Of a DNA stretch of 64,000 bases, positions 1 through 64,000 are shown piece after piece. The position numbers and the translations under genes were made by a program. Source of the DNA: Polaromonas hydrogenivorans (GTDB lineage: Bacteria; Pseudomonadota; Gammaproteobacteria; Burkholderiales; Burkholderiaceae_C); NCBI RefSeq assembly GCF_040105105.1, contig NZ_CP157676.1, positions 186,001-250,000 on the forward strand. Direction: 5' to 3'. Within the stretch, counting starts at the first letter, position 1. Each line of letters starts with the position of its first letter. The notes under the pieces were generated by a model. That model saw only the letters and a program-made list of their open reading frames with translations, searched no databases and was not told where the DNA came from.

Positions 1-423
1 CCGCTCGAGCAGGATCTGCTCGATGTGGTACTGCGCCAGGTTGAGCATGGGCGGCAGCTTCTGGTTCTCGTCCTGTGGCATCTTGAAGTGCAGCACTTCG
101 GTGCCTTGGTAAAAGCTGCGTCCGCCGGTCCACGGCAAGCCGATTTTCAGGAAACCATCGACCGCGCCCAGGCGCTCGGCGATCTCCAGGCTGCGGCGCG
201 AGATGCAGATTGCCCGGCTGCCGGCACACACCGAATCATCGGCTTCGATCAAGACGACCGGCACGCCATGGCTGGCCAGACCGAGCGCGGTGGTGTAGCC
301 GACCGGCCCGCCACCGACGACGACCACCGGGTGCCGGCGGCCCTCTAAACCGTCCTTCAACGGTGGCAGCGACGCCGGGTAACGCTGGGCCGTGAATGGG
401 TAGGGTACGAATTCATGCGACAT
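1..423 (-). CDS. FAD-dependent aromatic hydroxylase, N-terminal part (runs off window)
   Basis: The reverse strand encodes 141 residues that continue past the window edge. A dinucleotide-binding motif GGGPVG lies at residues 37-42, followed by a beta strand ending in IEAD, the usual start of an FAD (Rossmann) domain of class A flavoprotein monooxygenases that hydroxylate phenolic or aromatic acids. The start ATG at 423 has an AAAAGGA ribosome site a few bases upstream. It lies 51 bp downstream of the MFS transporter on the same strand, so the two are probably one operon importing and hydroxylating an aromatic acid. The substrate cannot be named because the C-terminal substrate domain is missing. 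Confidence 0.8.
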   Translation of the reverse strand, partial: MSHEFVPYPFTAQRYPASLPPLKDGLEGRRHPVVVVGGGPVGYTTALGLASHGVPVVLIEADDSVCAGSRAICISRRSLEIAERLGAVDGFLKIGLPWTGGRSFYQGTEVLHFKMPQDENQKLPPMLNLAQYHIEQILLER

Positions 424-474
424 GAAATTTTCCTTTTGGGTTGTCTATCAGGTTTACCAGATTCAGCAGGTTCA

Positions 475-1830
475 CTACGTTGACGCAGCGAGCTTCGGCG
501 TACGCGCAATCGGCACGATCAACATGACTGCGCAGCCCACGACCAGCAGCACTGAGGCGTAGATCAGTCCGGTCGCAAAGCTTTGCGTCGCATCCTTGAG
601 CCAGCCCACGACCAGCGGGTTTATGGCCGAGCCGACGTTGCCGATGGCATTGATCACGGCAATACCCAGCGCCCGTGCGGTAAAGCTCAGCGCATGGTCG
701 GGGGTGGTCCAGAAGATCGACATGGCGGTGTAGGCGCCGGTCGAGGCCAGGCAGATGCCCAGCAGTTGCAGGGCAGGCTGCGGCGAATAGGCCGTGATGA
801 GCCAGCCGCTGGCGGCCAGCAGCATGGGCAGCACGGTGTGCCAGCGGCGCTCCTGCGCCCGGTCGGAGCGCCGGCCCCACCAGATCATGCCGATGACGGT
901 GCAGATGGACGGAATCGCGGCCAGCAGCCCGATGGTCGTGTTGCTCGCGCCGCCGCTAAAACTCTTGACGATCAGCGGCGTCCAGACCGCCACCATCGCC
1001 AGACTGTTGACCAGGCAGAAGTAGGCCACCGAGAATTTGAGCACGGTCGCGGAGGTCAGCTCGGACAGCAGGCTGACCTTGGGACCGGCAGGTTTGGCGA
1101 CGGGATCAGCCTGGTGTTCAGCCGCCAGCATGCGGGCCAGCGTGGTTTTTTCCAGGCTCGTCAGCCAGCGGGCCTGTGTGGGCGAGTCGTTGAGGTAGAA
1201 GTACACCACCACGCCGAGGATGGCAGCCGGCAGACCCTCGAGCAGGAACAGCCACTGCCAGCCCTTCAGGCCCAGCATCCCGTCCATGCTCAGGATGACC
1301 CCCGAGATTGCCGAGCCGACGGCAGCGGTGACCGGCATGGCGATCATGAACAAGGCATTGGCTCGGGCCCGGTAGGCCGAGGGAAACCAATACGTCAGGT
1401 ACAGCAGCATGCCCGGCAAGAAGCCAGCTTCGGTGATGCCCACCAGGATACGAAAGAAATACAGACTCTCGGGACTGGTCGCAAACATCGTCGCGGTCGA
1501 GGCCAGGCCCCAGGCAATCATGATCGAGCCGATCCACTTCCTGGCACCAATGCGCGCCAGCACGAGGTTGCTCGGAATGCCGCAGGAGATGTAGGCGATG
1601 TAGAACAAGGTGGTCGCCAGGCCAAACTGGGTGCTCGTCAGGCCCAGGTCCTTCATCATCGTCAGGCCCGCAAAGCCGATGTTGATGCGGTCCAGAAAGG
1701 AAACAACGAACAGCAGGAACAAAAACCACATCAGGTGGCGCGTGACCTTGTCTACGACCTGCCGCTCGGTGCCCAGCGGCGTGGGCGGTAGATCCCCGAG
1801 GCCGTGCGATTTGGAATCGTATGAATTCAA
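475..1830 (-). CDS. MFS transporter, anion:cation symporter type
   Basis: About 451 residues with twelve predicted hydrophobic segments. The stretch FLDRINIGFAG near the first helix is the typical signature of the ACS (tartrate/phthalate/hydroxybenzoate) MFS family, which brings in organic anions. An ATG lies further upstream at 1881, but a TTG at 1830 is preceded by AGGAG at good spacing and gives the usual N-terminus, so I chose 1830. Its promoter region holds two GTTGCG-type inverted repeats (1947-1960, 2002-2021) that probably bind the divergent MarR protein. Co-transcribed with the flavin hydroxylase downstream. Substrate inferred only as an aromatic or organic acid. Confidence 0.85.
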   Translation of the reverse strand: MNSYDSKSHGLGDLPPTPLGTERQVVDKVTRHLMWFLFLLFVVSFLDRINIGFAGLTMMKDLGLTSTQFGLATTLFYIAYISCGIPSNLVLARIGARKWIGSIMIAWGLASTATMFATSPESLYFFRILVGITEAGFLPGMLLYLTYWFPSAYRARANALFMIAMPVTAAVGSAISGVILSMDGMLGLKGWQWLFLLEGLPAAILGVVVYFYLNDSPTQARWLTSLEKTTLARMLAAEHQADPVAKPAGPKVSLLSELTSATVLKFSVAYFCLVNSLAMVAVWTPLIVKSFSGGASNTTIGLLAAIPSICTVIGMIWWGRRSDRAQERRWHTVLPMLLAASGWLITAYSPQPALQLLGICLASTGAYTAMSIFWTTPDHALSFTARALGIAVINAIGNVGSAINPLVVGWLKDATQSFATGLIYASVLLVVGCAVMLIVPIARTPKLAAST

Positions 1831-1946
1831 TTTGACGCTCCTGCCGCAAGTGGCGGCTGCTTGCATGGTTGGGGGGAACACGGCAAAACATCGCCGCTGC
1901 GCGCCCTGTCAAGGAAGCGATTCATTGATCGAAATCAACGATGATC

Positions 1947-1960
1947 GTTGCGCACACAAC
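1947..1960. promoter_or_regulatory. candidate MarR operator 1
   Basis: GTTGCGCACACAAC: imperfect inverted repeat with the same GTTGCG core as the two sites at 2002-2021 and 2755-2768. It lies between the MFS gene and the marR gene. Confidence 0.5.
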
Positions 1961-2001
1961 TATTATTGACGACCCTGAATAAATTGTGATTGGTAGTTTC
2001 C

Positions 2002-2021
2002 CTAGTTGCGTACGCAACTAG
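2002..2021. promoter_or_regulatory. candidate MarR operator 2 (perfect 20-bp palindrome)
   Basis: CTAGTTGCGTACGCAACTAG is a perfect palindrome in the divergent promoter region between the MFS gene and marR. The size and symmetry suit a MarR dimer. Its core recurs at 1947 and at 2755. Confidence 0.7.
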
Positions 2022-2151
2022 TTTTGAGGCATAAAGGCTTCAGACTCCTCGGACCCGTCAAAAGGGTCGTAAAAATTGTTGCCCTTTTTGTCCCTCACGT
2101 ACACGGTTTGGTTACCAATGCGCCCAACGTTTACTTCTGCAAGCCCTTGCC

Positions 2152-2619
2152 ATGACTGAACCGGTTTCTCTCGAACGCACGATGACCCACCGCCTGCACA
2201 CACTGTCCAAGCTGACCGACCGGGTTAGCCAAGCCGCGTATGTGCTGGATGCCGGCATCCCGTTCAGCGAGGGCCGGTGCCTGGCGGCCATCGGCGCGTT
2301 CAGTCCGCTGTCGGTCAAGGACCTGGCGTACCGGGCCAACTTGAACAAGGCTCAGGCCAGCCGCGCTGCGCAGTCGCTGGTCGATCTGGGTCTGGTGCAC
2401 AAGCAAGCCAGTGCCACGGACGGGCGTGGGGTCGTGCTGACCCTGGCCGCCCGAGGCAAGCCTGTCTGGCAGCGTTTGATGACCGTGATCGAACGCCGCA
2501 ATGACGAGATCGTCTCTTGCCTCAGTCCAGCAGAGCGCGCGCAATTGGATCACCTGCTCGATCGCCTGGTTGCCCATGCGCGGGAAGCCGCAGAGGTTGT
2601 CGGCTCGCTCGAAGAGTGA
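2152..2619 (+). CDS. MarR-family transcriptional regulator
   Basis: 155 residues with a winged-helix domain. The segment LSVKDLAYRANLNKAQASRAAQSLVDLGLV is the helix-turn-helix with the Q-S-R pattern of MarR recognition helices, followed by a wing ending in DGRG. Long helices at both ends would form the dimer. MarR proteins are usually repressors released by an aromatic ligand. It is divergent from the MFS/hydroxylase operon and upstream of a Bug gene. All three promoter regions carry GTTGCG-N2-CGCAAC type repeats, so I infer that it controls all of them and itself. Confidence 0.88.
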   Translation: MTEPVSLERTMTHRLHTLSKLTDRVSQAAYVLDAGIPFSEGRCLAAIGAFSPLSVKDLAYRANLNKAQASRAAQSLVDLGLVHKQASATDGRGVVLTLAARGKPVWQRLMTVIERRNDEIVSCLSPAERAQLDHLLDRLVAHAREAAEVVGSLEE

Positions 2620-2754
2620 GTCGGGTGCAATAGCCTCCTTTCTGCACTGAAGGCAGTGTCATTCTTTGATCCCGCAGCAGGCCGGCGCGAGCCCGTCAGA
2701 ACCATTGGCGATGGGTGGTGAAGATGAGCACCGGCCAGTGGGTACATACCCTAT

Positions 2755-2768
2755 GTTGCGTGCGCAAC
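2755..2768. promoter_or_regulatory. candidate MarR operator 3, upstream of the Bug gene
   Basis: GTTGCGTGCGCAAC has 6-bp arms around a TG centre. It sits just before a TTGACT (possible -35) and about 100 bp ahead of the Bug start. It shares its core with the sites at 1947 and 2002. Confidence 0.6.
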
Positions 2769-2864
2769 CAGGCTTGACTATCATTTGCCAGCCTTTCACA
2801 CCGGTATGGCATCTTTTGGGTTGCCGGTCCAATTGCTTTTGTCATAGATCACTGGAGCAACCCC

Positions 2865-3836
2865 ATGAGAAATGCCCACGCCTTGCGCCGCTGGCTGACC
2901 ACTGCGGCACTTGCCTTGCCCATCGCGGCGGCTGCGGCCTATCCCGACAAGCCCATCGAATGGGTCGTGCCCTACCCGGCCGGCGGAGGCTCGGACGTGG
3001 TGGCCCGGATACTGTCAGTGCCGATGGGCAAGACGCTCGGCCAACCCATCATCATCAACAACAAGCCCGGCGCCGCCACCAACATTGGCGCCGACTACGC
3101 CGCCAAGGCCAAGCCCGATGGTTATGTCATGCTGACCGGCGACACGGCCACGATGGCCGCCAACCCGGCCTTGTACTCCAAGCTCAGCTACAACGTCGAA
3201 AAAGACTTCGCGACGGTCGGCCTGATGGCGCGCTTCCCGATGATACTGGTCGTCAACCCCACTGTTCCGGCGAAGAACCTCTCCGAATTTTTGGCCTGGG
3301 CCAAAAAACAGCCCAACGGCGTGAACTACGCCACGCCGGGGGCCGGCAGCCCGCACCACCTGGCGACCGAATTGTTCCGCGAGCTCAGCGGTCTGAAGAT
3401 GGTGCATGTGGGCTACCGGGGCGCCGCCCCGGCAGTGCAGGACGTGATCGGCGGCCAGGTGCCGATGATGTTCGTTGACACCGCGAGCGGCTACCAGCAC
3501 ATCCAGTCCGGCAGGCTGATTCCGATCGGCGTCGCCAGCCCGAAACGAATCGCCACCTTCAATACCTTGCCCACGCTGGCCGAACAAGGCCTGAAGGGCT
3601 TTGAAGCCTATGCGTGGCAAGGGCTGGTGGTGCCTGCGGCCACGCCGCCAGAGGCGGTTGCCACACTGAGCCGGGCCTTGCTGGCGGCGCTGGACACCAC
3701 CGAGGTCAAAGCGCGCTTCCAAACGCTGGGCCTGGAAGCGATTCCCAGCACGCCGGCGCAGATGGCCGCCTATGCCAAGGGCGAGCGCGACAAATGGGCC
3801 AAGGTGATTCGCGCCAGTAACATCCGCCTCGACTGA
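2865..3836 (+). CDS. Bug-family tripartite tricarboxylate transporter binding protein
   Basis: 323 residues with a signal peptide (basic start, hydrophobic core, cleavage near AAAAA-YPDKP). The mature start YPDKPIEWVVPYPAGGGSD and the later NKPGAATNIGADYAAKAKPDGY are hallmark Bug/TctC segments that line the ligand pocket for a carboxylate. It acts in the periplasm. No TctA/TctB membrane partners are nearby, as is common for orphan Bug proteins. It lies after marR with its own operator-like repeat, so it probably binds the same aromatic acid that the neighbouring transporter and hydroxylase handle; this is inference. Confidence 0.88.
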   Translation: MRNAHALRRWLTTAALALPIAAAAAYPDKPIEWVVPYPAGGGSDVVARILSVPMGKTLGQPIIINNKPGAATNIGADYAAKAKPDGYVMLTGDTATMAANPALYSKLSYNVEKDFATVGLMARFPMILVVNPTVPAKNLSEFLAWAKKQPNGVNYATPGAGSPHHLATELFRELSGLKMVHVGYRGAAPAVQDVIGGQVPMMFVDTASGYQHIQSGRLIPIGVASPKRIATFNTLPTLAEQGLKGFEAYAWQGLVVPAATPPEAVATLSRALLAALDTTEVKARFQTLGLEAIPSTPAQMAAYAKGERDKWAKVIRASNIRLD

Positions 3837-4338
3837 ACAGCTACACATAGGCTGTGGACGCGGCCTGTGACTGGCATGGGGTAAAACGGGTATCCCAACT
3901 GAATGGTGGCTCCAGAGAGTTTTCCGAGTTTTAGCTAGCATTTTTTCCGGCGACATTGCGGACGTTGACCATCTACTGCTTCAGTTAAGGGTTGTCCGAT
4001 GCCTGCCCGTGCGACATGACAGCGTCAAGCATGACGACGGCATGAGGGCAGGTGTTGGACAAGCCTCGAAGGAGGAAACCGCGCAATGCACCGCAAGGGC
4101 TTGGGAAAGCGACGAATCTATGGGGATTCGGGGTGCTGGGGGCGAGTCGGCGCCGACGATGCGCCTGGCGAACCGGCCAATGTCGTTGGCACAGCGCAGC
4201 GGATCGAAGTCGTCACCTTGACTTGGCCGGAGACAGGACGAGCTACAAGGGCCTTCGTTGAGCATGAAGACAAAAGCACCTCGCGACCCACGAAGACGAG
4301 GGATCGAGGTTGCCTCGAACGCTGATGCAGCTTTGTAC
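3837..4338. other. intergenic stretch at the IS91-like element's downstream side
   Basis: No convincing gene. The main structure is an imperfect inverted repeat, TTGTCCGATGCCTGCCC at 3992-4008 against GGGCAGGTGTTGGACAA at 4046-4062 (13 of 17 matching). It lies downstream of the IS91-type transposase, where such rolling-circle elements carry their replication end, but I cannot prove the boundary. Confidence 0.4.
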
Positions 4339-5535
4339 TCATGGTGCCTGAGCCCGCTGGGGTGGTGCGCGGATCGGTTGCCCGCGAGCGAAGGTCAGCA
4401 GGACGATCATCGGAGCGCCGCAGTGCGTACAGAGGAAGGCCGGTTGAGCAGGACAAGGCCCGACATCGACGCTCGATGTTTGCGCGGCGGCATCGACTTC
4501 TTGCACCAGCAGTTCGCGAATGCGCCTCAGCTTGACCGTGCGGTTGCCGTTGGCCAGAAATCCGTAGTGGCGGATGCGATGCAAGCCAGCGGGCAGAACG
4601 TGCAGCAGGAAGCGACGCATGAACTCATCCACATCGAGCGTCATCGTCTTGTGGCGCGTGCGGCCCTCGGCCCGATAGTCCTTCCAGCGGAACGTGACGC
4701 CCCGCTCGTCCATGGCGAGAAGCCGGCTGTTGGAGATGGCCACCCGGTGTGTGTAGCGCGACAGATAGGCCAGCACCGCTTCGGGGCCGGCGAACGGGCG
4801 CTTGGCATAGACCACCCATTCGCACTGGCGCAGTGGACAGAGCCAGTCGGCGAACACGTGCGCGTCGGCCAGAGCAGCGAGCTCGCCGAAGAACCGCAAC
4901 CGATGGGAGCGATGCGCCTGGGTGAGTGCTTCGAGGAAGCGTCGCCTGAACAGCCGCGACAGCACGCGCACGGACAGGAAGAACCCGGGCTTGCAGGCGA
5001 CCCAACGTTCGCCGCCTGGCGACAAACCGCCGCCCGGCACGATCCCGTGCACATGCGGGTGATGCGTCAACGCCGACCCCCACGTGTGCAGCACCAGGGT
5101 CGCACCGATGCTGGCGCCCAGGTGCTTCGGATCCGCCGCGATGGTCAGCAAGGTCTCGGCGGCCACGTCGAACAGCAGCGCGTAGAGCACGGCCTTGTTC
5201 TGGTACGCAATGGCACTGATCGGCGCGGGCAAGGTGAATACGACGTGGTAGTAGTCCACCGGCAGCAGATCGGCTTGACGCGCTTGGAGCCAGCGCTGTG
5301 CCGCACTGGCCTGACACTTCGGACAATGCCGGTTGCGGCACGAGTTGTAGGCGATCTGGTCCTGTCCGCAGCCTTCGCAGCGCAACACATGGCCCCCCAG
5401 CGCCGCGCTGCGGCACTGCTCGATGGCCGACATGACCTTGAGCTGGCCCAGGCTCAGGTGACCCTGCTGCGCGTTGCGCCAATCGGGACCGTGGGTGCGA
5501 AAGATGTCGGCAACCTCCAGGGCGGGGTGCGCCAC
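4339..5535 (-). CDS. IS91-family HUH transposase
   Basis: About 398 residues from a GTG start at 5535, ten bases after the stop of the recombinase gene; an upstream extension in the same frame to 5607 overlaps that gene and looks unnatural. The N-terminal zinc finger shows CRNRHCPKCQ. The middle holds HHPHVHG, the HUH metal-binding motif, and further on YLSRYTHRVAISN, typical of the IS91 catalytic tyrosine region. Such enzymes nick one strand and move by rolling circle replication. The reading frame is intact. Confidence 0.88.
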   Translation of the reverse strand: MAHPALEVADIFRTHGPDWRNAQQGHLSLGQLKVMSAIEQCRSAALGGHVLRCEGCGQDQIAYNSCRNRHCPKCQASAAQRWLQARQADLLPVDYYHVVFTLPAPISAIAYQNKAVLYALLFDVAAETLLTIAADPKHLGASIGATLVLHTWGSALTHHPHVHGIVPGGGLSPGGERWVACKPGFFLSVRVLSRLFRRRFLEALTQAHRSHRLRFFGELAALADAHVFADWLCPLRQCEWVVYAKRPFAGPEAVLAYLSRYTHRVAISNSRLLAMDERGVTFRWKDYRAEGRTRHKTMTLDVDEFMRRFLLHVLPAGLHRIRHYGFLANGNRTVKLRRIRELLVQEVDAAAQTSSVDVGPCPAQPAFLCTHCGAPMIVLLTFARGQPIRAPPQRAQAP

Positions 5536-5545
5536 GCAAGACAAC

Positions 5546-6420
5546 CTACGCGGGCTGCAGCATCTCCAGCGGACTGACCACCTCGCGCAGCACCTCGGTG
5601 GCGACATGGGTGTAGACCGAGGTGGTCTCCAGCTTCTTGTGCCCGAGCATCACCTGGATCACACGGATGTCCACCTTCTGCTCCAGCAGATGGGTGGCGA
5701 AGCTGTGACGCAGCGTGTGCATGGAGACGCGCTTGTCGATCCTGGCCGCTTCGGCGGCGGCGTGCACGGCGCGGTTGAGCTGGCGTGCGGTCAATGGATC
5801 CACCGGGTTCATGCCGGGGAACAGCCAGCCGCCCGGCAGCATCTTGCCTTGGGCATGGGCGACTCGCCACCAGGCGCGCAGCCGCTCCAGCAGCAAGGGA
5901 CAGAGCATGGCGTAGCGGTCCTTGCGACCCTTGCCCTGCTCGACGCGCAGCGTCATGCGCTGGCTGTCGATGTCGCCGACCTTGAGTGCCACGATCTCAC
6001 TGACCCGAAGCCCGGTGCCGTACGCGATGGACAGGGCCGTCTGGTACTTCAGGTTGGAGGCCGCAGCGATCAGGCGCGCAGCCTCGTCGCGACTGAGCAC
6101 CACGGGCAGCTTCTGGGGCACATGCACGTAGCTCATTCGGGCCATCAGCTCCCCCGGTCGAGCGTGACGTCGAAGAAGAACTTCAGCCCGGTGATGGTGG
6201 CGTTGAGCGTGATCGGCGAGATGCCTCGATCGGTCATGTGCAACTGGAACCGCCGCAAATCCTCTACGGTGGCTGTGTCGGGCGAGCGTCTTAGAAAGCC
6301 GGCGAGGTATCGCACCGCGCGAACGTAGGCGGCCTGGGTCTTGGGTTCGAGCTTGCGCATGCGCATGTCGTCGAGCATGCGCTGGCGCAGCGGCGAGATG
6401 GCTTGGGTCGAAGGGATCAT
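5546..6420 (-). pseudogene. tyrosine recombinase of the IS91-like element, split by a frameshift
   Basis: The N-terminal SAM-like core-binding domain (91 residues from ATG at 6420) ends at a TGA at 6145. The catalytic domain continues in another frame from about 6147, beginning MARMSYVHVPQKLPVV. It keeps TGLRVSEI (first Arg), HTLRHSFATHLL (HxxR), GHKKLETTSVYTH (His and Tyr nucleophile). The break sits at a run of five G, and the stop overlaps the next ATG (TGATG). It may be a one-base deletion, a -1 ribosomal slip, or two coupled proteins. Canonical relatives are, to my knowledge, single open frames, so I treat it as probably broken. Confidence 0.7.
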
Positions 6421-6675
6421 GATCGTGCTCCTGTCGAAGAACGAGGCCGATTGCCTCGCTCGCCAACATAGACAGGGACGCGATGTTTAACAAGCACCGG
6501 GGCCTTGGCGGCGGACTACCGCGCGAGCGGTTTAGTCCTCCGACCCATAGCAGCTATTTAGGTTAGGTCCTTTGGACAGGCCCTTGAGGGGTGGGTAAAC
6601 CCTGGCGCGCCTTTTAAGCATAGGAGATAGCTCGTTGAAGCAATTCATACGGCACGATTTACAACTGAGTTTCGT

Positions 6676-7527
6676 TTAAATTACCGCCAAAAAAGAACTG
6701 ATAAGTATGCTGTCGCGGCGCTCGGCCATGCAATACACATAGGTGGTAGTGCTCGCCGGGTCACCTGCGATACGCACGGGGCGAAAGCGCGGATCGGGAA
6801 TGAATTCAGCCTCCGATACCGCACCCAACCCCAGGCCGCGCGCCACGGCTTCGCGGATCGCTTCGCGGCTGCCTATTTCCAGACTCCTGCGCGGCTGCAC
6901 GCCGGCAGCCTGTAGCGCGCTTTCCATGGCGGTGCGCGTAGTCGATCCTTGTTCACGCAGCAGCAATGGCTGGCCTTGCAGTTCATGCATCTGCACCTGT
7001 GCACGCTGCGCAAAAGGGTGGTCCACATGTGCGAAGAGAATGATGGCGTGGCGCGCATATTCCCGCACGACCAACTCAGGTCGCTCATACAAACCCGCCA
7101 GTACCGCCACGTCAGTGGTGTAACGCTCCAGGTCGTGCAGCACTTGCTGCGAGTTACCCATGCGGATCGACAGTTGCATGCCCGGGTGCTGTGCGCGATA
7201 GGCGGCCACCATCTCGATCACATGAAAAGGCCCCACCGCGCCAATTTTCAGCTCGCCCTGATGCAGCTTGCCCGAGTCGCGCAGAAAGAAATCGGCCTCC
7301 GACTCCAGGGCGATGAGCTTTTGCGCCAACGACAGGAGCTTGTGCCCCGCACTGCTGAGTGACATGCGATAGCCCTGGCGGTGAAACAGTTCCACCTGGC
7401 TTTGCCGCTCCAGGGTGGCGATCTGGCTGGAGATAGTGGGCTGGCTCAGTCCCAGCGCGCGAGCAGCGGCGCTCAGGCTGCCATGGTGGGCCACGGCCAC
7501 AAAGGTTCGGTAACGGGCGGAACTCAT
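6676..7527 (-). CDS. LysR-family regulator of the phosphonate locus
   Basis: 283 residues. The N-terminal helix-turn-helix reads HHGSLSAAARALGLSQPTISSQIATLE; the remainder is a periplasmic-binding-like effector domain. It is transcribed divergently from phnD, with a 158-bp shared promoter region, and LysR proteins of this position are a recognised companion of 2-aminoethylphosphonate genes. It probably activates phnD-phnX in response to a phosphonate intermediate. The effector is inference. Confidence 0.85.
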   Translation of the reverse strand: MSSARYRTFVAVAHHGSLSAAARALGLSQPTISSQIATLERQSQVELFHRQGYRMSLSSAGHKLLSLAQKLIALESEADFFLRDSGKLHQGELKIGAVGPFHVIEMVAAYRAQHPGMQLSIRMGNSQQVLHDLERYTTDVAVLAGLYERPELVVREYARHAIILFAHVDHPFAQRAQVQMHELQGQPLLLREQGSTTRTAMESALQAAGVQPRRSLEIGSREAIREAVARGLGLGAVSEAEFIPDPRFRPVRIAGDPASTTTYVYCMAERRDSILISSFLAVI

Positions 7528-7570
7528 GGCAGGTTGGGAAGAAACGTCATCTCAAGGTTTGTTCTATAGA

Positions 7571-7588
7571 AATTGGTAAAAACCATTT
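7571..7588. promoter_or_regulatory. candidate LysR binding site between lysR and phnD
   Basis: Imperfect inverted repeat AATTGGT-aaaa-ACCATTT (6 of 7 pairs) in the A+T-rich centre of the divergent promoter region, about 100 bp ahead of phnD. Size and position suit a LysR site; no motif scan was possible. Confidence 0.35.
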
Positions 7589-7685
7589 TAAAACTTTCAC
7601 ATGACTGAAATATGTCGTCCCTAAAATTCCTTCCAACCCACGGCATCCCGCTGTGGCGAATGCTGAAATGCAAAGGATTTCTTCC

Positions 7686-8558
7686 ATGACGATGACCCGC
7701 AAGACCTGGTTGCACACCTCCGTTGCTGCAATGGTGCTGGCCGTGACCGGAACCGCTTTCGCCCAGACCACCGAATTGCGCGTGGGCCTTATTCCTTCTG
7801 AGGATGCTCAGGCCATGATTCGCTCCAGCCAGCAGGTCATGGACCAACTGGCCGCCAAAACGGGCATGAAGGTCAAGCCCTTTGTAGCCAACGATTACAA
7901 CGGTGTGATTGAAGCGCTGCGCTCTGGCAAGCTCGACATCGCCTACCTCGGCCCCTTCTCGTATGTGCTGGCCAGCGAGGTGGCCGGCGCCGAGGCTTTT
8001 GCTGTGGCCGTGACCAAAAAGACCGGCAAGAGCGCGTACCACAGCATGGTCATTGCCCGCAAAGACAAAGGCCTGCAGACGGTGGACCAACTCAAGGGCC
8101 GCACCTTTGCGTTTGTGGACCCCAGCTCCGCTTCGGGCCACCTGTTTCCCAAAGCAGGACTCATGGCTGAAGGTTTTGACACCGACAAGGGTTTCTCGCG
8201 CGTCATCTTCTCGGGCTCGCACGATGCCAGCATCATGGCCGTGGCCAACGGCAAGGTGGATGCCGCCTCCGTGGCCGACCGAATTTTTGAATCGGCTGCG
8301 AGCAAGGGTCTGGTCAAGGCCGATGACTTTGTCGTGATCTGGCGCTCGCAGCCTATCCCTGAGTCGCCCATGGTCTGGCGCAAAAACCTGGATGCAGCCA
8401 CCAAGCAAAAAGTGGCCGCTGCCATGGCCGACATCAAGGACCTGCCTTGGGGTGACCAAGGCGTGCTCAATGGCTTCGCTCCCACCAATGATCAGGCCTA
8501 CGACGTGGTGCGCCAAACCGCCAAAGCCCTGAAGCTGGACCTGGGACGCATGAAATGA
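7686..8558 (+). CDS. phnD: phosphonate ABC transporter periplasmic binding protein
   Basis: 290 residues from ATG 7686, which has AAAGGA about 10 bases upstream; an earlier ATG at 7653 lacks a ribosome site. A signal peptide ends near GTAFAQ-TTELRVGLIP. The features YNGVIEALRSGKLDIAYLGPFSYVLA and FVDPSSASGHLFP match PhnD proteins, which capture phosphonates or phosphate esters in the periplasm. Its stop overlaps the phnC start (ATGA), so the two are translationally coupled. Ligand probably 2-aminoethylphosphonate or a related C2 phosphonate, from the downstream phnX. Confidence 0.93.
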   Translation: MTMTRKTWLHTSVAAMVLAVTGTAFAQTTELRVGLIPSEDAQAMIRSSQQVMDQLAAKTGMKVKPFVANDYNGVIEALRSGKLDIAYLGPFSYVLASEVAGAEAFAVAVTKKTGKSAYHSMVIARKDKGLQTVDQLKGRTFAFVDPSSASGHLFPKAGLMAEGFDTDKGFSRVIFSGSHDASIMAVANGKVDAASVADRIFESAASKGLVKADDFVVIWRSQPIPESPMVWRKNLDAATKQKVAAAMADIKDLPWGDQGVLNGFAPTNDQAYDVVRQTAKALKLDLGRMK

Positions 8559-9391
8559 TCCAGATCCGCCAACTGCGCAAAAGCTATGGCAGCAACCATG
8601 TGCTGCACGGCATCGACCTGGACGTGCGCCCGGGCGAGTTCGTGGTCATGCTGGGCCTGTCCGGTGCGGGCAAGTCCACACTGCTGCGCTGCATGAATGG
8701 ACTGAACCACCCCGACAGCGGCATGCTGGCAGTGGGCGGAATCGATCTGATGCAAAAACACTCCCGCCGCGAGCTGGCGCGCCATGTGGCGATGGTCTTT
8801 CAACACCACAACCTGGTGCCGCGCCTGTCCGTGCGCAAGAACGTGCTCACCGGCCGCCTGGGTCAACTAGGCACGCTGCCTTCGCTGCTGCAGCTGTTTC
8901 GCACCAGTGACATCCGTCTGGCCGACCAGTGCCTGGAGCGCGTAGGCCTGGCCCACAAGGCCGATGAGCGCACCGAGGCCCTGTCGGGCGGGCAAATGCA
9001 GCGCGTGGGCATTGCCCGCGCCCTGGCCCAGCAGCCGCAGGTAATTCTGGCGGACGAGCCCGTTGCCAGCCTGGATCCCAAGACCGCCCGCAGCGTGCTG
9101 CAGTACCTGCGCGATGCCACGCGCGAGCTGGGCATTGCCGTGGTTTGCAACCTGCACCAGGTGGACTATGCCCGCGAATTCGGCGACCGCGTGGTCGGCC
9201 TGGCCCAAGGCCGCGTGGTGTTTGATGGTGCGCCGACCGATCTGGATGAGGCCGCGCTGCAAGTCATCTACCATGGTGAGCCGCAGGAGGCGTACCCCCG
9301 TGCGGATGCACCCGTGCCTGCACACGCCACGGCGGCAGTGCTGCCGTCGGTCCCCTGGATGCAGGCCAGCGCGTCTGTGGGAAGTCTGTGA
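8555..9391 (+). CDS. phnC: phosphonate ABC transporter ATP-binding protein
   Basis: 278 residues. Walker A GLSGAGKST at 34-42, ABC signature LSGGQMQRVGIARAL, Walker B VILADEP with following SLDP, and a switch His in CNLHQVDYA. It powers phosphonate import with PhnD and PhnE. Start ATG overlaps the phnD stop; its own stop overlaps the phnE start. The C-terminal 30 or so residues (AYPRADAPVPAHATAAV) extend past the conserved ABC fold. Confidence 0.93.
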   Translation: MIQIRQLRKSYGSNHVLHGIDLDVRPGEFVVMLGLSGAGKSTLLRCMNGLNHPDSGMLAVGGIDLMQKHSRRELARHVAMVFQHHNLVPRLSVRKNVLTGRLGQLGTLPSLLQLFRTSDIRLADQCLERVGLAHKADERTEALSGGQMQRVGIARALAQQPQVILADEPVASLDPKTARSVLQYLRDATRELGIAVVCNLHQVDYAREFGDRVVGLAQGRVVFDGAPTDLDEAALQVIYHGEPQEAYPRADAPVPAHATAAVLPSVPWMQASASVGSL

Positions 9392-10236
9392 TGAATACAC
9401 CTACAACCACACCCCACATGTCCCACGACAGCTGGAACTGGACCGCCACGCGCCCCGAGGGCGCCCTGGGTTGGCTGGGCTACGCTGCCGCCGCGCTGGC
9501 CATCGCCTGGGTGCTGCAGTGGAGCGCCAGCGGCGCACAAATGAGTTGGGGCGAACTGGCCAACGGCATGCCGCAGATCGGCGACTTCCTCACCCGCTCG
9601 GTGCCACCGGACTGGAGCATCCTGAACCGCCTGTGGGCACCGGCACTGGAAACCATCCAGATCGCCATCTGGGGCACGCTGCTGAGCGTCATCCTCGCGC
9701 TACCGCTGTCCTTCATCGCCGCGAGCAACCTGCACAGCTGGCATTGGCTGCGCCGCGTCACGCGCCAGTTTCTCAACGTGGTGCGCAGCATCAACGAGCT
9801 GATTCTGGCGCTGGTTTTTGTCTCGGCCGTGGGCCTGGGCCCGTTCCCCGGCGTGCTGGCCCTGGCGCTGCACGGCATGGGCATGCTGGGCAAGTTCTTT
9901 GCCGAAAGCATTGAAGAAATTGACCAAGGCCCGCTGGAGGCGTTGCGCAGCGCCGGCGCCACGCAGTTGCAGGTGATCGCTTTTGGCGTCGTGCCCCAAG
10001 CCATCACCGCCTGGATTGCCGTAGTGCTCTACCGCTTTGAGGTCAATCTGCGTTCGGCCACCGTGCTGGGCATGGTGGGCGCGGGCGGCTTGGGCTTCGA
10101 GCTGGTCAGCAGCCTCAAGCTGTTCCGCTACCAGGAAACGGCCACCTGCATTGTGGTGATCACGGTGATGGTCATCGCTGCCGATCTGGTTTCCAACTGG
10201 CTGCGCAGTCGCATCCAGCAGGGCTCGCGCCGCTAA
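9391..10236 (+). CDS. phnE: phosphonate ABC transporter permease
   Basis: 281 residues with about six hydrophobic segments in the inner membrane. The sequence ESIEEIDQGPLEALRSAGATQLQVIAFGVVPQ is the EAA loop that contacts PhnC. The ATG at 9391 overlaps the phnC stop (TGATG); a GTG just before it is an alternative start. It forms the translocation channel for phosphonates. Intact and of usual length. Confidence 0.93.
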   Translation: MNTPTTTPHMSHDSWNWTATRPEGALGWLGYAAAALAIAWVLQWSASGAQMSWGELANGMPQIGDFLTRSVPPDWSILNRLWAPALETIQIAIWGTLLSVILALPLSFIAASNLHSWHWLRRVTRQFLNVVRSINELILALVFVSAVGLGPFPGVLALALHGMGMLGKFFAESIEEIDQGPLEALRSAGATQLQVIAFGVVPQAITAWIAVVLYRFEVNLRSATVLGMVGAGGLGFELVSSLKLFRYQETATCIVVITVMVIAADLVSNWLRSRIQQGSRR

Positions 10237-10257
10237 GCCCATCACCCTACCCCTTAT

Positions 10258-10313
10258 CAAAACCATAGCTGTCAGCGCTTGTCCAGCAAGGGCTCAGGGC
10301 TGATTTGACTTCC
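10258..10313. repeat. dispersed intergenic repeat of Comamonadaceae type
   Basis: The segment containing CCATAGCTGTCAGCGCTTG, then an imperfect mirrored half (CAAGGGCTCAGGGCTGATT), lies in the 100-bp gap between phnE and the dehydrogenase gene. I recall very similar short intergenic repeats scattered through Comamonadaceae genomes; no second copy was noticed in this window. Confidence 0.45.
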
Positions 10314-10336
10314 ATTTTTCTTTAAGGCATTTTCCT

Positions 10337-11428
10337 GTGTGGACGTATCACAACCCCGTCAGCATCTGCGCTGGCATTGGCAGCCTGAACCAGTTGCCCA
10401 CCTTGCTGCGTGGCCGCAGTTTCCTGCTGGTCACATTCCCCGAGGCCGAGGACCTGGGCCTGGTGCAGCGCGTGCGCCAATTGCTCGACCATCAACTGCG
10501 CGGCGTGGTGGATTGTATCCAGCCGAACCCCGACGTGCAATGGCTGGCGCCGCTGTATGACCGCGTCCACCGCGAGCATGCCGATGTGGAGTGCATCGTC
10601 GCGCTGGGTGGCGGCAGCGCCATCGACTCGGCCAAGGCACTGCTGTGCGCCACGCCCTCGGGCAGCTTTGCCGAGCTACTAGCCGTGCTGGAGCAGGGAA
10701 GCCCACTGCCCGCCGGCGTGCACAAGGCGCTGATCGCCATTCCCACCACAGCTGGCACGGGCAGCGAAGTCACACCCTGGGCCACCATCTGGGACCAGGC
10801 CGGTGGCCGCAAGCATTCGCTGCACCAGCCCTTTACCTGGCCTGAGGCCGCCATCATCGATGCCGAACTCATGACGAGCTTACCCACCGGCGCCACGCTG
10901 GCCTCTGGGCTGGATGCGCTGTCGCACGCACTGGAATCGATCTGGAACGTCCACCGCAACCCGATGTCGATAAATTTTGCGGTGCAGGCCGCTCGAGGCA
11001 CGCTGGCCATCTTGCCCGCGCTGATGCGTGACCTGGGCAATGTGCAACTGCGTGCTGAGATGGCACAGGCCGCGCTGCTGGCCGGCCTGGCGTTTTCGAA
11101 CACCAAGACGGCACTGGCGCATTCGCTGTCGTATGGCCTCACGCTGCGCCACGGCGTGCCGCATGGCATTGCCTGCTCGTTCAGCCTGCCGCTGGTGCTG
11201 GAGATGGCGCTGGGCGCCGATGCCGAAGTGGATGCCACTTTGTGCTCCATCTTTGGCGCGGCCACTGGCGCAGAAGCCAGCGCCCGCCTGCGTGCCTGGC
11301 TGCAGCAACTGGGTGTGGCCACCGATCCCGCGCACTATGGCGTTGCACCCGACCAATGGGACGCCATGGTCATACACGCCGCCAGCGGTCCGCGCGGACG
11401 CAACTTCATTAGATCACTGGCGGTGTAA
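10337..11428 (+). CDS. iron-containing alcohol dehydrogenase, phosphonate-associated
   Basis: 363 residues from GTG 10337 (AAGG nine bases before). NAD-binding GGGSAIDSAKA at 91-101, metal ligands predicted as Asp193 and His197 (GLDALSHALE) plus His262 and His276, all present. This is the group III dehydrogenase family. A branch of it is found with phosphonate genes; PhpC of phosphinothricin synthesis, a relative, interconverts phosphonoacetaldehyde and 2-hydroxyethylphosphonate. Between phnE and phnX it most likely oxidises a hydroxy-phosphonate to phosphonoacetaldehyde, feeding PhnX, or works in the opposite direction. Substrate is inference. Confidence 0.85.
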   Translation: MWTYHNPVSICAGIGSLNQLPTLLRGRSFLLVTFPEAEDLGLVQRVRQLLDHQLRGVVDCIQPNPDVQWLAPLYDRVHREHADVECIVALGGGSAIDSAKALLCATPSGSFAELLAVLEQGSPLPAGVHKALIAIPTTAGTGSEVTPWATIWDQAGGRKHSLHQPFTWPEAAIIDAELMTSLPTGATLASGLDALSHALESIWNVHRNPMSINFAVQAARGTLAILPALMRDLGNVQLRAEMAQAALLAGLAFSNTKTALAHSLSYGLTLRHGVPHGIACSFSLPLVLEMALGADAEVDATLCSIFGAATGAEASARLRAWLQQLGVATDPAHYGVAPDQWDAMVIHAASGPRGRNFIRSLAV

Positions 11429-11545
11429 ACCCCATCAGCAACCCACAAACCCCCGATGCCACTCACCCGCCTGCCGCCCTTGGGCGTGGGCTCATCAGCG
11501 ATGGCATCCATCTCTCATTGAAACCCCACACGGAAACCGCACACC

Positions 11546-12415
11546 ATGAACAGCATCCAAGCCCCTTTCCCCGCCACGCCTTCCGCCGCAGCCTCTGCTG
11601 GCACCGACTTGTCGCCGCTGCAGGCCGTCATCTTTGACTGGGCCGGCACGCTGGTGGACTTTGGCTCGGTGGCGCCCACGCAAATCTTTGTGGAAGCCTT
11701 CGCCACCTTTGGCATCACCCTCACCTTGGCGCAAGCCCGTGGGCCCATGGGCCTGTCCAAGTGGGACCACATCCACCAACTACTGCAAGAAGCCAGCATT
11801 GCCGCGCAATGGCAGACCGCCTTTGGCCGCTCACCCACCGATGCCGATGTAGACGCCATCTACGCCCGCTTCATGCCCATGCAAATCGCCAAGGTGGGCG
11901 AGTTTTCCGCCCCTATTGCCGGCGCGCCCGAGTTGCTGACCTGGCTGCGCGCCCAGGGCTTGAAAGTGGGTTCCTGCTCCGGCTACCCGCGCGAAGTGCT
12001 CAACCAGTTGCTGCCCCAAGCCGCCGCCGCCGGGATTGCTCCTGACCATGTGGTGGCAGGCGACGAACTGTTGGCCGGTGGCCGCCCCGGCCCGTACATG
12101 GCACTGGCCAATGTGCTGGCGCTGGGCATCAGCGACGTGCGTGCCTGCGTGAAGGTGGACGACACCGTGCCCGGCATCGAAGAAGGCTTGAACGCTGGTA
12201 TGTGGACTGTAGGCCTGAGCCTGTCGGGCAATGAAGTAGGCTACTCGCCTGAGGACTTTGCCCAGGCACCGCAGGCAGAAGTGAACGCACGAGTGGCCGT
12301 TGCTGAAGCCAAGCTGAAAAAAGCTGGAGCCCACCATGTGGTGCGCAGTGTGGCGGAGTTGCCGGCAGTGCTGCAGCAGATTGCCGCTGTTATGCGCATG
12401 GGCGCTCTGGCTTGA
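11546..12415 (+). CDS. phnX: phosphonoacetaldehyde hydrolase (phosphonatase)
   Basis: 289 residues of the HAD superfamily. The nucleophile is Asp31 in VIFDWAGTLVDFG; Lys72 in GPMGLSKWDHI is the Schiff-base lysine special to phosphonatase; GRPGPYMA and CVKVDDTVPGI give the remaining HAD motifs. The enzyme splits phosphonoacetaldehyde into acetaldehyde and phosphate, in the cytoplasm. It is the last gene of the phn run, 117 bp after the dehydrogenase. The roughly 20-residue N-terminal extension is rich in Ala, Pro and Ser and looks disordered. No phnW transaminase lies next to it. Confidence 0.93.
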   Translation: MNSIQAPFPATPSAAASAGTDLSPLQAVIFDWAGTLVDFGSVAPTQIFVEAFATFGITLTLAQARGPMGLSKWDHIHQLLQEASIAAQWQTAFGRSPTDADVDAIYARFMPMQIAKVGEFSAPIAGAPELLTWLRAQGLKVGSCSGYPREVLNQLLPQAAAAGIAPDHVVAGDELLAGGRPGPYMALANVLALGISDVRACVKVDDTVPGIEEGLNAGMWTVGLSLSGNEVGYSPEDFAQAPQAEVNARVAVAEAKLKKAGAHHVVRSVAELPAVLQQIAAVMRMGALA

Positions 12416-12658
12416 CGGGCTGATGTGAGGTAGAGATTGAACGCGGGATCTCATTGAGTCGTTTGACGATTCCCAGAGGCGTGTTGCAAAAAATTAGCAA
12501 TGCGAGTCGGTAGGAAGAATTACAAAGCGCCATTGGATCCAGAGGCTCGCTGAAAATCAGCAAATTGGAAGACCGCTTCTGGCCTATTGCCCGTGCGCCT
12601 ACACGCAAACCAAGTCGATTCTGATGCGTCTCTGATCTACGAAGCTCGCCTTGCATTA
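12416..12658. other. non-coding stretch after phnX
   Basis: Visibly less GC-rich than the phn genes. I see no recognisable gene or terminator; it ends at the inverted end of an IS630 remnant. Confidence 0.4.
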
Positions 12659-12855
12659 CCCATAAGTCAGTAATTTGACGAAAAAATCCTGAAATCTTTT
12701 TTGCTTGCAGTTTTTCCAGACAGGTATGAAACGGGATGGAGGGGAAATGGCGCATAACACGCTCGAAGAAATGTGCATTGTGGCCGTCAAACAAATGAAT
12801 GAAGGCAAGCATCCGACAACCGTGGCGGTCTCATTGGGGCTGAATCGGTCTCGTG
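12659..12855 (+). mobile_element. IS630-family remnant: left end plus first ~43 transposase codons
   Basis: Begins CCCATAAGTCAGTAAT after a TA, close to the end of the intact IS630-like element at 59248 (CTCACCAGTCAGTAAT). The ATG at 12726 opens MKRDGGEMAHNTLEEMCIV, and continues MNEGKHPTTVAVSLGLNRS, clearly related to the N-terminus of the intact transposase at 59314. Homology stops near 12855, so the rest was deleted. The lysR gene's end follows 52 bp later. Confidence 0.75.
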
Positions 12856-12906
12856 ATCCGACCAAAAACGTTTGGAATGGCAGGCAGGCTTACTGGCATG
12901 CCGCCC

Positions 12907-13812
12907 CTACGGCTGTCGCGGCCCACTGAAGCGCAGCGCCTTGACCACCAGCGAAAAGGCGGGCGAGGGCTGGCGCTTGCTGGGGTAGTACAGGTGATAG
13001 CCGGCAAATTTAGGGCACCAGTCCTGCAGCACGCGCACCAGCCGGCCCGACTCGATGTGGGGCATCAGCTCGTCCTCGGGCAGCAGTGCAATGCCCAGCC
13101 CGGCCAGCGCCGCATCGACCTGGGGCGGCGCGGTGTTGAAGATCAGCGGCCCATCAACCCGCACATTGACCTGCTTGCCGCGGCGCTCGAAGTCCCAGAC
13201 GTACAGCCCGCCCGATGTGGGCATGCGCTGGTTGATGCACTGGTGCGCGGTCAGGTCCGCTGGCGTTTTGGGCGCGGGGTGGGCGGCAAAATAATCGGGA
13301 GAAGCGACCACCGCCATCTGCAGCGACGGGCCGATGGGCACGGCAATCATGTCTTTGTCGATGGTGTTGCCCATGCGCACGCCGGCATCGAACCGGTCGG
13401 CCACGATGTCGCGGAAACCATAGTTCATGTCGAACTCGAGCTTGATGTCCGGGTACTCGCGCAGCAGCGGCATGAGCTTGGGCAGCAGCACGGTGTGCAG
13501 AATGTTGTCGCCGCAGGTGATGCGCACGGTGCCGGCGGGCTTGTCGCGCAGCTCGGTCAGCGCCTCAAGCTCGGCCTCGATCTCGTCGAAGCGGTGGCCG
13601 ATGGCCTTCATGAGCCGCTCGCCGGCCGAGGTGGGCGCGACGCTGCGCGTGGTGCGCGTGAGCAGCCGTATCTGCAGGCGCTCTTCGAGCCCGCGGATGG
13701 CCTGGCTGAGCGCCGACTGCGTCACGCCCAGCGTGCCGGCGGCCTTGGTGAAGCTGCCTTCCCGCGCAACGGTGACGAAAGCGAGCAGGTCGTTGAGGTT
13801 GCGCCGTGCCAT
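12907..13812 (-). CDS. LysR-family regulator divergent from the hydrolase/MFS operon
   Basis: 301 residues. The helix-turn-helix VAREGSFTKAAGTLGVTQSALSQAIRGLEERL is standard, and the later VAVPIG-like and GLGIALLPEDEL segments are typical for the substrate domain of the large LysR group that regulates dehydrogenases and exporters. It faces away from the Tat hydrolase gene at 13986 with a 173-bp gap that contains ATGCATTAAGCAT at 13856-13868, a possible site. It probably controls the operon 13986-20611; the effector is unknown. Confidence 0.87.
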   Translation of the reverse strand: MARRNLNDLLAFVTVAREGSFTKAAGTLGVTQSALSQAIRGLEERLQIRLLTRTTRSVAPTSAGERLMKAIGHRFDEIEAELEALTELRDKPAGTVRITCGDNILHTVLLPKLMPLLREYPDIKLEFDMNYGFRDIVADRFDAGVRMGNTIDKDMIAVPIGPSLQMAVVASPDYFAAHPAPKTPADLTAHQCINQRMPTSGGLYVWDFERRGKQVNVRVDGPLIFNTAPPQVDAALAGLGIALLPEDELMPHIESGRLVRVLQDWCPKFAGYHLYYPSKRQPSPAFSLVVKALRFSGPRQP

Positions 13813-13985
13813 GGGGTCGTCCGTTTCACATGGGATTGATTAGAAATGGTGATAGATGCATTAAGCATTCATTATCTAGTCAATCCTCCCCTTGCCGGGC
13901 AAACTTCAGCAATGGTGAAAAGGCAACCATCCGGCAATGCAGTGAGTGCCCTTCCCACCCCCACATCTTTAAAGGAACATCGACC

Positions 13986-15131
13986 ATGAAAACTTTATCA
14001 AACGAAAGCTTCGGCGTAACAGCAGAGCAGCTCGGCAACGCCGCCGATCGACGCGAATTTCTGAAAATGGCCGGAACCGGCGCAGCTGCAGCGGGCATGC
14101 TCTCGGCCACGGGCGGCGCGGCCTGGGCGGCAGGTTCCCGGACAGAGCCAGCCCGGGCGCCGGGCGCGGACAATTTCTACACCAGCGACCAGGTCACCGT
14201 GCGGCAGGTCACCTTCAAGAACCAGTACCAGATGCGCGTTGCCGGCACGCTCTTCACTCCCCGGGGGCTGGACAGGAATCAGCGCCATCGGGCCATCGTG
14301 GTGGGCCACCCCATGGGCGCGGTGAAGGAGCAAAGCGCGAACCTGTATGCCACCAAGATGGCCGAGCAGGGCTTTGTGGCCCTGTCCGTGGACCTGGCGT
14401 TCTGGGGCGCAAGCGAAGGCCAGCCGCGCAACGCCGTCTCGCCCGACCTGTACGCCGAGACCTTCAGTGCGGGCGTTGACTACCTCGGCAGCCAGGCGTT
14501 CGTGGACAAAGAGCAGATCGGCGCCATCGGCATTTGCGGCAGCGGCAGCTTTGTCATCAGTGCGGCCAAGATCGACCCGCGCATGAAAGCCATTGCCACG
14601 GTCAGCATGTACGACATGGGCGCGGCCAGCCGCAACGCGCTTAACCACTCGCAGACGCTGGCACAGCGCAAGCAGATCATTGCAGCGGCCGCCGGGCAGC
14701 GCGATGCGGAGTTCGCTGGCGGCGCCGTTCAGTACACGGGTGGCACGGTGCACCAGCTGGCGGCGGACACCCACCCCATCCAGCGCGAGTTCTACGATTT
14801 CTACCGCACACCGCGCGGCCAGTACACGCCCAAGGGCGGCTCGGCAGCCACCACCACCCACCCCACGCTGGCCAGCAACGTCAAGTTCATGAACTTCTAT
14901 CCGTTCAATGACATCGAGACGATCTCGCCGCGCCCGATGCTGTTCATCATGGGCGACCAGGCGCACTCCAAAGAGTTCAGCCTGCAAGCCTACCAGCTGG
15001 CCGCCCAGCCCAAGGAACTGCACATCGTTGCGGGCGCCGGTCACGTGGACCTGTATGACCGCGTGAACCTGATTCCGTTTGACAAGCTGACGGCGTTTTT
15101 CAGCAAGCATCTCGTGCAGGCAGGCGTTTGA
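13986..15131 (+). CDS. Tat-exported alpha/beta hydrolase, dienelactone-hydrolase-like
   Basis: 381 residues from ATG 13986 (AAAGGAAC upstream); the open frame starts earlier at 13806 but that part overlaps the regulator's promoter. The N-terminus shows DRREFLKMAGTGAAAAG, a twin-arginine signal, so the enzyme is exported. The nucleophile elbow reads IGICGSGSF, where a Cys takes the usual Ser position, as in dienelactone hydrolases; MGDQAHS and AGHVDLYD supply the acid and His regions. It is close to YcjY-like uncharacterised hydrolases. Its stop overlaps the MFS start. The substrate is unknown. Confidence 0.82.
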   Translation: MKTLSNESFGVTAEQLGNAADRREFLKMAGTGAAAAGMLSATGGAAWAAGSRTEPARAPGADNFYTSDQVTVRQVTFKNQYQMRVAGTLFTPRGLDRNQRHRAIVVGHPMGAVKEQSANLYATKMAEQGFVALSVDLAFWGASEGQPRNAVSPDLYAETFSAGVDYLGSQAFVDKEQIGAIGICGSGSFVISAAKIDPRMKAIATVSMYDMGAASRNALNHSQTLAQRKQIIAAAAGQRDAEFAGGAVQYTGGTVHQLAADTHPIQREFYDFYRTPRGQYTPKGGSAATTTHPTLASNVKFMNFYPFNDIETISPRPMLFIMGDQAHSKEFSLQAYQLAAQPKELHIVAGAGHVDLYDRVNLIPFDKLTAFFSKHLVQAGV

Positions 15132-16354
15132 TGACAGTCCAGGCGCTTGACGCCCGCCTGGGCAGCGATTGCGCCGGGCGCGCAGGCCAGGCGCCGGCCG
15201 CCCACTGGGGCGCGGTGCTGGCGATGACGCTGTGCGTTTTCACGTTGATTGCCTCGGAGTTCATGCCCGTCAGCCTCCTGACCCCCATCGCCGCCGATCT
15301 CAGTGTCAGCGAAGGGCGGGTCGGCCAGGGCATTGCCATTTCCGGCGCCTTTGCGGTGCTCATGAGCCTGTTCGTTGCCAAGCTGGCCGGCGACATGAAC
15401 CGCAGGACGCTTTTGCTGGGGCTGACAGGGCTGATGGCGATTTCCGGGGCAATGGTCGCGCTGGCGCCCAATTATGGGGTGTACATGCTGGGCCGCGCGC
15501 TGATCGGGGTGGTCGTCGGCGGATTCTGGTCCCTGTCGGCAGCCACGGCGATGCGGCTGGTGCCAGCCCATCAAGTGCCGCGTGCCATGGCCATCTTCAA
15601 CGGCGGCAATGCACTGGCGGCGGTGGTTGCCGCGCCCTTGGGCAGCTACCTGGGCTCGATCATCGGATGGCGTGGTGCGTTCTTCGCCCTCGTGCCGGTG
15701 GCGCTCATCGCGTTGGTCTGGCAGTGGATCAGCCTGCCCTCCATGCCGGCTCAGCCACGGCGGCCGGATGCCGGCAATGCCGTCCAGCTGCTCAAGCACC
15801 GGGCGGTCGCCCTGGGCATGCTCGCTGTGGGCATGTTCTTCATGGGTCAGTTCACGCTGTTCACCTACCTCCGGCCGTTCTTGGAAACGGTGACGAACGT
15901 TGACGTGGCCACGCTGTCGCTGATGCTGCTGACGCTGGGCATCGCCGGCTTGGTCGGCACCACGCTCATCGGCAGGCTGCTGAAGTGGAACTTCTACAGC
16001 ACGCTGACGGCCATTCCGATCCTGATGGCGCTGATCGCGCTGGCGCTTACCGTCCTTGGCAGCAAGGCCGCCGCCGTGGCGGCACTGCTGGGCCTGTGGG
16101 GTTTGGTGGCCACGGCCGCGCCGGTGGGCTGGTGGGCCTGGCTGGCCAGAACGCTGCCCCGCGACGCCGAAGCCGGCGGCGGACTGATGGTCGCCGTGGT
16201 CCAGCTGGCCATTGCGCTGGGCTCGACCGTCGGCGGCTTGCTGTTCGACGCCAGCGGCTACCAAGGCGCGTTTGCCGCAAGCGCGGGCATGCTGCTGGTG
16301 GCTTCCCTGGTGACGCTCTGGACGGCGCGCTCGCAAGCATCACAGGCCGCCTGA
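15131..16354 (+). CDS. MFS drug/nucleoside efflux transporter (DHA1 type)
   Basis: 407 residues with twelve hydrophobic segments. The N-terminal FTLIASEFMPVSLLTPIAADLSVSEG and the loop after helix 2 are typical of the NepI/AraJ-like exporters of purine nucleosides or sugars. The ATG overlaps the stop of the hydrolase gene (TGATG), so both are co-translated. It probably exports a small metabolite or toxic compound linked to the redox genes that follow. Intact. Confidence 0.85.
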   Translation: MTVQALDARLGSDCAGRAGQAPAAHWGAVLAMTLCVFTLIASEFMPVSLLTPIAADLSVSEGRVGQGIAISGAFAVLMSLFVAKLAGDMNRRTLLLGLTGLMAISGAMVALAPNYGVYMLGRALIGVVVGGFWSLSAATAMRLVPAHQVPRAMAIFNGGNALAAVVAAPLGSYLGSIIGWRGAFFALVPVALIALVWQWISLPSMPAQPRRPDAGNAVQLLKHRAVALGMLAVGMFFMGQFTLFTYLRPFLETVTNVDVATLSLMLLTLGIAGLVGTTLIGRLLKWNFYSTLTAIPILMALIALALTVLGSKAAAVAALLGLWGLVATAAPVGWWAWLARTLPRDAEAGGGLMVAVVQLAIALGSTVGGLLFDASGYQGAFAASAGMLLVASLVTLWTARSQASQAA

Positions 16355-16381
16355 GCCATTTGAAGAGCCAAGGAGAAAGCC

Positions 16382-16924
16382 ATGACCATGCGCAGCTTCA
16401 GCGCCCGTATCAGCAGTCAGCGTCCCTTTGCCATGGCGATCGGACATCGCCGAACCCTGAGTTTGCTGCTTGGCCTGCTCGTGCTCGGCGGTTGCGAAGC
16501 TGGCCAGCAGCCGGCTCCAGTGTCACACGCTGCTGCTGCAGCGGCATCTGAAAAACCGAAAGGATCACGCATGTGGATGACCGTCGGCGAACGTCGCTTC
16601 GCCATCACCTTGAGCGACAACGCAGCTGCCCGTGAATTGGCCGCGCAGCTGCCGCTGACGCTGGACATGGCCGAACTCAACGGCAACGAAAAGCATGCCG
16701 AACTCGCCAAAGCGCTGCCGGCGCAAGCAAGTCGGCCGGGAACCATCCACAGTGGCGACCTCATGCTGTACGGCTCGAGCACCCTTGTCCTGTTCTACTT
16801 GAGATTCGACTCGCCCTACGCGTACACGCGCCTCGGCCGCGTGGACGATCCCGTGAGCCTGGCCCAGGCGCTGGGTCGGGGCGCTGTCCGGGTGGTGTTT
16901 TCCAGTCAGAAGATTTCCAATTGA
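16382..16924 (+). CDS. lipoprotein with cyclophilin-like fold
   Basis: 180 residues with AAGGAGA just upstream. A lipobox LVLGGC near residue 38 follows a hydrophobic segment, so it is a lipid-anchored envelope protein. The mature domain shows PLTLDMAELNGNEKHAELAKALP, SRPGTIHSGDLMLYGSSTLVLFY and YTRLGRVDDP, the pattern of the bacterial cyclophilin-like domain family often found near alcohol or flavodoxin reductase genes. No peptidyl-prolyl isomerase activity is established for the family. Operon member, 27 bp after the MFS gene. Confidence 0.8.
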   Translation: MTMRSFSARISSQRPFAMAIGHRRTLSLLLGLLVLGGCEAGQQPAPVSHAAAAAASEKPKGSRMWMTVGERRFAITLSDNAAARELAAQLPLTLDMAELNGNEKHAELAKALPAQASRPGTIHSGDLMLYGSSTLVLFYLRFDSPYAYTRLGRVDDPVSLAQALGRGAVRVVFSSQKISN

Positions 16925-16937
16925 TGAAAGGTAAATC

Positions 16938-17663
16938 GTGTTGAAAAAACCTTACGTCATTATTCATACGCTCACATCGCTGGATGGAAAGATCAACACC
17001 ATCGATCTTCCTCAATTCCACAGCGCCGCCCTTCAGTATGAACAACTGGCCTTGCATGCTGATCAACAAGTATTTAATTTCCAGGGCTACCTGAATGGCC
17101 GCGTCACAACCGACGACAACGTGACGCATTACCGCAAGCCTGACGTGAACGAAATGGCAGACAAGGTTCCTGAAGGAGACTTTGTGGCTCAGGCAAATGC
17201 GTCCATGTACTACGTTTCGATCGATCCGACCGGCCGACTGGGCTGGAAGGAAAACCATGTTGATTACGCGAATATCAATTCGCATGTGATTGCTGTGCTT
17301 ACCGAAAAAGCCAGCAATGCGTACAAGGACTTGTTGAGGCGGCTGGACATCTCTTACATCATTGCAGGGAAACACGAGCTGGATAACGCCTTGGTCCTGC
17401 ACAAGCTGACCGCCCTTTTTGGCATGGACCGCGTCATGATCGGCGGCGGCGGCGTGCTGAACTGGTCGTATCTGCAAAGTGGTTTAGTAGATGAAGTCAG
17501 CATCTTGATGGCACCCATTGCCGATGCCTCGCCAGACACCCCGAGCCTGTTCATAGCAAAAGAACCCCTCTCCAAAGCTCAGCCGCGTTCATTTTCACTG
17601 ATCGAGGTAAAACCCCTGAAGGACAGCACGGTTTGGCTCAGATACAAAGTCAACAAGGAATAG
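16938..17663 (+). CDS. RibD C-terminal / dihydrofolate reductase-like protein
   Basis: 241 residues from GTG 16938 (GAAAGG upstream). YVIIHTLTSLDGKIN at the start and the nucleotide-binding VMIGGGGVLNWSYLQSGLVDEVSILMAPI are features of the RibD C-terminal reductase fold, which uses NADPH. The free-standing members of this family lack a defined riboflavin role. The base composition from here to 18311 is visibly more A+T-rich than the neighbours, hinting at a separate origin. Confidence 0.8.
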   Translation: MLKKPYVIIHTLTSLDGKINTIDLPQFHSAALQYEQLALHADQQVFNFQGYLNGRVTTDDNVTHYRKPDVNEMADKVPEGDFVAQANASMYYVSIDPTGRLGWKENHVDYANINSHVIAVLTEKASNAYKDLLRRLDISYIIAGKHELDNALVLHKLTALFGMDRVMIGGGGVLNWSYLQSGLVDEVSILMAPIADASPDTPSLFIAKEPLSKAQPRSFSLIEVKPLKDSTVWLRYKVNKE

Positions 17664-17669
17664 CCCCGA

Positions 17670-18311
17670 ATGAAAAATGTGATTCTCATAGGCGCCAATG
17701 GCTCCACAGCCAGGCAGATCATCCCTCGCTTGCTTGAGCAAGAAGATGTCAGGTTGACACTCTTCTTGCGCCGTGCAAATCGGTTGCAAGATTTCAACAG
17801 CAGCCGTGTGAATACCTTTGAGGGTGACGCCAGAAACATTGATGACTTAAAAGCGGCCATCAAAGGGCAGGACGTTGTTGTCAGCACAATGGGTGGCATG
17901 GACCTTGGCGGCACAACGGAAAATGTTGTGAAGGCAATGCAAGAAATGGATGTCCATCGAATCATCGCCATTTGCGCCGGGGGAATTTATGACGAATTGC
18001 CCGAACCGTTTAACGCGTGGGATAAAAAAATGGTCGGGCATACGCGGCCCGCCAACTTAAGAATGGCTGAAGTGATTGAACAATCATCACTAAATTACAC
18101 CATTTTGCGGCCGGTCTGGTTGACTGACAAATCGACACAAGAGTTTGAGCTGACGAAAAAAGGCGAGGTTTACAAGGGGACAGAAACGTCGCGCGCAAGC
18201 CTTGGGCGCTTTGTGGCCGATGTCGTCAAAAATCCCGCGCTCCATGGCAATGAAAATCTCGGCGTAAGCCAACCCGACACAGACGGCGACAAACCTGCAG
18301 CTTATCGCTGA
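17670..18311 (+). CDS. NAD(P)-binding oxidoreductase, NmrA/SDR-like
   Basis: 213 residues. VILIGANGSTARQIIPRLLE is the GxxGxxG nucleotide-binding start of atypical short-chain dehydrogenases; VVSTMGG and the NYTILRPVWLTD region match the NAD(P)H-binding family of putative reductases or epimerases. It lies 6 bp after the RibD-like gene and shares its lower GC. Reaction unknown. Confidence 0.8.
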   Translation: MKNVILIGANGSTARQIIPRLLEQEDVRLTLFLRRANRLQDFNSSRVNTFEGDARNIDDLKAAIKGQDVVVSTMGGMDLGGTTENVVKAMQEMDVHRIIAICAGGIYDELPEPFNAWDKKMVGHTRPANLRMAEVIEQSSLNYTILRPVWLTDKSTQEFELTKKGEVYKGTETSRASLGRFVADVVKNPALHGNENLGVSQPDTDGDKPAAYR

Positions 18312-18357
18312 TTTTCAAAGTAAAGCCCATCAATCCCTGCCTAGAAGGAGAACTACC

Positions 18358-19407
18358 ATGACCACCCATGCCTATGGCGCCCAAGCCAGCGATCAGCCTC
18401 TTGAACCCATGAACATCACCCGGCGCGCCCCGGGCGCGCACGACGTGCAGATCGACATCGCTTACTGCGGCGTGTGCCATTCGGACATTCACCAAGTGCG
18501 CGCCGAGTGGGCCGGAACACTCTACCCCTGCGTGCCGGGGCACGAGATTGTCGGCCGCGTGTCGGCCCTGGGCGCGCATGTGGCGGGCTTCGAGATAGGC
18601 GATCTGGTCGGCGTCGGCTGCATCGTCGATAGCTGCCAGCATTGCGAGGACTGCGCCGAAGGGCTGGAAAACTATTGCGACCACATGGTCGGCACGTACA
18701 ACGGCCCGACGCCGGACGCGCCCGGCCATACGCTGGGCGGCTACTCGCAGCACATCGTCGTGCACGAGCGCTACGTGCTGCGCATCCGCCATCCCGAGGC
18801 ACAGCTGGCGGCGGTCGCTCCGCTGCTGTGCGCGGGCATCACCACCTATTCGCCGCTGCGGCACTGGAAGGCGGGGCCAGGCAAGAAAGTGGGCGTCGTC
18901 GGCATTGGCGGCCTGGGCCACATGGGCATCAAGCTGGCGCATGCCATGGGCGCGCATGTGGTGGCCTTCACCACGTCAGAATCCAAGCGCGACGCGGCAA
19001 AGGCACTGGGCGCCGATGAGGTGGTGGTTTCTCGCAACGCCGATGAAATGGCCAAACACGCCAGGAGCCTGGACTTCATTCTCAACACTGTCGCCGCGCC
19101 GCACGATCTGGATGCTTTCCTGACCCTGCTCAAGCGCGATGGAACCATGACCCTGGTCGGTGCGCCGGCTTCGCCGCACCCTTCACCCGGGGTTTTCAAC
19201 CTCATCATCAAGCGCCGCAGCCTGGCCGGCTCGGCGATCGGCGGCATTCCCGAAACGCAGGAGATGCTCGATTTCTGCGCCGCGCACGGCATCGTCGCTG
19301 ACATCGAGATGATCCGTGCCGATGAGGTCAACGAAGCGTACGGGCGCATGCTCAAAGGCGATGTGAAGTACCGCTTCGTCATCGACTGCGCCAGTCTGGC
19401 CCTGTAG
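18358..19407 (+). CDS. zinc-dependent NAD(P) alcohol/aldehyde dehydrogenase (YahK/cinnamyl type)
   Basis: 349 residues with AAGGAG upstream. Catalytic zinc motif CGVCHSDIH and GHEIVGRV, structural zinc cysteines in CQHCEDCAEGLENYC, and Rossmann motif GIGGLGHMG. This is the class of medium-chain dehydrogenases that reduce aldehydes with NADPH (E. coli YahK is the model). GC is again high. It is probably the detoxifying enzyme of the cluster, acting in the cytoplasm. Confidence 0.9.
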   Translation: MTTHAYGAQASDQPLEPMNITRRAPGAHDVQIDIAYCGVCHSDIHQVRAEWAGTLYPCVPGHEIVGRVSALGAHVAGFEIGDLVGVGCIVDSCQHCEDCAEGLENYCDHMVGTYNGPTPDAPGHTLGGYSQHIVVHERYVLRIRHPEAQLAAVAPLLCAGITTYSPLRHWKAGPGKKVGVVGIGGLGHMGIKLAHAMGAHVVAFTTSESKRDAAKALGADEVVVSRNADEMAKHARSLDFILNTVAAPHDLDAFLTLLKRDGTMTLVGAPASPHPSPGVFNLIIKRRSLAGSAIGGIPETQEMLDFCAAHGIVADIEMIRADEVNEAYGRMLKGDVKYRFVIDCASLAL

Positions 19408-19489
19408 TCATCAACCCATCCACGCAAGCCGAATGGACAGGGCAAAACTGCCCCCTCCATTGGGTTTTTGCCACTGCTCTGCTATCCAA

Positions 19490-20611
19490 ATGTTCAAAAT
19501 CTTTTCCCGTGTGCTCCTAGCCCTTGCCATCGCCGCTGTCCTGGTCAGCATTGCCAGCGTTGCCTACTTGCAGCATCCCCTGTTTGGCGGTCTACCGCAG
19601 GGCGAGCGGCTTTCCCGCATTGCACAGTCGCCCAACTTTGCCAATGGCGTATTTCACAACCAGATCGACTCGCCGCTGAGCACGACGGATCAATCCAAGT
19701 TCGCGATGTGGATGAAGACCATCTTTGGGGAGAAAGGAAACGCCCGCCCGCCAGGATTGATTCCTGACTTCAAAACCGATCTCAAGGCGCTCGATGCTGC
19801 GCAGGATCTGGTGGTCTGGCTGGGCCACTCGTCCTACTTCGTTCAGCTAGGCGGGCAGCGCATCCTGATCGACCCGGTATTTAGCACCAACGCCGCGCCC
19901 CTACCGCTGGCGAATGTGGCCTTCGATGGCACCAGTCTTTATGGCGCAGACGACATGCCGGAGATCGACTTTCTGCTAATTACCCATGACCACTACGACC
20001 ACCTGGATTATCCGAGCATCCAGGCGCTACAGCCCAAGGTCAAGCAGGTAGTGGCGGGCCTGGGCGTAGGCGCGCATTTTGAGGCCTGGGGCTACGACAT
20101 GCGGTCTGTGCACGAGGCCGACTGGTATGACGCCATTGAACAGGTGCCAGAACTCAAAATCCACGTCACCCCGGCTCGCCATTTCTCCGGTCGCACCTTC
20201 ACCCGCGACAAAGCCTTGTGGGTAGGCTTCGCGCTGGTATCCCCGCAACGACGAATCTTCTTCAGCGGCGACTCGGGCTACGCACCGCACTTCGCCGAAG
20301 TCGGCAGGCGTTATGGCCCGTTTGACTGGGCTGCGCTGGATGCCGGGCAATATGATCCGCGCTGGGCAAACGTCCACATGAACCCCGAGCAGGCCGCACA
20401 AGCGGCAGAGGATCTGCGGACCCGGGCGTTAACGCCTGGACATGTCGGCCGCTTCTCGATCTCCCCGCATGACTGGGACGACCCTTTCAAGCGAATCACT
20501 GCTGCCAGCCACGGGCGCAGCTACGCCTTGTGGACACCGGAAATCGGCCGCCCCATCCATCTGGATGGGCGTGCACAGGCATTTTCTGCGTGGTGGGAGG
20601 CGGTCAAATAG
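19490..20611 (+). CDS. membrane-anchored metallo-beta-lactamase-fold hydrolase
   Basis: 373 residues from ATG 19490; an ATG at 19433 is possible but the later start puts the hydrophobic helix (VLLALAIAAVLVSIASVAYL) at the N-terminus. LITHDHYDHLDY is the HxHxDH zinc motif, with FFSGDSGYAPHF and HVGRFSISPHDWDDP downstream. This layout matches the RomA/NAPE-PLD-like or L-ascorbate-lactonase-like group. Substrate unknown; a phosphodiester or lactone is plausible. It lies 82 bp after the dehydrogenase. Confidence 0.83.
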   Translation: MFKIFSRVLLALAIAAVLVSIASVAYLQHPLFGGLPQGERLSRIAQSPNFANGVFHNQIDSPLSTTDQSKFAMWMKTIFGEKGNARPPGLIPDFKTDLKALDAAQDLVVWLGHSSYFVQLGGQRILIDPVFSTNAAPLPLANVAFDGTSLYGADDMPEIDFLLITHDHYDHLDYPSIQALQPKVKQVVAGLGVGAHFEAWGYDMRSVHEADWYDAIEQVPELKIHVTPARHFSGRTFTRDKALWVGFALVSPQRRIFFSGDSGYAPHFAEVGRRYGPFDWAALDAGQYDPRWANVHMNPEQAAQAAEDLRTRALTPGHVGRFSISPHDWDDPFKRITAASHGRSYALWTPEIGRPIHLDGRAQAFSAWWEAVK

Positions 20612-20656
20612 CGCAAGCATATTTGCCAATACAGCATAGGCCGTACTAAGGTTTCC

Positions 20657-20887
20657 ATGAGTTTTGATTTCATCTTCTTGCGCTCGATCGTGCTGACGAT
20701 TGTCGTCAGTCTGTTCTTCCTGACAACCGGCCAAGGCGCGCGAAAACGCAGTTCCCTTGCTGCATTCTGGGCCGTGGCAGCGCTTGTTCACCTTATCTGG
20801 TGGCGCCTGCCCAATCTGTCCGCTCTGGGCGGCTCGTGGGGCGACGCTGGGCGCTGGCTGGTGACCGCCTGGGTCGGTTCGCTGATA
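20657..20887 (+). pseudogene. small membrane protein cut off by the Tn3 element
   Basis: About 77 native residues beginning MSFDFIFLRSIVLTIVVSLFF, with two or three hydrophobic segments. The frame runs straight into the GGGG of the Tn3 left end at 20888 and ends a few codons inside it, so the original C-terminus is lost. I do not recognise the family. Confidence 0.6.
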
Positions 20888-20925
20888 GGGGTCACTTCAG
20901 GAAACGGAAAATAAAGCACGTTAAG
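20888..20925 (+). repeat. Tn3 left terminal inverted repeat (38 bp)
   Basis: Starts GGGGTCACTTCAGGAAACGG and ends GCACGTTAAG; identical in reverse to 24624-24661. The tnpR stop codon lies inside it. The inner part (GGAAAATAAAGCACG) resembles Tn21-subgroup ends. Confidence 0.95.
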
Positions 20926-21487
20926 CCTGCGAGCACGCTGGAATCCAGCGGTACAGAGTGGGCACGGACACGCCCAGGTTCTTGGCCACGTCGCGTGGCG
21001 GCACACCATTGGCCAGCAGCTTCTTGGCTGATTCGATCTTGCTGTCGGTCATTTTCCGCTTGCGCCCGCCCTTGCGGCCCAACTGGCGGGCCACTTCCAA
21101 CCCTGCGCGGGTGCGCTCTCCTGTCAGTTCCCTCTCCATCTCGGCCAGGCTGGCCATGACGTGAAAGAAGAATCGGCCTGACGGGGTACCGGTGTCGATG
21201 GCGTCGGTCAGGCTCTTGAAATGCACGCCCTGCTGGTGCAACTGGCCGACCAGATCCACCAGGCGCTTGACGCTGCGGCCAAGCCGGTCGAGTTTCCACA
21301 CGACAAGGGTGTCGCCCTCGCGCAGCATTTCCAGCGCCTTGGCCAGACCGGGCCGCTCGGCCCGGCTGCCGCTCATCTTGTCGTCAAAGAGCCTGTGGCA
21401 GCCCGCCTTGGTCAAGGCGTCGAGCTGAAGATCAAGGTGTTGGTCCAGCGTGGAGACGCGCGCATAGCCGATCAGCATGCCGGACAT
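20921..21487 (-). CDS. tnpR: Tn3-type serine resolvase
   Basis: 188 residues from ATG 21487 (a TTG further upstream at 21520 is possible). IGYARVSTLDQ contains the catalytic Ser near the N-terminus; KMSGSRAERPGLAKALEMLREGDTLVVWKLDRLGRS is the conserved core, and the C-terminal helix-turn-helix is PPRDVAKNLGVSVPTLYRWIP. It resolves cointegrates at the res site beside the gene. Full length; its last codons overlap the left inverted repeat. Confidence 0.93.
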   Translation of the reverse strand: MSGMLIGYARVSTLDQHLDLQLDALTKAGCHRLFDDKMSGSRAERPGLAKALEMLREGDTLVVWKLDRLGRSVKRLVDLVGQLHQQGVHFKSLTDAIDTGTPSGRFFFHVMASLAEMERELTGERTRAGLEVARQLGRKGGRKRKMTDSKIESAKKLLANGVPPRDVAKNLGVSVPTLYRWIPACSQA

Positions 21488-21655
21488 TGACTGAGTTGTT
21501 CCATGTTCTATCTTTCTCAAAACTCATCATTTCGGTGAAGTTTAAGAATATCATTTCGAGAAATATTTGTGAGAACGGAAGATCCTTGATTCTGCGTGCA
21601 GCACGCGTCAGACAACAAGGCTTCTCGCAATCCTCCGTTTACAAGAATACCCCCC
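21488..21655. promoter_or_regulatory. Tn3 res-site and divergent promoter region
   Basis: The 168-bp A+T-rich gap between divergent tnpR and tnpA is where Tn3 elements keep the three-part resolution site and both promoters. I see A+T-rich repeats such as ATATCATTTCGAGAAATAT around 21548-21566 but could not define subsites I-III. Confidence 0.6.
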
Positions 21656-24628
21656 ATGCCACGTCGTTCGATTCTGTCCACCACTGAGCGCGACAGCCTT
21701 CTTGCATTGCCTGAGGCCAAGGATGAACTGATTCGGCACTACACGCTCAGCGAAACCGACCTGTCGATCATTGGCCAGCATCGCGGGTCTGCGAATCGGC
21801 TTGGCTTTGCTGTCCAGCTTTGCTATTTGCGATTTCCTGGCATGGTCCTGGGTGTCGATGAACCACCGTTTGCGCCCTTGTTGCGTATGGTGGCGGCGCA
21901 GCTCAAAGTGCCGCTGGAAAGCTGGGATGAGTACGGGCAGCGCGAGCAAACCAGGCGGGAGCATCTGGTCGAGCTCCAAGCGATGTTCGGATTCAAGTCC
22001 TTCACCATGAGCGATTACAAACGAGAGGTGCATAAGCTGACCGAGTTGGCCTTGCAGACCGACAAGGGAATCGTGCTGGCCAGTGCGCTGGTCGAAAATC
22101 TCCGGCGGCAGAGCATCATCCTGCCTGTCATAAACGCCATCGAGCGCGCCAGCGCAGAAGCGATCACCCGCGCGAATCGGCACATTTACACCGCACTGAC
22201 GGACCCCCTGTCGGCCGTCCACCGCCACCGCCTGGACGAGCTGCTCCAGCGCAAGGAGGGCAGCAAGGGAACCTGGCTGGCGTGGCTGCGCCAGTCGCCG
22301 GCCAAGCCGAACTCACGGCACATGCTTGAACACATCGAGCGCCTCAAGGCCTGGCAGGCGCTGGACCTGCCGCAGGGCATCGAGCGGCTGCTCCACCAGA
22401 ACCGGCTGCTCAAGATCGCCCGCGAGGGCGGCCAGATGACGCCCGCCGACTTGGCCAGATTCGAGGTGCAGCGGCGCTATGCCACCCTGGTGGCGCTGGC
22501 CATCGAAGGCATGGCCACCGTCACCGATGAGATCATCGACCTGCACGACCGCATCATCGGCAAGCTGTTCAACGCGGCCAAGAACAAACACCAGCAGCAG
22601 TTCCAGGCCTCGGGCAAGGCGATCAACGACAAGGTGCGCCTGTACGGGCGCGTCGGCCAGGCGCTGCTCGAAGCCAAACAAAGCGGCGCCGATCCCTTCG
22701 CGGCCATCGAATCCGTCCTGTCCTGGGACGCGTTCACGGCCAGCGTCGGGGAAGCGCAAAAGCTCGCGCAGCCGGCGCAGTTCGATTTCCTGCACCGCAT
22801 TGGCGAGAGCTATGCCACGCTGCGCCGTTATGCGCCTCAATTCCTGGAGGTTCTGAAACTGCGGGCGGCGCCGGCCGCCAAGGGCGTGCTCGACGCCATC
22901 GACGTGCTGCGCGGCATGAATGCCGACAACGCCCGCAAGGTGCCTGCCGGCGCGCCGACCGCGTTCGTCAAGCCGCGCTGGGCCAGGCTGGTTCTGACTG
23001 ACGAGGGCATCGACCGGCGCTACTACGAGCTGTGCGCGCTGTCCGAACTCAAGAACGCATTGCGCTCGGGCGATGTCTGGGTGCAGGGCTCGCGCCAGTT
23101 CAAGGATTTCGAGGACTACCTGGTGCCCGCCGGGAAGTTCGCCGCGATGAAGCTGGCCAGCCAGCTGCCGCTGGCCGTTGACACCGATTGCGACCAGTAC
23201 CTGCAGAGCCGCTTGTCGCTGCTGGAGCAGCAGCTTGCCAGAGTCAACCGCTTGGCCGGAGCCAATGAGCTGCCGGACGCCACCATTACCACCGCGTCGG
23301 GCCTGAAGGTCACGCCGCTGGACGCGGCGGTGCCTGATGCCGCCCAGGCCCTGATCGACCAGGCAGCAGCGCTGCTGCCGCGCGTCAAGATCACCGAGTT
23401 GCTCATGGAGGTCGATGAGTGGACGGGTTTCACCCGGCACTTCACGCACCTCAAGACCGGGGGCACCGCCCCGGACAAGGCCTTGCTGCTCACGACGATC
23501 CTGGCCGACGGGATCAACCTTGGATTGAGCAAAATGGCCGAGTCCTGTCCCGGCACGACCTACGCTAGGCTGTCCTGGCTGCAGGCCTGGCACATCCGGG
23601 ACGAAACGTATTCATCGGCCCTGGGCGAACTCGTCAACGCGCAGCTGCGCCAACCATTTGCCGGGAACTGGGGCGACGGCACCACGTCCTCCTCGGATGG
23701 CCAGCGCTTCAAGGCGGGCGGCCGGGCCGAAAGCACCGGGCACATCAACCCGAAGTACGGCAGCGATCCGGGACGCACGCTCTACACGCACATCTCCGAC
23801 CAGTACGCGCCTTTCAGCGCCAAGGTGATCAACGTCGGCGTGCGCGACTCCACCTATGTGCTCGACGGCCTGCTGTACCACGAGTCCGACCTGGCGGTCG
23901 AGGAGCATTACACCGACACGGCGGGCTTTACCGATCATGTGTTTGCACTCATGCAACTGCTGGGCTTTCGCTTCGCGCCGCGCATCCGGGACCTGGGCGA
24001 CACCCGCCTGTTCATCCCCAAGGGCGATGCCAGCTATGACGCGCTTGGGCCGATGATCAGCAGCGACAGGCTGAACATCAAACATATTCGTGCCCACTGG
24101 GATGAGATTCTGCGGCTGGCCGCCTCGATCAAGCAGGGCACGGTGACGGCCTCGCTGATGCTCAGAAAGCTCGGCAGCTATCCGCGCCAGAACGGCCTGG
24201 CCGTTGCCCTGCGCGAACTCGGACGCATCGAGCGCACGCTGTTCATCCTTGACTGGCTGCAAAGCGTGGAGCTGCGCCGGCGCGTTCAGGTCGGGCTCAA
24301 CAAGGGCGAGGCGCGCAACGCCCTGGCCAGGGCAGTGTTCTTCTACCGGCTGGGGGAAATCCGCGATCGCAGCTTTCAGCAGCAGCGCTACCGCGCCAGT
24401 GGCCTGAACCTCATCACGGCGGCCATCGTGCTCTGGAATACCGTGTATCTGGAGCGGGCCGTCAACGCATTGCGTGGTCATGCAAAGCCCGTGGACGATG
24501 CGCTGCTGCAATACCTGTCGCCACTGGGCTGGGAGCACATCAACCTGACGGGCGACTACCTGTGGAAAAGCAGTGGCAAAGTCGGCGCTGGCAAGTTCAG
24601 GCCACTGCGGCCAATGTCACCACCTTAA
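21656..24628 (+). CDS. tnpA: Tn3-family transposase
   Basis: 990 residues, the standard length, starting [19 protein letters not shown] at ATG 21656; the open frame before it is not typical. The C-terminal half contains [53 protein letters not shown] and [16 protein letters not shown], the conserved catalytic region of Tn3 DDE transposases. The stop lies inside the right inverted repeat. It makes cointegrates and normally a 5-bp target duplication. Intact, so the element may be active. Confidence 0.95.
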
Positions 24629-24661
24629 CGTGCTTTATTTTCCGTTTCCTGAAGTGACCCC
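24624..24661 (-). repeat. Tn3 right terminal inverted repeat (38 bp)
   Basis: Exact reverse complement of 20888-20925, ending in CCCC at 24661. The next bases belong to a truncated hydrolase gene. Confidence 0.95.
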
Positions 24662-25057
24662 TTGATCCGTTTCCTGGCGCAGTTGCAGTCGGCTTACGAC
24701 ATTGACCCGCAAAAGACGGTGATTTCCGGCTTCAGCCAGGGCGGCATTCTCAGCGCCAGCGTGGCACTGAGCGCCCCGGAGTGCGTGGCTGGCTTTGGTG
24801 TCCTGTCCGGCCGCATCCTGCCCGAGCTTGAACCGCATCTGGCGGGCACAGAGCGTCTGGCCAAGCTGCGCGGCTTCATCGGTCATGGTGAATGCGACAG
24901 CAAGCTGCCGGTGACGTGGGCGCAACGCTCGGATCGGCTGCTCGACGAACTGGGTGTGGCTCACCTGACGCGCCTCTACCCCATCGATCACGAGATCAGC
25001 GCAGCCATGCAGGCCGACTTCCTGCAATGGCTCCAGGGCGTTACCAAAGCGCATTGA
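24662..25057 (+). pseudogene. carboxylesterase/phospholipase-type hydrolase, 5' end removed by Tn3
   Basis: 132 codons open directly from the Tn3 end. ISGFSQGGILSASVAL has the GxSxG nucleophile of the alpha/beta hydrolase YpfH/carboxylesterase group, and YPIDHEISAAMQADFLQWL holds the catalytic His. About the first 80 residues expected for the family are missing. The TTG at 24662 is the first possible start but is only the junction. It probably represents a gene cut when the Tn3 arrived or when an adjacent deletion took place. Confidence 0.75.
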
Positions 25058-25058
25058 T

Positions 25059-25292
25059 ATGGAAAACGACATCCGGCTGCGTTATGGCAGCGCAAGACCT
25101 GGCGTTCTTGAGGACACACCCATCATGGTGCTGCATATCTGCGAAGAGCAAACCGCTGTTGCCACCGAAGACGGCAGCGAACCGCATTCGGTGCTGGTGC
25201 GGTTCATCGGGTCAAGAAGGACGGCGGTGGATTTTTTCAAGCACACGCCCTGCCTGCCTGGCAAGTATCGATCATGCCATGATGGCGGTTGA
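25059..25292 (+). CDS. hypothetical protein
   Basis: 77 residues starting MENDIRLRYGSARPGVLEDTP, one base after the hydrolase stop, so it may have been in that operon. Beta-rich and mostly polar, no signal or membrane segment. The last part (CLPGKYRSCHDGG) has less coding character, and the C-terminus may be frameshifted. I do not recognise it. Confidence 0.4.
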   Translation: MENDIRLRYGSARPGVLEDTPIMVLHICEEQTAVATEDGSEPHSVLVRFIGSRRTAVDFFKHTPCLPGKYRSCHDGG

Positions 25293-25525
25293 GGTGAGCC
25301 GTTTGCGTTCGATCACTGCGGCTGAATCTGGCTTTGCACGCAAAGCTCGCCCCATTAGCGAAAAATTGTCCCCAGGCCACACCACTGCAATTTTTTCCTT
25401 GACGCCATTATGGGTTCACCGAATGTTTACGAACATTTTTATGCAAATGGCCGCTGGCCGCGTGGTGCACGTGACGGACAAGACAGGCACAATACCGACC
25501 TTTTAAAACCAGCTGGAGCGCACGC

Positions 25526-26308
25526 ATGTCGCAACTTCATTTTGTGAAACAAGGCCAAGGGCCCTTGGTGGTGCTGAGCCACGCCCTGGGTTGCGACCTG
25601 ACCATGTGGGACGGCGTTGCCGCCGCGCTGCAGGATCGCTACACGGTACTGCGTTATGACCACCGAGGCCATGGCCGTTCCGCCGCTGCCGCTGGTGCTG
25701 GTGCTGGTGCTTACACCATTGACGACTTGGCCAACGACGCAGCCGACCTGATTCGGACGCAATCCACTGACCCCGTGCATTTCGTCGGCCTGTCCCTGGG
25801 CGGCATGACCGCCCAGGCGCTCGGCGCTCGCCATCCGCAATCGGTACGCAGCTTGAGCATTGCCAACTCGGCCAGCCATTACGACGATGCGGCCCGTGCC
25901 ATGTGGCAAACCCGCATCGACACCGTGCTGGCCCAAGGCGTGGCGCCCATTGCCGAGGGCGCCATGCAGCGCTGGTTCACGCCGGAATTCCGCGCTGATG
26001 TCAACGGTGGCAGCGACCGCGTGGCCGCCTTGCGCGCAGTGCTTGAAGCGACTGCACCCGCGCCCTACGCCGCCGCCTGCACCGCAGTGGCAAATATCGA
26101 CCTGGATGCCGGCAACGCCCGCATCACCTGCCCAACGCTGGTGATAGCCGGTAGCCGTGACGAAGCCACGCCGCCGGCCATGTCGCGGGCGATTGCCCAA
26201 GGCATTGCGGGCGCGCAGCTGCGCAGCCTGGACGCGGCGCATCTGAGCGCGGTCGAGCAGCCCGAGGCCTTTGCCCGACTGCTGCTTGATTTCTGGCAGG
26301 CCCTGTAA
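25526..26308 (+). CDS. pcaD: 3-oxoadipate enol-lactonase
   Basis: 260 residues, alpha/beta hydrolase fold. The nucleophile Ser lies in VGLSLGGMTAQALG, the acid in IAGSRDEATPP, and the His in DAAHLSAVEQPEAF; these match PcaD/CatD enzymes. It hydrolyses 3-oxoadipate enol-lactone to 3-oxoadipate, the step after CatC. It is separated from the catB operon by an IS and a convergent LysR gene, unlike the usual contiguous order. A Gly-Ala run (AAAAGAGAGAY) coded by GCTGGT repeats near residue 55 looks like a small tandem expansion. Confidence 0.88.
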   Translation: MSQLHFVKQGQGPLVVLSHALGCDLTMWDGVAAALQDRYTVLRYDHRGHGRSAAAAGAGAGAYTIDDLANDAADLIRTQSTDPVHFVGLSLGGMTAQALGARHPQSVRSLSIANSASHYDDAARAMWQTRIDTVLAQGVAPIAEGAMQRWFTPEFRADVNGGSDRVAALRAVLEATAPAPYAAACTAVANIDLDAGNARITCPTLVIAGSRDEATPPAMSRAIAQGIAGAQLRSLDAAHLSAVEQPEAFARLLLDFWQAL

Positions 26309-27472
26309 TACCAATCCCGTGTCATGAGATAACCGAAGCCGAAGGCAGCACTGCCCAGCTGCGGGAGCACAAAGAGCGGATGGCGCCAGGGATTTGCGTG
26401 AAGGCATTCCAGGCGTCGCAGCAGGCGTCCACAATCTGCTCATACCCGTCGTAGCAGCGGTTGGCCAGGTGCCGGTCGCGCAGTTGCTGCCACACCTGCT
26501 CGGCCGGGTTGAGTTCGGGTGAGCCTGCGGGCAGCGGCAACAAGGAAACGTTCGGGAACTGCGGCAGCTTGGGCGTTGTATGCCATCCCGCCCGGTCCAG
26601 CACCAGCACGGCGTGGCGTCCCGCAGGCACCGCCTCGCTCAGGGCCTGCAGGTGATGGGCCATCGCCTCGGTATTGGCCTGCGGCATGACCAGACCGATG
26701 GCGCTATCCTGCCGTGGACAGACGGCGCCAAAGATGTACGCCGATTCGGACTGCTGCTGGCGCACCACCCGGGGGCGCGTGCCCTTGCGTGCCCACAGGC
26801 GCGTTTGCGTGCCGCGCTGGCCGATGCGCATTTCATCTTGAAACCAGATGTCCACCTGCTCAGGCGCAATGCCTTGCGGCAGCGTTGCCTCGACTTCCTG
26901 GACGAAGTTTTTTTTTGAATTCGGCTTGTGCCACCGGATCGGCGTAGGGACTGACGGCGCGCGCTGAAATCCATACCAGCCCCAGGCGTTTGAGCAAGTC
27001 ATACACACCGTTCAGACTGTAGGCCACGCCAAACTGCCCGGCCAGCAACTGGCGTATGTCTTCACCCCGCACCCGCCCGCCGCCGCGTTCGCGCTGGAGT
27101 TGCTCGACCGCCTGGCGAAATGCCTCTTCTTGCTCTTTGGCAAGGCGCTGCGTGCTCCAGTCATGCGGCAGACCGGCCAGACGGGCCACGCCGCCGGCGC
27201 TAAACCATTGCACCCAGCGCATGACGGCGTGGCGGGTCACGCGCAATGCAGCCGCCACTTCGGTATAGCTCTTGCCGTCCTTGAGGTGCGCCAGCGCGAT
27301 CAGGCGCAGTCGGCGGCGCCCATCCTTTTCTTTGTGGGCCAGACGGTCAAAGTCATAGGGCCGCAACTGATCAATGATGTGCTGAGATAACATTTTCGTA
27401 ACCTCCTGCGAGAGCCAAGACTGCTCAGACTCCGATCCCTGGCTTTGGTTCTCTATATCTTGGGATTGGTAT
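26308..27472 (-). mobile_element. IS630-family element, copy 1 (1165 bp)
   Basis: Ends are ATACCAATCCC (26308-26318) and GGGATTGGTAT (27462-27472). It contains a two-frame transposase. The left end coincides with the TAA stop of pcaD. A same-length copy in the opposite orientation lies at 57154-58318. Confidence 0.9.
26322..27393 (-). CDS. IS630-family transposase, two frames joined at an A9 run (copy 1)
   Basis: Frame A (27393-26860) starts MLSQHIIDQLRPYDFDRLAHKEK after AGGAGGT and holds the DNA-binding helix-turn-helix (EVAAALRVTRHAVMRWVQW). Frame B (to 26322) holds the DDE domain: WFQDEMRIGQRG, LVLDRAGWHTT and LNPAEQVWQQLRD. The frames meet at nine A (26908-26916, seen as T on the plus strand), where loss of one A or a +1/-2 shift gives one protein. 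Identical layout in copy 2, so slippage is probably programmed rather than a mutation. Confidence 0.9.
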
Positions 27473-27489
27473 AAGACCCGCCCGCCGCC

Positions 27490-28368
27490 TCAGCGCAGAG
27501 GGGGCGTGAGCAACAGGGCCGCAAAGGCCCGCGCTGCCGCGCTGCGCGAGGCGCCACGCCGCCACAAGATACCCGCATGTCGCACCATTTGCGGCTCGGT
27601 CAGTGCGATGGTGTGCAGGTCCGGCGCCTGCCGCGCAGCGCGTTCGGGCACGATGCTCGCCAGGTCGCTGTGGCGGCACACGCCCAGCAAGGCTTCCACC
27701 GAATCCATTTCCACCCTGACCGTCGGCGCCACGTCGGCCTGACGCAGGCTGGCGTCAATGAGCCGGCGCGTGGCAAAGCTGCGCGGCAACAGCGCCAGCG
27801 GCATGCCCGCCAGCGTTTTCATGGCCAGGCTGCGTCGCCCTGCCAACGGATGCAAAGGTCCGACCACCAGCAGCATGCGCTCGTCGAACAGCGGCTCGGT
27901 CTCGATCTCCTCGTGTTCGGTCGGGTGAAAGGCAATGCCCAGGTCTAGTTCGCCGCGCAGCAGCAAAGCCTCGATCGAGCCGGCGCGCAAGTCGCGAACC
28001 TCGACCATCACGCCAGGGTGCGACTGAGTGAAGCTGGCCACGGTGGCGGGCACCACCGTGTTTAAAAAGGTGGGGAAGGCGCCCACCGTCAGCTTGCCGG
28101 ACTGCAGCCCGCTCAGGTCGGCCAGCGCCATGCGGCCGGCCTCGATTTCTTTCAGGGCGCGGGTGGCATAGACGCGAAATTCGGCCCCGGCCTGCGACAG
28201 CTTCAGGCCGCGCCCGAGCCGGTTGAACAGGGCCACATCCAGTTCCTGCTCCAGCTGGCGCAGGCCGTGCGACAGCGTGGACTGGGTCACGAACAGGTTC
28301 TGCGCCGATTGCGTCAGGTGCTCGGTCTGGGCAATGTCGAGAAAGTAGCGGAGCTGGCGGATTTCCAT
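27490..28368 (-). CDS. LysR-family regulator divergent from catB
   Basis: 292 residues. MEIRQLRYFLDIAQTEHLTQSAQNLFVTQSTLSHGLRQLEQEL is the helix-turn-helix start; the effector domain shows FPTFLNTVVPATVASFTQSHPGV and GELDLGIAF. It is nearer to the CynR/CatR type than to generic LysR proteins. Divergent from catB with a 123-bp shared promoter, it most likely activates cat-ben genes with cis,cis-muconate or benzoate as effector (as CatR, CatM or BenM do). Convergent with pcaD, with IS630 copy 1 between them. Confidence 0.85.
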   Translation of the reverse strand: MEIRQLRYFLDIAQTEHLTQSAQNLFVTQSTLSHGLRQLEQELDVALFNRLGRGLKLSQAGAEFRVYATRALKEIEAGRMALADLSGLQSGKLTVGAFPTFLNTVVPATVASFTQSHPGVMVEVRDLRAGSIEALLLRGELDLGIAFHPTEHEEIETEPLFDERMLLVVGPLHPLAGRRSLAMKTLAGMPLALLPRSFATRRLIDASLRQADVAPTVRVEMDSVEALLGVCRHSDLASIVPERAARQAPDLHTIALTEPQMVRHAGILWRRGASRSAAARAFAALLLTPPLR

Positions 28369-28405
28369 GGTCGTATCGTACGTTGATTGTTTAAATCCAT
28401 CGAAC

Positions 28406-28424
28406 GATTTGTTCCAAATAAATC
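28406..28424. promoter_or_regulatory. candidate LysR box upstream of catB
   Basis: GATTTGTTCCAAATAAATC: GATTT-N9-AAATC dyad containing a T-N11-A core, 68 bp before the catB start in the divergent promoter. Fits a LysR-type site by position and form. Confidence 0.45.
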
Positions 28425-28491
28425 ATTGAAAGCGGGAATGGTTTGCCCTTAATCTTCAGCTGTTTTCACTACCTAAGCAAGGGGGACATCA

Positions 28492-29676
28492 ATGACCAGC
28501 CGTTTTCCGATTGAGCGCATCGAAGCGCGGATTCTGGATATTCCCACCATCCGCCCGCACAAACTGTCGTTTGGCTCGATCAGCCGCCAAAGCCCTGTCA
28601 TTGTGCAGCTCTGGCTGGCCAATGGCGCCTGCGGTTTCGGCGAAGCCGCCACCATTGGCGGGCCGTCTTGGAACGAAGAGTCGCCCGAAAGCATCCAGCA
28701 TGCCATCAACGCCTACCTCGCGCCTGCGCTGCTGGGCCAGGACGGCGCCTGCTTCGAAGCCGCGCTGAGCCGCATGGACAGCGCCTGCAAGGGCAACGCC
28801 TTTGCCAAGAGCGCGGTGGAAATGGCGCTGATCGATGCCGTGGCGCGCTCATTGAGTCTGCCGGCCTGGCAACTGCTGGGCGGCAAGCGCCACCAGAGCC
28901 TGCCGCTGGCCTGGACGCTGGCCAGCGGCGATGTGGCGCGCGACCTCGAAGAAGCCCAGTTGCGCCTGGAGCAAAAGCGCCACCGCATCTTCAAGATGAA
29001 GATCGGCGCCCGAAGCCCGGAACAAGATGTCGCCCATGTGTCGCAAATCGCGCGCGGCCTTGCCGGCCGGGCGACGCTGACAGTCGATATCAACCAGGCC
29101 TGGGACGGCAACACCGCGCGCCGTTACCTGCCGCAGCTGATTGATGCCGGCGTCACCCTGATCGAGCAGCCCGTGGCCAAGTGGAACCTGGAAGCGCTCA
29201 AGACATTGAGCGCCACGCTGGGCGACCGTGCCAGCATCATGGCCGATGAAACCGTCTGCACGCCGCAGGACGCCATGCTGCTGGCGCGCGCCCAGGCCTG
29301 CCATGTGTTCTCGCTCAAGGTGGCCAAGCACGGCGGCCTGCTGCGCACGCGCCAGGTGGCGGCCGTGGCTGATGCGGCCGACATCGGCTGGTACGGCGGC
29401 ACCATGCTGGAGACCTCCATCGGCAGCGCCGCCTCCGCCCATGTGTTCGCCACGCTGGGCACGCAGCACCACGGCTGCGAGCTGTTCGGCCCGCAGTTGC
29501 TGGTGGATGACATCGTCACCGAACGCATGGAAATCCGCGACTTTGAGCTGCAGTTGCCCGACGGCCCCGGCTTTGGCGTCGAGGTGGACATGGCCCAGCT
29601 GAACCGCTTCGACCGCGCCCGCACCGGACTGACATCAGTCCATATCGACCTCGGCCAACGTGCCGCCACTATTTAA
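28492..29676 (+). CDS. catB: muconate cycloisomerase
   Basis: 394 residues, enolase superfamily, AAGGGGG upstream. The catalytic Lys lies in RIFKMKIGA, metal-binding Asp in TVDINQAWD, Glu in LIEQPVAK and Asp/Glu in IMADETVC; these are the muconate lactonising enzyme motifs. It turns cis,cis-muconate into muconolactone in the cytoplasm. First gene of the cat-ben operon, followed 11 bp later by catC. Length is typical. Confidence 0.95.
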   Translation: MTSRFPIERIEARILDIPTIRPHKLSFGSISRQSPVIVQLWLANGACGFGEAATIGGPSWNEESPESIQHAINAYLAPALLGQDGACFEAALSRMDSACKGNAFAKSAVEMALIDAVARSLSLPAWQLLGGKRHQSLPLAWTLASGDVARDLEEAQLRLEQKRHRIFKMKIGARSPEQDVAHVSQIARGLAGRATLTVDINQAWDGNTARRYLPQLIDAGVTLIEQPVAKWNLEALKTLSATLGDRASIMADETVCTPQDAMLLARAQACHVFSLKVAKHGGLLRTRQVAAVADAADIGWYGGTMLETSIGSAASAHVFATLGTQHHGCELFGPQLLVDDIVTERMEIRDFELQLPDGPGFGVEVDMAQLNRFDRARTGLTSVHIDLGQRAATI

Positions 29677-29687
29677 GGAACAACGAC

Positions 29688-29966
29688 ATGCTATTCCTGG
29701 TTCGTATGGATGTGAACATCCCACGCGATCTGCCCGCCGACGAGGCCAACGAGATCAAGGCTAGAGAAAAGGCCTATTCGCAAGACCTGCAGCGCGACGG
29801 CCGCTGGAAGAGCATCTGGCGCGTGGTCGGCGAATATGCCAACTACAGCATTTTCGATGTGTCGTCGAACGACGAGTTGCACCAGTTGCTGCAGGATTTG
29901 CCACTGTTCCCGTTCATGAAGATCGACGTGACACCGCTGGCAGCCCACCCCTCGGCCATTGCCTGA
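29688..29966 (+). CDS. catC: muconolactone delta-isomerase
   Basis: 92 residues. MLFLVRMDVNIPRDLP and YANYSIFDVSSNDELHQLLQDLPLFPFMKIDVTPLA are near-universal CatC signatures. It forms a decamer and converts muconolactone to 3-oxoadipate enol-lactone, the substrate of PcaD. Eleven bases after catB. Confidence 0.96.
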   Translation: MLFLVRMDVNIPRDLPADEANEIKAREKAYSQDLQRDGRWKSIWRVVGEYANYSIFDVSSNDELHQLLQDLPLFPFMKIDVTPLAAHPSAIA

Positions 29967-30007
29967 ACTTGATACCGCATCGCACAACAAAATCACGGAG
30001 ACACGCT

Positions 30008-30991
30008 TTGAAAACTCAACTGCTCACCCTGCTGGCCGCAGGCATCACCTTGGCCGCCGCGCCGGCTGCCCACGCGCAGGCTGCCGGCGGCGACTGGCCA
30101 GCCAAGCCGGTCCGCTGGGTGGTTCCCTTTCCACCGGGCGGCGCCATGGACGCGATTGCCCGCACGCTCGGCGAGAAGGCCGCCAAGGCGCTGGGCCAGC
30201 CTTTCGTCATAGAGAACAAGCCCGGCGCGGGCGGCAACATCGGTGCCGATTTTGTCGCCAAGGCGCCCGCCGACGGCTACACCATGATGATCACCTCCAT
30301 CGGCATGGCGACCAACAAGCCGCTGTACGGCAAGCTCAGCTACGACCCGGTCAAGGACTTTGCCCCGGTGAGCCTGCTGGCCGTGGTGCCCAATGTGCTG
30401 GTCACCAACGCCACGCAGCCCGGCATCAAGACGGTCGCCGACGTGATTGCCGCAGCCAAAAAGGAGCCCGGCAAGCTGACCTATGCTTCGGCAGGCAACG
30501 GTACCTCGATTCATTTGGCGGGGGAAGTGTTCACTTCGCTGGCAAAAATCGACATGCTGCACGTCCCTTACAAGGGCAGCGGTCCGGCCGTGGCCGATTT
30601 GCTGGGCGGCCAGGTCAACTACATGTTTGACAGCATCACCTCGGCCCGGCCCCACATCCAGTCCGGCAAGCTGCGCGCGCTGGGCGTGACCACGGCCAAG
30701 CGCTCCAGCGCCATGCCCAGCGTGCCCACGCTGGCCGAAGCCGGTTTGCCCGGCTACGAAGTGTCGCCCTGGTTCGCGGTGTTTGTGCCGGCCGCCACGC
30801 CCAAACCGGTGATTGCCAAGCTGCGTGCCGCGCTGATCGACGCCATGAAGCAGCCCGACGTGCTGGCGCGCTTCGAAACCATCGGTGCCGAGCCCGTCGG
30901 TTCGACGCCCGACGAACTGGCCGCACACCTGGCGCGCGAATCGGCCCGCTGGAGCAAGCTGATCGCCGAGCGCGGCATCAAGCTGGACTGA
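30008..30991 (+). CDS. Bug-family binding protein inside the cat operon
   Basis: 327 residues from TTG 30008, chosen because CACGGAG lies just upstream and a clean signal peptide follows (KTQLLTLLAAGITLAAAPAAHAQ). WPAKPVRWVVPFPPGGAMD and ENKPGAGGNIGADFVAKAPADGY are Bug/TctC motifs. It is a periplasmic carboxylate-binding protein sitting between catC and catA, so it probably binds benzoate, muconate or a related acid as a scavenger or sensor. No TctAB membrane genes are present. Ligand is inference. Confidence 0.88.
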   Translation: MKTQLLTLLAAGITLAAAPAAHAQAAGGDWPAKPVRWVVPFPPGGAMDAIARTLGEKAAKALGQPFVIENKPGAGGNIGADFVAKAPADGYTMMITSIGMATNKPLYGKLSYDPVKDFAPVSLLAVVPNVLVTNATQPGIKTVADVIAAAKKEPGKLTYASAGNGTSIHLAGEVFTSLAKIDMLHVPYKGSGPAVADLLGGQVNYMFDSITSARPHIQSGKLRALGVTTAKRSSAMPSVPTLAEAGLPGYEVSPWFAVFVPAATPKPVIAKLRAALIDAMKQPDVLARFETIGAEPVGSTPDELAAHLARESARWSKLIAERGIKLD

Positions 30992-31060
30992 GTGCGTCCG
31001 GCGCACAAATCCTTTCCCCTTTCCCTTCCCACCATAAAACCACCCTAAGGAGATCCCACC

Positions 31061-31981
31061 ATGGCTGAACTCAACCAGGCCCAGTTGTTAGAACTGGTCA
31101 ACACCAAGCAGATTGCTGCAGGCAATCCGCGCGCGCGCGCCTTGACCCAGCGCATCGTGACCGATCTGTTCAAGACGATTGACGAGATGGACGTCACGCC
31201 TGACGAGTTCTGGAAGGCCATGGACTGGCTGAGCCGCCTGGGCCAAAGCGGCCAGGTTGGCCTGATCACCGCTGGCCTGGGTTTTGACCGACTGATCGAC
31301 ATCCGCATGGATGAAGCCGACCAGAAGGCTGGCCGTGCAGCGGGTACGCCGCGCGCCATCGAAGGCCCGCTGTTCGTCGCCGGCGCGCCCACCACCCAGT
31401 GGGAAACCCGCGTGGACGAGGGCGAGCCCAAGGGTGAGATCTTTGTGATGGAAGGCCAGGTGCTGGACACCGACGGCCAGCCTGTGGCCAACGCCATGAT
31501 GGATGTGTGGCACGCCAACGAAGTGGGCGGCTACTCGCACTTCTTCCCCGGCATGAAACCTTACGAGTTGCGCCGCCGCATCGAGACCGATGCGCAAGGC
31601 CACTACCGTTTCCGCAGCTTCCTGCCACCGGGCTACGGAATTCCGCCGAACAGCCCGACTTCCGAGCTGTTCGAAGCGCTGGGCCGGCACGGCAAGCGAC
31701 CTGCCCACATCCACTTCCTGGTGGTGGCGCCTGGCCTGCGTACGCTGACCACGCAAATCAACATTCCGGGCGACACCTACATCGACGACGACTTTGCCTT
31801 TGCCACCCGCGACGGCCTGATCGTGGAGCTGGAAAAGAACGTTGCCCCCACTGGCTACGAGTCCCTGGGCATCACGGCGCCATTCACCCGTTCGCGCTTC
31901 AACTTCGTGATGCAAAAGGCTCTGAACGAAGACGAAACGTCGCCTGCCGCCCGCATGGCGCGTGTGACGGCGCAAGCCTGA
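31061..31981 (+). CDS. catA: catechol 1,2-dioxygenase
   Basis: 306 residues with AAGGAG upstream. The non-haem Fe(III) ligands are visible: Tyr158 (GGYSHF), Tyr192 (GYG), His216 and His218 (RPAHIHF). The N-terminal helical linker domain typical of intradiol dioxygenases precedes them. It opens catechol between its hydroxyls to give cis,cis-muconate. Fourth gene in the cat-ben run and 158 bp ahead of benA. A single hydroxyl-group substrate preference is not readable from sequence. Confidence 0.95.
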   Translation: MAELNQAQLLELVNTKQIAAGNPRARALTQRIVTDLFKTIDEMDVTPDEFWKAMDWLSRLGQSGQVGLITAGLGFDRLIDIRMDEADQKAGRAAGTPRAIEGPLFVAGAPTTQWETRVDEGEPKGEIFVMEGQVLDTDGQPVANAMMDVWHANEVGGYSHFFPGMKPYELRRRIETDAQGHYRFRSFLPPGYGIPPNSPTSELFEALGRHGKRPAHIHFLVVAPGLRTLTTQINIPGDTYIDDDFAFATRDGLIVELEKNVAPTGYESLGITAPFTRSRFNFVMQKALNEDETSPAARMARVTAQA

Positions 31982-32139
31982 AGTTCACACTTAGCTTAAC
32001 GATGCACCAAAGCAATTTGAACGAGAGCTGAGGCAGGACTCTGCTTCAGCACCACGAACCAACTCATCCCTCGACGATTGATTGCATCAAACGCCTACTC
32101 CGGCGTACCCTTGATTTCGACAGCGAACAGGAGATCAAC

Positions 32140-33513
32140 ATGATTCAGATTCACCTAGACAATTCGGCAAATCTCAAGCGGCTTGAGGCCATGCTGGAGG
32201 ATGATCCGGTCGAGCACCGCTATCGGCTGGACCGCGCCGCGTTCACCGACGAGCAGTTGTTTGATCTCGAGATGAAATACATCTATGAGGGCAACTGGGT
32301 CTACCTCGCACACGAGAGCCAGATTCCGAACATCAACGATTTCCTGACGGTTTTCATTGGCCGCCAGCCAGTCGTGATCACGCGCAGCAAGGACGGCAAG
32401 CTCAACGCGCTGGCCAACACCTGCACGCACCGCGGTGCGATCCTGTGCCGGCACAAGAAGGGCAACAAGTCCAGCTTCACCTGCCCTTTCCATGGCTGGA
32501 CCTTCAACAACAGCGGCAAGCTGCTCAAGGTCAAGGACAACTCGCCCGACGCAGGCTACCCGCCGAGCTTCAACTGCGAGGGCAGCCACGACATGAAGAA
32601 GCTCGGCGCTTTCGAGAGCTACCGCGGCTTCCTGTTCGGCAGTGTCAACCCCGATGTGTTGCCCTTGAAAGAACACCTGGGCGAAGCGGCCAAGATCATC
32701 GACATGATCGTCGATCAGTCGCCCGAAGGCATCGAGGTGCTGCGCGGCGCGTCCACTTATACCTTTGACGGCAACTGGAAGCTGACCGCCGAGAACGGTG
32801 CCGATGGCTACCACGTTTCGTCGGTGCACTGGAACTACGCCGCGACGACAAACCGGCGCAGCGCCGACGGCAAGGTCGACACCGTCAAGGCGATGAACGC
32901 TGGCAAATGGGCGCAGATGGGGGGTGGCTCGTATTCGTTCAAGTACGGTCACATGGTGCTGTGGACCAACTGGTCAAACCCGGAAGACCGGCCGTTGTAT
33001 TCCAAGCGCGCTGAATGGATCGAGAAGTTCGGCCAGGCACGGGCCGACTGGATGCTGAGCAAGTCGCGCAATCTGTGCCTCTACCCGAACGTCTACCTGA
33101 TGGACCAGTTCAGCTCGCAGATCCGCATCGTCCGGCCGATCTCGGTCAACAAGAGCGAAATCACGATCTACTGCATCGCACCGAAGGGTGAGCCCGCCGA
33201 GGCGCGCGAGCGCCGCCTGCGCCAGTACGAAGATTTCTTCAATGCCACCGGCATGGCCACGCCAGACGATCTGGAAGAGTTCCGCTCCTGCCAGCAGGGC
33301 TACGCGGCGCGCGCGGTGAAGTGGAACGACCTGAGCCGCGGCGCAATGCACTGGGTCAAGGGCCCCGACGATACCGCCAACCTGATTGGCCTGAAGCCCG
33401 AGTTGAGCTGCATCAAGACCGAAGACGAAGGCCTGTACATCGGGCAGCATGAGTTCTGGCTCGAGACCATGAAAAAGGCCTACGTGGCCGAGCAATCCAG
33501 CGGAGGCCAATGA
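32140..33513 (+). CDS. benA: benzoate 1,2-dioxygenase large (alpha) subunit
   Basis: 457 residues. Rieske [2Fe-2S] ligands Cys95-x-His97 and Cys115-x2-His118 (CTHRGA, CPFHGW), then the mononuclear iron region [13 protein letters not shown]. It dihydroxylates benzoate to the 1,2-cis-diol carboxylate, taking electrons from BenC. The BenA/XylX/AntA group is close; benzoate is favoured because benK, benE, benD and cat genes are all here, though toluate or anthranilate cannot be excluded by eye. Overlaps benB by four bases. Confidence 0.93.
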
Positions 33514-33998
33514 TGCTGTCCTACGAAGCCATTCAAACCTTCCTGTACCAGGAAGCTCGCGCGCTTGACGAACAGCGCTGGGCCGACTGGCTGGCGTTTT
33601 ACGCCGCCGATGTCGAGTTCTTCATGCCGTCCTGGGACGACGACAGCAAGCTCACCAACGACCCGACCAACGAGGTCTCGCTGATCTATTACCCCAGCCG
33701 GCAAGGGCTTGAGGATCGGGTCTTTCGCATCGAGACCGACCGCTCGAGTGCCACCACGCCCGATACCCGCACCGGCCACGCAATCACCAACCTTGAAGTG
33801 CTGTCGCAGGACGAGACCCGCTGCGAGCTGCACTTCAACTGGGTGACGCACAGCTTTCGCTACAACGTGGTGGATGTTTACTTCGGCAGCTCCGACTACA
33901 CGCTCGACACCTCCGGAGCGAAGCCGCTGATCAAGCGCAAGTACATCGTTCTGAAGAACGACTACATCCATCACATGCTCGACATTTATCATATCTAG
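33510..33998 (+). CDS. benB: benzoate 1,2-dioxygenase small (beta) subunit
   Basis: 162 residues of the ring-hydroxylating beta-subunit (NTF2-like) fold. [31 protein letters not shown] and [21 protein letters not shown] are typical of BenB/XylY. It is structural in the alpha3beta3 complex. Starts ATGATG overlapping the benA stop. Confidence 0.94.
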
Positions 33999-34023
33999 GC
34001 CGGCGGCCGAGTAAAGGAACAAC

Positions 34024-35046
34024 ATGTCTTACAACATCGCGCTGCAGTTCGAGGACGGGGTGACGCGGATCATTCCCTGCGAAGCCAATGAGCTCGTCGC
34101 CGACGCCGCCTACCGTGCCAAGATCAACATCCCGCTCGACTGCCGCGACGGCGCCTGCGGCACCTGCAAGTGCCATTGCGAGAGCGGCACGTTCACGATG
34201 GGCGACTACATCGAGGATGCGCTGGCCGACGACGAAGCCGCTCAAGGCTACGTGCTCACTTGCCAGATGAAGCCGACATCGGACTGCGTGGTCCGCATCC
34301 CTGCTTCGTCGGCGGCGTGCAAGACCGAAGTCAGCACCTATGCGGGCCGGATGGCCCGGATCGCACGCGACTCGTCGACCACGGTATCGTTCACGCTGCA
34401 GGCCGAGCGGCCGATTGCCTTTTTGCCTGGGCAGTACGTGAACCTGCTTGTGCCGGGCAGTAAGGAGACTCGCTCGTTCTCGTTCAGCTCGGCACCGAAC
34501 CGTACCGAACTCGCGTTTCTGATCCGGGATGTGCCCAACGGCATGATGAGCACCTACATGCGCAGCAAGGCGCAGACGGACGACTTCATGATGTTCAGCG
34601 GCCCCTACGGCAGCTTTTACCTGCGCCCGGCGGTGCGGCCGATCCTGATGCTCGCCGGCGGCACTGGCCTGGCGCCGTTCCTGTCGATGCTGCTGTGGTT
34701 GAAGGACAACCCGACCGAGCAGCCGATTTTGCTGGGCTACGGCGTCAACAGCAACGAAGACCTGGTCGAGCTCGGTACCCTGGCCGAGTTGAAATCGGCC
34801 CTGCCGAATTTCAACTTCTTCACCTGCGTGGTGGATCGCGAAAGCGGCCATGCAAAGCTCGGCTATGTGACCGAACACTTGTCGCCAGGCGACCTGCGCG
34901 ATGGCAACGTCGACGTGTACGTCTGCGGTCCGCCGCCGATGGTGGAAGGCGTGCGCAAGTGGATGGCGGGCGTGGGCGTCACGCCGAAGAACTTCCTGTT
35001 TGAGAAGTTCTCGTCGGCCAACGAGACAGCGGCGGTAGCAGCATGA
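34024..35046 (+). CDS. benC: benzoate dioxygenase electron transfer component (reductase)
   Basis: 340 residues. N-terminal plant-type ferredoxin domain with Cys40, Cys45, Cys48 and Cys80 (CRDGACGTCKC, LTCQM), then the FAD-binding RSFSFSSAPN and NAD-binding MLAGGTGLAPFLSML with CGPPPMVEGV. It transfers electrons from NADH to BenA. 25 bp after benB, and overlapping benD by four bases. Confidence 0.95.
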   Translation: MSYNIALQFEDGVTRIIPCEANELVADAAYRAKINIPLDCRDGACGTCKCHCESGTFTMGDYIEDALADDEAAQGYVLTCQMKPTSDCVVRIPASSAACKTEVSTYAGRMARIARDSSTTVSFTLQAERPIAFLPGQYVNLLVPGSKETRSFSFSSAPNRTELAFLIRDVPNGMMSTYMRSKAQTDDFMMFSGPYGSFYLRPAVRPILMLAGGTGLAPFLSMLLWLKDNPTEQPILLGYGVNSNEDLVELGTLAELKSALPNFNFFTCVVDRESGHAKLGYVTEHLSPGDLRDGNVDVYVCGPPPMVEGVRKWMAGVGVTPKNFLFEKFSSANETAAVAA

Positions 35047-35828
35047 GCCGCGTCGCGCGCTTCGCGGGCAAGGTGGTTATCGTCACCGGTGCCGCGCAAG
35101 GAATTGGACGCAGCGTGGCGCTGAGCGTCGCGGCCGAAGGCGGCACGGTGCTGGCGGTGGACCGCGCCGAAATCATCAACGAGGTGCTGGCCGAAATAAC
35201 TGGCAGCGGCGGCAAGGCAGTTGCTTTCCAGGCCGACCTCGAAACCTTCGCCGGGGCACAAGCCATGGTGGCCGAGTGTCTGGCACGGTTCAACCGTGTC
35301 GACATCCTCATCAACAACGTCGGCGGCACCATCTGGGCCAAGCCTTTCGAGCATTACCAGGTGGACGAGATCGAGGCCGAAGTGCGCCGCTCGCTGTTCC
35401 CGACCCTGTGGTGCTGCCATGCGGCTTTGCCGCACATGCTGGCGCAGGCCAGCGGCGCGATTGTCAACGTGTCGTCGATTGCCACGCGCGGCGTCAACCG
35501 CGTGCCTTACGGTGCGGCCAAAGGCGGCGTCAATGCCCTGACGGCCTGCCTGGCGCTGGAAACGGCCGAGCGTGGCGTGCGTGTCAATGCGGTGGCCACG
35601 GGCGGCACCGAGGCGCCGCCGCGCCGCATTCCGCGCAACACCGCCGAGCAGACCGGGCAGGAAAAAGTCTGGTACCAGCAAATCGTCGATCAGACCATTG
35701 CTTCGAGCCTGATGAAGCGCTACGGCACGATTGACGAGCAGGTCAGCGCCATCCTGTTCCTCGCCTCCGACGAGGCGTCCTACATCACCGGCGTCACCCT
35801 ACCGGTGGGCGGCGGCGACCTCGGCTGA
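35043..35828 (+). CDS. benD: benzoate diol (1,6-dihydroxycyclohexadiene carboxylate) dehydrogenase
   Basis: 261 residues, classical short-chain dehydrogenase. NAD site VTGAAQGIGR, NNVGG, catalytic Ser in NVSSIATRG and Tyr/Lys in YGAAK. It oxidises and decarboxylates the cis-diol to catechol. Overlap with benC points to coupled translation. Confidence 0.94.
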   Translation: MSRVARFAGKVVIVTGAAQGIGRSVALSVAAEGGTVLAVDRAEIINEVLAEITGSGGKAVAFQADLETFAGAQAMVAECLARFNRVDILINNVGGTIWAKPFEHYQVDEIEAEVRRSLFPTLWCCHAALPHMLAQASGAIVNVSSIATRGVNRVPYGAAKGGVNALTACLALETAERGVRVNAVATGGTEAPPRRIPRNTAEQTGQEKVWYQQIVDQTIASSLMKRYGTIDEQVSAILFLASDEASYITGVTLPVGGGDLG

Positions 35829-35908
35829 GGCCATTTTTCGCCACTTTTTCCTCACCTCAAGCAGGACGCCAAGAATCCTCTCCTATCCATCAAAGCGAGA
35901 CAACTACC

Positions 35909-37291
35909 ATGCGACAAATTGACGTTCACCAGCTGTCCGACGAGGCCAGATTCAATGGCTTTCACGGCAAGGTGCTGTTGTGGTGCGCCCTGATCATCAT
36001 CTTCGACGGCTATGACCTGGCGGTGGCCGGCATCGCGCTGCCGTCGATCATGAAGGAGATGGGGGTCACGGCCCAGAACGCCGGCTTCATGGTCAGCTCG
36101 GCCCTGTTCGGCATGATGTTCGGCGCCATTTTTCTGGGCACCATCGCCGACAAGATCGGCCGGCGCAAGGCCATCGCGATCTGCATCTTCCTGTTCAGCG
36201 TGTTCACCGCCGCAGCGGGCTTTACCCACGACCCGTATGCGTTCAGCGCGATGCGCTTCCTGGCGGGCCTGGGCATCGGCGGCGTCATGCCCAATGTCGT
36301 GGCGCAGATGACCGAGTATTCACCGAAGAAGATTCGCGCCACCATGGTCACGCTGATGTTCAGCGGCTATGCCGTGGGCGGCATGCTGGCCGCCTTGCTG
36401 GGCAAGGGCCTGATCGAAGCCTACGGCTGGTCGTCCGTTTTCCTGGCCGCCGGTTTGCCGGTGATCCTGATCCCGTTCATCCTGAAGTCGATGCCCGAGT
36501 CGATGCCCTTCCTGATCAAGGAAAACCGGCTCGAAGAACTGAAGAGCATCGTCTCGCAGATGTCGCCTGGCTACCGGCCCCAATCCGATGACCGCTTCGC
36601 GCTGCCCTCGGCCGACAAGGCCGAAGGCGCGCCCATCGGCAAGCTGTTCCAGGACGGCCGGGGATTCAGCACCGTGATGTTCTGGGTCACCTTCTTCATG
36701 TGCCTGTTCATGGTCTATGCCCTCAGCTCGTGGCTGACCAAGCTGATGGCGAGCGCCGGCTACAGCCTGGGTTCTGCGCTAACCTTCGTGCTGGTGCTCA
36801 ACTTCGGCGCCATGATCGGCGCGGTCGGCGGCGGCTGGCTGGCCGACCGCTTCCACATCAAGTATGTGCTGGTGGGCATGTATGCGCTGGCGGCGGTGTC
36901 GATCACGCTGCTGGGCTACAAGGTGCCGACCGAGGTGCTGTTCCTGCTGGTCGGGCTGGCCGGTGCCTCGACGATTGGCACGCAGATCGTCACCTATGCT
37001 TATGCCGGCCAGTTCTACCCGATGGCGATTCGCTCGACCGGCATCGGCTGGGCGTCGGGCGTGGGCCGCAGCGGCGCCATCCTGGCGCCGATCGTGATCG
37101 GCACGCTGGTGGGTATGTCGCTGCCGCTGGAGCAGAACTTCATGGCCATTGCCATTCCCGCCGTGATCGCGATGATTGCCGCATCGATGATCAACCACCG
37201 CCGGTCCGCCTCGGCCAGCCACGAAAACGTGAGCGTGGTGGCGCCAGATCCGTTGCCCCGCAGTGCGGCTTCGGTGATGGCGAAGAAGTAA
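35909..37291 (+). CDS. benK: MFS aromatic acid:H+ symporter (benzoate type)
   Basis: 460 residues with twelve hydrophobic segments. FDGYDLAVAGIALPSIMKEMGV in helix 1 (with the DGxD motif) and GTIADKIGRRKAI are signatures of the AAHS family (BenK, PcaK). It brings benzoate into the cell with protons. 81 bp after benD, probably in the same operon. Specific substrate inferred from context. Confidence 0.9.
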   Translation: MRQIDVHQLSDEARFNGFHGKVLLWCALIIIFDGYDLAVAGIALPSIMKEMGVTAQNAGFMVSSALFGMMFGAIFLGTIADKIGRRKAIAICIFLFSVFTAAAGFTHDPYAFSAMRFLAGLGIGGVMPNVVAQMTEYSPKKIRATMVTLMFSGYAVGGMLAALLGKGLIEAYGWSSVFLAAGLPVILIPFILKSMPESMPFLIKENRLEELKSIVSQMSPGYRPQSDDRFALPSADKAEGAPIGKLFQDGRGFSTVMFWVTFFMCLFMVYALSSWLTKLMASAGYSLGSALTFVLVLNFGAMIGAVGGGWLADRFHIKYVLVGMYALAAVSITLLGYKVPTEVLFLLVGLAGASTIGTQIVTYAYAGQFYPMAIRSTGIGWASGVGRSGAILAPIVIGTLVGMSLPLEQNFMAIAIPAVIAMIAASMINHRRSASASHENVSVVAPDPLPRSAASVMAKK

Positions 37292-37439
37292 GCGCCCGAT
37301 TCTTGCGAACCAAGGGATGCGACAAGCGGAGTCCCGACGCCGCGCCATGGCGCGCGGCTGCATCACGAAACGAAAAAACCTCCGTCGATGCATCCGGATA
37401 TAGGTTTTTGCAGCGGTATTTCTGTTCGAAGGCAGCTTG

Positions 37440-38621
37440 ATGAAAAAAGACTTTTCCCTGTCAGCCGTCACGGCTGGATTCCTGGCCGTGCTGATTTCCT
37501 ATGCCGGTCCGCTGGTGATATTTTTCCAGGCCGCCCAAAGTGCCCATGTCTCCGCGGAAATGATGTCGTCCTGGGTGTGGGCCATTTCAATCGGGGCAGG
37601 CCTGTCTGGCATCTTGCTGAGCTGGTGGCTCAAGGTGCCAATCATCACGGCCTGGTCTGCACCGGGCACGGCCTTGCTGGTGACCTTGTTCCCCAGCATC
37701 TCGCTGGAGCAGGCCGTCGGGGCTTACCTGGTGTCTGCCGTGATTATTTTTGCGATCGGGGTTTCAGGCTATTTTGATAAATTGATGCACTACATTCCTA
37801 AAGGTATTGCCAGCGCCATGATGGCGGGAATTTTGTTCCAGTTTGGGGTGGGTGCGTTTCAATCGGTCAAATCGATGCCTCTCATCACCTTTTGCATGAT
37901 CGGCATTTATTTGCTGTTCAGGCGCTTGTTGCCACGTTATTGCCTGGTCATTTTGCTGGTGACGAGTCTAGCCTTGGCTGTTGCCCTGGACATTGTGAGC
38001 CTGGCCAATGTGACGTGGACCCTGGCCAGTCCGGTGTTCATCACGCCCGAGTGGACCTGGGGCTCCACTTTGAGCCTGGCGCTGCCGCTGGTGCTGGTCA
38101 GCGTGACCGGGCAGTTCTTGCCGGGCATGGCGATTTTGCGCACTTCAGGGTATGACACACCAGCCCGCAGCATCATTGTCACGACCAGCCTCGCTTCAAT
38201 GGGCGTGGCATTTTTTGGCGGCATCACGATTGTGATTGCGGCCATCACGGCGGCGCTATGCACGGGCAAGGACGCCCATGAAGACCCCCAGAAACGCTAC
38301 GTGGCAGGCATTGCCAACGGTGTGTTTTACCTAGTGGGCGGCTGCTTTGCGGGCACCATCATATTGTTTTTTGCAGCGTTGCCCAAAGAGTTGATTGCTG
38401 TGCTGGCCGGACTGGCCTTGGTCGGAGCAATCGGGGGCAGTCTTTTTGGTGCAGTCTATGCCGATGATCACCGGGAGGCCTCGATCATCACCTTTTTGGC
38501 CACCGCCTCGGGCATGACGTTCTGGGGCTTGGGGTCGGCGTTCTGGGGCGTGGTCATTGGCGCGGTCGCCTATTTGCTGCTGCACAAGCCACTAGCTTCT
38601 TCAGCGCAGGCGCAGCCTTGA
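37440..38621 (+). CDS. benE: BenE-family benzoate transporter
   Basis: 393 residues, highly hydrophobic. AVTAGFLAVLISYAGPLVIFFQAAQ and LKVPIITAWSAPGTALL are typical BenE segments; the family is a benzoate/H+ symporter. It begins with ATG 37440, the 3-base earlier TTG being unlikely. It gives a second uptake route next to benK. It appears visibly slightly less GC-rich than the preceding genes. Confidence 0.9.
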   Translation: MKKDFSLSAVTAGFLAVLISYAGPLVIFFQAAQSAHVSAEMMSSWVWAISIGAGLSGILLSWWLKVPIITAWSAPGTALLVTLFPSISLEQAVGAYLVSAVIIFAIGVSGYFDKLMHYIPKGIASAMMAGILFQFGVGAFQSVKSMPLITFCMIGIYLLFRRLLPRYCLVILLVTSLALAVALDIVSLANVTWTLASPVFITPEWTWGSTLSLALPLVLVSVTGQFLPGMAILRTSGYDTPARSIIVTTSLASMGVAFFGGITIVIAAITAALCTGKDAHEDPQKRYVAGIANGVFYLVGGCFAGTIILFFAALPKELIAVLAGLALVGAIGGSLFGAVYADDHREASIITFLATASGMTFWGLGSAFWGVVIGAVAYLLLHKPLASSAQAQP

Positions 38622-38770
38622 TGATGGCCTATCGCAGAAGTTCCATGCTTTTTTCCTGCTGTAGTTCGCATGATGGGAGTGAAGCCGCAGAGAAATGCTG
38701 TTGGTGTCATATCGAACAAATAGCGAACCCTTTTTTTTCCATTTGAAACCCGTTTTTTAGGAGTTAATCA

Positions 38771-39490
38771 ATGATCAATAAAATTGCCGCCTCTGTGGCC
38801 GAGGCCTTGGCAGATACGCCAGACGGCGCCACCGTCCTGATTGGCGGCTTCGGCACCGCCGGCATACCCAACGAACTCATTGACGGTCTGATCGAGCACG
38901 GCGCGCGGGATCTGACGGTGGTCAATAACAACGCCGGCAACGGCGACACCGGGCTGGCAGCGCTGCTCAAGGCCGGGCGCGTTCGCAAGATCATTTGCAG
39001 TTTCCCACGCCAGGCCGACAGCCATGTGTTCGACGCGCTGTACCGCAGCGGCCGGATCGAGCTCGAACTGGTGCCTCAGGGCAACCTGGCCGAGCGCCTG
39101 CGCGCCGCCGGCGCCGGTGTTGGCGCCTTTTTCACGCCCACCGGCTTTGGCACTGAACTGGCCAGGAATGCCGACGGCAGCGCCAAGGAAACCCGCGTCA
39201 TCAACGGCAAGCCGTATGTGCTGGAATACCCGATCCATGGCGACGTGGCCTTGGTCAAGGCCGAAAGCGGCGACCGCTGGGGCAACCTGGTCTACCGCAA
39301 GGCGGCCCGCAATTTCGGTCCGGTGATGGCCACGGCGGCCAGGCACACGGTCGCGACGGTGCATGAGATCGTGGAGTTGGGCGCGCTCGACCCTGAAGCT
39401 ATCGTGACGCCGGGCATCCATGTGTCCAGGATCGTCAAGATTGACCACGTTGCCACCGAAGCCGGTGGTTTCAAGCAAGCCGCCGCCTAA
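38771..39490 (+). CDS. pcaI: 3-oxoadipate CoA-transferase subunit A
   Basis: 239 residues with TAGGAG upstream. VLIGGFGTAGIPNELIDGL and the N-terminal CoA-binding Gly-rich loop are the alpha-subunit marks of family I CoA-transferases. Together with PcaJ it moves CoA from succinyl-CoA to 3-oxoadipate. 149 bp after benE. A ScoA (acetoacetate) assignment is possible by eye, but pcaF next door favours PcaI. Confidence 0.9.
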   Translation: MINKIAASVAEALADTPDGATVLIGGFGTAGIPNELIDGLIEHGARDLTVVNNNAGNGDTGLAALLKAGRVRKIICSFPRQADSHVFDALYRSGRIELELVPQGNLAERLRAAGAGVGAFFTPTGFGTELARNADGSAKETRVINGKPYVLEYPIHGDVALVKAESGDRWGNLVYRKAARNFGPVMATAARHTVATVHEIVELGALDPEAIVTPGIHVSRIVKIDHVATEAGGFKQAAA

Positions 39491-39505
39491 GCTGGAGAAA
39501 TACCC

Positions 39506-40150
39506 ATGAGCCACTACACCAAACGCACCAAAGACGAGCTGGCCAAGCGCGTCGCCCAAGACATCTTTGATGGCGCCTACGTCAACCTGGGCATCGGCAT
39601 GCCGACGCTGGTCGCCAACCACATCCCGGCCGGGCGCGAGGTCATCCTGCACAGTGAAAACGGCATCCTCGGCATGGGACCGGCACCCGCCGAAGGCGAG
39701 GAAGACTACGACCTCATCAACGCCGGCAAGCAGCCCGTCACGCTGCTTGCGGGCGGCGCCTACTTTCACCACGCCGACAGCTTTGCGATGATGCGCGGCG
39801 GCCACCTTGACATCTGCGTGCTGGGCGCGTTCCAGGTATCAAGCACGGGTGATCTGGCCAACTGGAGCACCGGCGAGCCCGGCTCGATTCCGGCCGTGGG
39901 CGGCGCGATGGACCTGGCGATTGGCGCCAAGCAGACCTGGGTCATGATGGATTTGCTGACCAAAAAAGGCGAGAGCAAGGTGGTGACGCAGTGCAGCTAT
40001 CCGCTCACCGGCATTGGCTGCGTCAAGCGCATCTACTCCGAACTGGCGACGCTCGAATGCACGCCGGACGGCCTCAGGCTCATCGACAAGGTCGATGGGC
40101 TGGCGCATGCCGAACTCGAAAAGCTGCTTGGCCTGCCGATTGCCGCCTGA
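39506..40150 (+). CDS. pcaJ: 3-oxoadipate CoA-transferase subunit B
   Basis: 214 residues. The catalytic Glu lies in HSENGILGMGPAP; AIGAKQTWVMMDL follows. It forms the active site with PcaI. Only 15 bp after pcaI, so co-translated. Confidence 0.92.
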   Translation: MSHYTKRTKDELAKRVAQDIFDGAYVNLGIGMPTLVANHIPAGREVILHSENGILGMGPAPAEGEEDYDLINAGKQPVTLLAGGAYFHHADSFAMMRGGHLDICVLGAFQVSSTGDLANWSTGEPGSIPAVGGAMDLAIGAKQTWVMMDLLTKKGESKVVTQCSYPLTGIGCVKRIYSELATLECTPDGLRLIDKVDGLAHAELEKLLGLPIAA

Positions 40151-40199
40151 GCTGGATCATCTTTTTCACCGTATCGACCTTACCCAAAGAGACAAGCTA

Positions 40200-41411
40200 A
40201 TGACCCTCATGACCCAAGCCTTTATCTGCGACGCCATCCGCACCCCCTTCGGCCGCTACGGCGGCGCCCTCTCGAGCGTTCGCGCCGACGACCTGGGCGC
40301 CATTCCCATCAGGGCGCTGATGGCCCGCAACCCGAATGTGGACTGGCAGATGGTTGCCGACGTGATCTACGGCTGCGCCAACCAGGCCGGTGAAGACAAC
40401 CGCAATGTGGCGCGCATGAGCGCTTTGCTGGCCGGGCTGCCGCTGGAAGTGCCCGGCGGCACGGTCAACCGCCTGTGCGGCTCGGGTTTGGATGCTTTGG
40501 GCACGGCCGCGCGCGCCATCAAGTCGGGCGAGGCTAGCCTGATGATCGCCGGCGGCGTCGAGAGCATGAGCCGCGCGCCGTTTGTCATGCCCAAGGCCGA
40601 GAGCGCCTTCAGCCGCAGCAATACGGTCTATGACACGACGATTGGCTGGCGCTTCGTCAACAAGCTGATGAAGGCGCAGTACGGCGTCGATTCGATGCCC
40701 GAGACCGCCGAGAACGTGGCGACTGACTACCGCATCAGCCGCCAGGACCAGGACCAGATGGCGCTGAGCAGCCAGCTCAGGGCCGTTGCAGCGCAACAGG
40801 CCGGTTTTTTTGACGCCGAAATCACGCCGGTCAGCATTGCCCAGAAAAAGGGCGAGGCTGTCGTGGTTGGCAAGGATGAGCATCCGCGCGCCACCTCGAT
40901 GGATGTGCTGGCAAAACTCAAGCCCATCGTGCGTCCGGACGGCACCATCACCGCCGGCAACGCCAGCGGCGTGAACGACGGCGCCTGCGCGCTGCTGCTG
41001 GCCGATGAAGCGACTGCCGCCAAAAACGGCTTGACGCCCAGAGCCCGCGTCGTCGGCATGGCGACGGCCGGCGTGGCGCCGCGCATCATGGGCATCGGCC
41101 CGGCGCCGGCGACGCAAAAGGTGCTGGCGCTGACCGGCCTGACCATCGCCCAGATGGACGTGATCGAACTCAACGAGGCGTTTGCCGCGCAGGGCCTGGC
41201 CGTGCTGCGCATGCTGGGCTTGAGAGACGACGACGAGCGCGTCAACGCCTGGGGCGGCGCGATTGCGCTGGGCCATCCGCTGGGCGCCAGCGGCGCGCGC
41301 CTGGCCACCACGGCGGTCAACCGGCTGCACCAGAGCGGTGGGCGTTATGCGCTGTGCACCATGTGCATCGGCGTGGGCCAGGGCATTGCCGTCATTCTTG
41401 AGCGGATTTAA
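40200..41411 (+). CDS. pcaF: 3-oxoadipyl-CoA thiolase
   Basis: 403 residues from ATG 40200 (AAAGAGACA before it); a downstream ATG at 40209 is possible. The acyl-thioester Cys93 is in NRLCGSGLDALG, His in GHPLGASGAR and the second Cys in CTMCIGVGQG. It cleaves 3-oxoadipyl-CoA into succinyl-CoA and acetyl-CoA, ending the benzoate pathway. A hairpin terminator follows at 41510. Confidence 0.94.
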   Translation: MTLMTQAFICDAIRTPFGRYGGALSSVRADDLGAIPIRALMARNPNVDWQMVADVIYGCANQAGEDNRNVARMSALLAGLPLEVPGGTVNRLCGSGLDALGTAARAIKSGEASLMIAGGVESMSRAPFVMPKAESAFSRSNTVYDTTIGWRFVNKLMKAQYGVDSMPETAENVATDYRISRQDQDQMALSSQLRAVAAQQAGFFDAEITPVSIAQKKGEAVVVGKDEHPRATSMDVLAKLKPIVRPDGTITAGNASGVNDGACALLLADEATAAKNGLTPRARVVGMATAGVAPRIMGIGPAPATQKVLALTGLTIAQMDVIELNEAFAAQGLAVLRMLGLRDDDERVNAWGGAIALGHPLGASGARLATTAVNRLHQSGGRYALCTMCIGVGQGIAVILERI

Positions 41412-41483
41412 TTTGTACAGTCCCACTGGTCGGCTACCAACCTCCGCGGCGCCTGGCCGGCTAGAGGATGCCAGAACCAGAGC

Positions 41484-41500
41484 GCGCCCACGCTGGGCGC
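41484..41500. repeat. small hairpin between convergent pcaF and amidohydrolase genes
   Basis: GCGCCCA-cgc-TGGGCGC, 7-bp perfect stem, just before the terminator. Also present in the second cassette near 62624. Confidence 0.45.
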
Positions 41501-41509
41501 ACCAAACAA

Positions 41510-41536
41510 AACGGTGCGCTCGGGCGCCGTTCTTTC
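41510..41536 (+). terminator. bidirectional rho-independent terminator after pcaF
   Basis: AACGGTGC-gctcgg-GCGCCGTT forms an 8-bp stem (one G-T pair) followed by CTTTC; read on the minus strand the same stem is followed by TTGTTTGG. It separates convergent pcaF and the M20 gene. An equivalent hairpin with a better T-run is at 62650. Confidence 0.65.
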
Positions 41537-41549
41537 AAAGGCGGCTGGC

Positions 41550-42722
41550 TCAGACCAGAAAGCGTTGCGCCAGCAGCGCCCAGTAGGCCGCGCCCAGAGC
41601 CAGGTTGTCATCGTTGAAATCGTAAGCCGGGTTGTGCACCATGCAGGCGCCGGCGCTGTCACCATCGCCGTTGCCGATGAACAGGTAGCTGCCGGGCACG
41701 CGTTCGAGCATAAAGGAAAAGTCTTCGCTGCCGGGCAGGGCCGGACCCTGCAACGTCACCTGGTCCGTTCCGACCAGTTCCAGGGCTACCTCGCGGGCGA
41801 ATGCGGTTTCCCCGGGCGTATTGACCAGCACCGCATAGCCGGGCCGCCAGTCGATCTGCGCCGTGATGCCAAAGCTTTCGGCCTGCGCGGTGATCAGCGT
41901 CTTGATGCGCTGCTCCAGCTTGCTGCGCACCTCGCGGTCCAGCGCACGCACGCTGATCTCCAGTTTCGCGGCTTGCGGGATCACGTTGTTGGCCTTGCCG
42001 GCGTGCAGGGCGCCCACGGTGACCACGGCCATCTGCAGCGGATCGATGTTGCGCGAGACGATGGTCTGCAGCGCCATGACAATGCTGGCGGCCGCCACGA
42101 CGGGGTCAACCGCGCGGTGCGGCATGGCGCCATGGCCACCCACGCCGGTCAGCGTGACGCTGGCGTAGTCCGACGAGGCCATGGCCGCGCCTTCGCGCAG
42201 CACCAGCCGGCCCTGCGGCACGCCGGGCATGTTGTGCATCGCGAAGACCGCGTCGCAGGGGTATTTGTCGAACAGGCCGTCGTCCATCATCCGCAGCGCA
42301 CCGCCGCCGCCTTCTTCGGCCGGCTGGAAGATCAGGTTCAGCGTGCCGCAAAAGTCCCCCTGCTGCGCAAGGTACTGCGCGGCTGCCAGCAGCATCGCCG
42401 TGTGGCCGTCGTGGCCGCAGGCGTGCATCACGCCCGCGTGGCAACTGGCGTGCGGCAGGCCGGTGGCTTCATGGATCGGCAACGCGTCCATGTCGGCGCG
42501 CAGCCCGAGCTGGCGCTTGCCGCTGCCGCGCACCAGCCGCCCCACCACGCCGGTGCCGCCCAGGCCGCGCTCGACCGCGTAGCCCCAGCTTTGCAGCTTT
42601 TCAGCCACCAGGGCCGAGGTGCGGTGCTCGTCGAACGCCAGTTCGGGGTGGCGGTGGATGTCGCGCCGCAGACCGATGAACGCATCGGCCTGCGCGTGAA
42701 GCTGTTCAAGAAGCGTGTGCAT
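41550..42722 (-). CDS. M20 family amidohydrolase (hippurate hydrolase type), copy 1
   Basis: 390 residues. Zinc/manganese-binding and catalytic motifs of M20D: LRADMDALPI, HACGHDGHT (Cys102, His104), FQPAEEGGGG (Glu136/137) and AMHNMPG (His163). Relatives hydrolyse N-acyl amino acids, including hippurate (benzoylglycine) to benzoate and glycine, which would feed the ben genes next door; that substrate is inference. It lies 9 bp after the Bug gene on the same strand. A ~94% identical copy is at 62695. Confidence 0.88.
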   Translation of the reverse strand: MHTLLEQLHAQADAFIGLRRDIHRHPELAFDEHRTSALVAEKLQSWGYAVERGLGGTGVVGRLVRGSGKRQLGLRADMDALPIHEATGLPHASCHAGVMHACGHDGHTAMLLAAAQYLAQQGDFCGTLNLIFQPAEEGGGGALRMMDDGLFDKYPCDAVFAMHNMPGVPQGRLVLREGAAMASSDYASVTLTGVGGHGAMPHRAVDPVVAAASIVMALQTIVSRNIDPLQMAVVTVGALHAGKANNVIPQAAKLEISVRALDREVRSKLEQRIKTLITAQAESFGITAQIDWRPGYAVLVNTPGETAFAREVALELVGTDQVTLQGPALPGSEDFSFMLERVPGSYLFIGNGDGDSAGACMVHNPAYDFNDDNLALGAAYWALLAQRFLV

Positions 42723-42731
42723 GGGCCGGGC

Positions 42732-43712
42732 TCACTGGGGTTGCAGGTTGATCGACTTGGCAATGGTGCGGTAGCGCGATGTCTCGGCCTCGAAGAACTT
42801 TGCCGACTCAGCCAGCGACATCGGTGGCGATGCCAGTTGCGTCTGCGCGGCCAGCTGCGAGCGCACCGAAGGGTCCTGCAGTGTCGCGCCTATCGCCTTG
42901 TGAAGCCGCTGAACCACGTTTTCAGGCGTGTTTTTCGCCACCATCAGGCCGCTCCAGATCTTGTACGAGAAATTCTTCAACTCCTTGCCTTCGCTGGCGG
43001 TTGGCACATTCTTGAGCAGCTCGGACCGCTGCCCGCCGAGCTGGCCGATCACCTTGAGCCGCCCCTGCTCGGCCAGCGCGCCCATGCCGGCGCTGTACAC
43101 CAACACGGCGAAATCGACCTGCCCGCCGCCGATGTCCTGCAGCAAGGGCGCATTGCCCTTGTACGGTGCATGCGTCAGCGTGATGCCCGCGATCTGCTGC
43201 ACGTTTTCAAGGATCAGGTGGTACAGCGAGCCAATGCCTACGCTGCCGTAGGTCAGCGGCTTGTCGCCCGACTTGCGCGCCAGCGCGATCAATTCATCGA
43301 CATTGCTGACCGGCAGGTCCTTGCGCACGACGAACACCATCACCGCCTCGGCCACCGGATGCACCAGGCGGAAGTCTTCGGCCTTGAATTTGACGGCCGC
43401 ATTGGCCAGCGCCGACAAGATCACCTCGTTAGGTGAACCCTGGAACAGGTAGTGGCCGTCGGCGGGCGCCGCCAGCACTTTTTGCGCTGCCAGCGCCCCG
43501 GCCACGCCGCCCAGGTTTTCCACCAAGACCGGCTGGCCGAGTTCCCTGGCAAGCGGCACGGTGAAGATGCGGGCAATCGAGTCCGACGGGCCGCCGGCCG
43601 GGTAGGGCACCATCAGGTTGACCGGCTTGCTCGGGTAAGTCTGGGCGAGGGCGCCTCCGGTGGCCAGCAACAGGCCTGCCAGCAGGGCACTGAATGTCTT
43701 GAATGCGTTCAT
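42732..43712 (-). CDS. Bug-family binding protein upstream of the amidohydrolase
   Basis: 326 residues from ATG 43712 (AAGGAGACATCCC upstream); the open frame begins earlier at 43748. Signal peptide MNAFKTFSALLAGLLLATGGALAQ, then YPSKPVNLMVPYPAGGPSD, a Bug motif. Cotranscribed with the M20 enzyme, so it may bind the same N-acyl compound. Divergent from a LysR gene with a 123-bp gap. Confidence 0.88.
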   Translation of the reverse strand: MNAFKTFSALLAGLLLATGGALAQTYPSKPVNLMVPYPAGGPSDSIARIFTVPLARELGQPVLVENLGGVAGALAAQKVLAAPADGHYLFQGSPNEVILSALANAAVKFKAEDFRLVHPVAEAVMVFVVRKDLPVSNVDELIALARKSGDKPLTYGSVGIGSLYHLILENVQQIAGITLTHAPYKGNAPLLQDIGGGQVDFAVLVYSAGMGALAEQGRLKVIGQLGGQRSELLKNVPTASEGKELKNFSYKIWSGLMVAKNTPENVVQRLHKAIGATLQDPSVRSQLAAQTQLASPPMSLAESAKFFEAETSRYRTIAKSINLQPQ

Positions 43713-43835
43713 GGGATGTCTCCTTGGAATGAGTGCGCAGGGATGCACTTCAAGGATGCTAGACAGTCCGAATTAATGTGTCCAATGCATTATTTTTGTG
43801 ATTACTATTCATATTACTCATTCAATGCAGGAATC

Positions 43836-44738
43836 ATGAACCTCCGACATCTGGAACACCTGCTGGCCGTGGCCGACACCGGCTCTTTCAGCCGCGCCGC
43901 CGAGCAGCAGCACCTCACGCAGTCGGCCCTGAGCCGCAGCATTCAGACCCTGGAGGACGACTTGGGCGCGCGCCTGATCGACCGCGTGGGCAAGCGCAAC
44001 GAGCTCACGCCGCTGGGCCAGGCCGTGGCGCTGCGCGCCCGGCGCATGGTGCTGGAGGCGGCCGAGTTGCGCCGCAGCGCCGCGCTGCTCAAGCAAGGCG
44101 ACCTGGGCGCCATCCGCATCGGCCTGGGTTCGGGGCCGGGCGTGATGCTGATGACGCCGTTCCTGCTCCACATGGCCCGGCACCATCCCGGGGTGCAGGT
44201 CAGCATGTCGCCGGGCGCAACGGAGCTGCAGCTGATGCAGCTACGCCAGCGCACGCTTGACGCGCTGGTGATCGACATTCGCCGCATCGCGCCAGCGCCC
44301 GATCTGGCCATCGAGCCGCTGGCCGAGCTGCGCGCCGGCTTTGTCTGCCGCAGCGGTCATCCCTTGCTACAGCCCGGCAGGCCGGTGTCTTTTGACGACA
44401 TGCTGCGCTACCCGCTGGCCTCTACGCCGCTGAGCGCGGAAGTCGCGCATATGCTGGTCAACCTCTTCGGGCCGCGGGCTGATCCGCAGCAAGCGGTGAG
44501 CCTGCGCTGCGACGACATCATCAGCCTGATCGAAGCGGTCAAAGCCTCGGACGCCATCTACCTCGGCATCCTGGCCGCCGCGCGCACCGGCATCGAGGCG
44601 GGACAGCTCGCCGAACTGGTGACTACCCCCCAGCTGACCAGCGGCGCGCGCTTTGCGTTCATCACGCTGGCCGGGCGCACCGAAGCGCCGTCGATGGGTT
44701 TGTTTCGCCAGTTTGTGGCTGAGCGGCTGCGCGACTGA
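43836..44738 (+). CDS. LysR-family regulator of the Bug/amidohydrolase operon
   Basis: 300 residues from ATG 43836 (AGGA just before); the open frame extends earlier but starts inside the Bug gene. MNLRHLEHLLAVADTGSFSRAAEQQHLTQSALSRSIQTLE is the helix-turn-helix start. Transcribed away from the Bug/M20 pair, so it probably regulates them. The effector is unknown. Confidence 0.87.
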   Translation: MNLRHLEHLLAVADTGSFSRAAEQQHLTQSALSRSIQTLEDDLGARLIDRVGKRNELTPLGQAVALRARRMVLEAAELRRSAALLKQGDLGAIRIGLGSGPGVMLMTPFLLHMARHHPGVQVSMSPGATELQLMQLRQRTLDALVIDIRRIAPAPDLAIEPLAELRAGFVCRSGHPLLQPGRPVSFDDMLRYPLASTPLSAEVAHMLVNLFGPRADPQQAVSLRCDDIISLIEAVKASDAIYLGILAAARTGIEAGQLAELVTTPQLTSGARFAFITLAGRTEAPSMGLFRQFVAERLRD

Positions 44739-44771
44739 GGCGCGGCAGGCACGTATTTTGTCCGGCCGTCG

Positions 44772-44795
44772 CCCGTATCCCGTATCCCGTATCCC
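44772..44795. repeat. tandem repeat CCCGTAT x3
   Basis: Three exact 7-bp units plus CCC, in the gap after the LysR gene. Probably slippage-derived; no function seen. Confidence 0.8.
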
Positions 44796-44918
44796 ATGCT
44801 AGAGTCCGGGCTCAATCAAGAGAGTGGTGTTATGCGATTGATGCACACCATCTTGGCATGCAACTCCCTGGATAGTGCCCCGGCACATCATTCCACGCAA
44901 AAATGGTACTCGTCGCGT

Positions 44919-45116
44919 GCTTAACCGGGTCCATACGTGCAAGAAATTCGTACGCAGCATCGTCTCCAATGGACAGGATAGCCTACCAGTGTGACCCTCG
45001 GAGTAATACGCCCTGCTAAGCGCGACCAGCTTAGCCCAGGGAACAAGGCGCTCCATCTGCTCCAAAAACTCGCGCTTTCGAGTCTTTTGGTGTTCAGGTT
45101 TCAGCTCAATACTGGT
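44919..45116 (-). pseudogene. IS5-family transposase N-terminal remnant
   Basis: Open codons with no usable start read TRKREFLEQMERLVPWAKLV and then LETMLRTNFLHVWTRLS, the typical N-terminal domain of IS5-type transposases. The homology ends near 44919 and an in-frame stop lies upstream at about 45120. No catalytic part remains. Confidence 0.65.
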
Positions 45117-45184
45117 TTATTCCATGGATCGAAAGGATGCCACAACGCCCTTACGACTTTCAGGCAACGGATGGAGTTTTGCAG

Positions 45185-46451
45185 AGTGCCCTTAGCAGGA
45201 CGCTGAAATACCTCGAAGCGAAGTCTGCTGATTTTCTGCCCGCTCGATAATCTGAGGCAGCCCTTTTCACCCGATAGAAGTCAAACCAAATCTCATGCGC
45301 GGAGCCGATACCTTCACCGAAAGCCCGTTCACGCTGCATCGCCTGGAAGACTTTGTCCCGGGCAACCATCCGCTGCGCCCGATACGCCAGATGGTCAACG
45401 AGGCACTGGTGAAAATGGATGCGCTGTTTGCCGGAATGTACGAGGCGAGCATCTTGGGCGGGTGGCCCAGCATCGCGCCCGAGAAACTGCTGCGCGCCAT
45501 GCTTTTGCAGGTGTTCTACAGCATCCGTTCGGAGCGCCAACTCATGGAGCAAGTCCAGTACAACCTTTTGTACCGCTGGTTCATCGGCCTGGCGATGGAA
45601 GATGCGGTGTGGGTGCCCACGGTGTTCACGAAAAACCGCGAGCGCTTGCTTGAGCATAATGCAGTGATTGAACTGTTCAACCATGTGCTGCAAAGCGCCG
45701 ACGAGCACGGCTGGCTCTCGGGCGAGCACTTCAGCGTGGACGGCACGCTTATTCAGGCCTGGGCGAGCCACAAGAGCTTTGTGCGCAAGGACGGCAGCGA
45801 CGGCGACCAGGGAGGCGGCAGCTTCAAGGGACAGACGCGCTCGAACGAGACGCACGAGTCAAGCACCGATGCCGACGCCAGGCTGTACCGCAAGGGCAAG
45901 ACGGGCAGCGAGTTGCGCTTCATGGGCCACACGCTGAGTGATAACCGCCACGGGTTGATTGCCAGCGCCATGGTGACCCGGGCAGACGGCTACGCCGAGC
46001 GCGAAGCGGCGGAAGTCATGATTGACGATGCCCGGCAAGCCCTGCCGGATGCGCAAACCGCAATCACGCTGGGCGCGGACAAGGGGTATGACGCGCAGGA
46101 GTTCATCGAAGCGTGCCTGTCGATGGGCGTTGTGCCCCATGTGGCGCAGAACACTTCAGGGCGGCGCTCGGCGGTGCCCGATGCAATTGCCTAAAGCGAA
46201 GGTTATGCGGTCTCGCAGCAAAAGAGAAAGCTCATCGAGCAGGGGTTTGGCTGGGCTAAAACCGTGGGCCAGATTCGCCAGGTGATGGTGCGCGGGCTTG
46301 AGCGCGTGGACCAGATGTTTGTGCTGACGATGGCCGCGTACAACTTGACGCGCATGCGCACGTTGGGACAAATCCGTCTGCAGGGGCAATAAGTGGATAA
46401 AAAAGGCGATAAGGACCGTTCAAGTCGCCAGCTGCAACGTCAAAAGGCACT
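45185..46451 (+). mobile_element. IS5-family element, transposase interrupted by one stop
   Basis: Approximate ends: AGTGCCCTTAG at 45185 and, inverted, CAAAAGGCACT at 46441-46451 (AGTGCCTTTTG on the other strand). About 1.27 kb. No clear target duplication was visible, so boundaries are provisional. Confidence 0.6.
45295..46392 (+). pseudogene. IS5-family transposase with in-frame TAA
   Basis: Starts MRGADTFTESPFTLHRLEDF. The DDE domain is visible in HFSVDGTLIQAWASHKSF and LGADKGYDAQEF. After VPDAIA the frame meets TAA at 46192-46194, then continues in the same frame (SEGYAVSQQKRKLIEQGFGWAKTVGQ, with the catalytic Glu) to a natural stop at 46390. Relatives usually have Gln here, so a single CAA to TAA change would explain it. 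Probably inactive. Confidence 0.8.
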
Positions 46452-46734
46452 GTGATATTTCAAATATGAAAAATAATCGCAAAAACAAACCACTTCGAGC
46501 CAGTTGCTGCGCTGGCGCAGTCAGTATTTCAGCCTGTTAGCGCAGCCCTATCGGATTGGCGCTACGTGCTTTCCTGCACCTGCAGGCGCATTGCTTTTAC
46601 ACCGGCATCAGCTGGTTTGCAGCGAAAACCCAAATCATTCGCGATGCCGATCGTGCCTACATCGCTCGGCCCCAGTACGACTTGGTTCGAACTGCGTAAC
46701 TTATAACCAATACAAATTTTGTGATACTGCCCAA
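46393..46734. other. non-coding stretch between IS5 element and lrgB
   Basis: It contains the right end of the IS5-type element (to about 46451) and then no recognisable gene. Nothing further was seen. Confidence 0.4.
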
Positions 46735-47472
46735 CTACGGCACTACCCCCATCATCTTCAGCAGCCCGACAACCAGCGGCATCAGCAGCGCCGTGGCGAT
46801 GCCGTTCAAGCCCATTGCCAGCGCTGCAAACGCGCCGGCGGTTTCATGCACCTGCAGCGCGCGTGCGGTGCCGATGGCGTGAGCCGTGATGCCGACGGCA
46901 AAGCCGCGCACGGCCGGGTCGTCGATGCGCAGCGCGTTGAGCAACGGCCGGGCCATGATCGTGCCGGTAATGCCGGTCACGGCGACGGCGGCGGCGGCCA
47001 GTGATGGCAGCCCGCCCAAGCGTTCGGCCACCGCCATGGCAATCGGCATCGTGGCGGACTTGGGCGCCAGCGACATCAGCGTTTCCAGCGAACCGCCCAG
47101 CGCCCAGGCAATCAGCGTCGCCGACAAAATCGCCGCCACCGAGCCGGCCAGCAGCGCCACGCCGACCGGCAGCCAGATCTGCTTGAGCCGCTCCAGCTGG
47201 CCATACAGCGGAATGGCCAGCGCCACCGTGGCCGGACCGATCAGGAAGTGGATGAACTTGGCGCCCTCGAAATAGGTCGGATACGGTGTGCCCGACAGCA
47301 TCAGGATGCCGATGAGGCTGCTCACCGCCGTCAGCACGGGAATCAAAAAAGGGCTGGCGCCGCTGCGCCGGTACAGCCACACCGCTGCCAGGTAAACCAG
47401 CAGCGTGAGCGTGAGCCACAGCAGCGGCGATTTGGCCAGGAACACCCAGATACCGGACAGGCTGGAGATCAT
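46735..47472 (-). CDS. lrgB: LrgB-family membrane protein
   Basis: 245 residues from ATG 47472, which overlaps the lrgA stop (ATGA); the earlier ATG at 47577 lies inside lrgA. About six to eight membrane segments. TPYPTYFEGAKFIHFLIGPATVALAIPLY and GITAHAIGTARALQVHETAGAFAALAMGLNGI are LrgB/YohK signatures. The LrgAB/CidAB pair modulates murein hydrolases or exports small organic acids (pyruvate). Which one here is unknown. Confidence 0.9.
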   Translation of the reverse strand: MISSLSGIWVFLAKSPLLWLTLTLLVYLAAVWLYRRSGASPFLIPVLTAVSSLIGILMLSGTPYPTYFEGAKFIHFLIGPATVALAIPLYGQLERLKQIWLPVGVALLAGSVAAILSATLIAWALGGSLETLMSLAPKSATMPIAMAVAERLGGLPSLAAAAVAVTGITGTIMARPLLNALRIDDPAVRGFAVGITAHAIGTARALQVHETAGAFAALAMGLNGIATALLMPLVVGLLKMMGVVP

Positions 47473-47822
47473 GGCGTTTGCTTTTTCTGCAGCCTGAGCA
47501 TCCAGCGCAAGGTGAACGCGGTCACGACCAGCGTCACCGCCGCGCCCCCGACGCAGGCCGCCAGGAACGGCTGCCATTCCGACGCGACCCGGCCAAAATG
47601 CATCATCACGCCGGTGACCGCCGGAATGAACAGCAGCATCATGTGCTGCAGCAAGGTGCCGGTGGTGCGGCTGAGCGCGTCGGGCACGCGGCCGTACAAC
47701 AGCAGCGCCACGAACAGCAGCAGCATGCCGACCAGCGGACCGGGCAGCGGCAAGCCCAGCGCCTGGACGGCAACTTCACCGATCAGCTGAAAAACGAAAA
47801 GGGTGGCAATGGCGTAAATCAT
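47469..47822 (-). CDS. lrgA: LrgA/CidA-family membrane protein
   Basis: 117 residues, four hydrophobic segments. LPLPGPLVGMLLLF and LLFIPAVTGVMMHF are typical of the LrgA/CidA family. Holin-like partner of LrgB, coupled by a 4-bp overlap. Confidence 0.9.
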   Translation of the reverse strand: MIYAIATLFVFQLIGEVAVQALGLPLPGPLVGMLLLFVALLLYGRVPDALSRTTGTLLQHMMLLFIPAVTGVMMHFGRVASEWQPFLAACVGGAAVTLVVTAFTLRWMLRLQKKQTP

Positions 47823-48323
47823 GGTCGGGATGTGAAAAACCGGGAAAATCGAGCGTAGCGTAATTCAAGGACTGATAAAGCTGGCGCAACGGGATTCGGC
47901 AAGGCATTCGCCACAAACCGTGCGCGCCCGCTACAAACCCAGTCAGCGCCCACGCCATAAGCGCCCTGCCCTGCTCGGCCAGGCAAACATTGAAATGAAG
48001 GTGGTCAGCTGCAAGCAGATGGAATCATTGCACTCTTTCTTGGGCAACCGTTTGCAAGGCAACGCCGGGCTCTATTTCATGAGCAGGCAACTATCGTAGC
48101 TGCTACAGATCACCTGGTTAAGCATCAGCCAGGGCTAAAAAAACCGAATCAGATGAAAACTTCACTGACTTTGGTCGCTTCAAAGAACTCTGATGTAATT
48201 CAGAAACAAGTCAAAAAATCAGTACAGATGCCATCGATTACGGCCATCTGTATCAATTAATCATCTGCCGGTTTTCTCGCAGACCGGCCCTGGACGCTGC
48301 ACGGTCCTGCAACGAGAACAACC
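47823..48323. other. 500-bp divergent intergenic region
   Basis: No gene seen. It separates lrgA (minus) and the truncated regulator (plus) and contains the TACAGATG inverted repeat at 48223-48252. Confidence 0.45.
48223..48252. promoter_or_regulatory. inverted repeat, candidate operator of the GntR/MocR gene
   Basis: TACAGATG at 48223-48230 and CATCTGTA at 48245-48252, perfect 8-bp arms with a 14-bp centre, about 70 bp before the regulator start. Consistent with a GntR-family dimer site. Confidence 0.45.
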
Positions 48324-48650
48324 ATGAAGCGCTATGAAGCACTGGCCAGCGAAATTGCCACTTCCATCCAGACCGGCGTCTTGCGCTGCGGTGACCGCCT
48401 GCCGTCGGTGCGGCAAGCCAGCGCCAGCCGTGGTGTCAGTCCGTCCACCGTGTTCGAGGCTTATTACCTGCTGGAAGCCAAAGGCCTGGTGCGGGCGCGC
48501 GAACGCTCGGGCTACTACGTGGCGCCAGGCGTTCGCCAGTTTCCGCCCGAGCCTGACATGGTGTCAAAGCCGCCCGACGAAGCCGTCGCGCTGAACGTGA
48601 GCGAACTGGTGTCATATAGTGCAGCTTGCAGCACAGTGTCGATTTTGTAA
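48324..48650 (+). pseudogene. MocR/GntR-family regulator, truncated after the DNA-binding domain
   Basis: MKRYEALASEIATSIQTGVLRCGDRLPSVRQ followed by GVSPSTVFEAYYLLEAKGLVRARERSGYYVAP is a complete GntR winged helix. In MocR proteins an aminotransferase-like domain of about 350 residues follows; here the frame ends after VSELVSYSAACSTVSIL at 48650, with the ABC permease gene converging just after. Homology seems to stop near 48615, so a deletion removed the effector domain. Confidence 0.7.
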
Positions 48651-48677
48651 GCAGCGCACCCCGACAAAACAAGCGCC

Positions 48678-49435
<758 letters not shown>

Positions 49436-49439
<4 letters not shown>

Positions 49440-50392
49440 GCGGCCTCCTTTTGCGGCGGCGTGGCCGACGGGCCGGCATGGACGAGGCTGACAAATATCT
49501 CTTCGAGCGAACGCTCGCTCGAGTGCAGGTCCTTGAAGTCAATGCCAAGTTCGCCCAGCTGCTTGAGCAGCGCTGCAATGCCGGTTTCCTCAGTCTGTGC
49601 ATCGAAGGAATACACCAGCGCGTGGCCGCCCTGAGCAAGCTCCAGAGACAAGCCGGCCAGCGCCGGCGGCATCTGATGCAGTGACGTTTGCAGCTGCAGC
49701 GTCAGTTGCTTTTTACCAAGCTTGCGCATCAGCACCGCCTTGTCCTCCACCAGAATCAGCTCGCCCTTGCGGATGATGCCAATGCGGTCGGCCATCTGCT
49801 CGGCCTCCTCGATGTAGTGCGTGGTCAGGATAATGGTGACGCCGCTGGTGCGCAGCTCGCGCACCATGTCCCACATGTCGCGCCGCAGCTCTACATCGAC
49901 GCCGGCAGTAGGTTCGTCGAGAAACAGGATCTGCGGTTCGTGCGACAGCGCCTTAGCGATCAACACCCGGCGCTTCATGCCGCCCGAGAGCGTCATGATT
50001 TTGCTGTCCTTTTTGTCCCACAGCGAGAGTTGCCTCAGCACTTTTTCCAGGTAGGCAGGGTTGTCCGGCTTGCCGAACAGGCCCCGGCTAAAGCTGACCG
50101 TACTCCATACTGTTTCGAAGGCGTCAGTGGAAAGCTCCTGAGGCACCAGACCGATCTTGGCGCGTGCTGCCCGAAAATCAAGGACGATGTCATGACCGTC
50201 GGCCGTCACGCTGCCAGATCCGGGCGTCACGATGCCGCAAATGATATTGATCAAGGTGGTTTTGCCGGCACCATTGGGGCCCAGCAAGGCGAAGATTTCC
50301 CCACGCTGGATGTCGAGGTCAATTGACTTGAGCGCCTCAAAGCCCGAGGCGTAGGTTTTGCTCAGTTGTTTGATAGAGATGATGGGCTGCAA
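49436..50392 (-). CDS. ABC exporter ATP-binding protein (YadG type)
   Basis: 318 residues from TTG 50392, which has GGACACCC just upstream and gives a normal N-terminus ([20 protein letters not shown]); an ATG-initiated frame reaches 50491. Walker [11 protein letters not shown], signature [15 protein letters not shown], Walker [15 protein letters not shown]. It powers the permease next to it. Confidence 0.9.
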
Positions 50393-50834
50393 GGGTGTCC
50401 TTTGATCAGAGTTCGTCGATAGCAGAGGTACACGCTGAAGCGTCGCCAACGCAAGGCTTGGAGATGGCCGGCATAGTTTAAGGGAGGGCACACAAGGCGC
50501 TCGGGCGGTGCGTTTGACGACAAGGCTGACACGGTTTTGTAAGCTTGCGACGAACCGTGTTAAATCAGGGCAGTTGAGTGAGATCGTTCATTCACATAAA
50601 ACTGTTGCCAGCATGGTGAGTGTGTTGGCGCCAATGTGGATTTGATCCAGGCTGCCGATTTCACCTGACCCATGCCAAGCCAGCCAGATCCCGCGCTGAG
50701 CCTGGGTTTTTCGGGTGTACGGATGGATCAGCGGTTTCCGGCAGCCTGGATCAATTTGGTATCGGCACCAACACCCTTCATCGGATGCTGATCATTTCCC
50801 TGTGCTGTACTCAAGGCCTTTTGGGAGAAAGATT
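50393..50834. other. 440-bp divergent intergenic region
   Basis: Between the ABC ATPase (minus) and the PRISE-type reductase (plus). I see no gene; promoters for both sides must lie here. Nothing repeated stands out. Confidence 0.4.
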
Positions 50835-51902
50835 ATGCAGAGAACCGCTTTAGTGGTTGGCGCCAGCGGCATCGGCGGCAGCAGCGTCGCACGCGAACTG
50901 CTGGCCAACGGATGGATCGTCCATGGGCTGGCACGTCGGCCAAACGATGAAGTGCCTGGCTTGCGCCCCATCGCCGCTAATCTGCTCGAGCCGGCCAGCC
51001 TGGCAACGGCGCTGGCCAACGTGGCACCGACCCATGTGTTTATCACGACCTGGATGCGCAAGGCGACGGAGGCCCAGAACATTGAGGTCAACTCCGCGAT
51101 GGTGCGCCATGTGCTGGCCGCGCTGGCACCGAAAAAAACGCTGCGGCATGTGGCGCTGGTCACCGGTTTGAAGCATTACCTGGGTCCGTTCGATGCGTAT
51201 GCCACATCCGGCACGCTGCCTGACACGCCGCTGCGCGAAACCCAGCCGCGGTTACCCATCGAGAATTTTTATTACGCGCAGGAAGACGAAGTCTATGCTG
51301 CAGCTGAGCAGGGTCGTTTTACCTGGAGCATTCACCGCCCCCACACGGTGATTGGCAAGGCTGTCGGCAATGCGATGAACCTGGGCACCACGCTCGCCGT
51401 CTATGCCTCGATCTGCAAGCAAAGCGGACGCCCGTTCCAGTTTCCAGGCTCGCAGGCGCAATGGAACGGCCTGTCTGACGTCACGGACGCACGCATGCTG
51501 GCCAAGCAGCTGGTCTGGGCGGCCGACACGGATGCAGCGCGCAACGAGGCGTTCAATATCGTCAATGGCGACTTGTTTCGCTGGAGCTGGCTATGGGGCC
51601 GGCTTGCGGACTGGTTTGGCGTGCAGGCGGCAGGTTTTACCGGCACTACTCAACCGCTTGAAGTGATCATGGCCAGTGATCATGCGCTGTGGCGCCAGAT
51701 GGCGCAGCAGCACGGCCTTGCCGAAGCGTCGCTGGAGCGCCTGGCCTCGCCCTGGCACACCGATCTTGACCTGGGCCGTCCGCTGGAGGTGATGACCGAC
51801 ATGGCCAAAAGCCGCAAGCTGGGCTTTGCGGCTTACCAGGCAACAGAAGAATCGTTTTTTGATTTGTTTGCCCAATTGCGCGCTGAGCGGCTCATTCCTT
51901 GA
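50835..51902 (+). CDS. PRISE-type short-chain dehydrogenase (5-beta-reductase/iridoid synthase-like)
   Basis: 355 residues from ATG 50835 (GGGAGA upstream). The NADPH site is ALVVGASGIGGSSVARELL; the motif VTGLKHYLGPF and IENFYYAQEDEVY, with catalytic Tyr in FYYAQED, mark the family of plant progesterone 5-beta-reductase and iridoid synthase, which reduce activated C=C bonds with NADPH. Bacterial members are known but their substrates are mostly not. Intact. Confidence 0.85.
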   Translation: MQRTALVVGASGIGGSSVARELLANGWIVHGLARRPNDEVPGLRPIAANLLEPASLATALANVAPTHVFITTWMRKATEAQNIEVNSAMVRHVLAALAPKKTLRHVALVTGLKHYLGPFDAYATSGTLPDTPLRETQPRLPIENFYYAQEDEVYAAAEQGRFTWSIHRPHTVIGKAVGNAMNLGTTLAVYASICKQSGRPFQFPGSQAQWNGLSDVTDARMLAKQLVWAADTDAARNEAFNIVNGDLFRWSWLWGRLADWFGVQAAGFTGTTQPLEVIMASDHALWRQMAQQHGLAEASLERLASPWHTDLDLGRPLEVMTDMAKSRKLGFAAYQATEESFFDLFAQLRAERLIP

Positions 51903-52150
51903 GGCTGTAACGGCTGCAGGGTCACAGCCATGCGGGTGGGCTGACAAGGTGTAGACGAAAGCAATCCAACTGAAGATTGACTGCACCCTGGAAATCTCCA
52001 AACAGACTTGCAATCTTTCGAGCCCATGAACGACGAGAAAGCATCTGCCCCGGCGGTTTTCTCGATACCCTACCCGATGATAAGTGTCAAAACCTGAGGC
52101 CATGCAATAGTCAGGCTCTGCTGGTACAGCGTTGACTCATAAGTCAAATA

Positions 52151-52175
52151 AAGGACTTCCTCACCCGGAGTCCTT
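52151..52175. terminator. candidate hairpin terminator
   Basis: AAGGACT and AGTCCTT around an 11-base loop, followed on the plus strand by TGATCTTTTA. Weak T-run, so tentative. Confidence 0.4.
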
Positions 52176-52203
52176 GATCTTTTACTGGCTCCAAGTGTTT
52201 CGT

Positions 52204-52230
52204 TTACCGGTCGAATCCACGGACCGGTAA
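52204..52230. terminator. candidate hairpin terminator or operator
   Basis: TTACCGGTC-gaatccacg-GACCGGTAA, perfect 9-bp arms, followed by TTTTGC on the plus strand and 11 bp from the stop of the minus-strand SDR gene. It could end transcription of either gene. Confidence 0.5.
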
Positions 52231-52240
52231 TTTTGCAGAT

Positions 52241-53041
52241 TCATACGACCATGGGCGTCGCCGCACCGTCCATGCTCAGAATGGCACCTGTGACGTAGCT
52301 GGCGCAGGGCGATGCCAGGAACAAGACGGCGTTGGCGATTTCCTCCGGCTGTGCCAGCCTTCCCAGGGGGACATTGCGGGTAGCCCGGCTCAAAGCCTCC
52401 TCGACCGTGATCTGCTCCAGTCTGGCCAAGGCCTGCAGTCCGGACTGCAAGCGATCGGTCACGGTGGCGCCAGGATTCACGGCATTGATTCGAACCCCCC
52501 GGGAACCGTAAGCAGCCGCCAGGCCGGAACTGATCAGCATCAGCGCGGCATTCGCTGCGCCCCCGGGCAAATGAATGGGGCTTGCCACTTTCCCCCCTGC
52601 CCCGACAACGTTCACGATGGCGCCACGACCTCGTTGCCCCATTTTCTTGATCACGAGATCAATCATGTGCACATAGGTGAAAAACTTCGCGTTCATCGCG
52701 TCATGCCAGGCTTGGGCATTCAGTTCGTCAGGCGACGTGCGGCGCGCCGCTCCGGCGCAATTGACCAGCACGTCGACATCACCATGCAGCCGCTCAGCCT
52801 GGACAAGCGCCTGGCCGGCTTGCCCGGCGACTTGAAGATCTGCGGCAAATAGCCCGATGCGCCCTTGTGCGCCGGGATACTCGCGAATCAGTTGCTGCTT
52901 GGCCAGGTCCAGGTTGGCCTGGCTTCGCGACACCAGGCTGACCCTGGCGCCCTCTCTCAAAAAGCCTTGGGCACAAGCCAGGCCGATGCCCTTGCTGCCC
53001 CCGGTGATGAGAATATGCTGCTGCGTCAGTTGCAAGTCCAT
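52241..53041 (-). CDS. atypical short-chain dehydrogenase lacking the YxxxK pair
   Basis: 266 residues. The cofactor site ILITGGSKGIGLACAQGFL and VNCAGAA are normal, and the end (PEEIANAVLFLASPCASYVTGAILSMDG) is classical. But in the active-site helix the sequence is HLPGGAANAALM, so the Tyr and Lys of YxxxK are Gly and Asn, and the Ser is missing from NVVGAGG. It should bind NAD(P) yet not use the standard proton relay. 27 bp from a Bug fragment on the same strand. Confidence 0.85.
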   Translation of the reverse strand: MDLQLTQQHILITGGSKGIGLACAQGFLREGARVSLVSRSQANLDLAKQQLIREYPGAQGRIGLFAADLQVAGQAGQALVQAERLHGDVDVLVNCAGAARRTSPDELNAQAWHDAMNAKFFTYVHMIDLVIKKMGQRGRGAIVNVVGAGGKVASPIHLPGGAANAALMLISSGLAAAYGSRGVRINAVNPGATVTDRLQSGLQALARLEQITVEEALSRATRNVPLGRLAQPEEIANAVLFLASPCASYVTGAILSMDGAATPMVV

Positions 53042-53068
53042 GGGCTGCCTTTGCGTTCGGAGTGTGGT

Positions 53069-53475
53069 TTATTCGATCCGGATGCTGGCAGACTTGACCA
53101 CCTGTCCGTAGCGAGCCAGATCGCGCTTGATTTCGCTGTTGAATTGCTCTGCACTTCCGGGAGTTGCTTCAATTCCCATCAAGCGCAGCTTTTCCCGAAC
53201 TGTAGCGTCATTCAAGATCGCATTGAGTTCGGCGTTGAGGCGGGTCACGATGGCCGAGGGTGTCTTGGCAGGGGCCAATATTCCGACCCATGAGTTGACA
53301 ACGAAGTCAGGCACGCCGCTTTCCACAAACGTGGGGACATCCGGCAGCGCGGTGGCACGCTGGGCGCTGGAAACCGCAATGGCACGCAGCTTTCCTGATT
53401 TGACATGGCCGTAGGCACCGGCAACGGCCGTTATAGCCGGTCGCAGCGCATGGCCAGCTTCAACGTCCGTTGACC
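53069..53475 (-). pseudogene. Bug-family binding protein, C-terminal fragment
   Basis: The C-terminal third of a TctC-type protein (GHVKSGKLRAIAVSSAQR, ALPDVPTFVESGVPDFVVNSW, TPSAIVTRLNAELN) is open on the minus strand. The N-terminal two thirds and the signal peptide are absent; homology fades near 53475. It stands in line with the SDR gene, suggesting a once intact Bug-SDR operon. Confidence 0.7.
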
Positions 53476-53581
53476 GTATCCAGTGACTTTTTCAACTAAA
53501 GTCATCAGTCGCTCTCACGGCAACTGGGCCATGCGCGATCGTTGATGTACGACTTGCTGACTTTACGAAACAATCTCCTTG

Positions 53582-55162
53582 ATGCCACTTACCCCCTCCC
53601 TCTGGAGCCCGCTGCGCCAGCCCGCCTTTCGCGGCCTGTGGCTGTGCGGCGGCGTTTTCTTCATCGGCAACGGCATGCAGTCGATGGCCGCTGCCTGGCT
53701 CATGGTCGAGCTCACCGGCTCGTCCTTTCTGGCCGCGCTGGTGCAGACCGCAGTCTTCCTGCCCATGTTCCTGCTGGCGCTGCCCGCGGGCGTGCTGGCC
53801 GACACCACCGATCGGCGGCGCCTGATCTCGGGCGCGCTGCTGGCGCAAGTGGCCGCCTGTGCGCTGCTGGCTGGGGTGGCGCTGGGCGGCTGGGCCGGGC
53901 CGGCATCGGTCCTTTTTCTGGTGTTTGTGTGCGGCTGCTGCACGGCAGTCCTGACGCCGGCCTGGAACTCGTCGGTGGTGGACCCGGTGCCCCGCGAAGA
54001 ATGGCCGCAGGCCATTACCGCTGTCAGCATTGCCTACAACGCGGCGCGCGCCATCGGCCCGACGCTGGCCGGTTTGCTGTTTGCCCGCCTGGGCGCGGGC
54101 TGGGTGTTTGCCGCTGCGGTCTTCACGACGCTGGTGATGTGGGAGTCGATCCGCCGCTGGCCGCCCCGCGCGCACCCGCCCTCGCGCCTGCCGGCCGAGC
54201 GTCTGTGGGGCGGCACGCTCAGCGGCCTGCGTTTTGCCTGGCACTCGCGCATGATCCTGGCGCAGCTGGTGCGGGCCATGGCCTACAGTGCAGCGGGCTC
54301 GGCACTGTGGGCGCTGCTGCCGGTGATTGCGCAGCGCCAGCTGGGCAGCGGCGCGCAAGGCTTTGGCCTGTTGATGGGGTGCCTGGGGCTGGGCGCGATC
54401 GCCGCTGCGCTGGTGATTGGCCGGCTGCGCGCGCGTTTCGGCCTGGACGCCGTCGTGGGCGCGAGCTGCGTGGCGTTTTCCGCCGTCATGCTGCTTGCTG
54501 CCTGGGTCCGTGTGCCGCTGCTGGTCTATGGCGCCATGGCGCTGGGCGGCGCGGCGTGGATGGCGGCGATGTCCACCTTCAACACCGCCACGCAGGCGAG
54601 CGCGCCGCCCTGGGTGCGTTCGCGCGCGGTGGCGCTGCATATCGTGGCCTCGCTGGGCTCCTTTGCCATTGGCTCGGCGTTCTGGGGGGCCGTGTCCGAC
54701 ATCGCAGGGCTGAGCATGGCCCTTAGCGCGGCCGGCCTGCTGATGGCCGCCGGCTTGCTGCTGGCGCGCCCGTTTGCGCTGCGCGTGGGAGCGGCCCCGG
54801 AAGTGACGCAGGGCACGCCCTGGCAAGAGTTGTTCGTGCAGGCCGAGCCCAGTCTTGAAGCCGGCCCCGTCGCGGTGGAGGTGGCCTACCGCATCCGCGC
54901 CGGAGAGGATCGCGCCTTTCTCGACACCATCGGCCGCATGAAGGCGCCGCGCCGGCGCGATGGCGCCACGTTCTGGCGCGTGTACAAGGACCTGGGCGAG
55001 GAGTTCCGGTATGTCGAGCGCTTCATCGTGACCTCCTGGGCCGACTACCTGCACCAGCGCGCCCGCGCCACCGTGGCCGATCACACGCTGGAGGCCGAGG
55101 TGCGCGCCTTTTTGGCACCGGGTGAAAGCGCGCGCATGTCGCATTACATTGCCGAGCGATGA
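53582..55162 (+). CDS. MFS exporter (EntS-like MFS_3) with C-terminal soluble domain
   Basis: 526 residues: a twelve-helix MFS domain (to about residue 405) and then a ~110-residue soluble tail with VEVAYRIRAGEDRAFLDTIGRMKAPRRRDGATFWRVYKDL and EFRYVERFIVTSWADYLHQ. This fusion is a known MFS_3 architecture; the tail resembles an antibiotic-biosynthesis-monooxygenase-like ferredoxin-fold domain. EntS exports siderophores; the cargo here is unknown. ATG 53582 is preferred to the TTG three bases upstream. Confidence 0.87.
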   Translation: MPLTPSLWSPLRQPAFRGLWLCGGVFFIGNGMQSMAAAWLMVELTGSSFLAALVQTAVFLPMFLLALPAGVLADTTDRRRLISGALLAQVAACALLAGVALGGWAGPASVLFLVFVCGCCTAVLTPAWNSSVVDPVPREEWPQAITAVSIAYNAARAIGPTLAGLLFARLGAGWVFAAAVFTTLVMWESIRRWPPRAHPPSRLPAERLWGGTLSGLRFAWHSRMILAQLVRAMAYSAAGSALWALLPVIAQRQLGSGAQGFGLLMGCLGLGAIAAALVIGRLRARFGLDAVVGASCVAFSAVMLLAAWVRVPLLVYGAMALGGAAWMAAMSTFNTATQASAPPWVRSRAVALHIVASLGSFAIGSAFWGAVSDIAGLSMALSAAGLLMAAGLLLARPFALRVGAAPEVTQGTPWQELFVQAEPSLEAGPVAVEVAYRIRAGEDRAFLDTIGRMKAPRRRDGATFWRVYKDLGEEFRYVERFIVTSWADYLHQRARATVADHTLEAEVRAFLAPGESARMSHYIAER

Positions 55163-55366
55163 GCCGACGCCTCGGCAGGCGCCGTGACGCTGGGCTGCAG
55201 CGTCACTGCCGATTGACGTTCAAGCGGACTCGACGGCTAGATGATTTTCAAAACCAGCCAGCATCCATGGGGTTTGCCCTATCTACCGAGAGTTCAAAAA
55301 CACACATAAGCTGTTACAGCGATCAACGAATATTGACAATTCGTCAACCTGCAACGAGAGTCCAAA

Positions 55367-55564
55367 GTGAACGAAACACTAAAAGTTCGAACTGCTGAAA
55401 AGCGCGCCGCTGCAATATCACGCGTATCTCAGGCCATGATGGCTCTTGCGCGTCGTGAACCAAACGCAAGACAAGCGTTGGACGCTGCCACTCGCGATTT
55501 GAATGCATTCACCCGTGAGCTAACACAGATTGGGCTTGTGTCAGCTCGCTCCCATCCCGGTTAG
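55367..55564 (+). CDS. small hypothetical protein
   Basis: 65 residues from GTG 55367 (GAGAG upstream). Basic and helical: RTAEKRAAAISRVSQAMMALARR. No membrane segment. The composition is less GC-rich than the MFS gene before it. I do not recognise it; it may be a real small gene. Confidence 0.4.
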   Translation: MNETLKVRTAEKRAAAISRVSQAMMALARREPNARQALDAATRDLNAFTRELTQIGLVSARSHPG

Positions 55565-56230
55565 GTTTTTAATGGGAATTCGCCTTGCCAGGCTGATGAA
55601 ATACTCCCTGCGCCAGCGCAGCAGCTGACTCGAAGCGGTGGCGGGGCCTCCTGGGAGCCATGCACCCGCATCCAGTCATCGTTGTAGAGCTTGCCCAGGT
55701 ATTGGCGGCCGCCATCGGGCAGCACCACCACCACCTGGTCGTTCGGACCCAGCGTTGAAGCCACCTGCAGCGCCGCCAGCATTGCGGCGCCCGAGGAGCC
55801 GCCGGCGAACAGGCCCTCGGCGCGGGCAAGCTGGCGCGCCGTCACCAAGCTGTCCTTGTCGCTGACCTGGATCACATCGTCGATCACGCTCCAGTCCAGC
55901 GCCTTGGGGGTGAAGTCTTCGCCTATGCCTTCGAGCTTGTAGACAGGCGGCGGCACAGGTCATGAAAGATCGAGCCCTGCGGATCGACGCCGATCACCCG
56001 GACCATGGCGTTTTGTTCCTTCAGGTAGCGGCCGGTGCCGCTGAGGGTGCCGCAGGTGCCCATGCCGCAGACGAAATGGGTGGCCAGGCCCTCGGTGTCG
56101 TTCCAGATCTCGGGGCCGGTGCTCGCGTAATGCGCCAGCGTGTTGTCCGGGTTGTCCGGGTTGTCGTATTGATTTCACACGAAGGCGCCGGGTATGCCCT
56201 GCGCCAACTGCCGCGCCACCTACGGCTTTT
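55561..56230 (-). pseudogene. cysteine synthase / cystathionine beta-synthase, truncated and frameshifted
   Basis: In several frames the minus strand reads QLAQGIPGAFV (stop) [19 protein letters not shown], then [20 protein letters not shown], then [20 protein letters not shown] and GLFAGGSSGAAMLAALQ, all from the PLP-dependent CysK/CysM/CBS family. There is an in-frame TGA, a one-base frameshift near 55960 and a 9-bp duplication (NPD twice). The N-terminal part with the PLP lysine is missing. Not functional. Confidence 0.75.
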
Positions 56231-56651
56231 GACAGCCATCCGGCCATGCACCACCTGGCTCCAGGCGATACCGCGCACCCGATGATCGGCCAGGCCGTGC
56301 AGCGTCTCGCGCACCGCCCTTTCCAATGCATCCGCACTCACTCATGAACAACCCGGCATGGCAGCCTCTGGCAGCGCCATCAGCGTGCGCCGGTGTTTGA
56401 CATGAACGGCACCGACATGCCCCAGCCAGTTGTCGACAAGGCCCAGGCGCACTCCTTCGACAGCTGCGCGAATGCCCAGTTCAACTCTCAATGACTTGAG
56501 GAGGGGTCAGCGCAAGGTCGGTGCCTGGTCCAAATACGTATCGGCGGCAACGCTATCGCCGGATAATGCGAGCCGGCACTCGTACCAAGCGGCTCAGTAG
56601 GGGTGTTGTTGAAATCGTTCTTGCCGAACTAACCATAAGGAAAATTCAATC
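56231..56651. other. intergenic region before the AlgP-like gene
   Basis: No gene seen. It ends with AAGGAAAATTCAATC directly before the start codon at 56652. Parts near 56231-56340 may be decayed 5' sequence of the cysteine synthase pseudogene. Confidence 0.4.
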
Positions 56652-57065
56652 ATGGCAACTGCAAAGAAGACCGCTCCGAAGGCTCAAGCAGCACCGGCAA
56701 AAAAGGCGCTGGCCCCATCGGTCAAACCGGCCGCTACACCTCTGGCCAAACCGGCAGCCAAACCTGTTGCTAAACCTGCAGCTAAACCTAATGCCGAGCC
56801 TGTTGCTAAATCTGCAGCCCAGCCTGTGGCCAAACCAGTCGCTCAATCAGCTCCTGCCAAGACAGCCCCTGTCTCCCCAACTGCAAAGGCCCTGGCGAAG
56901 ATCAACGCGAGCCTGGCCAAGCTGAACGAGCGCAAGGCCAAGATTGCTGACGAAATCCAGGCCTTGAAGGATCAACGTACTGCACTGAAAGTGCAAGCCG
57001 CACCGGTTGCCGCTCCAGTACAAGCGGTGAAGGCCCCACGCAAGCCAGCCGTCAAAGCGAAGTAA
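56652..57065 (+). CDS. AlgP/PhaF-like Lys-Ala-Pro-rich histone-like protein
   Basis: 137 residues. The first 80 are low complexity with repeated AKPAAKPVAKPAAKPNAEPV units and no aromatic residue, resembling eukaryotic histone H1 tails; then a heptad-like helix LAKINASLAKLNERKAKIADEIQALKDQRTALK, a likely coiled coil; and a basic end. Such proteins bind DNA non-specifically or coat polyhydroxyalkanoate granules (PhaF). AAGGA precedes ATG. Function here is inference. Confidence 0.7.
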   Translation: MATAKKTAPKAQAAPAKKALAPSVKPAATPLAKPAAKPVAKPAAKPNAEPVAKSAAQPVAKPVAQSAPAKTAPVSPTAKALAKINASLAKLNERKAKIADEIQALKDQRTALKVQAAPVAAPVQAVKAPRKPAVKAK

Positions 57066-57153
57066 GCAGCGAAGCGCCCCAGACTGTGCAAGCGGTTTGG
57101 CGTTGGGGTCGTATTGGTCATGGCGCACCTATGAGCATTGAGCCACTTGCCTG

Positions 57154-58318
57154 ATACCAATCCCGATGGATAAAGAACCAATGCCAGCGATCGAAGTCTG
57201 AACGATATTGGCTCTTGATGGAGGTTGCGAAAATGTTATCTCAGCAAATCATTGATCAGTTCCAGCCCTATGATTTTGACCGTCTGGCCCGCAAAGAAAA
57301 GGATGGGCGCCGGCGACTGCGCCTGATCGCGCTGGCGCACCTCAAGGAGGGCAAGAGCTATCTCGAAGTGGCGGCTGCACTGCGCGTGACCCGCCACGCG
57401 GTCATGCGCTGGGTGCAATGGTTTACCGCCGGCGGCGTGGCCCGTCTGGCCGGTCTGCCGCACGACTGGAGTACGCAGCGCCTTGCCAAAGAGCACGAAG
57501 AGGCGTTTCGCCAGGCGGTCGAGCAACTTCAGCGCGAACGCGGCGGCGGCCGGGTTCGGGGGGAAGACATACGCCAGTTGCTGGCCCGGCAGTTTGGCGT
57601 GGCCTATAGCCTGAACGGTGTGTATGACTTGCTCAAACGCCTGGGGCTGGTATGGATTTCAGCACGCGCCGTCAGTCCCTACGCCGATCCGGTGGCACAA
57701 GCCGAATTCAAAAAAAAACTTCGTCCAGGAAGTCGAGGCAACGCTGCCGCAAGGCATTGCGCCTGAGCAAGTGGACATCTGGTTTCAAGATGAAATGCGC
57801 ATTGGCCAGCGCGGCACGCAAACGCGCCTGTGGGCGCGCAAGGGAACGCGCCCCCGGGTGGTGCGCCAGCAGCAGTCCGAATCGGCCTACATCTTTGGTG
57901 CCGTCTGTCCACAGCAGAGTAGCGCGGTCGGTCTGGTCATGCCGCAGGCCAATACCGAGGCGATGGCCCATCACCTGCAGGCCCTGAGCGAGGCGGTGCC
58001 TGCGGGACGCCACGCCGTGCTGGTGCTGGACCGCGCGGGATGGCACACCACGCCCAAACTGCCGCAGTTCCCAAACGTTTCCTTGTTGCCGCTGCCCGCA
58101 GGCTCACCCGAGCTCAACCCGGCCGAGCAGGTGTGGGAGCAACTGCGCGACCGGCACCTGGCCAACCGCTGCTACGACGGTTATGAGCAAATAGTCGACG
58201 CCTGCTGCGAGGCCTGGAATGCCTTCACGCAAATCCCTGGCGCTATCCGTTCCCTGTGCTCCCGAAACTGGGCAATACTGCCTTCGGCTTCGGTAATTTC
58301 ATGACACGGGATTGGTAT
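57154..58318 (+). mobile_element. IS630-family element, copy 2 (1165 bp)
   Basis: Same length and same ends (ATACCAATCCC at 57154-57164, GGGATTGGTAT at 58308-58318) as copy 1 at 26308-27472, in the opposite orientation. It ends 26 bp before the CTAG duplication of the IS701 element. Confidence 0.92.
57233..58304 (+). CDS. IS630-family transposase, two frames joined at an A9 run (copy 2)
   Basis: Frame A starts MLSQQIIDQFQPYDFDRLARKEK at ATG 57233 (GGAGG upstream) and ends at 57766; frame B runs to 58304 with WFQDEMRIGQRG, LVLDRAGWHTT and LNPAEQVWEQLRD. The junction is nine A at 57710-57718. Differs from copy 1 by scattered substitutions, so the copies are not from a very recent event. Confidence 0.9.
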
Positions 58319-58770
58319 GAGATGACGAAATGGTCTTAGGGTTTCTAGCGGTAGTTTGTTAAAGCCGAAGGTAGAGGTTAATCCCGTGGCCGGCGTTCAG
58401 GGCGCCGAGCAGCGCGGCGAACTCGGCTGGCGGGGCAGTGTCTGCAAAGGCGGCCCAGCAGCGCGCAAGCCAGTACGCCGGGGTCAGCCAGGCGCGCACC
58501 GCGCGCAGCAGGCGTGGCCAGCACGGCAGCGCCTTGACGCTGCCGGTTTTTTTCCCCCGCCCCAGGTGGCGTTACCGGCGTATCCGCAAGGTGCGTGGAC
58601 GAGTCGCTGGCGTGGTTTTGTCCGGCAGCGTGCCACCAGCAAAAGGCAAACGCGCAGCACACCAGCGTCCAGTGGCGGCGGATCGCCCGGTCGCTTCGGA
58701 CCATGAAGTCGGCCCAGCCGAGCTCGTCCTTCATTTGTTTGTAGCTTTGCTCCACCCAGTTGCGCAATCC

Positions 58771-58998
58771 GGGGGTCTAAGCCGGAACCGCCGAAAATTC
58801 TGCCGGAAAACATCACAGCCCGTGTTTCCGCCCACTCAACCTATCCGACACGGTTTGTTGTACATGTTTTTCCCGGTTAAGAGTACCGTTTTCGACCGAT
58901 GGCAGGCCGCGCCGGAAAACAACTGTTTAGCGTCAACCCGCACCAGTGCTGGCTTTGCGCGCTTGCCGGAAAAATCGGCGGTTCCGGCTTAGAACCCC
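58771..58998. mobile_element. 228-bp miniature element with Tn3-like GGGG inverted repeats
   Basis: Ends start GGGGGTCTAAGCCGGAAC and, inverted, GGGGTTCTAAGCCGGAAC; the first 24 bp match with one mismatch. It is flanked by a 5-bp duplication AATCC (58766-58770 and 58999-59003). No coding capacity. GGGG ends plus a 5-bp duplication are Tn3-family traits, so it fits a TIME (Tn3-derived miniature element). Its ends differ from those of the Tn3 at 20888. The motif GCCGGAA recurs inside it. Confidence 0.85.
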
Positions 58999-59247
58999 AA
59001 TCCGTACAAACGCACGACCTCGCCTAGCGGCGCCTGCTCGCGCGACAAGTTGGTGGTGAGATACCAGGTCGACAGGGCCGGCAACTCACACCGATCGGTC
59101 GTGGCGCACACTGCGCGCACCGGCCTGTCCGGGCCATAGCCGAACAGCGTGAGCTCGGCGGCCCACCAGCGCTCGGTGTGGCCGTCCCGAAAGCGGCGAA
59201 CCACTTTGCGCCAGGCGCGCAGCGGCAGCGCCTGCGCCGCATCCTTA

Positions 59248-60349
59248 CTCACCAGTCAGTAATTAAGCGTACAAATTTGGGAACTGTGTCGTTCGATATT
59301 TCTCCTACGTGGCATGAAACGAGACGGACGCAAATTGGCCCACAACACGCTGGAGGAAATGCGGGTTCTGGCGGTGCAACGCATGAACGAAGGCGAGCAT
59401 CCTGGCGATGTAGCCGCATCGCTGGGTATGCATCGTTCGTGGGGCTACAAGTGCCGTGCGATGGTCAAGGGGCGCGGACGAGGACTGCGGGCACTGCGTT
59501 CGAGCAAAGGGACGGGGCGACCGCGCAAGCTCACCCCCGCGCAAGAACGCCAGGTTTTTCGCTGGGTCAATGGCAAGCGCCCCGACCAGTACGGTTTTGA
59601 CTTCGGACTATGGACGCGCCAAATCGTGCAAGAGCTTGTGCTGGAGCGCTTTGAAGTATCCCTTTCGCTGGCCAGCATTGGGGCGCTACTGGCGCGCTTG
59701 GGGTTGACAGCGCAAAAACCCTTGGAGCGCGCTTACCAGCGCGACCCTGACGCGGTAGCGCGCTGGAAAAGCCAGACATACCCGGCCATTGCGAATGAAG
59801 CCCGAGGCAGCGGGGCCGACATTTTGTTCTGGGACGAGTCCGGCTTTCGGGCCGATGCAGTGCATGGCAAGACCTGGGCACCCCGTGGGCAAACCCCGGT
59901 GGTTGAGCGCCCAGGGCAACGCCAGAGCATCAGTGCAGCATCGGCCATCAGCGCCAAAGGTGCTTTCTGGTTTGCCACTTACAAAGGCGGTTTGACGGGG
60001 GAATTGTTCGCCCAGTTGCTCAAGAAATTGATGCGCCGGCGCAAAAAACCAGTGCGTCTGGTGGTCGATGGACTGCCTGCCCACAAGTCAGCGTGCGTCA
60101 AGGAGTATGTGGCCAGCACTCACGGGAAACTGACGCTTCACTTCTTGCCCGGTTATGCCCCAGACCTCAATCCAGACGAACTGGTATGGAGCCACGCCAA
60201 GCGTACGGGTGTGGCGCGCTCACCGCTGAAGGCGGGTGAAAACCTGCAGTGCCGCGTGGATGCGCAGATGCAAAACATCGCGAACGACCCAGCCCTGGTG
60301 AAGTCATTTTTCCGCCATCCTTCTGTCTCCTATATTACTGACTGGTGAG
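59248..60349 (+). mobile_element. IS630-like element, intact (1102 bp), inserted in the IS701 transposase
   Basis: Perfect 16-bp ends CTCACCAGTCAGTAAT (59248-59263; inverted at 60334-60349) flanked by TA (59246-59247 and 60350-60351). A degraded relative is at 12659-12855. Confidence 0.92.
59314..60348 (+). CDS. IS630-family transposase (single frame)
   Basis: 344 residues. N-terminal helix-turn-helix EHPGDVAASLGMHRSWGYK; catalytic DDE residues in LFWDESGFRADAVHGKTWAP, LVVDGLPAHKS and LNPDELVWSHAKR. The stop lies inside the right end. Intact, so the element is possibly active. Confidence 0.93.
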   Translation: MKRDGRKLAHNTLEEMRVLAVQRMNEGEHPGDVAASLGMHRSWGYKCRAMVKGRGRGLRALRSSKGTGRPRKLTPAQERQVFRWVNGKRPDQYGFDFGLWTRQIVQELVLERFEVSLSLASIGALLARLGLTAQKPLERAYQRDPDAVARWKSQTYPAIANEARGSGADILFWDESGFRADAVHGKTWAPRGQTPVVERPGQRQSISAASAISAKGAFWFATYKGGLTGELFAQLLKKLMRRRKKPVRLVVDGLPAHKSACVKEYVASTHGKLTLHFLPGYAPDLNPDELVWSHAKRTGVARSPLKAGENLQCRVDAQMQNIANDPALVKSFFRHPSVSYITDW

Positions 60350-60861
60350 TAAATGAATGGTCCGCCTCGACCGGCGCCCAGCCGCGCCCGAGCGCGCCGC
60401 GGCGCGCCAGTACATGGGGCAGGCAGCGCTTCAGCAGAGCCTCTTCAAGGGCATTGTTGTCGCCATAAAAGCAGTCCGATACGATGGCGCTGAACGGGAT
60501 GTGTGCGGCCTGCGCCTGCTCGACCAAGGCCAGCGCAATTTCCGGTTTGGTGCGAAACGCCGCATCGTGCTTGCCATCAGCCAGTCGCGCTGCCGGCGTG
60601 TACGGCGCTACATGCAGCGGGTAGTAATGCGCCTCGTCGGCCCACAGCGTGGTCACGGCCACGATGCCGTTGTCGATTTTCCCGACCGAGCCCAGATACT
60701 GGCGCGCCACGTGATCGGTGGCACTGCCCTCCTTGCGGTCACCCGTGTCATCGATCACCAGCACACCGTGCGCCGACGGAGCAGTGGCCGGTTCATCTGC
60801 CAGCAGCGCCAGGCGCTGCGCATTGATCGCCTCGGCGTCCCAGGTGGCCTCGGACAGGAAA

Positions 60862-62172
60862 GGGCGCGTTAACAAATAAGTTGGTCAGTTTAGGTCAGAG
60901 CGAATGCAGTAGTTCCAATCTCCATGAAACTCATGCCGCTCGAGCTTGATGGCGGCGAAGTCTTCATCGCAGACCACCTGCCCTTTGGGGTACTCGGCGC
61001 TGTCGAGTTCGGCGCGAACGCTCAGGCCGCTGCGTGTTTTGGTGCCGGCAATCAGGCTGACAATGACCTCGTGACTGATCAAGGGGCGCCCGCGCCAGTT
61101 CATCGTGATGAACGAGAACAGTCGGTGCTCGATCTTGTTCCACTTGCTCGTGCCCGGCGGGAAGTGATGCACTTCAATGTCCAGTCCCGTCTCCTGCGCC
61201 AGGCGGCTCAATTCGAGCTTCCAAAGCCGCACGCGATGCCCATTGCTGCCGCCGCCGTCAGCAGTGATGAGCAGCCGTCGGGCTTGCGGGTAGCGTTCTT
61301 GCCCCATGCTCAGCCACCAACGCCGGATCGTCTGCACGGCAAAGGCTGAGGTGTCATGGTCGGTGCCAACGCCCACCCAGGCTTCGTCCGCGCCGATGTC
61401 ATAGACCCCGTAAGGATTGGCCCGCCCGAGCTCCTTGTCAATGAAGTCATGAACCTTCACTTTGACGGGTTCGCCACCGGGCAGCCACTGCTGCCCGGCG
61501 TTCTTGTACGCGCCGACCAGTTCCTTTTTCTTCGTGTCCACCGAGATCACCGGCACGCCGGCCTCCAGGGCCGCAGCGACCCGGCTGTTGATGTGCTCGA
61601 ACTGGGCGTTGCGATCAGGACTCTGGTTGCCTTCGATGGCCTTGACGTTGGACTGCAAACTGTAGTTCTGGCTCTTGAGGAGTTTGCCCACCACCACGTG
61701 GCTCACTGCGTGCCCTTTGGCTTTGAGTTCGTCGGCCAAATTACGCAAACTCTTGCAAGTCCAACGTAGAGGCGACTCCGGGTCCCCGCGGGTCGTTGCG
61801 TCCACGAGCGCCAGCAGGTCTGGCAGCAGCGTTGCATCCTTGAGCTCGATCTTTTTGCGCCCTGCGCCGGCCTGGCGCGTGCGACCTGGCAGTGCGTGCG
61901 TCTGCTGTGCGGCTTGCCCCGTCTGCCCTATCGCCTCGATTTCACTGAGTCCGGCCCTGATGGTGGTGCGCGACACGCCTGTGGCCAGCGCGACGGCAGC
62001 CACGCCGCCGCGCCCCAGAACCTTTGCCTCAACGCCCACCAGCAGGCGCCTTTGCCGCTCGTCGAGCGCCTCGCGCATCACTTCCCACCGTTGCTTGACC
62101 ACTGAATCAATTGCCATACGCCAGAGAATATCTGATCATGGTTAATTGAAAAAGTTATTTGTTAACGAGCCC
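60862..62172 (-). mobile_element. ISAzo13-like element (1311 bp) inserted in the IS701 transposase
   Basis: 25-bp imperfect ends GGGCGCGTTAACAAATAAG and, inverted, GGGCTCGTTAACAAATAAC, flanked by a 3-bp AAA duplication (60859-60861, 62173-62175). Excision restores the IS701 reading frame. Confidence 0.9.
60885..62117 (-). CDS. ISAzo13-family transposase
   Basis: 410 residues. N-terminal helix-turn-helix GGVAAVALATGVSRTTIRAGLSEIE; catalytic Asp in PVISVDTKKKELVG, Asp in LLITADGGGSNGHR and Glu in TSKWNKIEHRLFSFI, the ISAzo13 pattern. Intact reading frame. Confidence 0.9.
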   Translation of the reverse strand: MAIDSVVKQRWEVMREALDERQRRLLVGVEAKVLGRGGVAAVALATGVSRTTIRAGLSEIEAIGQTGQAAQQTHALPGRTRQAGAGRKKIELKDATLLPDLLALVDATTRGDPESPLRWTCKSLRNLADELKAKGHAVSHVVVGKLLKSQNYSLQSNVKAIEGNQSPDRNAQFEHINSRVAAALEAGVPVISVDTKKKELVGAYKNAGQQWLPGGEPVKVKVHDFIDKELGRANPYGVYDIGADEAWVGVGTDHDTSAFAVQTIRRWWLSMGQERYPQARRLLITADGGGSNGHRVRLWKLELSRLAQETGLDIEVHHFPPGTSKWNKIEHRLFSFITMNWRGRPLISHEVIVSLIAGTKTRSGLSVRAELDSAEYPKGQVVCDEDFAAIKLERHEFHGDWNYCIRSDLN

Positions 62173-62649
62173 AAAAACTGCAGCCGCTGCACTTCGGCTA
62201 TCTGAGCTTGGACCAAGGGCTCGGCGCCGACCAGCGCCGTCAGCGTCTTGGACCGGTCGCGCGGCAGCAGCAATCCAGTCAGATAGGTGCGAAAGCCCTG
62301 GCGTTGGGCCAGCGTCTGGAACAAAGGGTCGAACTGCACCGCAAAAGCCTCCAGGGATCCCGGTGCAGGAGGACATGCAAGACGAGCAGACATGATGTGA
62401 ACCCTCCTGTCACTTGGACTGGCTGGGCACTACTTGGTTCCACAAACTACCGCTAGCATTCGTTTTAGCCAGCAAACGAATATTTAGCATCGAATATGCC
62501 AATGGTGCGGGCGTAGTCTGCGCAAGAAGCTATGAATTAAGTAGCAAAAACTCGCTGAGTTCCTTGAATGCTGTGAATGAAATTCAGGGTGATTCCGCTC
62601 TGGATGATTGTCAGAGCCAGAGCGCGCCCATGCTGGGCGCACCAAACAA

Positions 62650-62677
62650 AACGGCGCGCTCGGGTGCCGTTTTTTTC
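62650..62677 (+). terminator. rho-independent terminator-like hairpin
   Basis: AACGGCGC-gctcgg-GTGCCGTT (8-bp stem with a G-T pair) followed by TTTTTTT. Homologous to the hairpin at 41510. On the minus strand it ends the M20 gene copy 2. Confidence 0.65.
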
Positions 62678-62694
62678 AAGGCACTGCGACTGGC

Positions 62695-63867
62695 TCAGAC
62701 CAGAAAGCGTTGCGCCAGCAGCGCCCAGTAGGCCGCGCCCAGGGGCAGGCTGGCGTCGTTGAAGTCGTAGCCGGGGTTGTGCACCATGCAGGCGCCGGCG
62801 CTGTCGCCTTCGCCGTTGCCGATCAGCAAATAGCTGCCGGGCACGCGCTCGAGCATGAAGGCGAAGTCTTCACTGCCGGACAAGGCAGGGCCCTGCAGGG
62901 TCACCTGCTCGGCGCCGACCAGTTCCAGGGCGACCTCGCGGGCAAAAGCGGTTTCCCCGGGCGTATTGACCAGTACCGCATAGCCGGGCCGCCAGTCGAT
63001 CTGTGCCGTGACGCCAAAGCTTTCGGCCTGTGCGGTGATCAGCGCCTTGATGCGCTGCTCCAGCTTGCTGCGCACCTCGCGGTCCAGCGCACGCACGCTG
63101 ATCTCCAGTGTCGCGGCTTGCGGGATCACGTTGTTGGCCTTGCCGGCGTGCAGGGCGCCCACGGTGACCACAGCCATCTGCAGCGGGTCGATGTTGCGCG
63201 AGACGATGGTCTGCAGCGCCATGACAATGCTGGCGGCCGCCACGACGGGGTCAACCGCGCGGTGCGGCATGGCGCCATGGCCGCCCACGCCGGTCAGCGT
63301 GACAGTGGCATAGTCCGACGAGGCCATGGCCGCGCCTTCGCGCAGCACCAGCCGGCCCTGCGGCACGCCGGGCATGTTGTGCATCGCGAAGACCGCGTCG
63401 CACGGGTATTTGTCGAACAGGCCGCCCTCCATCATGCGCAGCGCGCCGCCGCCGCCTTCTTCGGCTGGCTGGAAGATCAGGTTCAGCGTGCCGGTAAAGT
63501 CCCCGTGCTCCGCCAGGTGCTGGGCGGCGGCCAGCAGCATCGCCGTGTGGCCGTCGTGGCCGCAGGCGTGCATCACGCCCTCGTGGCAACTGGCGTGCGG
63601 CAGGCCGGTGGCTTCAATGATCGGCAGCGCATCCATGTCGGCGCGCAGCCCGAGCTGGCGCTTGCCGCTGCCGCGCACCAGCCGCCCCACCACGCCGGTG
63701 CCGCCCAGGCCGCGCTCGACCGCGTAGCCCCAGCCCTGCAGCTTGTCGGCTACCAGGGCCGAGGTGCGGTGTTCGTCAAAGGCCAGTTCGGGATGGCGGT
63801 GGATGTCTTGCCGCAGGGCGATGAAGGCATCGGCCTGCGCATGGAGTTGTTTAAGCAGCGTGTGCAT
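62695..63867 (-). CDS. M20 family amidohydrolase (hippurate hydrolase type), copy 2
   Basis: 390 residues with all metal ligands: LRADMDALPI, HACGHDGHT, FQPAEEGGGG and AMHNMPG. About 94% identical to the protein at 41550; most changes lie in surface-like positions (for example Q120 region AQQGDFCG against AEHGDFTG). Both copies look functional. It follows a Bug gene copy by 9 bp, the same operon layout. Confidence 0.88.
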   Translation of the reverse strand: MHTLLKQLHAQADAFIALRQDIHRHPELAFDEHRTSALVADKLQGWGYAVERGLGGTGVVGRLVRGSGKRQLGLRADMDALPIIEATGLPHASCHEGVMHACGHDGHTAMLLAAAQHLAEHGDFTGTLNLIFQPAEEGGGGALRMMEGGLFDKYPCDAVFAMHNMPGVPQGRLVLREGAAMASSDYATVTLTGVGGHGAMPHRAVDPVVAAASIVMALQTIVSRNIDPLQMAVVTVGALHAGKANNVIPQAATLEISVRALDREVRSKLEQRIKALITAQAESFGVTAQIDWRPGYAVLVNTPGETAFAREVALELVGAEQVTLQGPALSGSEDFAFMLERVPGSYLLIGNGEGDSAGACMVHNPGYDFNDASLPLGAAYWALLAQRFLV

Positions 63868-63876
63868 GGGCCGGGC

Positions 63877-64000
63877 TCACTGCGGTTGCAGGTTGATCGA
63901 CTTGGCAATGGTGCGGTAGCGCGACGTCTCGGCTTCGAAGAACTTGCTTGACTCGGCCAGCGACATGGGCGGCGATGCCAGTTGCGTCTGCGCGGCCAAC
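63877..64000 (-). CDS. Bug-family binding protein, C-terminal part (runs off window)
   Basis: The last 40 or so codons of a Bug protein very similar to that at 42732 (ends INLQPQ); the C-terminal helix SLAESSKFFEAETSRYRTIAKS is recognisable. The gene continues beyond the window. Confidence 0.85.
   Translation of the reverse strand, partial: LAAQTQLASPPMSLAESSKFFEAETSRYRTIAKSINLQPQ

Follow-up and report, generated by a model that had tools for sequence, protein, structure and literature searches.

Related mobile elements

Mobile elements that lie within other mobile elements are already well known. In PMC3189936, a copy of ISPsy17, ISPsy17.T5, is described as interrupted by ISPsy19 and MITEPsy1. 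MITEPsy2, a miniature element of the Pseudomonas syringae group, is covered in three papers (PMC3189936, PMC3191145 and PMC6354349). It is 228 nt long, lacks a transposase gene and has ends like those of the Tn3-family element ISPsy30 (PMC3189936). These papers also give a 5-nt duplication for the MITEPsy2 copy in pPsv48A and a deletion in pPsv48C, between two MITEPsy2 copies, that starts at 32,807 (PMC6354349). Short non-autonomous elements of the Tn3 type (TIME) are described with 5- or 6-bp duplications, and TIME1-TIME4 measure 262 bp (PMC4133298). Miniature elements have been reported in Polaromonas according to PMC10969869, which cites a paper on strain JS666.

The locus analysed here is a clean case involving ordinary families: one insertion sequence entered by three others, textbook-clear and with empty sites in the same genome as controls. 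It leaves the known picture of transposition unchanged. As in ISPsy17.T5, an insertion sequence is broken by another insertion sequence and a miniature element; the case there is a tandem insertion of two elements, whereas three separate sites were used here. Our literature search found no paper on this locus, which does not deny that one exists.

Structure of the interrupted element

The genome surveyed comprises 5.37 Mb in six contigs, and the window, meaning the whole stretch of 64,000 nucleotides that was analysed, corresponds to C2:186001-250000. Within an IS701-family element lie, from left to right, a miniature element, an IS630-family element and an ISAzo13-family element, all three complete (Table 1). 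The initial annotation had reported four elements, three of them with AATCC, TA and AAA duplications. We found all four with their ends where they had been placed, and all four duplications, the CTAG of the IS701 element included, are perfect. Since the IS701 transposase gene is on the minus strand, its order of interruption is ISAzo13 at about codon 73, IS630 at about codon 243 and the miniature element at about codon 322.

Table 1. Features of the IS701-family element and its inserts, in window positions
Feature	Position	Strand	Details or basis
CTAG target duplication, left of IS701 element	58345..58348		Sequence; CTAG also at sisters L012 and L013
IS701-family element	58349..62452	-	4104 bp, or 1453 bp once the inserts are taken out; inverted repeat, NF033540 on four coding pieces, sister copies
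IS701 element ends, CGGTAGTTTGT			Inverted repeat
IS701 transposase codons 322-449 and stop	58378..58770	-	
AATCC duplication, left of miniature element	58766..58770		
MITEPsy2-like miniature element	58771..58998		228 bp; Tn3-type ends, no transposase gene; inverted repeat, ends, relatives
AATCC duplication, right of miniature element	58999..59003		
IS701 transposase codons 244 to ~322	58999..59246	-	
TA duplication, left of IS630-family insert	59246..59247		
IS630-family insert	59248..60349	+	1102 bp; open reading frame of 344 aa at 59314-60348
TA duplication, right of IS630-family insert	60350..60351		
IS701 transposase codons 74-243, DDE_5 domain	60351..60860	-	
AAA duplication, left of ISAzo13-family insert	60859..60861		
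ISAzo13-family insert	60862..62172	-	1311 bp; open reading frame of 410 aa at 60885-62117; inverted repeat
AAA duplication, right of ISAzo13-family insert	62173..62175		
IS701 transposase codons 1-73 (L013 numbering)	62175..62393	-	tblastn
Right CTAG duplication of the IS701 element	62453..62456		

Removing the three inserts (228, 1102 and 1311 bp) together with one duplication copy each takes the 4104 bp down to 1453 bp, the length given in the annotation. The intact sister L013 aligns to all four pieces of the transposase gene. If bases were uniform, four perfect duplications (4+5+2+3 bases, fixed ends) would arise by chance with a probability of about 4e-9; the families prefer certain targets (CTAG, TA), which raises the true value.

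We agree with the annotation that the IS701 element arrived first and that each of the three inserts came by a transposition of its own. Its description of the elements as nested in one another does not fit: a single IS701 element contains the three inserts as neighbours, none inside another, and for this reason their relative order cannot be read. We put a probability of about 0.95 on a history in which the IS701 element entered CTAG and was then invaded independently by three elements of known families, each in the manner of its family. The IS701-family element would have inserted at CTAG and duplicated it. The Tn3-type miniature element would have entered with a 5-bp duplication, presumably moved in trans by a Tn3-family transposase, the IS630-family element would have entered at a TA dinucleotide, and the ISAzo13-family element with a 3-bp duplication. 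Whichever came first would have broken the transposase gene; the other two would have broken nothing further and may have been neutral.

Family assignment and state of the transposase gene

The names IS701, IS630 and ISAzo13 given in the annotation agree with the domain and family models. IS701-family elements generate a 4-bp target duplication of the kind YTAR. The window element belongs to this family, with CTAG flanks here and at both ends of L012 and L013, and has in common with it the transposase model, the CTAG duplication and short inverted repeats; it differs in being interrupted three times. The largest coding piece (60330-60875) scored 155 bits with NF033540, the IS701 transposase model, against a cut-off of 150. 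The other three fell below the cut-off and matched different parts of the model, the pattern expected of fragments. No plasmid record matching L013 did so at 60% identity or more (best identity below 60% in 587 of 587 matching records).

In a tblastn comparison, codons 1-449 of L013 were covered in four pieces, with no stop in the IS701 DNA. The pieces and L013 share 449 codons with 0 stops, no frameshift and a dN/dS of 0.21. Against L012 (459 codons) the ratio was 0.25 with one stop, located where the longer L012 N-terminus aligns to DNA ahead of the start. The uninterrupted pair L013-L012 gave 0.25. By stops, frameshifts and dN/dS, the gene shows no sign of decay preceding the inserts, although pairwise dN/dS is a mean over both lineages and brief decay would escape it.

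The IS630-family insert scored 218.6 bits with NF033545 (cut-off 100), and shares with its family the TA duplication and an open DDE_3 transposase frame. A second copy, 1102 bp identical and also flanked by TA, lies within C2:323681-324788. Because this identical copy is on the same contig, the insert is probably recent. Its best plasmid match across the whole element was 78.8% (Polaromonas sp. P1-6). The ISAzo13-family insert, with ends GGGCGCGTTAACAAATAA and GGGCTCGTTAACAAATAA and an AAA duplication, scored 574.6 bits with NF033519 (cut-off 200); the full-length transposase model and inverted terminal repeats are common to it and its family. Its protein was 57.6-59.4% identical in 15 plasmid records among the matches listed, and 6 of 182 matching records reached 60-80%. 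Elsewhere in the host genome, it was matched at 67% DNA identity over 829 bp.

Empty sites in sister copies and relatives

Other IS701 copies in the host genome are about 83-90% identical to the window element, piece by piece. L012 (contig C3, frame of 467 aa) and L013 (contig C5, frame of 449 aa) are uninterrupted at all three insert sites. L014 holds two inverted IS701 copies, uninterrupted at the miniature-element and ISAzo13 sites, with about 170 bases missing beside the IS630 site. These copies flank IS630-family frames (L014:1320-6007, contig C1). In L015, a partial copy, the ISAzo13 site is uninterrupted (51/60), and no homology was found at the miniature-element and IS630 sites (30/60 and 32/60).

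These sister copies supply independent proof of the insertions. For the empty sites, 30+30 bases of flank were joined and compared without gaps with L012, L013, L014 and L023, the last from the relative G019. Across these four loci, agreement was 46-56/60 at the miniature-element site, 40-51/60 at the IS630 site and 53-54/60 at the ISAzo13 site. All four lack TA at the IS630 insertion point, so the TA target probably arose within the window copy's own lineage.

A search for the whole locus in 61 genomes, the host included (best 4 candidates per genome), gave some match in 16. Under that scope, long IS701 matches outside the host were confined to G019, where the pieces matched consecutively on contig C21, without inserts. 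Among the matches listed for 60 relatives (best 4 candidates per genome), none spanned an IS701-insert junction or showed an intermediate state. The miniature element was found in 5 of 61 genomes (best 12 candidates per genome), at full length outside the host only in G024, and no shared insertion of it was seen among the matches listed in this search. The G024 match lies at contig positions 12434-12660, the same coordinates as the match in pPNAP06, which points to Polaromonas as the genus. Each flank of the IS701 element was also used as a query of its own against 61 genomes of the genus, one of them the host. Among the matches listed, G067 ranked highest after the host for the right flank and for the left, but its two matches are about 1.8 Mb apart on one contig; with the flanks so far apart, no orthologous empty IS701 site was seen.

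Alternative histories

The clustering of inserts invites other readings. The IS701 element could have died by point mutations before any insert arrived, the inserts then accumulating in a decaying pseudogene. Three inserts in 1.45 kb are many: the probability of at least three is about 5e-4 per element at 0.1 inserts per kb and about 4e-2 at 0.5 per kb, both densities being assumptions. Yet the IS701 pieces contain no stop or frameshift, and their dN/dS, averaged over both lineages, is like that between two uninterrupted sisters, which makes this sequence of events quite improbable. The annotation's phrase 'already dead element' is right to the extent that at least two of the three inserts entered an interrupted gene; we found no other lesion in the 449 codons.

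It is also unlikely that the locus is a true hot spot, drawing in elements through features of its target sequence, despite the five elements within 57157-62452 (counting a separate upstream IS630-family element) and the fact that two IS701 copies, in the window and in L012, both border copies of one dispersed repeat. The targets differ (CTAG, AATCC, TA, AAA), the compared sister copies are without any of these inserts at these sites, and loss of selection accounts for the clustering equally well. The 'repeated targeting' that had been proposed is not supported: the duplicated targets of the inserts differ (AATCC, TA and AAA), and no intermediate state was seen among the matches listed for 60 relatives (best 4 candidates per genome). 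As close neighbours, two or more of the inserts might have come together as one compound transposon, but every insert is bounded by a matched pair of ends and a duplication of its own, IS701 coding sequence separates them, and the junctions already contradict such an origin, whose probability we consider negligible.

The 228-bp miniature element

On sequence grounds, the miniature element of the window belongs with MITEPsy2. It has the same 228 nt, the same lack of a transposase gene, the common ends GGGG.T.TAAGCC.GAACCGCCGA, which are of ISPsy30 type, and full-length homology to a described copy. Over positions 1-228 it is 76.2% identical to 32808-33035 of NC_019292.2 (P. savastanoi, 42,104 bp), which we take for pPsv48C from its organism, length and place. 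It differs from MITEPsy2 in its identity of about 72-78% to full-length Pseudomonas plasmid copies among the matches listed, and in its host, probably a betaproteobacterium. Agreement over the 228 positions was 217 for pPNAP06, a plasmid of P. naphthalenivorans CJ2 (match at 12434-12660), 169 each for Azotobacter and P. amygdali, and 167 for P. cerasi. The range of MITEPsy2-type elements probably extends to Polaromonas, with a 5-bp duplication at the window copy.

In PLSDB, 128 plasmid records matched the element; 100 came from Pseudomonas, and in 62 the match took in 80% or more of its length. Record span equalled query span in all of the best 20 of these 128. In a set of 60 matches from the 128 records, 29 covered at least 95% of the length, 22 with equal span and 7 off by 1-3 bases. 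A pattern scan with 213-243 bp allowed picked out four copies, spread over three stretches and each 228 bp long.

The window copy is flanked by AATCC/AATCC, a 5-bp duplication in common with the MITEPsy2 copy in pPsv48A and with TIME elements, which at 262 bp (TIME1-TIME4) are longer. A perfect 5-bp duplication was present in one of five other copies whose flanks were compared (Azotobacter L053, TTCCA/TTCCA); pPNAP06, L052 and the two L054 copies had no such duplication. The terms 'MITEPsy', '228' and 'Polaromonas' did not occur in the main text of PMC4133298 and of a second paper on TIME-type elements. A conceivable, if doubtful, reading is that the element is ancient, of Tn3 type, and has passed between beta- and gammaproteobacteria with its length almost unchanged at about 72-78% identity; this would point to selection on spacing (for example, of an internal resolution site) as well as on its ends.

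Search for a Tn3-family helper

The host genome has seven matches to Tn3 transposases, four of which span the complete domain and lie within frames of 1005-1017 aa. A long open frame of this family (1010 aa) lies in the window at 21596-24628. In the four 4.2-kb loci searched, none of the transposases lay between ends resembling the miniature element's (match of at least 18/24); for two of the four, those on C5, the search reached about 1.5 kb to either side of the domain. Around the four transposases, such ends occurred only on C6, beyond the transposase and facing away. One of the four lies in the window, and over the window's full length the only such ends are the miniature element's own two.

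Two pieces on C6, which match the two ends of the miniature element at 91% each (165 and 86 bases), were considered as an autonomous parent. This candidate was dropped because four ends alternate in direction and there is no Tn3-transposase match between the pieces. The region (L009:2152-5474) has four alternating Tn3-type ends and 85-bp inverted arms beside a Tn3-family transposase, and is perhaps a mosaic.

Repeats around the locus

A separate IS630-family element of another group occupies 57157-58315, with TA on both sides, and stops 29 bp short of the left CTAG. Two frames share its transposase, with the break near an A-run at 57711, likewise in other copies. Elsewhere in the genome, a copy at C2:143418 is 99% identical, and eleven more match at 87-94% along stretches longer than 900 bases. 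To the right, a dispersed repeat of about 140 bp (62457-62594) starts directly at the IS701 end and has seven further genomic matches of 95-145 bp at 73-81%. The sister IS701 element in L012 also borders a copy of this repeat. An M20 peptidase region is present twice in the window (41469-42853 and 62609-63998, 92% identical), and a third on C5 is 89% identical.
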